A DNA stretch of 39,417 nt from Bacilli bacterium (GTDB lineage: Bacteria; Bacillota_I; Bacilli_A; RFN20; CAG-288), in contig JAFUFH010000038.1 in the NCBI GenBank assembly GCA_017470005.1, positions 1 through 39,417 on the forward strand, read 5' to 3'. The notes below the pieces were generated by a model that saw only the letters and a program-made list of their open reading frames with translations, was not told the origin of the DNA and did no database searches. Both the position numbers and the translations under genes were made by a program. Shown in pieces: positions 1 through 39,417 of this stretch (position 1 is the first letter of the stretch; every line of letters begins with the position of its first letter).

Positions 1-108
1 AACATGCTGATGGCGAAGGCATTCGGGTTCTCGCTGACCAAGCAGATGATAAGGATGGACAGGCTCAGGGATTACGAGCTCTGCAAGGACAAGAAATACG
101 CGGAATAG
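1..108 (+). CDS. C-terminal fragment of an unidentified gene (possible transposase tail)
   Basis: Frame 1 is open from the left edge to a TAG at 106-108 and encodes 35 residues that are basic and Met/Lys/Arg-rich (ending KDKKYAE). The DNA is clearly GC-richer than the rest of the window, with codons such as AGG, CTC, GCG and TCG that neighbouring genes rarely use. This suggests transferred DNA. Its place at the window edge, and the TnpB-like gene at the other edge, make a transposase or other mobile-element gene the likeliest identity. I do not recognise the family from this short tail. It could also be a housekeeping-unrelated ORF from another genome joined during assembly. Confidence 0.4.
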   Translation, partial: NMLMAKAFGFSLTKQMIRMDRLRDYELCKDKKYAE

Positions 109-109
109 A

Positions 110-169
110 AAAAACCGGACTGATTTTTACTACAAAAATTTTATGTGAAAATCAAAAAGTCCGGTTTTT
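110..169 (+). terminator. Long hairpin terminator after the left-edge gene
   Basis: AAAAACCGGACT (110-121) pairs with AGTCCGGTTTTT (158-169). An inner GATTTT/AAAATC pair extends the stem. It starts one base after the TAG of the left-edge reading frame and ends in a T-run, so it can serve as a Rho-independent terminator. An end-proximal hairpin of an insertion sequence is the alternative. Confidence 0.6.
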
Positions 170-375
170 ATCGAGTTTTTCCAAAACGAACTGTAAAACC
201 AATGTTTATTCTAACAAATGTAAGCGCTTATTTCAACTGATTTAAGGCAATATTTCTTATTTTTATCTAAGGCCGAATTAACAATAGAGAATGGAATAGA
301 GAAGGTCAATGCATTCTTTATTGGATAAGAAGGGAGCAAGGATAAAGAGAACCTCTTTTTAGAGGAGTTAATGCT
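170..375. other. Gene-free spacer with a cre-like palindrome
   Basis: About 200 bases with no supportable gene. It contains TGTAAGCGCTTATT at 219-232, centred on the perfect palindrome TAAGCGCTTA. This fits 12 of 14 positions of the CcpA catabolite-response element TGTAAGCGCTTACA, but no promoter or gene adjoins it on the plus strand. A weak CCTC/GAGG hairpin at 352-365 may be the 3' end of the minus-strand ttcA-like transcript. Confidence 0.4.
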
Positions 376-1365
376 TCAATCATTCTCTTCTTCTTTGTTG
401 AAGTTCATGCTTTCATCTCTCTGAAGGGGTCGGTGTTCTCGGATAGCTTTTTCGTTAGCTTCCTCTTCGATATTGGAATCTTTGATGAATTGATCTAAGG
501 CTTTGCATTTCTCTTCATAATCGTCCAAATAGGAGTGTTCTTTACCATCTTGTTTATAGCCTAAAACCATATCGAGATTGACATTGCCACCCGCTTTAAA
601 GATATTCTTTTCGACCATAGGAGAATAATTCTTCATCAGATATTGAATCAATCTCTTGGTGTTAAGTCTTTGAGAATCGCTTTCTTTCTCTTGCGTAGCA
701 ATATTTTCGGTGAAGCGACAAGCACAACGGATGAAGGAAAGATGATTGTAATCTCTGAAATCTAAAATATCTTGTTCGCGAACCAAATACAAAGGGCGGA
801 TGACTTCCATTCCAGAATAATGGTCAGAGTGAAGTTTCGGGAGCATAGTTTGGAAAGAACCCGCATTGAGCATATTCATCAAGGTGGTTTCGATGACATC
901 GTCATAGTGATGTCCTAAAGCGATCTTATTGCATCCCATCTCTTTGGCGATGCGGTACAGTGCGCCTCTTCTCATCTTAGCGCAGAGATAACAGGGCTTT
1001 CTATCGGTGTTGTTAGCAATTTCAAAAATGTCGGTTTCTACGATTGTGGCTGGGATTTGAAGTAGGGCTAAGTTATCTTTGATCTGTTGAAAGTGATGTT
1101 CACTATATCCAGGATTCATGACAACATAAGAAACTTTGAAAGGAAAATCGGAATATTTTTCTAAGTGACGGAATAATAATCCTAACAACATTGAGTCTTT
1201 TCCACCGGAAATACAGACACAAATATGGTCTCCTTCTTGCAAAAGATCATATACTTTTAATGCTTTTGTAAATTTTCTCCAAATTCGGTATTTGTAAGTG
1301 GTGATCAGGGATCTTTCAATGAGTTCTTGACGGGAAAGATCATTCAATTTTTCTTTTCGGGACAT
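376..1365 (-). CDS. ttcA: TtcA-family tRNA 2-thiocytidine biosynthesis protein
   Basis: This is an ATP-dependent tRNA sulfur-transfer enzyme of the TtcA group, predicted to thiolate cytidine 32 using an iron-sulfur cluster. The PP-loop ATP-pyrophosphatase motif SGGKDS is at residues 53-58. CYLC (C125, C128) and CAC (C214/C216) supply the cysteines typical of the cluster-binding family, and GHHYDDVIET (151-160) is the second nucleotide-binding stretch. At 329 aa the length fits. A GTG at 1384-1386 would add seven residues, but it lies inside a TACAAT -10 box with an extended TG. The ATG at 1365 is therefore preferred, which gives a leader of only about 5 bases. The gene stands alone, divergent from the pepC pair. 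Some Firmicutes members of this family are annotated only as TtcA-like, so the exact tRNA position modified is inference. Confidence 0.8.
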   Translation of the reverse strand: MSRKEKLNDLSRQELIERSLITTYKYRIWRKFTKALKVYDLLQEGDHICVCISGGKDSMLLGLLFRHLEKYSDFPFKVSYVVMNPGYSEHHFQQIKDNLALLQIPATIVETDIFEIANNTDRKPCYLCAKMRRGALYRIAKEMGCNKIALGHHYDDVIETTLMNMLNAGSFQTMLPKLHSDHYSGMEVIRPLYLVREQDILDFRDYNHLSFIRCACRFTENIATQEKESDSQRLNTKRLIQYLMKNYSPMVEKNIFKAGGNVNLDMVLGYKQDGKEHSYLDDYEEKCKALDQFIKDSNIEEEANEKAIREHRPLQRDESMNFNKEEEND

Positions 1366-1376
1366 AACTGGAAAAT

Positions 1377-1382
1377 ATTGTA
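1377..1382 (-). promoter_or_regulatory. Extended -10 box of the ttcA-like gene
   Basis: On the minus strand TACAAT (1382-1377) is preceded by TG one base upstream, an extended -10. Transcription would start near 1370, five bases before the ATG at 1365, leaving no room for a Shine-Dalgarno site. The -35 region is poor, as expected for an extended -10 promoter. Confidence 0.5.
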
Positions 1383-1469
1383 TCACAATTGAGAAACTTG
1401 CCTTAAGAAAAGGATTAAAAACATTTCAAAATGAAAGAAATCATTTTCCTTTAATTCTATGAATTAATG

Positions 1470-1495
1470 TGTTATTATTACTTGCTTTTTGGAGG
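1470..1495 (+). promoter_or_regulatory. Promoter and ribosome-binding site of the pepC pair
   Basis: Extended -10 TG-T-TATTAT lies at 1470-1478. The Shine-Dalgarno GGAGG at 1491-1495 is 8 bases before ATG 1504. The strong site decides the start: an upstream in-frame TTG at 1489 overlaps the ribosome-binding site itself. Confidence 0.5.
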
Positions 1496-1503
1496 TAACC
1501 TAT

Positions 1504-2844
1504 ATGTCTAACGAAATCAGTGAAAGTCAAATCAAAAAATATCAAGAGGATTTTAACCAAGTTTCTGCTTATAAAGTTGCGGAAAGAGCAGCGACGAAAA
1601 ATGGTATTAATAACGTCTCTATCAACGAAGAATTACTTCGCAAGATGAGAAATACATTCAATGTGGAAATCGATGCGGGAGATGTCTGCAATCAAAAACA
1701 GAGCGGCAGATGTTGGATGTTTGCTGGCTTGAATGTCTTACGCACCATCCTCATCGAAAAATTCCATGTGAAGAATATGGAATTGAGCCAAGCTTATCTT
1801 CAATTTTATGACAAATTAGAAAAAGCAAATTTCTTCTTCAACCGCGTCATTGAACTTGCTAATGAAGAACCGAATTCTCGTTTGAACACCTTCCTTTTAG
1901 ATAACGCCTTAGGCGATGGTGGACACTTTGCAATGTTTACTAACCTCGTCAAGAAATACGGTGTTGTGCCCTCTTCTGAGATGCCCGATTCTTCCATCTC
2001 TGAAAACACTAAAGAACTCAATTCCACTTTGACCGAATACTGTGCTCAAGGCATGTTATATTTAAGAGAAGCTATTCAAAAGCATGCAACTAAGGAAAGA
2101 CTTGCCTTCATCAAAGATACCTTCATGAACAATATCTATCGTATTCTCACTATTTCTTTAGGTGTTCCTCCGACTTCTTTCACTTATGAATACAAAGATA
2201 AAGACAATCAATATCACATCATTTCTAACATCACCCCTAAAGCGTTCTATGATGAATATATCGGTCAAGATTTGAATGATTATGTCTGCCTCTCTGACGC
2301 TCCTATCCAAGGTATGAAACCTTTTGTGAAATATACTTCTCGTTATGTCAATAATGTGGAAGGAGGTGATTCGGTCTATTTCTTCAATGTTCCTCTCGAT
2401 TCATTAAAAGGAGCGGCTATCGCTTCGTTAAAGGACAATAGACCCATTTGGTTTGCCGCCGATGTGCATTATCAAGCCTTGAGAAAAGAAGGCATCTTAG
2501 CGGATGGCATCATTCGTTCTGACGCTCTCTTCAACATCAACTTCGATATGAACAAAGAAGCAAGACTGACCTATCGTGCATCTTTTTGCAATCACGCCAT
2601 GACTTTTACCGGTGTGAATTTGAAAGAAGATGGTACTCCTAACCGTTGGAAAGTAGAAAATTCCTGGGGCAAAGAAAACGGAAAAGATGGCTTCTATGTC
2701 ATGTCGGATCGTTGGTTTAATGAATACGTCTATCAGATCTTCGTGAATCGTAAATATGTACCTGCTGAGATTTTGGAAAAATTAGATAAGGCCGAAGTGG
2801 TGGAAGAGGAACCCTTCAACACCCTTTATGTCCAACAAGATTAA
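1504..2844 (+). CDS. pepC: Aminopeptidase C (peptidase family C1B), first copy
   Basis: Cytoplasmic thiol aminopeptidase of the PepC/bleomycin hydrolase family, which releases N-terminal residues from peptides. The papain-like catalytic residues are all visible: C70 in QKQSGRCWMFA, H364 in NHAMTFTGV and N386 in ENSWG. At 446 aa it matches the usual PepC length. In this family the C-terminal tail reaches into the active-site cleft and imposes aminopeptidase specificity; here the tail is longer than in most members and ends YVQQD, so specificity could differ. It is followed after 11 bases by a second PepC, and the two form one operon ending in the hairpin at 4186. There is no signal peptide, consistent with use of imported peptides inside the cell. 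Confidence 0.93.
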   Translation: MSNEISESQIKKYQEDFNQVSAYKVAERAATKNGINNVSINEELLRKMRNTFNVEIDAGDVCNQKQSGRCWMFAGLNVLRTILIEKFHVKNMELSQAYLQFYDKLEKANFFFNRVIELANEEPNSRLNTFLLDNALGDGGHFAMFTNLVKKYGVVPSSEMPDSSISENTKELNSTLTEYCAQGMLYLREAIQKHATKERLAFIKDTFMNNIYRILTISLGVPPTSFTYEYKDKDNQYHIISNITPKAFYDEYIGQDLNDYVCLSDAPIQGMKPFVKYTSRYVNNVEGGDSVYFFNVPLDSLKGAAIASLKDNRPIWFAADVHYQALRKEGILADGIIRSDALFNINFDMNKEARLTYRASFCNHAMTFTGVNLKEDGTPNRWKVENSWGKENGKDGFYVMSDRWFNEYVYQIFVNRKYVPAEILEKLDKAEVVEEEPFNTLYVQQD

Positions 2845-2855
2845 GGAAATATATC

Positions 2856-4181
2856 ATGAAAGAAACTATTACTGCACAAGATTTATTGGCTTTTGAAGCA
2901 GATTATGACGCAAGAAATTTAAGAGCGGTGGAAAATGCCGTTTGCAATGTCGGTTTAAGAGAAGCTAGTGTCAATAACGATGCTCTTCGCACCCTCACTC
3001 ATGAATTCTCTATCGATATCCCCGCTGGTGAGATTACCAATCAAAAACAGAGTGGCAGATGCTGGATGTTTGCTGCCACTAATGTCTTCCGTCTTCAGGT
3101 TATGAAGAATCTCCATATCAAAAATATGGAACTTTCTCAAAACTATCCTTTATTCTTTGACAAATTGGAAAAAGCCAATTATTTCTTAGAAAGCATTTTG
3201 GAAACATTAGAAGAAGATACTTCTTCTCGTCTCATCGCCCATCTTTTAAAAGATCCGATGGGAGATGGCGGACAATGGGATATGTTTGTCAATTTGGTGG
3301 AGAAATATGGTGTCTGCCCCAAGCAGTGCATGCCGGAAACTTTCACTTCTTCTCGCACTAGAGATATGGATAATTATCTCACCTTGAAGCTTCGTGAATT
3401 TGCTTGCACTCTCCGCAAAGGTCACGAAAAAGGAAAGGATGTCGCTTCTTTAAGAAAATTGAAGAAAGACATGATGGCTACCATCTATCGTATCTTAGTC
3501 TTATGTTTAGGTAAGCCTCCGGTGGAATTCAATTACGAATACAAAGACAATGAAAACCAATATCATTGCATTCACTCCACTCCCAAACAGTTCTTCGATG
3601 ATTATGTGCAGATGAATCTTCGCGATTATGTCTCTATCATCAACGCTCCTACCAAAGATAAACCGTTCCATCGTTCTTTCACTGTCAAATTCTTAGGTAA
3701 CGTGGAAGGCGGCAATATCGTCCGTTATCTCAACCTTCCTATCAAAGAATTGAAGAAGTTGACTCTTGCGCAACTCAAAGATAATGAGGTGGTCTGGTTT
3801 GGTAGCGATGTCGGCCAGTTCTCTACTAGAACTACTGGTTTCCTCTCTCAAAGGGCTTATGACTTTGAAAACACACTTCAAACCACTTTCCCTATGACGA
3901 AGGCGGAAAGATTGGAATATGGTGAATCCTTGATGACTCATGCCATGGTTTTAACCGGTGTCAATCTTGTCAAGAATAAACCCACAAAATGGAAAGTAGA
4001 AAACTCTTGGGGTAGCGATACAGGAGATAAAGGATTCTATCTTGCTGACGATGCTTGGTTTGATGAATTTGTCTATCAAGTTGTCATCAATAAGAAATAT
4101 CTCTCTCAAGAGCAATTGGAAGCTTATGAAAGCGATCCGTTTGAACTTGAACCTTGGGATCCGATGGGATCTTTAGCTTAA
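2856..4181 (+). CDS. pepC: Aminopeptidase C (peptidase family C1B), second copy
   Basis: A tandem paralogue of the preceding gene, also complete: C69 in QKQSGRCWMFA, H362 in THAMVLTGV and N383 in ENSWG, 441 aa. Its ribosome site AAGGAA sits about 8 bases before ATG 2856 and just 3' of the first gene's TAA, so the two are cotranscribed and probably translationally linked. Conservation is strong around the active site and the FDKLEKAN segment, but there is a charged insertion (RKGHEKGKDVASLRKLKKD) and a different tail (DPMGSLA). This suggests an old duplication with specialised substrates rather than a recent identical copy. Both copies appear functional. Which peptides each prefers cannot be read from sequence. 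Confidence 0.93.
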   Translation: MKETITAQDLLAFEADYDARNLRAVENAVCNVGLREASVNNDALRTLTHEFSIDIPAGEITNQKQSGRCWMFAATNVFRLQVMKNLHIKNMELSQNYPLFFDKLEKANYFLESILETLEEDTSSRLIAHLLKDPMGDGGQWDMFVNLVEKYGVCPKQCMPETFTSSRTRDMDNYLTLKLREFACTLRKGHEKGKDVASLRKLKKDMMATIYRILVLCLGKPPVEFNYEYKDNENQYHCIHSTPKQFFDDYVQMNLRDYVSIINAPTKDKPFHRSFTVKFLGNVEGGNIVRYLNLPIKELKKLTLAQLKDNEVVWFGSDVGQFSTRTTGFLSQRAYDFENTLQTTFPMTKAERLEYGESLMTHAMVLTGVNLVKNKPTKWKVENSWGSDTGDKGFYLADDAWFDEFVYQVVINKKYLSQEQLEAYESDPFELEPWDPMGSLA

Positions 4182-4185
4182 AATT

Positions 4186-4211
4186 AATGGTTGCTCCGGC
4201 AACCATTTTTT
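4186..4211 (+). terminator. Terminator of the pepC operon
   Basis: AATGGTTGC (4186-4194) pairs with GCAACCATT (4199-4207) around TCCG and is followed by TTTTG. It begins five bases after the second pepC stop. Confidence 0.85.
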
Positions 4212-4233
4212 GTTTTCAAAATCAATTTGCAAA

Positions 4234-4286
4234 GAAAAACTACGGATTGCTCCGTAGTTTTCCATATTCAAGGAGTTAACCTTCAA
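4234..4286. repeat. 53-bp perfect repeat, copy 1, containing a bidirectional terminator
   Basis: This block is identical to 6822-6874. It contains the hairpin AAAACTACGG/CCGTAGTTTT (4236-4245 with 4252-4261), then CCATATTCAAGGAGTTAACC, and ends at the stop codon of the adjoining minus-strand lipoprotein. Each copy sits at the 3' end of one of the two paralogous lipoproteins and can terminate their transcripts. Perfect identity of a noncoding 3' end points to a recent duplication or gene conversion. Confidence 0.85.
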
Positions 4287-6566
4287 TCAAAGTTTGCGTG
4301 TGAATTGAACTGTTTCTACCCAATGTGGAGTTTTGTTTTCGTGAGTGAGGTTAATGATATCTTGTTCGGCATCATAGGTGAAAGAGATGCTGTATTTATC
4401 ACCTTCATAAGTATAAGTTCCATTATTTTCTGTGAAGGTAACGGATAAGCCACGATAAGAACCCGTGAGATCGTTATTGATTACTAGCGTAACGTCTTCG
4501 GAACCGGTAACTTCACCTCCTTCGTCATAAGCTGGCATAATGGTAGTCCAGTTACCGGCGAAGGGAAGCTCCTCCTCCACGGGAGTGAAGGTAGGTTCAA
4601 CGATGAGATATTTGGTACTGGAATTCTGAGGAGCATAGGCCCAGAAATCAACGTTGATCTTGATCTTCTTTCCTTCTTCGGTTTCAACAATCTTCTCCGC
4701 AACGACATTTGCATGTTGGCCATCGAAGGGAGTTGTGATGGTGTAACCGGCAGCAGTCAATCTGGCCTCATAGCTAGAGAAGATGTCCCCATAGAGAGCA
4801 AGAACAGGATACTGGAACTGAATGATGTCGCTGGATTCAGGATCGGCTTCATCCTTTGCTGCGGCATACAGACCAGCATAGTTGTAATATCCGCCGATGG
4901 TGGGGACTTCAAGCAGGAGATCTTCCGAACCGGCGATTTCAACAGCTACATCGTAGTAGTCCATTCCGTAGCAGAGATCATACCAAGTGAGATCATTACC
5001 ATTACCGACGACTTCCGCAGGTCTTTCTGTTTTCTGGATGTCGTAATACATCAATTCATAGACAGAGTTGCCATAATAGGCATCAAGGACAATTCCTTCT
5101 TCTTGGATCTGGATTTCGAGTCTGTCGATGTCCATGGTGGAGCCATAGGTCAGATAGCCCATATCAAAGTCGGTGGTCATTCCAGGAACCAGGGCAGAAA
5201 CAGTGTCATAGTCAAAGACATAGCTTTCTGTGGTTTCATCATAAGTGAAGAATTTGGAGGAGATATTAAAGTCAAGGATTTCTTTGGTCACCTTTGTGGT
5301 GGGATATTCATCATAATAGAAGTTGTCGCCGACCATGGTGTATTCCTGCTGAAGTAAGAGACCGCTCTGGGTTTGACCAATCTGGAAGCACTTGGGGTTT
5401 TTGGCGAGGTTATAATCTTCATCCATCACATAAGAGAGGACAAGACCATTGACAGAATATTCCTCAAGCATTTCTTCAGTGACAGGTTCGGCTTCAGGAT
5501 CTTCAGGATTGAAGGTGAGCTTGGCACCGGTAACGCTGTAATTGGCACCGGCAAGAGCGGCAAAGGCATTGTCGAGGTCAGCGATAGAATCTCCCTCGAT
5601 GGGTTTGACTTCCTCGACTTCGACATCTGCGCCATAAGCGACAACATCATAGACGAATTTCTGCCAAGTATCACCATAGAAACCAGTTTCATCGGGTTGA
5701 TAACTATAAGCATCGATAGAAACAATATGATAACCATCGGTGACGAAGGTTAAGGTGTTCAAAGGATAATTGCCAACAGAACCATAAAGGAAGTCAACAA
5801 CCTTGGAAGTAATACCATCATAGTATTCTTTTAATTCATCATCACCTTCGGCTAAGGCATCAAAGTCAGCAGTGAAAGCATATAAGCCTTCTCCTTCACC
5901 TTCTCCAAAGTAATCTTCATCGGCAACGAAGTCAGAAGCAGAGATACCATCAAAGATAGCGCTGAATCCCGTGTCAGCCCAAGCATAGTAAGAGCCATCA
6001 GAGAAGGAGAAAGGATGTTGTTCATGAACTTTGTTATCTAAACCTAAGGTGACAACAGCAGTCTTGTCTTCATAGGTGACTTCTTCTTCAGTTTCAGGAT
6101 CTATCTCGGTGAAAGGCTGAGCTTTCTGGAAGTACATAGAAGTGAAGTGTTCAGGATCTTTAAATCCGGTGGTTTCACCAGTCTCCTCATCGACAATTTC
6201 TTCTAAGTCAGCATAGGTAGAATAATAGTATTCGTTATTACCAGCGAGTTCATAAAGTTCGTACCAGCCCATTTCATAATCGACGAAATAGGTTTGAACG
6301 ATACCTTGGAGAGCTAAGCCACCTTTGAGTTCGGCAACCATTTCCTTGGTGAGAGTGTCAGAAGGATTAGCAGTGGTTTCTTCAGGGGTAGTCTCTTCAG
6401 GGGTAGTCTGCTCTGGAGTGGTTTGATCTGTAGTAGCACCAGTGTCAGTTGTTGCTGTATCAGCAGTAGTAGCAGGAGTAGTAGCAGTATTTGTCGTAGC
6501 TTCACCACCGCAAGAAGCGAGTAAGGCTAAGGCAAATAAAGAGGTTAATAATCTAGTCTTTTTCAT
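4287..6566 (-). CDS. Large acidic lipoprotein with Thr/Pro/Glu linker (copy 1)
   Basis: A 759-aa surface lipoprotein of unknown function. The signal peptide ends in the lipobox LLASC with C19 as lipidated residue, followed by a low-complexity Thr/Ala/Pro/Glu linker (about residues 24-67) and a long Asp/Glu/Tyr-rich body. The body shares blocks with the neighbour at 6891-8888: LTKEM near the linker, YPTTKVTKE, NDLTWYDL and GGYYNYAGLYA. This copy alone has an extra C-terminal domain of about 90 residues (from AGNWTTI to the end) containing ISFTYDAE, which also occurs near the end of the unrelated-looking lipoprotein at 17738-18697. A 15-bp tandem repeat in the linker coding DNA could change linker length by slippage. 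The acidic, aromatic composition suggests an extracellular binding or substrate-capture role, but no known family is recognised. Confidence 0.85.
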   Translation of the reverse strand: MKKTRLLTSLFALALLASCGGEATTNTATTPATTADTATTDTGATTDQTTPEQTTPEETTPEETTANPSDTLTKEMVAELKGGLALQGIVQTYFVDYEMGWYELYELAGNNEYYYSTYADLEEIVDEETGETTGFKDPEHFTSMYFQKAQPFTEIDPETEEEVTYEDKTAVVTLGLDNKVHEQHPFSFSDGSYYAWADTGFSAIFDGISASDFVADEDYFGEGEGEGLYAFTADFDALAEGDDELKEYYDGITSKVVDFLYGSVGNYPLNTLTFVTDGYHIVSIDAYSYQPDETGFYGDTWQKFVYDVVAYGADVEVEEVKPIEGDSIADLDNAFAALAGANYSVTGAKLTFNPEDPEAEPVTEEMLEEYSVNGLVLSYVMDEDYNLAKNPKCFQIGQTQSGLLLQQEYTMVGDNFYYDEYPTTKVTKEILDFNISSKFFTYDETTESYVFDYDTVSALVPGMTTDFDMGYLTYGSTMDIDRLEIQIQEEGIVLDAYYGNSVYELMYYDIQKTERPAEVVGNGNDLTWYDLCYGMDYYDVAVEIAGSEDLLLEVPTIGGYYNYAGLYAAAKDEADPESSDIIQFQYPVLALYGDIFSSYEARLTAAGYTITTPFDGQHANVVAEKIVETEEGKKIKINVDFWAYAPQNSSTKYLIVEPTFTPVEEELPFAGNWTTIMPAYDEGGEVTGSEDVTLVINNDLTGSYRGLSVTFTENNGTYTYEGDKYSISFTYDAEQDIINLTHENKTPHWVETVQFTRKL
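6381..6410 (-). repeat. 15-bp tandem repeat in lipoprotein linker
   Basis: TTCAGGGGTAGTCTC (6381-6395) is followed by TTCAGGGGTAGTCTG (6396-6410). It is in frame and encodes repeated ETTPE units of the Thr-rich linker, so gain or loss of a unit would change length by five residues without a frameshift. Confidence 0.8.
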
Positions 6567-6821
6567 AAGAATAAGGACTCCTTTCGAATATGGAAATAAA
6601 TATAAGGCATGTATTCATTAACTTTCAATATTTTTTTAAATCCATTTTTAAAATAAACTTGAAAAAATTACTGTTTTTTTAGCAAAATAGTACAATTTTC
6701 TATAAAAAAATGAACCTTTGCAAAATTTGAAACCCCTTACAAAAGGACTAGAGTTTACATTAGGAGTTAATTTGTAACCTTAAAAAAACCTTGAAATATA
6801 ATTAAATTCTTTTAAATATAA
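6567..6821 (-). promoter_or_regulatory. Promoter and leader of lipoprotein copy 1
   Basis: On the minus strand a -35 TTGAAA (6628-6623), an 18-base spacer and a -10 TATATT (6604-6599) lie upstream of an AAAGGAGT ribosome site about 10 bases before the ATG at 6566. The leader and the signal-peptide DNA are nearly identical to those of copy 2. The rest of this AT-rich gap holds no gene that I can support. Confidence 0.6.
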
Positions 6822-6874
6822 GAAAAACTACGGATTGCTCCGTAGTTTTCCATATTCAAGGAGTTAACCTTCAA
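6822..6874. repeat. 53-bp perfect repeat, copy 2, containing a bidirectional terminator
   Basis: Identical to 4234-4286. Its ACTACGG/CCGTAGT hairpin lies just 3' of the second lipoprotein (stop at 6891), separating its transcript from the promoter of copy 1. Confidence 0.85.
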
Positions 6875-6890
6875 ACAAGAGAATCAGTTA

Positions 6891-8888
6891 TTACTCAACG
6901 TCGTTAACACTAATAACAGGGTTGATGATGAAGTAATAATTCTTCTGTGAATCTTGAGCGACGAAGAAAGCAACTTGTAAATTGTAACTTGTACCTTCAA
7001 TCTCCACGGCTAAGTTACCGATAACTCGCCAAGGATCATCCTCATTTGTAGGATCATATCCATCAATAATGGTGTATCCAGCCTCTTCTAATTTGCCTTG
7101 ATAAGTAGTAACAGCAGAATCGATAGCAGCAACAGATAAAGAACCAGATCCTAATTTATATTGGATTTGAGTAGTACCTTTTGCATCTGCATAAAGGCCA
7201 GCATTGTTGTAATATCCACCAAGAACAGGAACCAAATCTAAGACATCTTTTCCACCGACATTGGTTAAAGCTTGTTCGTAATTTGTCGAACCAGAAAGCA
7301 AGTCATCCCAAGTTAAATCGTCACCATTGAAAGCAAACATCTCAGCATCATACTCAGGATCACCGATATTGTAATAATAGATATCTAAGTAATCGTTGTA
7401 GTTGGCATCATAGAATTCCACAAAGACTTCACCCTCTTCCACGGTGATAGCAAGTTGAGTGAATTCCCATTCGTAGGAATAGCTGAAAGCAAGAGAGGTG
7501 AAATCAGCATCTAATCCAGGGATAGTAGCAAGAGCGGCTTCATAATCGAAGAGATAAGTTCCTTCTTCATCTTCGACTGGGGTGAAGAAGACAGAAGAGA
7601 TACCGAAACTAGTAAATTCCTCGGTAACTTTCGTGGTAGGAAGATCATTATAGTAGAAGGATCCACCAATGAAGGTATAATTCTGTTGATAAAGGGTTTC
7701 ATTGTATTCCATCAAAGTGAAACCAAAGCCATCTTCACTGCCCTCTTCATTATAGGTGAGACTGAAAACATGATTTCCTAATGCGAATTCTTCAGCCAAA
7801 GAATAAGGATAATAATCTTCTAAATCTTCATCGTATTCAAGCCACATGGCTTCAGCATTATAAACATTGTTTCTCAAAGAGGCTAAAGCAGCTTCCAATT
7901 CAGGAATGGTTTCGCCTTCCACTTTCTTCACTTCTTTCACTTGAACATCATCACCTAAAGCGACGACATCATACATGAAGGTCTGAGAGAAGGCGCCATA
8001 GAAATCATCTTCGGTAAAGCTATAAGCTTCTAATCCGACAATATTGAATCCATCGGTGATGAGAGTAATACGGTCTAAAGGATAATTTCCAATAGAAGCG
8101 TATAAGACGTTAGCGATCTTAGAGGTTAAATCATCATAATAAGCGATGACTTCTTCATCCTCTTCTTCGGGATCCATAACCCAAGTGAAGGCATAAAAAG
8201 TTTCTTCATCTAAATCATCTTCGAAGAATTCTTCGTCGGCTTCAAAGTCAGAGGCTTTAAAACCATCAAAGAGAGAAGCAAAACCAGTTTCCGCATAATC
8301 GAAATATTCATAAGTGTCGAAACTGAAAGGATGTTGTTCCGTTAGTTCGTTATCTAAGCCTAAAGAAACAAGAGCGGTCTTTCCTTCTTGTAAGCCATCC
8401 TCATCTTCAAAGGGAGTAGCTTCTCTATAATAACCTGTGTGATTTAAAGTTTCAGGGAAAATAGGATCTCCAGTTTCCTCATCTTCTTCCACATCGCCCC
8501 AGGCGAAGGATAAACCAACATTGTTTGCTTGGATAGAATATTGTTCTAACCAGCCCATTTCAAAATCTTCATAATAGGTGGAGACAATACCTTCAAAAGC
8601 GACACCAGCTTTCAACTGAGCAAACATTTCTTTGGTCAATTGGTCACTAGGTTCCGGTTCAGGAGTGGATTCTGGAGTAGTTTCTTCAGGGGTAGTATCT
8701 CCTGTTGTCGCATCAGGGGTTGTGTCTCCTGTGGTTTCAGGAGTAGTATCACTAGCACCAGTGTCAGTCGTAGCCGTATCTGCAGTAGTTGTACCAGGAT
8801 TGGTAGCAGTATTTGTCGTAGCTTCACCACCGCAAGAAGCAAGTAAGGCTAAGGCAAATAGAGAGGTTAATAATCTAGTCTTTTTCAT
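6891..8888 (-). CDS. Large acidic lipoprotein with Thr/Pro/Glu linker (copy 2)
   Basis: A 665-aa paralogue of the preceding lipoprotein. Its first 28 or so residues are the same (signal peptide, lipobox LLASC with C19, then GGEATTNTAT), followed by a Thr/Pro/Glu/Asp linker to about residue 80. The ATG at 8888 is chosen because AAAGGAGT lies 10 bases upstream; an in-frame ATG 42 bases earlier would put a charged stretch before the signal peptide and would overlap the promoter. The body is Asp/Glu/Tyr-rich with the blocks LPTTKVTEE, DDLTWDDL and GGYYNNAGLYA shared with copy 1. It lacks the extra C-terminal ISFTYDAE domain. Outer parts of the two bodies have diverged far more than the signal-peptide DNA, suggesting the 5' end has been homogenised. 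Function unknown; probably displayed on the cell surface. Confidence 0.85.
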   Translation of the reverse strand: MKKTRLLTSLFALALLASCGGEATTNTATNPGTTTADTATTDTGASDTTPETTGDTTPDATTGDTTPEETTPESTPEPEPSDQLTKEMFAQLKAGVAFEGIVSTYYEDFEMGWLEQYSIQANNVGLSFAWGDVEEDEETGDPIFPETLNHTGYYREATPFEDEDGLQEGKTALVSLGLDNELTEQHPFSFDTYEYFDYAETGFASLFDGFKASDFEADEEFFEDDLDEETFYAFTWVMDPEEEDEEVIAYYDDLTSKIANVLYASIGNYPLDRITLITDGFNIVGLEAYSFTEDDFYGAFSQTFMYDVVALGDDVQVKEVKKVEGETIPELEAALASLRNNVYNAEAMWLEYDEDLEDYYPYSLAEEFALGNHVFSLTYNEEGSEDGFGFTLMEYNETLYQQNYTFIGGSFYYNDLPTTKVTEEFTSFGISSVFFTPVEDEEGTYLFDYEAALATIPGLDADFTSLAFSYSYEWEFTQLAITVEEGEVFVEFYDANYNDYLDIYYYNIGDPEYDAEMFAFNGDDLTWDDLLSGSTNYEQALTNVGGKDVLDLVPVLGGYYNNAGLYADAKGTTQIQYKLGSGSLSVAAIDSAVTTYQGKLEEAGYTIIDGYDPTNEDDPWRVIGNLAVEIEGTSYNLQVAFFVAQDSQKNYYFIINPVISVNDVE

Positions 8889-9165
8889 AAGAATAAGGAC
8901 TCCTTTCGAATATATGGAAAAAATATACAAGAACTGAAAATAACTTACAAATCAAGTTGAAATGTAAATTTACGGTATTTATCCATTTTTTTGCCATATT
9001 TTAACAAATTTTACATAAAACTCTTATAAAAATGCAATTTTCTCATTTTTGAAAGCTCTTCCAAATTTTAGTAAAATGTAAGCAAAACAATCACTTTTCT
9101 TTTAAAAGTATTTAAATTTTAAATTTTTCAATCTTTTTTATAAAAAACAATTCGTTATATTGCAT
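8889..9165 (-). promoter_or_regulatory. Promoter and AT-rich spacer of lipoprotein copy 2
   Basis: On the minus strand a -35 TTGTAA (8950-8945), a 17-base spacer and a -10 TATATT (8927-8922) precede the shared leader with AAAGGAGT. The rest of the gap is very AT-rich and shows no gene. Confidence 0.55.
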
Positions 9166-9194
9166 TAAAAAAGGATGCCCACCATGGAGCATCC
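9166..9194 (-). terminator. Terminator of leuS
   Basis: GGATGC (9173-9178) pairs with GCATCC (9189-9194); read on the minus strand it is followed by TTTTTT. It lies just 3' of the leuS stop. Confidence 0.75.
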
Positions 9195-9201
9195 TGAATC
9201 T

Positions 9202-11616
9202 TTATTTCACAACGATAGAGACAATCTTGTTCTTGACGACGATGACTTTGACAATCGTCTTTCCTTCGGTGAAGTTTTTCACTTTTTCGGATGCGAGTGC
9301 CAATTGTTTCAGCTCTTCGATCTTGTCTTCAGAGGCATCTTTTTCAAAGTCAATGGTATCTCTGACTTTTCCGTTGACTTGAATGGCATAAGTGACCGGT
9401 TGATTGGATAGAGCGGCTTCATTGACCTTAGGCCAAGGGGTCTCTTCAATCATTCCCTTATTATTTAATAAGGTATAGAGCTCTTGTCCTAAATGGGGAA
9501 CCACAGGAGCCAATAATTGAGCGAGAGCTAACAAGATCTTCTTAGGTAATTTCTCGGCTTTGTAGAGTTCATTGACAAGAATCATAATTTGTGCAAGACC
9601 GGTGTTGAAGTGTAAGATTTCATAATCTTCCGTGCACTTCTTGATGGTGTAGTTATAGATGTATTCTAATTCTTTGACATCTTCATCCGTCCACTTGGCT
9701 TTGTAGGTATCTTCGCTATAGAGACGATAGACTCTATCTAAGAAGGTTTTCGCGCCTTTGGGGCCATCGGGAGACCAAGGCATCGATTGATCGACAGGGC
9801 CTTTAAACATCTCATAGAAACGAAGAGCATCCGCACCATATTCTTTGATGACATCATCAGGAGAGACGGCATTTCCGGCACTCTTAGACATCTTTTGACC
9901 ATCCGCACCTAAGATGAGGCCTTGGTGGAAGAGTTTTTGGAAAGGTTCACTGGATTTAAAGATTCCTTCATCGTGGAGGAATTTGTGCCAGAAACGAGCG
10001 TAAAGCAAGTGTAAGACCGCGTGTTCTGCCCCACCGACATACACATCGACAGGAAGCCAGTGATCGAGAAGTTCTTTTTCACCGATGGCATTCTCATTGT
10101 GGGGATCGATATAACGAGCATAATACCAAGAAGAACCTGCCCATTGAGGCATGGTGTTGGTTTCTCTTTCTAATTTCTTTCCATCCACATTGACATATAA
10201 CCAAGCTTTAGGAGCCTTAGAGAGAGGAGGTCTACCATCTCCTGTGGGTTTATAATCTTCCATCTCAGGAAGCTTTAAAGGAAGATCCTGATAGGGGACA
10301 GGATAAGTGTTTCCCTCTTCATCGTGTAAGATGGGAATCGGTTCACCCCAATATCTTTGACGAGAGAAGAGCCAGTCTCTCAATTTGTAATTGATTTGAT
10401 ATCTACCTTTATTCAATTCGATCAATTTATCGGTGATGGCTTTCTTTGCTTCTTCATTGTGCATGCCATTGATGAAGGAAGAATTGATGTGAACACCAAC
10501 TTCTTCAAAAGCAGCAGTAGAGACATCGCCTTCGATGACTTGAATCATTTCTAAGCCATGTTTCTTAGCAAAGTCATAGTCTCTTTGATCGTGACAAGGA
10601 ACGGCCATGACAGCTCCACTTCCATAAGTGGCTAAAACATAGTCACCGATATAAATAGGAACTTTCTTACCATTGATGGGGTTGATGGCATAAGATCCGA
10701 TGAAGACACCGGTCTTTTCTTTAGAGGCATCCGTACGGTCTAAATCGGACTTAGAAGCAACGATTTTTTGATATTCTTCCACAGCCTTCTCTTGTTCTTT
10801 GGTGGTGAGTTTTTTCACCAAAGGATGTTCAGGAGCTAAGACGACATAGGTGCAACCAAAGAGTGTGTCTGCACGAGTGGTGAAGACTTCAATATTTTCT
10901 TCGTGATCCACGACAGAGAAGATACAAACGGTTCCTTTAGATTTACCGATCCAGTTTTTCTGCATGGTGAGAGTGGAAGCGGGCCAATCGATGGTATTTA
11001 AGCCATCGAGAAGCTTTTCGGCATAAGCGGTGATCTTTAAGACCCATTGTTTCATCGGTCTTCTTTCAACAGGGAAACCACCTCTTTCACTCTTGCCATC
11101 GATGACTTCCTCATTGGCTAAGACGGTACCTAAAGCGGGGCACCAGTTGACCAAACGATAATCTTCGTATGCCAATCCTTTTTCATAGAGGCGAAGGAAG
11201 ATATCTTGCGTCCATTTATAATAAGAAGGGTCCGTGGTTTTCACTTCACGATTCCAATCGTAAGAGAAACCAAGTCTCTTCAACTGTCTTCTGAAATTAT
11301 CGATGTTTTGGTCGGTGTAAATTGCTGGATTCTGGTTGTTTTTGATGGCAAATTGCTCAGCAGGAAGACCAAAGGCATCATATCCGATAGGATGTAAGAC
11401 ATTATATCCTTGGGCTCTCTTCATTCTAGAGAGAGCATCGGTAGCGGTATACCCTTCCACGTGGCCCACATGAAGACCGACAGCAGAGGGATAAGGGAAC
11501 ATATCTAACACATAAAATTTCGGTTTGGAAAAATCGCGAATATTTGTGGCGTAAGTATCGTTTTCTTCCCACTCTTTTTCCCATTTACGTTCTATAGCTT
11601 CAAAATCATAGCCCAT
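9202..11616 (-). CDS. leuS: Leucyl-tRNA synthetase
   Basis: Class I aminoacyl-tRNA synthetase that charges tRNA-Leu in the cytoplasm. HVGH at residues 49-52 is the HIGH signature and KMSKS at 575-579 the second ATP-binding signature, with the editing (CP1) domain and its TRADTLFG stretch between them and the anticodon-binding domain after. At 804 aa it has the full bacterial length. The ATG at 11616 is set by TAGGAGG seven bases upstream and by the family start (MGYDFEAIERKWEKEW). Open reading continues upstream but is AT-rich promoter DNA. The gene has its own promoter and terminator and diverges from rpsD. No T-box-like leader is visible because only about 20 bases separate the likely start site from the ATG. 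Confidence 0.97.
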   Translation of the reverse strand: MGYDFEAIERKWEKEWEENDTYATNIRDFSKPKFYVLDMFPYPSAVGLHVGHVEGYTATDALSRMKRAQGYNVLHPIGYDAFGLPAEQFAIKNNQNPAIYTDQNIDNFRRQLKRLGFSYDWNREVKTTDPSYYKWTQDIFLRLYEKGLAYEDYRLVNWCPALGTVLANEEVIDGKSERGGFPVERRPMKQWVLKITAYAEKLLDGLNTIDWPASTLTMQKNWIGKSKGTVCIFSVVDHEENIEVFTTRADTLFGCTYVVLAPEHPLVKKLTTKEQEKAVEEYQKIVASKSDLDRTDASKEKTGVFIGSYAINPINGKKVPIYIGDYVLATYGSGAVMAVPCHDQRDYDFAKKHGLEMIQVIEGDVSTAAFEEVGVHINSSFINGMHNEEAKKAITDKLIELNKGRYQINYKLRDWLFSRQRYWGEPIPILHDEEGNTYPVPYQDLPLKLPEMEDYKPTGDGRPPLSKAPKAWLYVNVDGKKLERETNTMPQWAGSSWYYARYIDPHNENAIGEKELLDHWLPVDVYVGGAEHAVLHLLYARFWHKFLHDEGIFKSSEPFQKLFHQGLILGADGQKMSKSAGNAVSPDDVIKEYGADALRFYEMFKGPVDQSMPWSPDGPKGAKTFLDRVYRLYSEDTYKAKWTDEDVKELEYIYNYTIKKCTEDYEILHFNTGLAQIMILVNELYKAEKLPKKILLALAQLLAPVVPHLGQELYTLLNNKGMIEETPWPKVNEAALSNQPVTYAIQVNGKVRDTIDFEKDASEDKIEELKQLALASEKVKNFTEGKTIVKVIVVKNKIVSIVVK

Positions 11617-11644
11617 AGAAAAACCTCCTAAAATAACTTTTGAT

Positions 11645-11673
11645 ATTATACTTTTCTTTCTCTCTATAAACAA
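11645..11673 (-). promoter_or_regulatory. leuS promoter
   Basis: On the minus strand TTGTTT (11673-11668), a 17-base spacer and TATAAT (11650-11645) precede the leuS ribosome site AGGAGG. The predicted leader is short. Confidence 0.65.
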
Positions 11674-11765
11674 CCAAAGGAATGTGTTTTTTTCTTCTTT
11701 TCCCCTTAAGGGGAAGCAAAAAAGAGAAAAAGAAGAAAAAAGAGGAGAATTATGAAATAATTTTC

Positions 11766-11794
11766 TTGAATGTGAGAAAGGGTTTTGATATAGT
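11766..11794 (+). promoter_or_regulatory. rpsD promoter
   Basis: TTGAAT (11766-11771), a 17-base spacer and TATAGT (11789-11794), with TG one base before the -10, give a start near 11801. Confidence 0.65.
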
Positions 11795-11800
11795 ATTATC

Positions 11801-11941
11801 CGCATGCGTAGCACGCAAGTAGTTATCTGGCCGATGACGCCCTCGAAAGTAGCCTAGCTATAAAGGTGAACGACGCTCATCCGAGATAAATGGACTTACG
11901 CTCTTATCGTTATGCTCGTAACGGAAAGGAGAAATTTTAAC
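11801..11941 (+). promoter_or_regulatory. Structured rpsD leader, probable S4 autoregulatory RNA
   Basis: The roughly 141-base leader is GC-richer than the surrounding spacers and folds well. TTATCT near 11824 can pair with GAGATAA near 11882. ACGCAAGTA can pair with the later ACTTACGC as a long-range or pseudoknot-like contact. CGTTA/TAACG forms a hairpin immediately before the AAAGGAG ribosome site. Bacilli are known to autoregulate rpsD through S4 binding to such a leader. Position and structure fit, but I cannot match it to the published consensus by eye. Confidence 0.55.
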
Positions 11942-12553
11942 ATGTCACGTTACACTGGACCTGTTTGGAGACAATCCAGACGTTTAGGTTATTCTGTCTT
12001 AGGCACTGGAAAAGAACTTTCTAAGCGCCAAAGTGTCCCTGGTCAACACGGAGATGCTCGTCCCAAAAAGAAAACTGAATATGGAACTCAGTTAGCTGAA
12101 AAGCAGAAACTCAGATTCACATACGGTTTATCTGAAAAGCAGTTCAGAAGATTCTTCATCACTGCTAAGGCGGACAAGAGCAAATCTACTGGCCTAGCCC
12201 TCCTCCAATTATTGGAATCTAGATTAGACAATCTTGTCTACAGAATGGGCTTTGCTTCTACCAGAAGACAAGCTAGACAACTTGTCAATCATGGTCATGT
12301 CACTGTCAACGGCAAGAAGGTCGATATTCCTTCTTATGTCGTCTCCATCAACGATGTGATCTCCTTCAAGGAAGCTTCTCTCAACCTCAAGGTTGTCAGA
12401 GAATCTATCGATAGAAAGCCTTCTATTCCCGCTTATGTCACTGTCGATGTGAACAAGCTTGAAGGCACCTATGTCCGCTTCCCTGAAAGAAGTGAATTGA
12501 CTGCTGAAATCGATGAAGCACAGGTCATCGAATTCTACAACAGAAAACTTTAA
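11942..12553 (+). CDS. rpsD: 30S ribosomal protein S4
   Basis: Primary 16S-binding protein of the small subunit and usually a translational autoregulator. The N-terminal domain begins MSRYTGPVWRQSRRLG and lacks the zinc-binding cysteines found in some S4 proteins (C-minus form). The S4 RNA-binding domain covers roughly residues 93-155 (SRLDNLVYRMGFASTRRQAR, then NHGHVTVNGKKVDIPSY). At 203 aa it has the standard length. ATG 11942 follows AAAGGAG. An upstream in-frame ATG at 11912 would lie inside the leader hairpin and is not used. It is a single-gene unit followed by a hairpin and then tRNA-His, the usual solitary rpsD arrangement in Firmicutes. Confidence 0.98.
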   Translation: MSRYTGPVWRQSRRLGYSVLGTGKELSKRQSVPGQHGDARPKKKTEYGTQLAEKQKLRFTYGLSEKQFRRFFITAKADKSKSTGLALLQLLESRLDNLVYRMGFASTRRQARQLVNHGHVTVNGKKVDIPSYVVSINDVISFKEASLNLKVVRESIDRKPSIPAYVTVDVNKLEGTYVRFPERSELTAEIDEAQVIEFYNRKL

Positions 12554-12565
12554 TCCGTCCAAATT

Positions 12566-12588
12566 GCCTGCAATTCTCCATTGCAGGC
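12566..12588 (+). terminator. Hairpin between rpsD and tRNA-His
   Basis: GCCTGCAA (12566-12573) pairs with TTGCAGGC (12581-12588), followed by only TTACCT. The poor T-run allows read-through, and I see no convincing separate promoter for the tRNA six bases downstream. This may be a processing or attenuating hairpin rather than a full stop. Confidence 0.6.
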
Positions 12589-12594
12589 TTACCT

Positions 12595-12671
12595 GGTGGC
12601 TATGGTGAAGGGGTTAACACAAGCGGCTGTGAACCGCTCATGCATGGGTTCGAATCCCACTAGCCACCCCA
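12595..12671 (+). tRNA. tRNA-His (GTG)
   Basis: The cloverleaf is clear: acceptor GTGGCTA/TAGCCAC with the extra 5' G (12595) opposite C73 that is diagnostic for tRNA-His, anticodon stem AGCGG/CCGCT with loop CTGTGAA (anticodon GTG), T-loop TTCGAAT and encoded CCA. The outermost T-stem pair is A-C. It lies directly behind rpsD and is followed by its own terminator. Confidence 0.96.
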
Positions 12672-12685
12672 TTCTCAATGAAAAC

Positions 12686-12719
12686 ACGACATTCAGATTG
12701 TATCGGGATGTCGTTTTTT
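12686..12719 (+). terminator. Terminator of the rpsD/tRNA-His unit
   Basis: ACGACAT (12686-12692) pairs with ATGTCGT (12708-12714), followed by TTTTTC. It overlaps an in-frame upstream ATG (12678) of the next gene, which argues against using that start. Confidence 0.8.
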
Positions 12720-12735
12720 CTTTCTTTGTTTTATA

Positions 12736-12764
12736 TTGATAAAATGTCGGTCAACCGATATAAT
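12736..12764 (+). promoter_or_regulatory. Strong promoter of the toxin-antitoxin pair, predicted leaderless
   Basis: TTGATA (12736-12741), exactly 17 bases, then TATAAT (12759-12764). The expected +1 coincides with the A of ATG 12771, so the antitoxin mRNA should have no 5' leader. The sequence around it (GTCGGTCAACCGATATAATATAG) includes the short inverted repeat TCGGT/ACCGA over the spacer, a plausible operator for the encoded HTH protein. Confidence 0.7.
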
Positions 12765-12770
12765 ATAGTC

Positions 12771-13160
12771 ATGACATTCTTAGATTTACTTTCAGAGAAG
12801 AAAACTACCGTATATTCATTATCTTTAGATAGTGGAGTGCCTAGAACAACTTTAACAGATATCGCTTCTGGTAAAGCTGATATTTTAGAATGTTCTGGAA
12901 AAACACTATTGGCAATTTCAAAAACTCTTAATGTTTCTATTGAATATCTTCTTTCCTTAGAAAGAGAAGAAGCTAAAACAGTTTTGCCAGGTTTTTTAAT
13001 TGAATCAATAAATGATTACCGTAAAGCCATTCGTAAAGATAGCACTCTTATTGATTGTTATAGTGATCAACTTAATAGCTCAATAAATGTTGCAGAAGTA
13101 GAGAATCTAATCTCTAAAGAACAAGCTGATAGATTGCGTATGAGGTATTTTTGGAGGTAG
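12771..13160 (+). CDS. XRE-type HTH protein, probable antitoxin of a HipA-like kinase
   Basis: A 129-aa protein with an N-terminal helix-turn-helix of the Cro/C1 (XRE) type: VYSLSLDSGVPRTTLTDIASG contains the two helices, followed by LLAISKTLNVSIEYLLSL typical of the fold's last helices. The remaining C-terminal part (about residues 65-129) is helical and may bind the partner kinase. The start is placed at 12771 because a perfect promoter ends six bases upstream and the earlier in-frame ATG lies in the tRNA terminator. The downstream kinase begins 5 bases after this gene, its GGAGG site lying within this gene's last codons. Role as DNA-binding antitoxin and autorepressor is inferred from the pairing. 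Confidence 0.75.
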   Translation: MTFLDLLSEKKTTVYSLSLDSGVPRTTLTDIASGKADILECSGKTLLAISKTLNVSIEYLLSLEREEAKTVLPGFLIESINDYRKAIRKDSTLIDCYSDQLNSSINVAEVENLISKEQADRLRMRYFWR

Positions 13161-13165
13161 TAGAC

Positions 13166-14038
13166 ATGATAGACTTTACAAATTTACCTACTAGAAAAAA
13201 AGCTTATGGAGGCGCAAATGGAAATAAACTTAGTGTCATCTATAATGATGAATTATATATGTTAAAGCTTCCTATGCATGCTTTAAGAAACCCAAATCTT
13301 TCATATACTAATAGTTGTACATCAGAATATCTTGGCTGTCATATTTTTAATATGCTTGGAGTAAAGGCACAAGATACATTATTAGGAACTTATAAATATC
13401 ATGATAAAGTCAGAACAGTTGTGGCTTGTAAAGATTTTACTGCTCCAGGAGTTGTTATATTAGATTTTGCTTCTGTTAAAAACCAAATTATTGATTCGGC
13501 TTCTAATGGATATGGAACGGAATTAACAGATATTTTGGAAACAATTGAAAAACAGACAGTGGTTGATAGCAAAGAATTAAAAGAACATTTTTGGGATATG
13601 TTTGTTATAGATGCTTTTATCGGCAATTGGGATAGGCATAACGGAAACTGGGGCTTTTTATATAATCAAGAAACAGACAATATGGAAATAGCGCCAATTT
13701 TTGATTGTGGTTCATCGCTATTCCCACAAATAGATGATGATCTAATTAAAAAAGTGATTTCATCAAAAGCTGAAATGAATGCTCGTGTTTATGATATCCC
13801 AACATCTTCTATATTAATCAACGGAAAAAGAGCTAATTATTTTAAAGTTATTACTTCACTCGAATATAAAGACTGTAATGCAGCAATTAAAAGAATTGTT
13901 CCTAGAATCAATTTAGAAAAAATAAATGATTTGATTGATAATGTCGAAGAACTAAGTCAATTACAAAGAGATTTTCTTAAGAAAATTTTAAAATTAAGAA
14001 AGGAAATACTCTTAGATTCTGCATTTAAAAAACTATAA
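13166..14038 (+). CDS. HipA/CtkA-like protein kinase, probable toxin
   Basis: A 290-aa protein resembling the kinase core of HipA and the compact CtkA-type kinases. Visible motifs are the glycine-rich loop GGANGNK (15-21), a candidate ATP lysine K34 in MLKLP, the catalytic loop GNWDRHNGN (153-161, D156 and N161) and the metal-binding aspartate D180 in IFDCG. It lacks the separate N-terminal domain of full-length HipA. ATG 13166 follows GGAGG by 9 bases; translation is probably coupled to the upstream HTH gene. Codon use is richer in AAA, ATA and TTA than adjacent genes, suggesting horizontal transfer. HipA-type kinases act on proteins such as glutamyl- or tryptophanyl-tRNA synthetase; the target here is unknown. 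All key residues are present, so activity is likely. Confidence 0.75.
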   Translation: MIDFTNLPTRKKAYGGANGNKLSVIYNDELYMLKLPMHALRNPNLSYTNSCTSEYLGCHIFNMLGVKAQDTLLGTYKYHDKVRTVVACKDFTAPGVVILDFASVKNQIIDSASNGYGTELTDILETIEKQTVVDSKELKEHFWDMFVIDAFIGNWDRHNGNWGFLYNQETDNMEIAPIFDCGSSLFPQIDDDLIKKVISSKAEMNARVYDIPTSSILINGKRANYFKVITSLEYKDCNAAIKRIVPRINLEKINDLIDNVEELSQLQRDFLKKILKLRKEILLDSAFKKL

Positions 14039-14128
14039 GATATACTAAGGATTATCCATTTTCTGAGTTCGATTGACATTTTTTACCCATTTTTGAGTAG
14101 TGATCGTTTATTGTGAAGAAACATGCGG

Positions 14129-14154
14129 AATACGCGTTAAATCACGTATTTTTT
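14129..14154 (+). terminator. Terminator behind the kinase gene
   Basis: AATACGCG (14129-14136) pairs with CACGTATT (14143-14150) with one mismatch, then TTTTTG. The segment GGAATACGCG and the tail match the second hairpin at 14348. Confidence 0.6.
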
Positions 14155-14347
14155 GTTTATAACCTTTTTGATAAAAAAGATACCTCTAGAAATGTCATCA
14201 CCCATATAAATATAATTGACTTTTTAATAAAAAAAGTTACTTTAATGTTTTCATAGTTTTCGTTTGAACTTTAACAAAAAAGCAAAAATTCAAATGATAA
14301 ATATGCATTGGGTCAATCGCTCAGGGACATTCATTGAAAACACGAGG

Positions 14348-14374
14348 AATACGCGATAAAACGCGTATTTTTTC
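14348..14374 (+). terminator. Second, paralogous terminator hairpin
   Basis: AATACGCG (14348-14355) pairs perfectly with CGCGTATT (14362-14369), followed by TTTTTC. It is preceded by TGAAAACACGA (14335-14345), the same 11 bases found at 12679-12689 just after tRNA-His. Confidence 0.65.
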
Positions 14375-14409
14375 TTTATTTATTGCTTTTTTGTTAAAAA
14401 TTTAGGTTC

Positions 14410-14469
14410 GACTTATTAAATCTGAATGTGAACAACACTTGTGTCGGTTCGAATATGCATAGATAAGTC
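14410..14469 (+). pseudogene. Possible decayed tRNA-His remnant
   Basis: GACTTAT (14410-14416) can pair with ATAAGTC (14463-14469) as an acceptor stem. Inside are GTGAAC and GGTTCGAAT separated by 12 bases, exactly as in the intact tRNA-His (12629-12634 and 12647-12655). About 15 bases corresponding to the D-arm are missing, and the stems of the other arms do not pair. It is too degenerate to function and chance cannot be excluded. Confidence 0.35.
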
Positions 14470-14520
14470 CTTTGCTAGCGGAGTAAGTGATACCTAGCTA
14501 TATAAGATGGCCGGTAATGG

Positions 14521-14550
14521 AATCGTTGTGAATGTTCTCACAGCGATTTT
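14521..14550 (+). terminator. Orphan 11-bp hairpin
   Basis: AATCGTTGTGA (14521-14531) pairs with TCACAGCGATT (14538-14548) with one G-U, then TT and ATT. It looks like a terminator, but no gene precedes it, so it may end a small RNA or be a relic. Confidence 0.5.
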
Positions 14551-14602
14551 ATTCAGTTATTTAATAGTGATGGATAAAAAGTGCGCTTGTTCTTTTTGTT
14601 TT

Positions 14603-14611
14603 TGGTATAAT
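14603..14611 (+). promoter_or_regulatory. Extended -10 of the CmpB-like gene
   Basis: TG-G-TATAAT at 14603-14611 predicts a start near 14618 and an 11-base leader before ATG 14629, without a Shine-Dalgarno site. Confidence 0.5.
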
Positions 14612-14628
14612 TCCATAGAGATTAAAGT

Positions 14629-15495
14629 ATGACCATATTTTTACTTTATTTATTCTTATTCATCGTTGGTTCTCTTTCTGGTTGGATAATTGAAGTATTT
14701 TTCAGAAGATTTTTTTCTGCAAAAAAATGGGTGAATCCGGGCTTTATGAAAGGGCCATGGCTTCCTTTATATGGCTTTGGAGTTATCGTGATGTTTACGA
14801 TGTGCTATTTAGTCGTTTCTTTCTTCCCAGAATCAATGCATTTTTATAATCCTTTAGGCGGATTATTCGGACATGATTATGTTTCTGCTCCTAAGGTCGC
14901 TGATCTTATTCCTATTGCCTTAATGTGGATAGGAATGGTTACACTAGAATTTTTAGCGGGTCTTATCTTTATAAAAGGATTTCATGTCAAACTCTGGGAT
15001 TATTCAAATCTTAAAGGAAATGTCATGGGTATTATTTGTCCTTTATTTAATATCATCTGGCTTACTGTGGCGGTCATTTTCTATTATGGAATTAATCCTT
15101 TCTTATATTTAGGAGCTTCTAAGATGTATAAATTCATGTTCGGTGATAGTGGGACCGGACTTAATTTTGGATTTATCTTTGTTATGGGCATTGCCTATGG
15201 CATCATGATCTGGGATTTTTCAACTTCCATTGGATTATTTGCTCGAATCTCTAAATTCTCTAAAGAAAGTGGCATTATTGAAAAATATGAAGCTATTAAA
15301 GATAGATGGGAAGAGATTAATAAAGATGCGAAGAATAAATTATTTAACGGTAAAGAAAAGCATAAAAGAATCGATAATACAAAGCTTGAAACCTTAAAAG
15401 AGAAAATCGCTGAATCTGTTTATATTGATCCAGAAAAAGAAAAAGATAAAGACTCAAATTATGATGAATCTGGTAGGCCAGTTAAAACAGATTAA
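14629..15495 (+). CDS. CmpB-like integral membrane protein (putative type IV ABC permease family, PF06541-like)
   Basis: A 288-aa polytopic membrane protein. About five or six hydrophobic helices fill residues 1-210: the first is FLLYLFLFIVGSLSGWIIEV, and others lie near 48-70, 92-115, 135-160 and 172-195. Conserved features of the family are GWIIEVFFRR, NPGFMKGPWLPLYGFG and the LWDYSNLKGN stretch. The last 80 residues form a charged, Lys/Glu-rich cytoplasmic tail. Family members are common in Firmicutes and are annotated as putative ABC-transporter components, but no ATPase gene lies nearby, so the substrate and mechanism stay unknown. A hairpin 20 bases after the stop ends the single-gene unit. 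Confidence 0.7.
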   Translation: MTIFLLYLFLFIVGSLSGWIIEVFFRRFFSAKKWVNPGFMKGPWLPLYGFGVIVMFTMCYLVVSFFPESMHFYNPLGGLFGHDYVSAPKVADLIPIALMWIGMVTLEFLAGLIFIKGFHVKLWDYSNLKGNVMGIICPLFNIIWLTVAVIFYYGINPFLYLGASKMYKFMFGDSGTGLNFGFIFVMGIAYGIMIWDFSTSIGLFARISKFSKESGIIEKYEAIKDRWEEINKDAKNKLFNGKEKHKRIDNTKLETLKEKIAESVYIDPEKEKDKDSNYDESGRPVKTD

Positions 15496-15514
15496 CAAAA
15501 TTATTGAAAAGAAG

Positions 15515-15538
15515 AAGTCAACTCATGTTGGCTTTTTC
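15515..15538 (+). terminator. Terminator of the CmpB-like gene
   Basis: AAGTCAAC (15515-15522) pairs with GTTGGCTT (15527-15534) around TCAT, followed by TTTC. Confidence 0.7.
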
Positions 15539-15869
15539 GTTTGGTAGACAGTTTTGAGCATTCGACCTCTCCGGCTTTGCTCTCGTCGGATCAATCGCAA
15601 AAGTCTGCTGCAAAAGAGGCAAATCTTAAATATAAACACTTAATTGGTATTATCCTTAATAGCAATCTAAGCAAAGCTATTTCAAATTCTTTTTTTCAGT
15701 GTCTCTCATTTTTTTAATCACTCTTATTCTTATTCAATATATATACACAACTTTACTTTAGATACTCAAAAGTATAGTTAAGGCCTGTTCTTCTTGATTA
15801 TGTTTCGTTAAGATATTAAAATTTTTATGAGATAATTTCATTCTCATCATTAAAAGAAAGGAAATTTAT
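15539..15869 (+). promoter_or_regulatory. Upstream region of the BspA-like lipoprotein with a shared promoter element
   Basis: The block 15749-15795 (AACTTTACTTT, then AAAGTATAGTTAAGGC and CTTGA) recurs at 17619-17665 before the second lipoprotein of the pair, with only scattered differences. The TATAGT inside it is a plausible -10, giving a leader of about 85 bases. A further GATAAT at 15831 could be a second -10. AAAGGAAAT precedes ATG 15870. The first 200 bases of this gap show nothing recognisable. Confidence 0.5.
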
Positions 15870-17333
15870 ATGAATAAGAAATTAGTCTTAATGACGTCTG
15901 CTCTTATGGCTGTCTCTCTTTTCGCGGGATGCGGGGAAAAACCACACTCTCACGAATACAAATTAGTTGATGAAGTTGCTGCTACTTGTACTGAAAGTGG
16001 TGTCCACGCTCATTATACCTGCGAAGGATGTGATAAGTTATTTGATGCAGACAAAAACGAAACTACATTAGATGCTTTAACAATCGCAGCTTTAGGCCAT
16101 AATTACCAGTTCGACTCATTCGTTTGGGCCGACGACTATTCTGCACAGGCGAAATACATCTGTTCCCGCGACAATAAGCACATCGATATGCATGATGCGA
16201 CAGTCACTAGCACAGTCACGCAAGATGCGACCTGCGAGGAAGATGGCGCCAAAACCTATACAGCGACATATGATGGTCATACTGAGACAAAAGAAATTGT
16301 ATTGTCTAAATTAGGTCATGCATATGGTGACCCTACATACGAATGGAGTGAAGACAATAAAACTTGCACTGCTACCGTGATTTGCGGAAATGATTCAACT
16401 CATACAATCGTAGAGACAGTTGATAGCACTTATAAAGTATTAGAAGATGCAACAGAAGAAGCAGATGGAAAAGGCAAATATACCGCAACATTTGAAAATG
16501 AAAAATTTGTAGCTCAAGAAAAAGAAGTTGCTATTGAATCGCTTCCTACATTAGACAAATTGACTTTTACTAGAAATGGGGATGGTACTTATTCTGTTAA
16601 AAGTAAAGATAGCGATATTACTGGCAGAGTAAAAATTCCATCAACATATGGTGAGGGTGAAGCAGAAGGTATTGTTACAGCGATTTCAAATGAGGCTTTC
16701 TTTGGTGCTGATGAATTCACTGAAGTGTTTATTCCAAGCACCATTAAAACCATTGGAGAAAACGGTTTTTATAGATGTGAAAAAATGACAGATGTTCATT
16801 TTGCAGAAAATAGTGCTTTAGAAAGCATTGGAGATTACGGTTTCCAAAGATGTTTTGGATTAGTGTCGGTTACTTTTCCAAAATCAGTTAAAACACTTGG
16901 CCGACGAGTTTTTGATGAATTAAATAATCTTGAATCGGTTGTTTTTGAAGAAGGTAACGAATTAGAAAGTATTGGCAATGGGTGCTTTTATGGCTGCCCA
17001 AAATTAAAAACAATCCAGTTTGCTGAAACAAGTAAATTTACAGTAGTTGATTATACATTCCACGAATTGGGCGCTTTAGAAGAACTTGATCTTCCAAATT
17101 CAGTTGAAACTATTACATCTTATAGTATTCGTGCATGCTCTTCATTAAAAACATTATGGCTTTCAAAAGGATTTAAAACCATGGAAGTTTATTCTATTGA
17201 TGAGTGCCCTATTGAAAATTTAAATTTCAAAGGCACTATGGAAGAGTGGAATAAAATAAGCAAGGAAAATAACTGGGCTTATCAAATTGCAACTAGTGTT
17301 GTTCACTGCACTGATGGCGATGTTACTATTTAA
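15870..17333 (+). CDS. BspA-like leucine-rich-repeat surface lipoprotein
   Basis: A 487-aa lipoprotein. The signal peptide carries the lipobox FAGC (C21). Residues about 28-75 form a Cys-containing module (ATCTESG, then YTCEGCDKLFD), followed by further modules of the type DATCEEDGAKTYTATY and YEWSEDNKTCTATVICGNDSTH up to about residue 220. Residues about 250-460 are BspA-type (LRR_5) repeats with the recurring pattern IGxxxFxxCxxLxxVxFP and the typical family ending with CTDG. Such proteins mediate adhesion or protein binding in gut bacteria. The DNA around 16110-16260 is visibly GC-richer, with GCC, GAC and CGC codons, than the AT-rich repeats that follow, suggesting the gene is a mosaic. 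Its start module, promoter and terminator are shared with the next lipoprotein. Confidence 0.8.
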   Translation: MNKKLVLMTSALMAVSLFAGCGEKPHSHEYKLVDEVAATCTESGVHAHYTCEGCDKLFDADKNETTLDALTIAALGHNYQFDSFVWADDYSAQAKYICSRDNKHIDMHDATVTSTVTQDATCEEDGAKTYTATYDGHTETKEIVLSKLGHAYGDPTYEWSEDNKTCTATVICGNDSTHTIVETVDSTYKVLEDATEEADGKGKYTATFENEKFVAQEKEVAIESLPTLDKLTFTRNGDGTYSVKSKDSDITGRVKIPSTYGEGEAEGIVTAISNEAFFGADEFTEVFIPSTIKTIGENGFYRCEKMTDVHFAENSALESIGDYGFQRCFGLVSVTFPKSVKTLGRRVFDELNNLESVVFEEGNELESIGNGCFYGCPKLKTIQFAETSKFTVVDYTFHELGALEELDLPNSVETITSYSIRACSSLKTLWLSKGFKTMEVYSIDECPIENLNFKGTMEEWNKISKENNWAYQIATSVVHCTDGDVTI

Positions 17334-17361
17334 TAAATAAGGATACTTAAACAGTATTGAG

Positions 17362-17394
17362 ACCGATTAGGCTAACCACCTAGTCGGTTTTTTT
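17362..17394 (+). terminator. Terminator of the BspA-like gene (shared type)
   Basis: ACCGATTAGG (17362-17371) pairs with CCTAGTCGGT (17379-17388), then TTTTTT. A near-copy ends the following lipoprotein gene at 18770-18800. Confidence 0.85.
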
Positions 17395-17737
17395 ACTATA
17401 ATTTCAATGAGAAATAATTCTCAATATGTGTTTTGGAAAAGGACTAAATAGTAATGATAGAAGATCATCTTGTCTTATTAGCTAAAGAGCATATCTCATT
17501 GACGGTGATATCATTATAGTCCTCTTTCAATAATAGTTTAAATAGTGATTTCTTTTTTAGTTTTATCTGGAATTTTCATATTTATAGATTACGTTTATTT
17601 TAGCTATTATTCATTAGAAACTTTACTTTGAATATTTGAAAGTATAGTTAAGGCTTGTTTTGCTTGAAAATATAACAGGAATATTTTATTTTTAACATGG
17701 ATAAATTAATTACATAACAAGAAAGGAAATTTTGTAA
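17395..17737 (+). promoter_or_regulatory. Spacer with inverted repeat and second copy of the shared promoter element
   Basis: GGACTA plus AATGATA (17441-17459) is the inverse of TATCATTATAGTCC (17509-17522), an imperfect inverted repeat around 50 bases that might be a folded RNA or a small relic element. The block 17619-17665 is the second copy of the conserved element described at 15749, including AAAGTATAGTTAAGGC. AAAGGAAAT lies before ATG 17738. No gene is seen. Confidence 0.5.
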
Positions 17738-18697
17738 ATGAAAAAGAAATTAGTCTTAATGACCTCATTTCTAATGACTTTTAGTCTTATTGCAAGCTGT
17801 GGAAATAATCCCACAACTGAACCACCTGCAACAACAACTAGTGAAACAACAACTGTGTCTCAACACACTCATCAATGGGGATTAATCTCTTACACATGGG
17901 CAGAGGATAATACCAAATGTACTGCAAAAAGAGTCTGTACTGAGGATAGCACTCATGTAGAAGAAGAAACGGTTAACACCACTTATGAAGTAGTTACTGA
18001 AGCAAAATGCGAAGAGGATGGAAAGGGTAGATATACCGCCGATTTCACCAGCGAAGCCTTCGTTGATCAAACCAAGGACATCATTTTAGAAGCCATTGGC
18101 CATGATTTAACCGCTCATGATGCTCATGGCGAAACATGTACGGAAGCAGGCAATAGTGCTTATTGGAGCTGCGAAAGATGTGGCAAATTCTTCTCTGATG
18201 CCGAAGGAAAAAATGAGATTGAAAACGGTAGTTGGATCATTCCAGCTCATCACACCTTAACTCATCACGAAAGAAAAGAAGCAACTCGCCTTGAAGATGG
18301 CAACATCGAATATTGGTCTTGTGATGTCTGTGAAAAATATTTTTCTGATGAAGAAGGCAAAAACGAAATAAATGCCGAATCTATAATCATTCCAGCATTA
18401 GGAACCGATAAGACCTATTTTAATGGAACGTACTGGCTTGATTCTAGCTTTGAATATGTTCTTAACTTTATCACTAATAATTTTTCTGATTATGATATTA
18501 ATTACGAATATTATTTTAGTAGCTTCGATTATGATGATGAAACAAAAGAGCTTTCATTTATTATAACTCGACTTGAAAACATGGTTGAGGAATCTTCTTC
18601 ACCATATAAAGTTGGTGACAAAATCTCCTTTACATACGACGCAGAAAATGAAGCTTTGATGTTTGGGACAGTCAAACTTTCTAAGCGACAAAACTAA
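17738..18697 (+). CDS. Modular Cys-rich surface lipoprotein
   Basis: A 319-aa lipoprotein with signal peptide MKKKLVLMTSFLMTFSLIASC (C21), almost the same as that of the BspA-like gene upstream (NKKLVLMTSALM). After a short Thr-rich linker come modules also found in that protein: YTWAEDNTKCTAKRVCTEDSTH, then EEDGKGRYTADF. Two Cys pairs of the form WSCERCGKFFSDAEGKNEI and WSCDVCEKYFSDEEGKNEI follow (about residues 145-225); CxxC spacing could bind a metal or form disulfides. The last 85 residues have no repeats and contain ISFTYDAE, also seen near the end of the large lipoprotein at 4287-6566. No leucine-rich repeats are present. The gene looks like a recombined relative of its neighbour. Function unknown, probably cell-surface binding. 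Confidence 0.75.
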   Translation: MKKKLVLMTSFLMTFSLIASCGNNPTTEPPATTTSETTTVSQHTHQWGLISYTWAEDNTKCTAKRVCTEDSTHVEEETVNTTYEVVTEAKCEEDGKGRYTADFTSEAFVDQTKDIILEAIGHDLTAHDAHGETCTEAGNSAYWSCERCGKFFSDAEGKNEIENGSWIIPAHHTLTHHERKEATRLEDGNIEYWSCDVCEKYFSDEEGKNEINAESIIIPALGTDKTYFNGTYWLDSSFEYVLNFITNNFSDYDINYEYYFSSFDYDDETKELSFIITRLENMVEESSSPYKVGDKISFTYDAENEALMFGTVKLSKRQN

Positions 18698-18769
18698 TAA
18701 AGGAATCGCACTGAATTGCCAAGCATTATATTAGTTCGCTCTAATAAAGAAAAAATGTTAAAGATTAAG

Positions 18770-18802
18770 ACCGATTAGGCTAATGCTTAGTCGGTTTAAT
18801 TT
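18770..18802 (+). terminator. Terminator of the modular lipoprotein (shared type)
   Basis: ACCGATTAGG (18770-18779) pairs with CTTAGTCGGT (18786-18795), followed by TTAATTTTTG. Near-copy of 17362-17394. Confidence 0.75.
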
Positions 18803-18871
18803 TTGCTTATGCGGAATTGATAAGTCTAAAATTACTAACAACTTCATTCATTTTTAAAAAAACGAAAATAA

Positions 18872-18901
18872 AAAAAGATTGCCACAATAGACAATCTTTT
18901 T
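18872..18901 (-). terminator. Bidirectional terminator before the small membrane protein's 3' end
   Basis: AAAAAGATTG (18872-18881) pairs with CAATCTTTTT (18892-18901). It can end the minus-strand gene at 18922 and any plus-strand read-through. Confidence 0.75.
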
Positions 18902-18921
18902 AAGAACATAATTACTGTATC

Positions 18922-19380
18922 TTATTCGTTTGTCGTTGCTTCATCATTCTGAGAGACATCAATCACATTGGGTTGAGGTCTGCTCTCTCTTGCGTTAGCG
19001 ATGAGAGCTAAGATACAAGCGGCGATAGTGAAGTAAGATCCACCAAGAACTGCGAACACAATGGTAGCAATCAAGAAGCCTTTTGCTTGTTTCGTCTTTG
19101 CCATGATGGTGAGAACACCAGCGACAAGAGCAAAGATTAAGAAGAAAAGCATGACTACACCGACAGTGGTGAAGATAGTAGCCACAATGGTAGCGATCTC
19201 TTCTGCAGTGCCAGGAATGTTTGTTTTGATGGTTCCGTCATTGATGGCATTGATGATGATTTGCTTGTTCGGTTCAGAACCAAAGAAGAAGAAAACACCG
19301 CTCAAGATAGCGAACAATAAGGCATCCAAGAAAGCATTGACAATACCGATGATGAAGAAAACATTAGAAATTTTTCTCAT
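18922..19380 (-). CDS. Small integral membrane protein, function unknown
   Basis: A 152-aa protein starting MRKISNVFFIIGIVN at 19380, set by AAAGGAG seven bases upstream; the open frame extends further but without initiation signals. Hydrophobic segments lie at about 5-32, 66-92 and 97-125, the last possibly two short helices. A polar loop (SEPNKQIIINAINDGTIKTN and PGTAEEIATI) follows the first helix and a charged tail ends QNDEATTNE. It resembles small DUF4064-like four-helix membrane proteins of Firmicutes in size and layout, but I cannot confirm the family. It is a single gene, convergent with the lipoproteins and divergent from the envelope operon at 19602. Confidence 0.6.
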   Translation of the reverse strand: MRKISNVFFIIGIVNAFLDALLFAILSGVFFFFGSEPNKQIIINAINDGTIKTNIPGTAEEIATIVATIFTTVGVVMLFFLIFALVAGVLTIMAKTKQAKGFLIATIVFAVLGGSYFTIAACILALIANARESRPQPNVIDVSQNDEATTNE

Positions 19381-19590
19381 ATTCGTTCTCCTTTCCTGGC
19401 AATATTGTAATACAAATCTATTAAAACATATAGCATTTATGTACAATAACTAACATTTTAGTTTTTTTTAAGCTTTCTTGACATTTCTACTGTTCTTTTC
19501 TTTTGAAAAGAAGAAGGAAAAAGAGAATTAGATAAACAAAAGTAAAAAAGTCATGTTCTTGCTTTTATTTTTAAGTGTAAATGCTCATAA

Positions 19591-19596
19591 TATAAT
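19591..19596 (+). promoter_or_regulatory. -10 box of the envelope operon, predicted leaderless
   Basis: TATAAT (19591-19596) ends five bases before ATG 19602, so transcription would begin at or within one base of the start codon. No Shine-Dalgarno site exists. Confidence 0.55.
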
Positions 19597-19601
19597 TAAT
19601 C

Positions 19602-21893
19602 ATGAAACAAAAAAGCTTGAACATCATCTCTCTATCTCTTCTCTCTCTTTGCCTGATGGCCCCAGGTAGTCTTTTTGTTGACGAAAAAGAAGTGATCAAT
19701 CCTGTCGTTCATCACATCCGTTATGATGATGAAACTTATGATTCCAAATATATTCTCTCTCCTATCACTACTACAACTTTAAATCCCAATTCCTATTACA
19801 TCATCGTCAATCCTACTTATGTGTATCGTAGTTCTGCCACAACGGAAGCACCTTCCTATGAACAAACTGGTGCTGCGGCTTATTGCACAGATTTTGAGAC
19901 TGGATATGGTAATTGTGTGGTTTTTGATTTTGTTGATTTCCAATCTAAAACCATCGATATCCGTGAGCTTGGTGCTCATGCAGGTGGATGTATTCATCAA
20001 TATGTGGAAACCACCATGCAAGATCCTTTTACTTCCGAAGCTAACATCAAAACCTATCGTAATTTTTATAGTTTATCCAAACTTTCCTATCTTTATGGTA
20101 ATTCCAGTTACCATAGCATTGTTGCGTCAGGATATAGCAATATCGAAAACTCTACCACTTGGACCATCTCTTCTAAAAAAGAGAACAATATTCCTATGTT
20201 CTCTTTCTATGATCCGGTAGATTCTTTCTATTTCTATGCTCAGAATAGTGATTATATCTTTGAAAATGGTCAACCGAGGATGAATTATTCTACCGAAGTA
20301 GCTGAAGAAGTGACTGACTTTTCCTTATACCATTATATTTATGAAGTCTCTGAAACCTTAGTCAATGAGCTCACTTTTGCTGGTGCTGCAAAAACGATGG
20401 CTACCTCTAGTGATAGCCAAGTGAGATCTCTATTTACTTCTCTTCCTTCTTATAGTAGAGAGCGTTTTGTGGAGTTTTATAACAACATGGAAGCGGGTTC
20501 TGATACTTCTAGTGATACGGTTCATTCCGCATACTATTCCAGTGTTTTAGCAGGGGTAAGAAAATACCAAGAGCTCTATGAAGCTGATTTTACTCCGGAA
20601 GATATCTCTAATGATGTCGTAGTTAATTATGAGAAAGGTGTGATTGAAGGTTTCTCTCCTTTTGAAAAGAAGATTAGCCTTGTCTATACGGAGAATGAAG
20701 ATGAAGTGATCAATGTTTACGATCCTATCGATAATCTCATGAGCGATGAATACTGCATCAATAATGAGAAGACAAAGAATCGTAAGATCTTCTTAAAGAA
20801 TTCGGATATGGACCTCTATGGAAAGAGTATTTCACTCTATTATGGAGATTATCAAGACTATCCGGAACTTTCTTCTAAGAATCCTTTAGTTTTAACTGTT
20901 CAATCCTTGGATACCTCTTCTTATGTGGTAGGTTCTTTACAGGTAGACACCTTAGTTTCTGGTGGAGAAAATGTCAGCTATATCTTAGATGGGGAAGTCC
21001 ATTTGAAGCAGATTGGCGAACTTGGCGATTATGAATATGCTCTCGCCGATCAGGAACTCTATGAACTTTGGGAGCCTTATGATCAACACGCCAATACCAA
21101 TAAGCTTGTCTTCCAAGAGAGTCCTGTCTTTACTCAATATGTCACTTTGGATGGATTGATTGACATTCACCAAGAAAGTACTATGATGGCTTTCATTCGT
21201 AAAAAAGGAAAAAATGGTGTCACTTCTCCTGTCTTAGAATGCATACAAGGCATTTATGCTGTCAATGATAACGATGGCTATGTCCTTCGTATGAATACGC
21301 TCAACGAAGAGCTTTATTCTACTTATTCCACGGAATATCAAGATGTTTATCAAACTCTTGCTAGCGATGAACATTTTGCCATGTTTAATCTTGAATCCAT
21401 CGAAAGCAGTGTAGAAGATTCTATCGCTGGCCTTTCTAGCAAAGAATCTGCTACAGGTATCCTTACTCCGGAAGGATTAGAAAAAGAATATGTGGGTAAA
21501 ACCTATATCCATTCTACGATTGCCCAATCTTACATGGATGCCTATTCCCTCAATCAAACTACTAGAAGCTTAAATACCAAGGATGATTTGATCCAATTCT
21601 TATCATCTTATGAAATTGATTATTCTTTATCCATAGAAGAAGTCATTGCTTCTATTGATTCTATTTTTTCTTCTTATGAGAACAAATTAGAAGAAGGAGC
21701 AAACATTGATACGCTCTGTCAAAACTTCATCTCTTACTTCAATGAAGTGTTAGCTTCTCATCCTACTCTCTCCTCTACTTTGTGGGAGCATTTTAACGAG
21801 AATTATTCTCTCATCCACAATAGCACCACTTTAGCGCAAGCCAATACAAATTATCAAACTGCCGTCAGTAATATCGAAGGATTACTTGGTTAG
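19602..21893 (+). CDS. Large secreted protein of unknown function, first gene of the envelope operon
   Basis: A 763-aa protein with an N-terminal signal peptide (KQK, then the hydrophobic IISLSLLSLCLMAPGSLF); no lipobox follows, so it is probably released or held by partners. Residues about 50-330 include three or four cysteines (YCTDFETGYGNC, GGCIHQY), possible disulfides, and many Tyr/Ser/Asp residues. The middle (350-560) looks beta-rich, and the C-terminal 200 residues are helical (LSSYEIDYSLSIEEVIASIDSIFSSYENKLEE). I recognise no domain. It ends one base before the next gene, which has no good ribosome site of its own, so the two are probably translationally coupled. This implies joint function with the single-pass protein and the MscS channel downstream, probably at the cell envelope. 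Confidence 0.75.
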   Translation: MKQKSLNIISLSLLSLCLMAPGSLFVDEKEVINPVVHHIRYDDETYDSKYILSPITTTTLNPNSYYIIVNPTYVYRSSATTEAPSYEQTGAAAYCTDFETGYGNCVVFDFVDFQSKTIDIRELGAHAGGCIHQYVETTMQDPFTSEANIKTYRNFYSLSKLSYLYGNSSYHSIVASGYSNIENSTTWTISSKKENNIPMFSFYDPVDSFYFYAQNSDYIFENGQPRMNYSTEVAEEVTDFSLYHYIYEVSETLVNELTFAGAAKTMATSSDSQVRSLFTSLPSYSRERFVEFYNNMEAGSDTSSDTVHSAYYSSVLAGVRKYQELYEADFTPEDISNDVVVNYEKGVIEGFSPFEKKISLVYTENEDEVINVYDPIDNLMSDEYCINNEKTKNRKIFLKNSDMDLYGKSISLYYGDYQDYPELSSKNPLVLTVQSLDTSSYVVGSLQVDTLVSGGENVSYILDGEVHLKQIGELGDYEYALADQELYELWEPYDQHANTNKLVFQESPVFTQYVTLDGLIDIHQESTMMAFIRKKGKNGVTSPVLECIQGIYAVNDNDGYVLRMNTLNEELYSTYSTEYQDVYQTLASDEHFAMFNLESIESSVEDSIAGLSSKESATGILTPEGLEKEYVGKTYIHSTIAQSYMDAYSLNQTTRSLNTKDDLIQFLSSYEIDYSLSIEEVIASIDSIFSSYENKLEEGANIDTLCQNFISYFNEVLASHPTLSSTLWEHFNENYSLIHNSTTLAQANTNYQTAVSNIEGLLG

Positions 21894-21894
21894 T

Positions 21895-24423
21895 ATGAAC
21901 GAGATCGATTATACCAATACCTCCCTTACCACGAAGGACAGAAATGATATCGGAGATGAATTCAACGTCGAATACTTGTCTAACACTCAGTCTAACGCTG
22001 GGGAGAGGGTTTTAAAGTACTCTAAAAACCAAGCAGAAGAAGCGGTGAAAGAACAAGCCGTAAAAACGGTAACAGCACCAAGTCCTGTAGCAGTTACTAG
22101 CGGTGTCACCGCTGGTGCTGTTGTTGTTGTTACCGCCGTCATTTATACTTCTCTTTTAGGTAACAAATTTGTCTTAGTGGACAATTCCCTTGCTTTGAAT
22201 CCTTATAAAGATTGGGAAACCAATGAAGTATTTTTAGATTATTCTTTTGATATTCAATATGATCGAATCGGTTCCGTTTTTGTCAAGATGATTGCTCCTG
22301 GTGAAAACCTTTCCTCAGAACCTTATGTCTTAGAATACGATGTAGATATGCCAGAAGAGATGGAAGGAGAGGTAGAAAGTGATGAACCCATCAAAAAAGA
22401 GAAAGTTATCCTTACTCAACATATCTCTGGAACATTCGCTTCTCTGAGGGAAGGAAATGATTACACCTTTGCCATCACTTCTTTCATCGATAACACCGAA
22501 TCTACCGTTTATACCCAAAAAGTTCATATTCCTTCTTCTTACGCTGTTGTTTATGAAGGAAGTTATGAATTATATGAAGAAGAAGGGGTGTTATCTCTCT
22601 ATTATTCCTTCCCGATGGAATATGAACAAGAGATGTTTGCTTATGTGCAATTGAAACGTTTCACAGAAGAACAAACCTATGTCATTGAACAAGAGAGTGA
22701 AAAACAATTGCTCCCTGCTAGAGAGAATCCAACCCAAGATGATGTCTTCTTCTTAGAAGGAGAATTCAAAAATCTCTTTAAAGATGAATACTATACCATC
22801 TCTGTCATCTGTGAAAACCAAGGCAATATCTTCACCCCTTATTCACAAGAATTCTATTCCTATATAGAACCCGATATTCCTCCCGAACCAGAAGAATACC
22901 ATGTCACTTTCGCAGAAGAGGCCTATGTCGACTTCCAGATTGAAGAGGGAGAATTAAATCTTGCTTATCTCTTCCAACTCTTCGTTCCAAAAGAAGCGAC
23001 ATTGAGATTGAATCTCTACGATGAAGATACTTCTCAATTATTGATGGATGAGGATTACTTCTATTCTCCTTTAGAGGATAGCCAAGTCTTAGAAGGTAAT
23101 TATCCTGTTCAGGGTGGTAAGAATTATCGGCTCGCTTTATCTGCAACTATCGATAATAAAGAAGAGCTTCTCTTTGAAAATACGTATATCTATTCTGAGT
23201 CTTATGGCTATATCGATGAAGATAACACGAATATTGAAGCCATTACGTACACGAATATGGATGGAGTTGTAACTCATAAATTGAATGTCTCACTCTCCTA
23301 TTATTGTTCTCTTACCGTTCATTCTCTCTACATGAAAGTCTACAACGTCAATCAAGCCTTATTAGCGGAAGAATCTCTGGCGGTAGATTTGATTCCAACG
23401 GAAGAAGTTCTTCACACACAAATCGATAAGACCTTCACACTGGATCAACCTGGTCCGTATCGAGTAGAAATCTATCAATATGTCTACGATGAAGAATTGA
23501 TCTATCAAACGGAAATCGAAGAAGTAGAAGCGCAAGCTTATGATGTCAATGAAGATAATCTTCACGCCAGTGTCATCACTCAAGATGGTGTTGCAAAGAT
23601 TGCGATTGAATTTGCTAGTGAAGATACAAGAGCTGGTCATATCCAATATGAGATCACAAAGCTCAGCGATAACACAATTCAAAACACTCCCTTGCTAACC
23701 ATCGAGGAAGCTAGTTATTACGAATTCGATCTATGCGATGTCACAAGCGATTACACGTTGAAAGTTTACTCGATCATCACAGAGAACGTTCTTGTCTATA
23801 CCACACAGGTAGAAACAGACGGTATCTATGCAGAATATGATGAGGACTTCCACATTCAATCTCTCAATACTGGTTCTGGAATGGTTTATTCTTATTCCTT
23901 CCAAATCATGCCTGAACTGACTTGTCAAGCTTATGTAGATATCAGGGAAAATTATAGCATTTTCTACTCCTCAGATGTCTTAGAAATCACTTATGAAGAA
24001 GGTGGTACGATCAGCGGAGAGAATATCTCCTTAGAAGAAGGTAAAACTTACACCTTTACCAGTTACGCCTATTGGGGAAGAGAATTCTTAAAACTCACTT
24101 CTCAAGAATACACGGCAACTTCGTATGGTATCCATGTCGATGAAGATTCTGTCACTCACGATTATGAAGCAGAAACCTTAACCGTTCCTTTCACTCTCAA
24201 CGATTCCTTTGGATACTTGAGTGAATTAGAAGCAAGTGTTTCTATCTTAGGAACAGATGGTAAGACAAACACTTATCTAGGTACTCTCGTAAATTCTAGC
24301 TTTGTTTTCTCTGTCGAGGGTGCAACAAAAGGTATCGCCGCAGAGTTGATCATCAAAGCTCAAGATTCACAAAATAGCAGTCAAACAAAGACCACATTTG
24401 TCCATATCGCCATTTGGTATTAA
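21895..24423 (+). CDS. Single-pass membrane protein with repeated beta-rich ectodomains
   Basis: An 842-aa protein with a 60-residue polar N-terminus, one transmembrane helix at about 65-87 (Ala/Val/Gly-rich, AGAVVVVTAVIYTSLLG) and a roughly 750-residue extracellular part. That part consists of about seven segments of near 95-105 residues with a shared pattern: alternating hydrophobics, then a strand ending YTF or YTI or YRL, which suggests fibronectin-III- or Ig-like folds (for instance GNDYTFAITSF, DEYYTISVIC, GKNYRLALSA, GKTYTFTSYA). No sortase or other anchor is seen, so the N-terminal helix is the anchor. ATG 21895 lies one base after the previous stop without a Shine-Dalgarno site, so initiation by coupling is likely. 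Function unknown; the MscS gene follows 13 bases later. Confidence 0.75.
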   Translation: MNEIDYTNTSLTTKDRNDIGDEFNVEYLSNTQSNAGERVLKYSKNQAEEAVKEQAVKTVTAPSPVAVTSGVTAGAVVVVTAVIYTSLLGNKFVLVDNSLALNPYKDWETNEVFLDYSFDIQYDRIGSVFVKMIAPGENLSSEPYVLEYDVDMPEEMEGEVESDEPIKKEKVILTQHISGTFASLREGNDYTFAITSFIDNTESTVYTQKVHIPSSYAVVYEGSYELYEEEGVLSLYYSFPMEYEQEMFAYVQLKRFTEEQTYVIEQESEKQLLPARENPTQDDVFFLEGEFKNLFKDEYYTISVICENQGNIFTPYSQEFYSYIEPDIPPEPEEYHVTFAEEAYVDFQIEEGELNLAYLFQLFVPKEATLRLNLYDEDTSQLLMDEDYFYSPLEDSQVLEGNYPVQGGKNYRLALSATIDNKEELLFENTYIYSESYGYIDEDNTNIEAITYTNMDGVVTHKLNVSLSYYCSLTVHSLYMKVYNVNQALLAEESLAVDLIPTEEVLHTQIDKTFTLDQPGPYRVEIYQYVYDEELIYQTEIEEVEAQAYDVNEDNLHASVITQDGVAKIAIEFASEDTRAGHIQYEITKLSDNTIQNTPLLTIEEASYYEFDLCDVTSDYTLKVYSIITENVLVYTTQVETDGIYAEYDEDFHIQSLNTGSGMVYSYSFQIMPELTCQAYVDIRENYSIFYSSDVLEITYEEGGTISGENISLEEGKTYTFTSYAYWGREFLKLTSQEYTATSYGIHVDEDSVTHDYEAETLTVPFTLNDSFGYLSELEASVSILGTDGKTNTYLGTLVNSSFVFSVEGATKGIAAELIIKAQDSQNSSQTKTTFVHIAIWY

Positions 24424-24436
24424 AGGAGGATACATC

Positions 24437-25573
24437 ATGGCTAATAAAGATTCTAAAAAGATCACATATCTTCCCCGCATCATTGCAGGTTCTATTCTCA
24501 TTATCTTATTTGTTGTCATTCTAATTCTATCCATCGTGATGCCAGGTTCCATCTTTGCCAATTGTATGTCCTTGATTGGAAGAACAAGTTATCTTGGCGT
24601 AGATTTCATGAATATCTTGGAGAGATTGCTTGGTACAGTTTATTACTTTGCTCTCTTCATCGGATTAGAAATCATCATCCGCTTGATCATCGATATCGCC
24701 ACCAATCAAGCCAACAATAAAGTCAAGACCATCTCTAGATTGATCGGTTCTACCATCAAATATGGATGTTCTCTTGTCTTCTTATTCCTCGCTTTGACTC
24801 TCTGGGGTGTCGATACTACCGCTTTGCTTGTCTCTGCTGGTATCATCGCTCTCGTCATAGGTCTTGGTGCCCAGTCCCTCATCTCCGACATCATCGCTGG
24901 TATCAATATCGTTTTTGAAGGCGAATATCATGTTGGTGATGTGGTCTTCATCGATGGTTTTAGAGGAACCATTGAAGAAATCGGTTTGACTCTCACCAAG
25001 ATTGTCGATGCGGGTGGAAACCGTAAATGCATCAATAACTCTAAGATTTCTACTGTGGTCAACCTTTCTAGCGATGACTCTTTAGCGATTGTTGTCTTCT
25101 CTATCGAATATAGTGAAGATTTAAGAAAAGTAGAGAAAATCTTTGCCGATAACAAAGAAAACATCCGCAAAGAAGTTCCCGAATTGTTAGAAACTCCTCG
25201 CTATTTAGGTGTTGATGCTCTCAGCGCTTCTTCTGTCGATTTAAAGTTTGTTGCTAAGGTCAATGAAGGTGACCGTTTCTCCGCTCAAAGAGCTCTCACT
25301 CGCGCCTTGTATCTCATGTTTGCGGATAACGGAATCTATGTACCTTATAATCAATTGGTCTTGTCTACTCGTAAAGATGGTTCCTATCAAAGCGATGTCT
25401 TAACTTCAAAAGCTGCTCCTGTTGAGAAGAAAGAAGAAGTCATCGAAGCTACTTTAGTCCAAGAAGAAAGCGTCGCTGAAGCACAAGAACAAGAAGAACT
25501 CTCTAGTGAGGAAGAAGTGAAAACCGTAGAAGAGAATCAAACTCCTGCGGAAAGTAGTGAAGTCAACGAATAA
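24437..25573 (+). CDS. mscS: MscS-family mechanosensitive ion channel
   Basis: A 378-aa channel that would open under membrane tension and release solutes on osmotic downshock. Two or three hydrophobic helices (about 12-40, 58-82 and 103-125) precede the pore helix and conserved junction ALLVSAGIIALVIGLGAQSL, followed by the beta domain (GDVVFIDGFRGTIEEIGLTLTKI) and the mixed C-terminal domain. The last 60 residues are a Glu-rich tail unlike E. coli MscS. AAAGGAGG sets ATG 24437. As third gene of the operon behind two extracellular proteins, it may act as part of a membrane-tension or cell-envelope system rather than only as a general osmotic valve. That link is inference from operon layout. 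Confidence 0.9.
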   Translation: MANKDSKKITYLPRIIAGSILIILFVVILILSIVMPGSIFANCMSLIGRTSYLGVDFMNILERLLGTVYYFALFIGLEIIIRLIIDIATNQANNKVKTISRLIGSTIKYGCSLVFLFLALTLWGVDTTALLVSAGIIALVIGLGAQSLISDIIAGINIVFEGEYHVGDVVFIDGFRGTIEEIGLTLTKIVDAGGNRKCINNSKISTVVNLSSDDSLAIVVFSIEYSEDLRKVEKIFADNKENIRKEVPELLETPRYLGVDALSASSVDLKFVAKVNEGDRFSAQRALTRALYLMFADNGIYVPYNQLVLSTRKDGSYQSDVLTSKAAPVEKKEEVIEATLVQEESVAEAQEQEELSSEEEVKTVEENQTPAESSEVNE

Positions 25574-25590
25574 TCCTTAAAATCATGAAT

Positions 25591-25614
25591 AAGCCTCCTT
25601 ATTGGGGGCTTTTC
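25591..25614 (+). terminator. Terminator of the envelope operon
   Basis: AAGCCTCC (25591-25598) pairs with GGGGGCTT (25604-25611), followed by TTCC. Confidence 0.75.
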
Positions 25615-25650
25615 CTATGATTTTAGGTTTTAAAAAGAAGGCATTTAGAG

Positions 25651-25656
25651 TATAGT
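25651..25656 (+). promoter_or_regulatory. -10 box of the first acyltransferase gene, predicted leaderless
   Basis: TATAGT (25651-25656) ends six bases before ATG 25663, so +1 should be the A of the start codon. The -35 is weak and there is no Shine-Dalgarno site. Confidence 0.5.
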
Positions 25657-25662
25657 ATTGGT

Positions 25663-26490
25663 ATGACTTTATCTTTAATTTTATTAGTGCTATCTATCAC
25701 TGGAAGCTTATTGACTTACTTTTTGACCGGAATCTATCAAGATATCGCCTTCTTATGGCTTCCTTTTGTTTTAATCATCGCTTATTTTGTCGGGCTTCTA
25801 CTCGCTCAAAGTTTTATCACCTTCTTCATCGCCTTATTTGTCAATGTCAAAAAAGAACAGAAGAAACCGAATCCTTTCTTCAACTTTGAGATTCGAAATA
25901 TCTCTCAAGTCTTCTTGAAGATGTGTTTGATCAAAGTACATGTGAAGGGAAAGGAATTGCTTCCGGAAAAGAAAAAGAACAACGCTTTTGTCGCCGTCAC
26001 CAATCACATCTCCAATTTTGATCATCTTGTCACCATGCAAGTCTTCCATCGATACAAAGTCGTCTCCATCTCCAAACCCGAGATGGAAAAGGTTCCTTCT
26101 ATCGGAGGAGTACAACATAAGGCTGGCTTTATCACGATCGATAGAGATAACGCCATGAGAGCCATGAAAGCTGTGCGTAAATCCATCAATTTCATCAAGA
26201 ATGATTACGCCTCTATCACCATTGCTCCTGAGGGTACCAGAAGCAAAGATGGTCTCTTAAAAGAATTCCATCCGATGACCTTCATGATCGCCACCAATTC
26301 GAAATGTCCTTTAGTTGTTGTCTCTATCAAAAATACAGATAAAGTCAAAAAGAATTTCCCCTTCAGAATCACTCATGTTTATGTCAATATCGTCAAAGTA
26401 TTCTATCCCGAAGATTATGAGAATATGTCCACCAAGGATTTAGCGCAACTTTCTCACGATCTCATCGCAAAAGATTTAGGACAATTGTAA
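25663..26490 (+). CDS. plsC: 1-acyl-glycerol-3-phosphate acyltransferase family protein (PlsC-like)
   Basis: A membrane-bound 275-aa acyltransferase, predicted to add the second acyl chain to lysophosphatidic acid in phospholipid synthesis. The NHISNFD motif (114-120) supplies the catalytic HX4D, and EGTRS (190-194) is the glycerol-phosphate binding motif. Two hydrophobic N-terminal helices (4-22 and 30-60) anchor it. It is followed by a second HX4D protein 45 bases later, which has its own -10 box. Of the two this is the canonical PlsC because its motif II is intact. Confidence 0.85.
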   Translation: MTLSLILLVLSITGSLLTYFLTGIYQDIAFLWLPFVLIIAYFVGLLLAQSFITFFIALFVNVKKEQKKPNPFFNFEIRNISQVFLKMCLIKVHVKGKELLPEKKKNNAFVAVTNHISNFDHLVTMQVFHRYKVVSISKPEMEKVPSIGGVQHKAGFITIDRDNAMRAMKAVRKSINFIKNDYASITIAPEGTRSKDGLLKEFHPMTFMIATNSKCPLVVVSIKNTDKVKKNFPFRITHVYVNIVKVFYPEDYENMSTKDLAQLSHDLIAKDLGQL

Positions 26491-26517
26491 TAGCAGGTTG
26501 TATTGACCTGCTATTAT

Positions 26518-26528
26518 TTTGATATAAT
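26518..26528 (+). promoter_or_regulatory. Extended -10 of the second acyltransferase, predicted leaderless
   Basis: TG-A-TATAAT (26520-26528) predicts transcription starting at 26535, one base before ATG 26536. A possible -35 TTGTAT (26498-26503) lies 19 bases upstream. No Shine-Dalgarno site is present, and an upstream in-frame TTG at 26503 lies within the promoter. Confidence 0.6.
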
Positions 26529-26535
26529 AAGGTCT

Positions 26536-27402
26536 ATGGCATTTGATCCAAAATGTGTAAAGTTTCCCTATGGGGAAATCACTGATCAGCATTACCTTCC
26601 TGTGGAAAGAATTGAAGATATCACTTTTGATGAGAATTATCCTTTTTATGATACTTCTAAAAAATTCCAGCGAAAACAAAGATGGGTTCGTTTCCTTTTA
26701 AGAACCATCGTCTTTCCTTTGACTCGCATTCGTTTGAATTTGAGAGTGAAGGGAAGAGAGAATTTAAAGCTTTATCAACAGGAATTATCCAATGGTTATA
26801 TCACCGTGTGTAACCATGTTCACATGTGGGATTATCTTGCCATTTTATTGGCCTTGAAAAGAACCAATGTCTCTTTCCTTTCTTGGCCTGAGAATGTCAG
26901 AGGAAAAAGTAGAAAGCTTGTTCGCCTCGTCGGTGGTATACCCATTCCGGAGGAAAAAGGGCCTGGCTTTTTAAAATGGTATAAAGATACGATATCCTTC
27001 TTAAAGAATGGTGGAGTCTTACACATCTATTCGGAAGGTAGCATGTGGGAATTCTATCAACCCATCAGACCATTTAAAGAAGGTGCCGCACACTTTGCTC
27101 TTAAGGCAAATAAACCCATCCTTCCTCTTGCCTTCTCTTACAGAAAGAATGGATGGATTCGAAGCAAGATCTTCCATTCCCCCGCTTCTTTTACGATCTC
27201 TATCGGTAAACCTATCTTCCCAAATCAAGATTTACCACTAGCGGAAGCCAAACTTGCTTTAACGAAAGAAAGCCATGAAGCGGTATGTAGACTTGCCTCT
27301 ATCGATCCTAAGGAAAACCTCTATCCTCCTATCTTTGAAAACAACAAAAGAGTGGATTATTATTCGACAACCTATGGCAAAGGATATAAAAACTCTTTTT
27401 AA
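26536..27402 (+). CDS. PlsC-like acyltransferase with variant second motif
   Basis: A 288-aa protein of the PlsC/LPLAT superfamily with NHVHMWD (93-99, HX4D) and SEGSMWEFYQPIRPFKEGAA (166-185). The usual EGTR is replaced by EGSM, so phosphate recognition may differ and the acyl acceptor may not be lysophosphatidate. The first 45 residues are polar (PKCVKFPYGEITDQHYLP) and only one hydrophobic helix (about 52-68) is visible. Similar paralogues occur in Firmicutes next to PlsC. Its role could be remodelling of glycolipids or other lipids, but the substrate is unknown. It is monocistronic or partly cotranscribed with the preceding gene. Confidence 0.75.
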   Translation: MAFDPKCVKFPYGEITDQHYLPVERIEDITFDENYPFYDTSKKFQRKQRWVRFLLRTIVFPLTRIRLNLRVKGRENLKLYQQELSNGYITVCNHVHMWDYLAILLALKRTNVSFLSWPENVRGKSRKLVRLVGGIPIPEEKGPGFLKWYKDTISFLKNGGVLHIYSEGSMWEFYQPIRPFKEGAAHFALKANKPILPLAFSYRKNGWIRSKIFHSPASFTISIGKPIFPNQDLPLAEAKLALTKESHEAVCRLASIDPKENLYPPIFENNKRVDYYSTTYGKGYKNSF

Positions 27403-27477
27403 ACCCTACAAATTTACGCATTTTCATTGAAACTTATAGGACTTTTGTTTAAATTATTTACTGTTAGGAAATTTATC

Positions 27478-28608
27478 ATGAACACACTGACATCTGTATC
27501 CTCCTTATCGATTGGAGAATTCTTCACTCTTTTAGGCAATCCTTTGGTTCTCATCTCTATCATTTTATCTTTAGGTGTCGTCTTTGTTAACGGTTGGACG
27601 GATTCTCCCAATTCTGTCGCTACCGCTATCTCTACTAGAGCTATCTCGGCAAGAAAAGCAGTCATCCTTTCGGCTATCTTCAATCTGATTGGCTGCGTGG
27701 TATTTTCTTTGTTTTCTGTCAATGTCGCTCAATCCGTCTTCAATATCGTTCACTTTGACACATTAGATTCCGTATCCTATGCTTCTAGCGCTCTCTTTGC
27801 TCTGATCGGTGCATTGATTGCGGTCATTGCCTGGGGCGTTTTGTGCTGGGCTTTTGGTATCCCATCAAGTCAATCTCACTCTCTTGTGGCAGGCTTAACC
27901 GGTGGTGTTTTAGCACTCATGGTCAAAGGAATTGCTGCCTCTGTTGGTGGATCTTCTTGGATGGATGTCGGTATCGGTTTCTTTGCCTCTGGTGGTATGG
28001 GACTTCTCTTAGGCTTACTGGTGACAAAGTTGATTCAACTGATCTGTAAGAGAATGTCACGCTATAAGACGACCGTGTTCTTCAAGAGAGCACAGATTGC
28101 TGCCGCTTGTGGTATGTCTGTGGCTCACGGTGCTCAAGATGGTATCAAATTTGTCGGCTTGATTTATATGGTGTTGTTCTTAGGCGCTAAGACGATGCCT
28201 TCTACTTCGATGAATTTAGTCGCTTCTATCTCTCCGTTCTATCTCACGCCTAACTTCTTATATCTCCCTATTCTTGTCGGTCTTGTCATCGCTTTAGGTA
28301 CTTCTATCGGTGGATACCGCATCATCAAGAAGGTGGGTATGGGAATGGTTGCCCTAGAGCCATATGAGGGCTTTGTCACCGATATCTCCGCCTTCATCGC
28401 CTTGCTTGTCTCTACTTTGTTTGGTTGGCCTGTCTCTACTGGTCAAGTCAAGACCTTCTCCATCATCGGTGTCGGTGTTACCAAAGGCATCAACAAAGTT
28501 AATTGGAGAAACGCCAGAGATATGGTCTTAGGCTGTATCTTCACCTTCCCTGCCTGTATTGCCATCGGATTTGGCATTACGATATTGTTGTTATTCATTC
28601 CCGTTTAA
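27478..28608 (+). CDS. pit: Inorganic phosphate permease, PiT family
   Basis: A 376-aa polytopic membrane protein that imports phosphate (as metal-phosphate with protons in this family). The duplicated PiT signature is present as VNGWTDSPNSVATAIS near residue 40 and again as AACGMSVAHGAQDGIK near 220, with SSQSHSLVAGLTGG between. About ten hydrophobic helices are seen. ATG 27478 follows AGGAAA; in-frame codons upstream are not supported. The gene is followed 15 bases later by a DUF47 partner, the typical Pit pairing. No Pho-box could be identified by eye. Confidence 0.92.
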   Translation: MNTLTSVSSLSIGEFFTLLGNPLVLISIILSLGVVFVNGWTDSPNSVATAISTRAISARKAVILSAIFNLIGCVVFSLFSVNVAQSVFNIVHFDTLDSVSYASSALFALIGALIAVIAWGVLCWAFGIPSSQSHSLVAGLTGGVLALMVKGIAASVGGSSWMDVGIGFFASGGMGLLLGLLVTKLIQLICKRMSRYKTTVFFKRAQIAAACGMSVAHGAQDGIKFVGLIYMVLFLGAKTMPSTSMNLVASISPFYLTPNFLYLPILVGLVIALGTSIGGYRIIKKVGMGMVALEPYEGFVTDISAFIALLVSTLFGWPVSTGQVKTFSIIGVGVTKGINKVNWRNARDMVLGCIFTFPACIAIGFGITILLLFIPV

Positions 28609-28623
28609 TTGGAGGATTCTATC

Positions 28624-29247
28624 ATGAAAAAGAAAACAAATTATTTCTTTGATCAGTTCGCTATTCTTTCTCAGTTCTGTATTCAATCTATCGACACTCT
28701 CATTCAAGGTTTTCAACCCACGGATGCTATCGATGTGGAGAAGTTAAAAAATAGCGTCCATGCCATCGAGCATTCCGCGGATGAAAAGAAGAGAGAGATT
28801 GAGGAGCGCTTAGGCAAAGAGTTTATGACTCCTATCGATAGAGAAGATATTTTCCTTCTTTTAGATTCTATCGATGACTTAACGGATGCAATCGATGATG
28901 TCTCTTATAAGATGTATGTGCATAACCAGACCTTTATCCCTGCGGAAGGAAACGATATCTTAGAGCTAGCGAAAGGTGGTGTCTATGCCATTTCTGAAGT
29001 GCTTTCTCACCTCCATGAAGTGACCAAGAAAGAAGTCATGGATCCTCTCATTCGCAAGGTTCAAGAATATGAAGAGGAAGCGGACCACATCTATGAGAAG
29101 AGAGTTCACGATATCTATCTCAATTCCTTAGATCGCACCAAGGAAGGTATGGTGACAGAGAATTTCTATTCTTCCTTTGAATATATCACCGATAAATGCC
29201 GTGATATCGCCAAAGAAGTCTCTATCATCATGTATAAGAATTTATAA
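28624..29247 (+). CDS. DUF47/PhoU-like phosphate transport accessory protein
   Basis: A 207-aa helical cytoplasmic protein of the DUF47 (PhoU_div) family, which is nearly always paired with Pit permeases and is thought to regulate them. It begins MKKKTNYFFDQFAILSQFC, with acidic helices such as DREDIFLLLDSIDDLTDAIDD near 80-100 and YEEEADHIYEKRVHDIY near 160. These correspond to the PhoU metal-binding E/DxxxD motifs. GGAGG eight bases before ATG 28624 and the 15-base gap after pit show an operon. Confidence 0.9.
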   Translation: MKKKTNYFFDQFAILSQFCIQSIDTLIQGFQPTDAIDVEKLKNSVHAIEHSADEKKREIEERLGKEFMTPIDREDIFLLLDSIDDLTDAIDDVSYKMYVHNQTFIPAEGNDILELAKGGVYAISEVLSHLHEVTKKEVMDPLIRKVQEYEEEADHIYEKRVHDIYLNSLDRTKEGMVTENFYSSFEYITDKCRDIAKEVSIIMYKNL

Positions 29248-29249
29248 TC

Positions 29250-29534
29250 ATGATTAAGATGATTGGTTCTCTGCTTTGCCCGGATTGTATTGAGTGTAAG
29301 CAGATATTAGAAGAGAGAAATCTCGAATATGAATTCATCGATATCAACGCTTCGATGAAGAATTTGAAGTTGTTCCTTCATTACAGAGATACTTCTCCTG
29401 TCTTTGATAAAGTCAAAGAGAGAGGAAATGTCGGTATCCCTCTTTTGATTATCGGAGAGGAATTGATTGTCAATTTTCGAAAATATTTTGGTTTACCAAA
29501 AGAAAAATCCTCTTGCGGAATCCATGGATGTTAA
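29250..29534 (+). CDS. Glutaredoxin-like protein
   Basis: A 94-aa thioredoxin-fold protein. The early CPDC (C10, C13) plus C16 resembles a redox-active site, the segment GNVGIPLLIIGEELI carries the cis-proline loop of the fold, and a second cysteine pair ends the chain (SSCGIHGC). It starts two bases after the DUF47 gene stop, so it belongs to the phosphate operon by position, although the functional link is unclear. It could reduce disulfides or bind a metal. Firmicutes encode similar glutaredoxin-related proteins with unknown roles. Confidence 0.75.
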   Translation: MIKMIGSLLCPDCIECKQILEERNLEYEFIDINASMKNLKLFLHYRDTSPVFDKVKERGNVGIPLLIIGEELIVNFRKYFGLPKEKSSCGIHGC

Positions 29535-29560
29535 AAAGGCAGGAAACTGTCTTTTTTTTA
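29533..29560 (+). terminator. Terminator of the phosphate operon
   Basis: AAAAAGGCAG (29533-29542) pairs with CTGTCTTTTT (29547-29556), followed by TT. Confidence 0.8.
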
Positions 29561-29601
29561 TAAAATTCCAATTATTTCTTTTTTCTTGGTCGCTTAACAT
29601 T

Positions 29602-29607
29602 TAAAAT
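29602..29607 (+). promoter_or_regulatory. -10 box of the lipase/HTH operon, nearly leaderless
   Basis: TAAAAT (29602-29607) ends eight bases before ATG 29616. The AAGGA between them is directly adjacent to the ATG, too close to serve as a ribosome site. TTTAAAATGTTAAG is partly palindromic with the preceding CTTAACATTT (CTTAACATTTTAAAATGTTAAG as a whole is an inverted repeat spanning 29593-29613), a plausible operator. Confidence 0.5.
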
Positions 29608-29615
29608 GTTAAGGA

Positions 29616-31406
29616 ATGAAAAACAAGATTAAACTACTTTTACCTATCTTTCTCTCTACAACCCTTAGCTCATGCAATACATTACCCTCTTATGAGGTTT
29701 ATTTTGCCTCCTATAAGACGGCAGAGAAAGTTTCTCAGAAAATCTTTTTTGAGGACTCTTATTTTGATAAAGGAGCATCAGAGTACAATCCCTCTTTAGC
29801 CACTTGTTCTGCACAACTTGCCTTAGCGGGATTTGCTGCCACCATTACGAAGAATTATTCTACCGCTGATTCTAATGCGAAAAATTTCTTTGATACGTTA
29901 GGTTTTGAATCTTATTACGCCAATGATTACGGAAAGAAGGTTCCTAATGCTCATTCTTTCGGTGTCTTTGTCGCTCAAAAGAAGATCAAAGATTACACTC
30001 TTTTAGGGGTCAGTGTTCGCGGTGCAGGTTATTTGAGTGAATGGGCTAGCAATGTCACTTTAGGAGCGGATGGAGAGTTTGCTGTCGGCTTTAAAGAGGC
30101 CTCGGATATTTATTTAGATACTCTCAAATCCTATATTGAAAACAACAGTATCACAGGGAAAATCAAACTCTGGACTGCGGGATATTCAAGAGGTGGAGCG
30201 GGGGTCAATCTCTCTGTAGGTAGATTAGATACTGCCTTGATCAATAACGAAAAATTATTAGGAAATTCTTTAGAATATACCAAAGAAGATCTTTACGCAT
30301 ATTGTTTTGAGCCTCCCGCTGGAAAAGTGGTGGAGATTTTGGATGGAAAAATCGTTGAAAAAGGAGAGGATTATTCCAATATTCACTGCCTGGTGAACAA
30401 GAATGACCCTGTTCCTTTTCTAGCTCCGATCGAATTTGGATTTGGAAGATATGGAATTGATCATTACCTTCCCGATTTGACGACTTCTAACACCTATAAA
30501 GAGCACATAGAAATCGTGCAAGAGAATCTTCGTTCTTTATCCAATTATTCTGTCATCGGAGATTATCCAATCGATAAATTCATGACCAAAGGATTCTCCA
30601 ACGGATTGAAGAAACATCAATTTACCCAAGGAAAATTCTTAGATACTTTCATCACTTCTCTAGCCTATGGTATCGGAGGAAGACAAGCCTATAGCGAAAA
30701 CTTTGAAGGAGCTATCTCTTCTCTTTTCCAATTCATTTATCGAAATGGAGCACCTAAAGATTCTTTGTTTGATTTAGCTATCGCTTTGGGAAAGAATTTG
30801 ATTTTATTAGATACGGAAGAAGTCATCTTAAAAGATTTACAACACAATCCTTCCTATCTCTGGAAAGATTTAAAACCTCTCTTGGTAAGAGCTTTGAAGA
30901 ATCAAAATATCCAAGGTTTAGAATTAGATAAGCTGATTGAGACGCTTCATTCTCTAATTAACGCCTTGATTACGATGTTAAAAGGGGAGGATTATTTGCT
31001 CATCTTCCCAACTCTTTTCCATCTCGATAACATCAAATGTTTAGGTTTTGCTCATATCCCAGAATTGCTCCTTTCTCATATGAAAGCTTTAGATAAGAAT
31101 CACAACAGGGCTGTGAAAGCTAGTGTCAGTGATGCTTCTTATATCTTAGAGATTGAAGGGGTTCAAAATTTTGAATTGTATTATCAAAATAAAGTCGTGG
31201 TGGATTCTAGTGGCGAAGAAGTAAAGACTTCTTATTCTTTAGAAAATAATGAGACCTTCTGTCGTATCTTTTTACCGAAAGATAAAGGATATCGACTGGT
31301 TTCCAGTGAAGATTTAAAAGTGAGTCTTTATGAAAATAAAGGTGTTTATTACACGCCAGAAGAGGTCACTTATGACGATTCTATCTTAAAGGGAGAATTC
31401 TTATGA
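29616..31406 (+). CDS. Secreted lipase-like lipoprotein (alpha/beta hydrolase)
   Basis: A 596-aa lipoprotein: signal peptide then lipobox LSSC (C20). The core at about 60-290 looks like a class 3-type lipase or related serine hydrolase. The nucleophile elbow AGYSRGG gives S191, D264 in NKNDPVPF is the candidate acid and H283 in GIDHYLPD the candidate base. GVSVRGAG (131-138) is a likely oxyanion strand. The C-terminal 300 residues include a helical region and a beta-rich end (EIEGVQNFELYYQNKVVVDS) of unknown role. It overlaps the next gene by 4 bases (ATGA), so the lipase and the membrane-HTH protein are translated together. Whether it acts on lipids, esters or cell-wall material is unknown. 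Confidence 0.75.
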   Translation: MKNKIKLLLPIFLSTTLSSCNTLPSYEVYFASYKTAEKVSQKIFFEDSYFDKGASEYNPSLATCSAQLALAGFAATITKNYSTADSNAKNFFDTLGFESYYANDYGKKVPNAHSFGVFVAQKKIKDYTLLGVSVRGAGYLSEWASNVTLGADGEFAVGFKEASDIYLDTLKSYIENNSITGKIKLWTAGYSRGGAGVNLSVGRLDTALINNEKLLGNSLEYTKEDLYAYCFEPPAGKVVEILDGKIVEKGEDYSNIHCLVNKNDPVPFLAPIEFGFGRYGIDHYLPDLTTSNTYKEHIEIVQENLRSLSNYSVIGDYPIDKFMTKGFSNGLKKHQFTQGKFLDTFITSLAYGIGGRQAYSENFEGAISSLFQFIYRNGAPKDSLFDLAIALGKNLILLDTEEVILKDLQHNPSYLWKDLKPLLVRALKNQNIQGLELDKLIETLHSLINALITMLKGEDYLLIFPTLFHLDNIKCLGFAHIPELLLSHMKALDKNHNRAVKASVSDASYILEIEGVQNFELYYQNKVVVDSSGEEVKTSYSLENNETFCRIFLPKDKGYRLVSSEDLKVSLYENKGVYYTPEEVTYDDSILKGEFL

Positions 31407-33469
31407 GGAAAGAAAAGATCATCTCAGAGATCCCTTTAAAAGAATCTTATAACATCTATCTTTTTAATACTCGATTGAAGAGAAAGCAAAAAAGAAGAGC
31501 TTTCGCAAAGTTTTTAGGTATTTCTTCTTTCCGTTATGGATTGATAGAAAAAGGATATATCAAACCCAACAAGAAAGAGATAGAAAAGATCTCGAAAGCT
31601 TTGGAATTAGATTTCTCTGTCTATCTACAAGAATCTAGTCAATACCCAAGTGAATTACCCGATAAAGAACAAAATCCAATCGTAAAATTCTTCTACTTCA
31701 TCTTAGGTTCGAAAGTCGTCAGAGGATTATTGATTGGATTTACACTTCTTTTCATGTCGTTATTCTCCATCTTCTTTGCCGCTGACCGCTGGATTGAAAA
31801 CAACGCCAGCAAGTATTTGAATGATACTTCTCTTCAATTCATTGAGAAGTTCAATGAAAAATCCACACCGAATATCTCCCTTATTGGTACCTTAGTTTAC
31901 CCGCAGATCTCACAAACTTACAAAGAGGGAAATGAAGTCAATGTGGTACAAATCAAAGGCAATCGCATCGATAAAGAAGGAATCCCTTTATCCTTCTCTT
32001 TCATCGATACCTTCTGGACAGAAAAAGATCGTATCTCCTTTGATTTCACAAGCTATGATGAAGAAAAGGATGAAATTCACTATTTTGTCAATTATTTGGA
32101 CTACGAAAGTGAAGAGTATAGCAGTTTCAACATCAAATACGATATTCAGAATTACCAATTCAGCACAGATGCTACGGAGGATCAATGGATCATCGACCGC
32201 ATTCAATATTTCTATCTGGCTCACTATATCGAAGCGGATTTCAATGTCATGATCCACGACCAATTAGGATTAGACTTAGACTTCATTCACGATGTGATTG
32301 TCCCCTTGATGAAAGGGTTAGAATACCAATCTACCCAGGGAGCTATCACCTCTCTTGCTTATATGGCTTCCATGATTCTCTCCGCCGTTTTCTTATTTGG
32401 TAGTGCCTTCGCCTTCATCTTTGGGCAAAAGAAGAAAGAAGTGAAGTTCTTCTCTTATAGCAACGAATTGATATTGGGGAACCAACCTAGAACGAATTTT
32501 AAAAATGATTTCAAATTTGTCCCCTTTGTTCCCGAACTTGTCGTCACGATTATCGGTATCGCTTTAGTAGCCGTCGGATCGTTTAGATTACCGGTCCTTG
32601 CCTTCACATTGATCTCTTATTCTTCTAGTCAAATCACCTTTGCCAATGAAAACTTGCTCTCCATCTTGATGATCGGTATGTTCTTGCTCTACTTCATCGA
32701 TTTTGATACTTTCATGGATGATAAGAGAGTTCTACGAAATGTCTTCTTGTATCCGATTTTATTCTTGATCATCTATTTCTTTGAGGCGACTTTGCTTACG
32801 GGAATCAAAGAAGCGGATACGGCGGTCTCTATCGCTCTAGAAAATGTCATCATCCCTAACCCCTTCGCTTCTGTTTCTTGTTACTTCTTATTGATGTTAT
32901 TCCTCTTCTTCACTCCCAAGAGAATCAAAACCAAGAAAGGATTGATCGCCTATCGATGTCTAGGTATCCTTCCTGTGGCGTATATCCTTGTCTCCTTCTG
33001 TATTTTCAACGGAGATATTCTCTTCGGTTGGGATATGTCTAATCTCTGGTTTAAGTATTTCTTCGCTAGTGAGAGACTTCCTTATTCTCTCTTAGCGGTG
33101 GGATATTTGGTTGGCTTATTCTTTATGCGTCTCTATTTTGAAAGAATATATGGGGAAAAAGGTGCGCAAAGATTCTTCAATTCCAATCGTTTCATCATGT
33201 GGAAGAATATCTTCACTTGCGCCATCATCATCGTGGTTTGGGTAATTGAGATGATATTGTCTCCTCAAGTTCAACTTCATAAGATCGGTATCGGTATCAA
33301 CAAAGCGCTGATCATCTTAGTTCCTATCTTGATTTGTTATCATCCTCACAAAGGCCCAAGAAATCTTGTTGTAGATTATTTGACTCTCTTCCTTTACTTC
33401 TTAGCCATGGCTTATGCATTTGTCTTAGCCGCTATTGTCGGTCTACTTGGTTTAGCATCAGCACTATAA
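31403..33469 (+). CDS. HTH (XRE-like) domain fused to a polytopic membrane domain with an extracellular insert
   Basis: A 688-aa protein of unusual architecture. Residues 18-75 form a Cro/C1-like helix-turn-helix (LKRKQKRRAFAKFLGISSFR, then EKGYIKPNKKEIEKISKALE). The first transmembrane helix lies at about 106-127, a predicted extracellular domain spans about 130-305 and is rich in Tyr, Asp and Glu, and roughly nine or ten more helices fill 320-688. The HTH would be cytoplasmic. Such a layout suggests a membrane-tethered regulator or a sensor responding to something outside, possibly products of the lipase encoded by the overlapping gene. Some HTH domains of membrane proteins bind partners other than DNA, so regulation is inference. 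I know of no named family with this exact order. Confidence 0.7.
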   Translation: MRKEKIISEIPLKESYNIYLFNTRLKRKQKRRAFAKFLGISSFRYGLIEKGYIKPNKKEIEKISKALELDFSVYLQESSQYPSELPDKEQNPIVKFFYFILGSKVVRGLLIGFTLLFMSLFSIFFAADRWIENNASKYLNDTSLQFIEKFNEKSTPNISLIGTLVYPQISQTYKEGNEVNVVQIKGNRIDKEGIPLSFSFIDTFWTEKDRISFDFTSYDEEKDEIHYFVNYLDYESEEYSSFNIKYDIQNYQFSTDATEDQWIIDRIQYFYLAHYIEADFNVMIHDQLGLDLDFIHDVIVPLMKGLEYQSTQGAITSLAYMASMILSAVFLFGSAFAFIFGQKKKEVKFFSYSNELILGNQPRTNFKNDFKFVPFVPELVVTIIGIALVAVGSFRLPVLAFTLISYSSSQITFANENLLSILMIGMFLLYFIDFDTFMDDKRVLRNVFLYPILFLIIYFFEATLLTGIKEADTAVSIALENVIIPNPFASVSCYFLLMLFLFFTPKRIKTKKGLIAYRCLGILPVAYILVSFCIFNGDILFGWDMSNLWFKYFFASERLPYSLLAVGYLVGLFFMRLYFERIYGEKGAQRFFNSNRFIMWKNIFTCAIIIVVWVIEMILSPQVQLHKIGIGINKALIILVPILICYHPHKGPRNLVVDYLTLFLYFLAMAYAFVLAAIVGLLGLASAL

Positions 33470-33484
33470 AAAAAGGAGAACACC

Positions 33485-34000
33485 ATGTCTTTTATCGAAT
33501 TAAGTAAGAAACGTTATTCCACTCGTTTTTTCTCTTCCAAGAAGGTGGAAGAAGAAAAGATTCAATTGCTGTTAGAAGCAGCACAAAATGCCCCTACAGC
33601 AAAAAACAATCAACCTCAACACATTTATCTGCTTCAAAGTGATGAAGCCTTAGAGAAGGCCAAAAAAGCGACTCCTTGCGTCTATGGAGCTCCTCTTGTG
33701 TTCTTAGTCTGTATCAATATGAATGAAGTTTGGGTTTCCTCCACCGAAAAAGGCGCGGATTCTGCGGATATTGATGGTTCTATCATCACCACGCACATCG
33801 CTTTAGAAGCAGCCGATATCGGTCTTTCCTCTTGTATTGTCCGCATGTTCGACAGTGAAAAAGTTAAAGAGATCTTCGCTCTTCCTTCCTATATGAAACC
33901 CGTTCTCTTCTTACCTGTTGGTTACCCTTCCGAAAAAGATCAACCCAATCCAAGACATTATTCTAGAAAGCTTTTAAGTGAGACCGTCACAAAGCTATAA
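33485..34000 (+). CDS. Nitroreductase-family flavoprotein
   Basis: A 171-aa FMN-dependent oxidoreductase of the nitroreductase superfamily. The N-terminal SKKRYSTRFFSSKKV is the typical FMN-binding RxSxRxF motif, AAQNAPTAKNNQPQ gives the second FMN contact, and IALEAADIGLSSCIV and LPVGYPSE are conserved later segments. AAGGAGAA precedes ATG 33485. It may be cotranscribed with the lipase/HTH operon (15-base gap). The natural substrate is not predictable; the family reduces quinones, nitro compounds or flavins with NAD(P)H. Confidence 0.88.
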   Translation: MSFIELSKKRYSTRFFSSKKVEEEKIQLLLEAAQNAPTAKNNQPQHIYLLQSDEALEKAKKATPCVYGAPLVFLVCINMNEVWVSSTEKGADSADIDGSIITTHIALEAADIGLSSCIVRMFDSEKVKEIFALPSYMKPVLFLPVGYPSEKDQPNPRHYSRKLLSETVTKL

Positions 34001-34029
34001 ATCATAAAAACAATTTTTGCTAATGAAAA

Positions 34030-34057
34030 AGGTGTGGATTTTCCACACCTATTTTTT
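34030..34057. terminator. Bidirectional terminator between nitroreductase and asnA
   Basis: AGGTGTGG (34030-34037) pairs with CCACACCT (34043-34050), with ATTTTTTT after it on the plus strand and AAAAA before it, which reads as TTTTT on the minus strand. It serves both convergent genes. Confidence 0.85.
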
Positions 34058-35064
34058 TACAGCAAGAAGATTCCTTTTTCCGAGGCGTCTTGAATGTCTT
34101 TTTGATCCCAGATAGAACACTGGACTTCACCGATGTGGGCTTTATCGAGGAAGAACATACAGATACGAGACTGTCCGATACCTCCACCAATGGTGTAAGG
34201 TAATCTTTGATGTATGATATCTTGAACATAAGGAGAGTCTTTTCCTTTCTCTTCTTCGTTCATGTAGCGCATCTGTTTGACCAGGGAGTCTTCATCCACA
34301 CGGATTCCCATAGAGGAAAGCTCTAAGCCGATATCTAAGATTTTGTCGTAGACTAAGATATCGCCGTTTAAATTCCAATCGTCATAGTCAGTCGCTCTAG
34401 AATCGTGAGGTTTACCATCTTTTAAAGGCCATCCGATTCCGTAGAGGAAGACAGAGCCATATTTTAAGCAGATGGCTTTTTCTCTCTCTTTTCTTGTGAG
34501 ATTAGGATACATCTCTTCTAATTCTAAGGTAGAGACAAAATGAATCTCAGGAGCAAGCTTTTTTTCTAAGCAAGGGAAGAGTTCCCCGATATCCTTTTCA
34601 ACTTTCTTTAACGCTTCATAGACTTTTCTGACCACGGAGAAGAGAGTTTCTAAAGTTCTTTCTTCCTTAGCGATGATGACTTCATAATCCCACTGGTCGA
34701 CATAAATGGAGTGGATATTGTCTAACGTGGGTTCATCTTTACGGATGGCGTTCATATCGGTATAGAGTCCTTGATGCATATCCATACCGTATTTCTTCAA
34801 GGCCATTCTCTTCCATTTGGCAAGAGAGTGAACGATTTCGATCTGGTCGTCTAAAAAAGGAACTTGAAAGGAAACGGGAGTTTGGGATCCATCTAAGCCA
34901 TCGTTAAGACCGCTTTTTTTGTTGACAAACAAAGGGGCGGAGACTCTCATGAGATTGAGATTGTTGGCTAAGGCTTTTTGGAATCCATCTTTGACTTTTT
35001 TGATGGCGAATTGCGTATCTTTGACGCTCAATTTACTTTGATAGTGTTCAATGGGATAAATCAT
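34057..35064 (-). CDS. asnA: Aspartate-ammonia ligase (asparagine synthetase A)
   Basis: Converts aspartate, ammonia and ATP to asparagine. The 335-aa protein has the class II synthetase-like fold with typical AsnA segments: VSAPLFVNKKSGLNDGLDGSQTPV (residues about 40-63), SIYVDQWDYE, DSRATDYDDWNLNGD (about 218-232) and GGGIGQSRICMFFLDK near the end. Its length is standard. The start at 35064 has a TTTAAT box four to seven bases upstream and no Shine-Dalgarno site, so the mRNA is probably leaderless. It is a monocistronic unit. No nearby AsnC-type regulator is seen. Confidence 0.95.
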   Translation of the reverse strand: MIYPIEHYQSKLSVKDTQFAIKKVKDGFQKALANNLNLMRVSAPLFVNKKSGLNDGLDGSQTPVSFQVPFLDDQIEIVHSLAKWKRMALKKYGMDMHQGLYTDMNAIRKDEPTLDNIHSIYVDQWDYEVIIAKEERTLETLFSVVRKVYEALKKVEKDIGELFPCLEKKLAPEIHFVSTLELEEMYPNLTRKEREKAICLKYGSVFLYGIGWPLKDGKPHDSRATDYDDWNLNGDILVYDKILDIGLELSSMGIRVDEDSLVKQMRYMNEEEKGKDSPYVQDIIHQRLPYTIGGGIGQSRICMFFLDKAHIGEVQCSIWDQKDIQDASEKGIFLL

Positions 35065-35068
35065 GCGT

Positions 35069-35076
35069 ATATTAAA
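35069..35076 (-). promoter_or_regulatory. -10 box of asnA, predicted leaderless
   Basis: On the minus strand TTTAATAT (35076-35069) gives a start site at or near the A of ATG 35064, depending on whether TTTAAT or TAATAT is the hexamer. Confidence 0.45.
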
Positions 35077-35124
35077 CTACATTTCCAAGAAATGTGAAAG
35101 TAAAAAATACAATCTTTGTCAAAA

Positions 35125-35144
35125 AAAACGCCTCCTAAGAGGCA
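35125..35144 (-). terminator. Terminator of the alpha/beta hydrolase gene
   Basis: GCCTC (35131-35135) pairs with GAGGC (35140-35144); on the minus strand a run of eight T follows almost directly. It separates the minus-strand operon from asnA. Confidence 0.7.
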
Positions 35145-35151
35145 TTAGTGA

Positions 35152-36045
35152 TTAAGAAATGAAATCTAAGATATCTTGGATGACTTGATCTTTGTCATCT
35201 TCGTTTAATATCTCATGTCTCATATTGGGATAAAGAATGAGATTGACATCTTTGACGCCGAGTTTTTGATACATGGCTTCTAAGTCTTTGACACCTTTAG
35301 AATATTCTCCGACAGGATCATCCACACCAGAGACGATTAAGATGTGTTCTTCTTTGGAGATGTTGGCTAAATTCTTTTTCTTATAGAGTTGATTCATGCC
35401 CTTCATGAATTCATGATAGAAACCGTTGGTATTCATGTGACCGCAATAAGGGTCCGCAATATATTTCTGAACGTTTTCTTCATTGTAAGAGAGCCAATCT
35501 AAATCGGTCTTCTTTCCTTCGATGTTTTTGGCATATCCACCGACAGAGAGATTGGTCATCAATTTGGCGGGTTTGTTCCAGTTTCCTTTGGTAGTGGTAA
35601 TCTTAGAGACCAAATTGGCGACAGAATACAAAGAGGCTCTAGGGCCGTTGCTTCCCATGATAATGGCTTTTTCTACGGTGTTAGGATATCTTTCTAAGTA
35701 AGTTTGAACAGCAAAAGAACCCATGGAATGTCCCATCAAATACGTGGGGGCAATCTTCTTCAATTCTTCCGCCTTGATGTTTAAGGCATCCACAATCATC
35801 TTCCAAGCGTCGACGGGCCACTGTTGTTGTTCTTCCACAGAAGCAGCGTTCAATCCTTGTCCAAAGTGGTCTAAAACATAGACGGAGATTCCTTCTTCGT
35901 TCAAACGAGCGGCAAAGGGAGCGTAACGCTGAGAATATTCTTGCATACCAGTGATGACAAGAAGATTCTTTCTAGGATTTTCCACAGCAAAAGAAGAACC
36001 TTTCACAGTGAATTGTTCATTGATTTTCACTTCAAATGTTTCCAT
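35152..36045 (-). CDS. Alpha/beta hydrolase (monoacylglycerol lipase/lysophospholipase type)
   Basis: A 297-aa soluble serine hydrolase. GHSMG (105-109) supplies nucleophile S107. GVDDPVGEYS near residue 240 and NMRHE near 276 provide the acid and histidine positions, and DHFGQG (59-64) is the typical strand before them. This pattern matches the Serine-aminopeptidase S33/Hydrolase_4 group that includes bacterial monoacylglycerol lipases and lysophospholipases. AAGGAAAT lies about 9-11 bases before the ATG. It is last in a minus-strand series after rluA with a 76-base gap, and no signal peptide is seen. Substrate is unproven. Confidence 0.8.
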   Translation of the reverse strand: METFEVKINEQFTVKGSSFAVENPRKNLLVITGMQEYSQRYAPFAARLNEEGISVYVLDHFGQGLNAASVEEQQQWPVDAWKMIVDALNIKAEELKKIAPTYLMGHSMGSFAVQTYLERYPNTVEKAIIMGSNGPRASLYSVANLVSKITTTKGNWNKPAKLMTNLSVGGYAKNIEGKKTDLDWLSYNEENVQKYIADPYCGHMNTNGFYHEFMKGMNQLYKKKNLANISKEEHILIVSGVDDPVGEYSKGVKDLEAMYQKLGVKDVNLILYPNMRHEILNEDDKDQVIQDILDFIS

Positions 36046-36121
36046 AAAAATTGATTTCCTTTTCCATACTTATATTTTAATTATTTTAAATACTAAATTA
36101 AAGATAGATTGTCGTTTTTTG

Positions 36122-37129
36122 TCAACTTTTAGGTTTTCGTCTTTCTTTGTGAACGACTTTCTTTTCTACTTTCTTTTCCTGGCTTACTTTCTTTTCAAAG
36201 AGAGCTAAGAATTCTTGTGGTATTGGAGCTTGGAAGGTCATCTTTTTCTTGGTTTTTGGATTCATTAGTTCTAAACAATAAGCATGTAACCCTAGTCTTC
36301 CTAAAGGATCTTTGGGTTTTCCATATTTATCATCCCCGATGATATAATGTCCTCTCTCTCCTAAATGAACACGGATTTGGTTCTTTCTTCCTGAATCGAT
36401 AGAAACATCTAATAGAGAGTAATCTTGGTTCTCTTTTATTACAGCATAATGGGTGACAGCAAATTGTCCATCTTTATCTTTCGAAGAATACATGAGATTG
36501 AGAGAATTCTTTTTCAGATACGATTTGATCGTTCCTTTTTTCTCTTTCATCACACCTTCAACAATGGCATAATAGCCTCTTTTTGTAACAAGATGATTCC
36601 AGTTATCTTTGTCGGTAAGAAGGTGAGCCATCTCACTATTTTTGGCAAAGAGAAGCACACCAGAAGTATCTTCATCGATTCTGTGAACCACAAAGATACG
36701 TTTGTGTTTATCTTTTTGTTGCAAGTAATCATTGACCATTCTAAAAGCGGTAGAACCTCTCTCATTATCAGAAGGAACGGATAATAATTTGGTCGGTTTA
36801 TTGATGACAATCAAATCCTCATCTTCATAAAGGATAGGAAGATTGCTCCTTGCCACTTTCTTGACAGGATTTTTATAAATCATGACAACGTCTTTTCTTT
36901 CCAATGCAAAATCAAATTGGGTCACAGGTGCCCCGTTGACACAGACTCTGCGAGTAGAAAGAAGAGATTTTACTCCCGTTTTGGATTTGCCTGGGAAGAG
37001 TTCAAACAAAAAGGAAAGTAAAGTATTGGGAGATTTTACTTGGTATTCTTGAACATCTCTTTCTTGTGGGGATATGTGTTTCTTTTTATCTTTATGAAAC
37101 ACTTCCTTTTTACCTTTATTTTCTTTCAT
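36122..37129 (-). CDS. RluA-family 23S rRNA/tRNA pseudouridine synthase
   Basis: A 335-aa enzyme that converts specific RNA uridines to pseudouridine. After a Lys-rich N-terminus comes an S4 RNA-binding domain (about 35-85: GVKSLLSTRRVCVNGAPVTQ) and then the catalytic domain with HRIDEDTSG (149-157, catalytic D152) and RKNQIRVHLGERGH later. The preferred ATG at 37129 is one base after the upstream gene's stop; another at 37177 would overlap that gene by 47 bases. The Lys-rich C-terminus (KKVSQEKKVEKKVVHKERR) may help RNA binding. The target position among RluA/RluC/RluD paralogues cannot be assigned. Confidence 0.88.
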   Translation of the reverse strand: MKENKGKKEVFHKDKKKHISPQERDVQEYQVKSPNTLLSFLFELFPGKSKTGVKSLLSTRRVCVNGAPVTQFDFALERKDVVMIYKNPVKKVARSNLPILYEDEDLIVINKPTKLLSVPSDNERGSTAFRMVNDYLQQKDKHKRIFVVHRIDEDTSGVLLFAKNSEMAHLLTDKDNWNHLVTKRGYYAIVEGVMKEKKGTIKSYLKKNSLNLMYSSKDKDGQFAVTHYAVIKENQDYSLLDVSIDSGRKNQIRVHLGERGHYIIGDDKYGKPKDPLGRLGLHAYCLELMNPKTKKKMTFQAPIPQEFLALFEKKVSQEKKVEKKVVHKERRKPKS

Positions 37130-37130
37130 T

Positions 37131-37649
37131 TTAAATACTCTTACTATTCTTTTCTTTTTGACTCTCAAGGAAGACATCTTTTAAGGAAAGGATATCTTCT
37201 AAAATTCTAGGGTCAATATATTGTTTTAGGACTTCTTTGTTAGAGATATTTTCCCTAATTAGCGTAGAGGATATAGGGATTGTACTTCTTGATACGGTGA
37301 TCGTATCAATCGGGTGGTTTTGAAACCAATTCAATCTTCTCTCTTCTTCCCCTGTGACAAAGATATCCGGATGATATCCATAATAAAGGATAGTTTGATA
37401 GACATAATCTCCCCATAAACAGTTATTTCCTACGCCAATATCTTTTAAAGGTAGAATGATGGCATCAGGATAGAGTTTACTCACTAATGCTTTTCTTTCT
37501 TCAAATGTGAGAGGGTTTTTATCAGTTCTACTTTCTTGACTAGAAGAAATCAATATCAAAACTTGATCCGCCTTTTGATAAGCTTGATCGATGATGCTTT
37601 GATGACCGAGATGAATCGGTTGAAATCTTCCAATGACAAGACCTAACAT
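37131..37649 (-). CDS. NadM/NadR-type nicotinamide-nucleotide adenylyltransferase
   Basis: A 172-aa nucleotidyltransferase predicted to form NAD or deamido-NAD from the mononucleotide and ATP. GRFQPIHLGH (7-16) is the phosphate-binding motif in the form typical of NadM and the NadR adenylyltransferase domain rather than of common bacterial NadD. SRTDKNPLTFEERKAL and ISSTLIREN (the ISSTxIR motif) fit. It starts three bases after the nadE stop, so the last two steps of NAD synthesis are encoded side by side. Substrate preference (NMN versus NaMN) is not settled by sequence, but pairing with nadE suggests NaMN use is at least possible. Confidence 0.8.
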   Translation of the reverse strand: MLGLVIGRFQPIHLGHQSIIDQAYQKADQVLILISSSQESRTDKNPLTFEERKALVSKLYPDAIILPLKDIGVGNNCLWGDYVYQTILYYGYHPDIFVTGEEERRLNWFQNHPIDTITVSRSTIPISSTLIRENISNKEVLKQYIDPRILEDILSLKDVFLESQKEKNSKSI

Positions 37650-37652
37650 AAT

Positions 37653-38360
37653 CTATTTTTGTTTCTCAAATTTCGGGATAGGAAGAAGTTTGTGTAAACT
37701 TGCTTTATGCATTCTTTCAATCTTTTCAATGACATCTTTAGGGCCTTCACCTGTCTCTAGGTAGTGATCTAACACGGCATAGGTGAAGCCAAAATTATCC
37801 TCATCTGTCTTTCCAGAGAGACCATCTTCCGGGGCTTTTTCAATGAGATCTTTAGGAAGTCCTAATTCATAGCCGACTTCTTTGACTTCATGGAAGAGAA
37901 GGTTTTGTAAAGGAGCAAAGTCTCCTGCAGCATCGCCGTATTTGGTGGAATAACCAACATAATCTTCCGAATAATTACAAGTATTGGCAACTCTTGCATT
38001 ACCTACCATTGCAGCGACATTATATAAAGTAACCATTCGAATTCTAGCACCTAAATTGCTTTTTAATGCATATGTCAATTCTGGGCCGACATTCTCACGG
38101 ATAGATTTTCTGCTCGCCTCGGTGATTTCTTGAATATTGATCACATAGTGAGGAATTTGAAGGAAGTTTACTAATTCATAAGATTTATCGATATCGTGTT
38201 GATTTCCATCCGGCATCAAGACACCGATGACATTCTCTTTCCCAAGGGCTTCCACACATAAACCAGCGACAACAGAGGAATCTTTACCACCAGAAATACC
38301 GATAACTACTTTGCATCCTCCGACGGTATCACGGATCCATTTCACGATTTGATCTTTCAT
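37653..38360 (-). CDS. nadE: NH3-dependent NAD synthetase
   Basis: Makes NAD from deamido-NAD, ammonia and ATP. The 235-aa protein has the PP-loop SGGKDSS (23-29), then GVLMPDGNQHD and ARVANTCNYSEDYVGYSTKYGD (about 120-143). EKAPEDGLSGKTDEDNFGFTY (about 175-195) is the conserved ATP/substrate segment. There is no glutaminase domain, so free ammonia is used. AAAGGAAG precedes ATG 38360. It leads the nadE-nadM-rluA series. Confidence 0.95.
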   Translation of the reverse strand: MKDQIVKWIRDTVGGCKVVIGISGGKDSSVVAGLCVEALGKENVIGVLMPDGNQHDIDKSYELVNFLQIPHYVINIQEITEASRKSIRENVGPELTYALKSNLGARIRMVTLYNVAAMVGNARVANTCNYSEDYVGYSTKYGDAAGDFAPLQNLLFHEVKEVGYELGLPKDLIEKAPEDGLSGKTDEDNFGFTYAVLDHYLETGEGPKDVIEKIERMHKASLHKLLPIPKFEKQK

Positions 38361-38432
38361 TTTGACTTCCTTTCTAAAAAGGGTTTTTCCCTTATCAATA
38401 TCATATCATTTCTGTTATCAATCCTAAAGAAA

Positions 38433-38450
38433 AAGCCACTGATGTGGCTT
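38433..38450 (-). terminator. Terminator of the GNAT gene
   Basis: AAGCCAC (38433-38439) pairs with GTGGCTT (38444-38450); on the minus strand it is followed by TTTTTC and overlaps the stop codon of the acetyltransferase. Confidence 0.75.
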
Positions 38451-38937
38451 AAATGATTTTCTCAAAGACCATCCGATCTTTGTTGGGAGGAAGAATCGCT
38501 CTTCCGCAGAAAGTGAAATCATAGAGAGATAAGATATGTTTCATGATATCATTTCCTTCATGAGTATCGATGCGAAGAGAATGATATCCTTGTTTCTTGG
38601 CTTCGATAAGGAAGATATCAAATAATTTCTTTCCGAGTCCTTTCCCTTTGTATTCTTTTTTGATAGCAACACGGTGCATGACCATATAAAGAAGAGTGGT
38701 CAACCACTGTCCTTCATAGAGATGATCGTAGTCTTCTTCATAATAAGTAAGAGCACATACTCCCACAAGGATAGAAGGATTGTTATCATCTAAAAGAACA
38801 TATAAGGTTTGGTTTTGGATATCATTGAGGAAAGTATCTCTATTCGGATATCCGTCTTGCCATTGACCATTTCCTTGTAAACGTAAAACTTCTCGAGAAT
38901 CTTCGACTGCTTTCATCACTTCATCGATGTCTTGCAT
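38449..38937 (-). CDS. GNAT-family N-acetyltransferase
   Basis: A 162-aa acetyl-CoA-dependent acetyltransferase. The acetyl-CoA binding motif is HRVAIKKEYKGKGLGKKLFD (about 90-109), with the Q/RxxGxG/A core as KGKGLG, and the later IDTHEGNDIMKHILSLYDF matches the typical motif B. TLYVLLDDNNPSILVGVCAL gives the central strands. It has its own terminator and no clear partners. GNAT substrates (peptides, antibiotics, small amines) cannot be predicted. There is no evident Shine-Dalgarno site and the promoter is unclear. Confidence 0.85.
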   Translation of the reverse strand: MQDIDEVMKAVEDSREVLRLQGNGQWQDGYPNRDTFLNDIQNQTLYVLLDDNNPSILVGVCALTYYEEDYDHLYEGQWLTTLLYMVMHRVAIKKEYKGKGLGKKLFDIFLIEAKKQGYHSLRIDTHEGNDIMKHILSLYDFTFCGRAILPPNKDRMVFEKII

Positions 38938-39272
38938 CGTTGCTTTTCTATTCTCTAGGAATTTACTTTTTTAAATCTTAGTTCTTTCTTTGTTTGCAAG
39001 ACTATCTAGTGGGCTTATTTTCTTTACAAATGCTTTTCTAAATAATCTGTTTTATCAACGATTGAATGGTCTTCGCTTCCACTCATTTTGCGACACTTTT
39101 ATGAGAATGTTTGAAAAACATTGACAGAATGTTAACATTCAATAAGAAGCTATGGATTTTCCTTATATAAAGGACTAAAATACAATTAAACAAGAACATA
39201 TTTCAGCGAATATAGATTATATTTTTTTCTTACATACAGTCATTCTGTCCCAGTTACGGAATGACGTTTGCT
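38938..39272 (+). other. Gene-free region with palindromes, probable end of a TnpB-type element
   Basis: About 330 bases without a gene. AATGTT/AACATT (39106-39111 with 39117-39122) and the perfect 14-bp palindrome GAATGTTAACATTC (39127-39140) lie close together, the second preceded directly by TTGACA. GTCATTC (39239-39245) pairs with GAATGAC (39259-39265), just before the TnpB-like reading frame. Subterminal hairpins of this kind are typical of IS200/IS605-group ends, though the exact element boundary is not determinable here. Confidence 0.45.
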
Positions 39273-39417
39273 ATGGAAGAAAACACTGTAAAGTCATACC
39301 GTTCCATCCGATTCCACTTCAAGGGGAATGAGTCTCAACTGAGACTCCTCTCCTTCCTTTCCCATATCGCAAAGAACGTCTACAACTACGCCCTCTTCAT
39401 TTTGACGGATGATTATG
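39273..39417 (+). CDS. TnpB-like transposon-associated protein, 5' part only
   Basis: The frame runs open to the right edge. Its N-terminus (KSYRSIRFHFKGNESQLRLL, followed by a helix ending NVYNYALF) has the pattern of TnpB/IS605 OrfB: a basic strand, then a helix with Q and L spacing, then the N-x-x-YN motif. TnpB proteins are RNA-guided nucleases that maintain these elements. An ATG at 39261 is also in frame but lies within the 39239-39265 hairpin, so 39273 is preferred. Only 48 codons are visible; the nuclease domain is outside the window, so activity and family are provisional. Confidence 0.55.
   Translation, partial: MEENTVKSYRSIRFHFKGNESQLRLLSFLSHIAKNVYNYALFILTDDY

Follow-up and report, generated by a model that had tools for sequence, protein, structure and literature searches.

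A single-pass ectoprotein encoded beside one clade of MscS channels in bacteria and archaea

Textbooks treat bacterial mechanosensitive channels as the standard example of channels gated by nothing but the lipid bilayer, and in other bacteria MscS is gated by bilayer tension only. The MscS proteins of E. coli and T. tengcongensis have been studied as stand-alone homoheptamers. In the large MscS paralogues MscK, MscM and YbiO, N-terminal extracytoplasmic domains are fused to the MscS core in the same chain. Here we describe an MscS-family gene of a Bacilli bacterium that lies beside a gene for a separate single-pass membrane protein, the partner. No description of this channel-partner pair was found in the open-access literature, the closed literature may hold one, and no Pfam or NCBIfam family matched the partner. 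The recurrence of the pair suggests a type of channel not yet described, whose partner protein extends beyond the cell.

The window analysed is the whole of contig JAFUFH010000038.1 (assembly GCA_017470005.1; 39,417 nucleotides, forward strand), and its relevant features are listed in Table 1. Direct reading gave three same-strand open reading frames, P0001, P0002 and P0003, with intergenic gaps of 1 and 13 nt, exactly as an earlier note on this DNA had claimed. That note was also right that gene 2 lacks a ribosome site of its own: none lies at a usable distance upstream of P0002, whose translation depends on its neighbour. P0002 starts at the ATG at 21895, with an alternative TTG upstream at 21886. 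The operon promoter is a putative one because its -35 element is poor. Direct reading revealed no ribosome site before the ATG of gene 1 and, given the TATAAT box immediately upstream, this gene may be leaderless. The terminator that had been placed after gene 3 corresponds to a hairpin that is present, but only of moderate strength (GCCUCC/GGGGGC stem followed by four U; fold z -2.2; weak match in the terminator search), so that termination here is plausible, not strong.

Table 1. Features of the three-gene operon and its flanking signals (window coordinates).
Feature	Position	Strand	Basis or remark
TATAAT box, probable operon promoter	19591..19596	+	6/6 match; 5 nt before gene 1 ATG
Gene 1, P0001, secreted protein, 763 aa	19602..21893	+	signal-like N-terminus
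Gene 2, P0002, single-pass ectoprotein, MscS partner, 842 aa	21895..24423	+	homologues L053, L054, L055
Cytosolic N-terminus of P0002 (62 residues)	21895..22086	+	acidic-aromatic motifs IDYTN, DEFN, VEY
Transmembrane segment of P0002, Ala/Val/Gly-rich	22087..22152	+	residues ~65-86
P0002 ectodomain, seven beta-sandwich domains	22153..24420	+	AlphaFold strands; PDB fold matches
AGGAGG ribosome binding site, gene 3	24424..24429	+	direct reading; 7 nt before P0003 ATG
Gene 3, P0003, MscS-family channel, 378 aa, acidic C-terminal tail	24437..25573	+	Pfam/NCBIfam matches
Intrinsic-terminator-like hairpin, moderate	25591..25616	+	downstream of gene 3

Four genes of the window without a ribosome site carry TATAAT-like boxes 5-7 nt from the ATG, at 19591-19602 (plus strand, 6/6 matches), 25651-25663 (plus, 5/6), 26523-26536 (plus, 6/6) and 35064-35076 (minus, 5/6); leaderless mRNAs may therefore be common in the host lineage. 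Elsewhere in the window, two large minus-strand genes (4287-6566 and 6891-8888) have a near-identical 5' leader, ATTCGAAAGGAGTCCTTATTCTT, before the ATG, pointing to paralogy or to duplication of the leader. Upstream of the operon, two lipoprotein-like secreted proteins with similar signal sequences are encoded at 15870-17333 and 17738-18697, the former with BspA-type leucine-rich repeats.

The assignment of gene 3 as a mechanosensitive channel with an acidic tail was borne out. P0003 matched MS_channel_2nd (E 8.6e-14, 51.8 bits, cut-off 20.2) and MS_channel_1st (E 2.1e-8, 34.4 bits, cut-off 23.1), and fell slightly below the cut-off of 21 for MS_channel_3rd (20.2 bits). Hydropathy peaks lie at residues ~7-26, 62 and 101-121; N-terminal helices precede the pore helix, and there is no long fused extracytoplasmic domain. 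The nearest solved structures were 3udc and 3t9n (E 1e-32, aligned over residues 92-312), which we take to be the MscS of Thermoanaerobacter tengcongensis. Many channels of the clade to which P0003 belongs carry a tail motif, A..F...QK..S.G.EE (alignments A2 and A3), a candidate docking site; P0003 has the acidic tail instead. One clade channel from the same genus (locus L035 in genome G009, 6173-9142, minus strand) continues in frame upstream into two sensor-like regions flanked by transmembrane segments. They look Cache-like by eye and have no Pfam match, and the stretch holds masked bases and upstream stops. A fusion of partner and MscS genes was considered for L035 and rejected, the N-terminal part consisting of these sensor-like stretches and not of fibronectin type III (Fn3) domains.

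Gene 2 had been described as a single-pass protein with about seven beta-rich ectodomains, and P0002 has one transmembrane segment and, in its AlphaFold model, seven beta-sandwich units (moderate confidence, mean pLDDT 66). Searched against the PDB, the model resembled tandem Fn3 and MG proteins, including four-domain fibronectin 3t1w, gp130 and the MG domains of A2M, with the low global TM-scores expected of flexible domain strings. P0002 alone gave no fn3 match and no other Pfam or NCBIfam match above cut-off; sub-threshold matches of P0001 and P0002 (DACND, DUF960) were rejected as below cut-off. Across the partner family a cytosolic N-terminus of 40-130 residues is followed by an Ala/Val/Gly-rich transmembrane segment and an ectodomain that varies greatly in sequence and in length (~95 to ~1450 residues). 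The transmembrane and juxtamembrane part is the most conserved stretch (alignment A5). Among 48 partners the N-termini contained 100 [DE][FY] pairs where shuffling predicted 42.5; 46 of the 48 had at least one, typically as EFN or EYN. Lys and Arg were about three times as frequent before the transmembrane segment as after it (125 vs. 44), from which the positive-inside rule predicts an N-in, C-out topology. Gly, Ala and Ser made up 38% of the partner segment, compared with 20% of the channel's own TM1. A profile of the 48 first ectodomains (A7) matched fibronectin 1fnf (E 4.4e-13), and 8 of the 48 members had an fn3 match in Pfam. By these profile matches, the membrane-proximal domain is predicted to be fibronectin-III-like across the family.

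Plain sequence searches of 98 related genomes, including 14 of the same genus, returned no relative of P0001 or P0002. Orthologues of P0003 were found there at about 35-48% identity, and directly upstream of nearly all of them lay a same-strand single-pass protein whose N-terminus is short and polar and whose ectodomain differs greatly in length and sequence. We therefore rejected the view that P0001 and P0002 are orphan genes: neighbourhoods anchored on MscS reveal a partner nearly every time, and the apparent orphan status is due to fast divergence. The P0002 homologues of L053, L054 and L055 have 32-37% identity.

The MscS alignment, run against 84,980 species genomes, yielded 482 relatives, and the loci of the best 80 of these 482 were read. 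Nine loci cut by contig ends were set aside, leaving 71 informative ones. A strict automatic test demanded a transmembrane segment, an acidic-aromatic pair before it and more than 80 ectodomain residues. Loci rich in G+C, where open reading frames called in the antisense frame had hidden partners, were re-read from stop to stop. A partner was adjacent to MscS on the same strand in 68 of the 71 informative loci, in 63 of them by the strict test; in the remaining five (L057, L095, L109, L112 and L128) it narrowly missed one criterion or the gene was cut. No partner was present in L104, L114 and L124, and L045 and the distant L051 provided further channels without one. Of the 490 other neighbours on the same strand in these loci, 16 passed a comparable test. 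Related genomes also supplied 20 MscS genes belonging to other subfamilies; none of these had a partner, one of them (L133) having only ~0.5 kb of upstream sequence, and in a tree of 119 channels these 20 controls were set apart from the partner clade by a branch with support 100. The arrangement is thus far beyond chance.

The association also survives changes of gene order. In one Bacilli clade (L057-L061, L071 and L107) MscS comes first and the partner follows 19 nt later, and in two Clostridia (L118 and L131) the partner is likewise downstream; the link therefore does not depend on a fixed gene order. Pairs occur in Bacilli, Clostridia, Anaeroplasma and Methanomassiliicoccales archaea, among them dozens of gut bacteria and the cultured Anaeroplasma bactoclasticum ATCC 27112 (L130). 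All seven archaeal loci found carry a partner (L076, L081, L091, L099, L116, L121 and L123); they are titled Methanomassiliicoccales, Methanomethylophilaceae or other Thermoplasmata, and most are metagenome bins. Six of the seven archaeal channels group together in the channel tree, in a single supported clade that lies within Clostridia. This placement fits a joint transfer of both genes, to be taken with caution because most of the loci come from such bins.

The place of gene 1 is far more variable. P0001, announced as a large secreted protein, does begin with a hydrophobic signal; no transmembrane segment follows, and mixed beta domains precede a C-terminal helical bundle. Its structure model was poor except for helical residues ~650-760, and it had no Pfam or NCBIfam match above cut-off. 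Full-length homologues occupy the same operon position in L053 (31% identity) and L055 (29%), and a weak one in L036 (20% identity; C-terminal match with E 7e-4 in a single comparison), so that the three-gene unit recurs in these loci, in L036 weakly; L054 lacks a secreted gene of this type. Outside the closest relatives the upstream place holds unrelated large surface proteins or nothing. Seven loci (L038, L075, L079, L082, L099, L100 and L101) encode surface proteins of 952-2964 aa just upstream of the partner, their genes ending near its start, and these proteins have a C-terminal beta module and membrane helices in common. The module reads WGIV.N..MPGG ... TEFEG.Y.V.ILLP ... DGKYLEFTT.HFSEF ... 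membrane helices. The giant protein of L101 had no Pfam match, and the third gene of L130 encodes an unrelated protein of 3017 aa. The variability of this place shows that the ectoprotein-MscS pair is the core and the large surface protein a recurring but optional third part. The earlier note had held that separation of MscS from both upstream genes in most relatives would speak against a three-gene set. For the ectoprotein this separation is not seen; for the secreted gene, confined to its closest relatives, it is half true. The part of the earlier reading that joined a surface apparatus to the channel as a functional unit is well supported by the retention of the pair.

The draft genome of the host, a gut bacterium (1.93 Mb, 91% complete), yielded no Mur ligase and no transpeptidase domain in searches that were positive in 12 and 10 of 14 control genomes, respectively, and no penicillin-binding transpeptidase was found in any of 15 genomes of its genus. 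The host cell is therefore probably wall-less, with the ectodomains probably bare on its membrane, and together with its genus it probably represents a Bacilli lineage lacking walls. Wall loss was rejected as a general reason for the pair, because 11 of the 32 genomes that carry a partner also encode transpeptidases; among relatives there was no clear link either, 4 of 22 genomes with a clade channel having a transpeptidase, vs. 14 of 37 without the channel.

Retention of the pair across an inversion and two domains of life, its specificity for one MscS clade and its combination of a channel with a receptor-like single-pass protein bearing cytosolic motifs are best read as a channel with an accessory subunit. 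We regard it as moderately probable that the partner serves as an ectodomain subunit, anchoring or tuning the channel, by way of a presumed physical complex and effect on gating. The shared N-terminal motif, transmembrane composition, orientation and Fn3 domain next to the membrane count in favour of this reading. The flexible cytosolic N-terminus with its repeated E-[F/Y]-N motifs, the partner helix, rich in small residues and able to pack against channel helices, or both, would dock on the channel at putative sites. The ectodomains, together with the gene 1 product or the other large surface proteins of relatives, would connect the channel with the cell surface layer or with adjoining surfaces; load on the surface, or binding, would then anchor the channel or tune its opening. 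Several points speak against the subunit reading. The cytosolic motif is variable and so is the MscS tail, P0003 being without the tail motif common among its relatives. L045, L104, L114 and L124 are partnerless, so that a channel of this clade can evidently dispense with a partner. The gating of MscS in other bacteria by nothing but bilayer tension is a further point against it.

Conserved adjacency can also reflect shared regulation only. The channel would then be an ordinary emergency valve and the ectoprotein an independent part co-expressed with it under envelope or osmotic stress, a possible but less probable explanation. The common operon promoter, the ordinary MscS core and the enormous variation in ectodomain length and sequence agree with it; it is at odds with the specificity for one MscS clade, with retention through gene inversion and in archaea, and with the N-terminal motif and membrane-proximal Fn3 domain that the partners share, which exceed what an arbitrary surface protein would be expected to conserve. 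A stronger version of the subunit reading, which we hold to be rather unlikely, is that Fn3-repeat tethers carry external force or contact to the MscS pore in a receptor-coupled 'force from tether' device. Such a device would extend across Bacillota, wall-less Mollicutes and methanogenic Thermoplasmatota, for the most part from animal guts. It is improbable that the Fn3 string binds a ligand or a host or neighbour surface and that binding rather than tension controls whether the channel is open or closed: the quickly evolving ectodomains (95-1450 aa) resemble a binding surface under diversifying pressure and the L035 channel is fused to sensor-like regions, but that gene has its masked stretch and stops, and the ligand is purely hypothetical. 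Highly improbable is a partner that mainly holds gene-1-type proteins on the cell while MscS protects the membrane at the anchoring points, as most loci have no third gene and yet the pair persists, even though genes for large surface or secreted proteins are repeatedly found directly upstream (L053, L055 and L036, the 952-2964-aa set and L130) and surface proteins of a host showing no peptidoglycan genes need membrane anchors.

A conserved, separate ectodomain partner in two domains of life would make these loci a natural place to seek tethered or receptor-coupled prokaryotic channels, a question that is directly testable. The pair also offers a function to seek in large, sequence-diverse, unnamed surface proteins that are orphans to ordinary homology searches.

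Compared with described systems, P0003 has the same core as the MscS of T. tengcongensis (3udc/3t9n) and E. coli, namely TM3, beta-domain and cytosolic part, and differs from them in being encoded with a dedicated membrane partner. With MscK, MscM and YbiO it shares the combination of an MscS core and an extracytoplasmic part; the N-terminal fusion of the MscK/MscM type is absent, P0002 and P0003 being separate genes with their own stop and start, and the extra part is a single-pass Fn3 protein. The membrane-proximal domain of the partners matches Fn3, as in fibronectin type III surface proteins (PF00041), whereas the coupling to a channel gene is unusual and P0002 itself escapes the Pfam model. 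The likeness to the tethered channels of animals (TMC with PCDH15/LHFPL5, NOMPC, and MEC-4) lies only in how they work, with ectodomain repeats or tethers near a mechanosensitive channel; the channels are not homologous, and in the MscS pair the association is genomic alone and the tether role putative.
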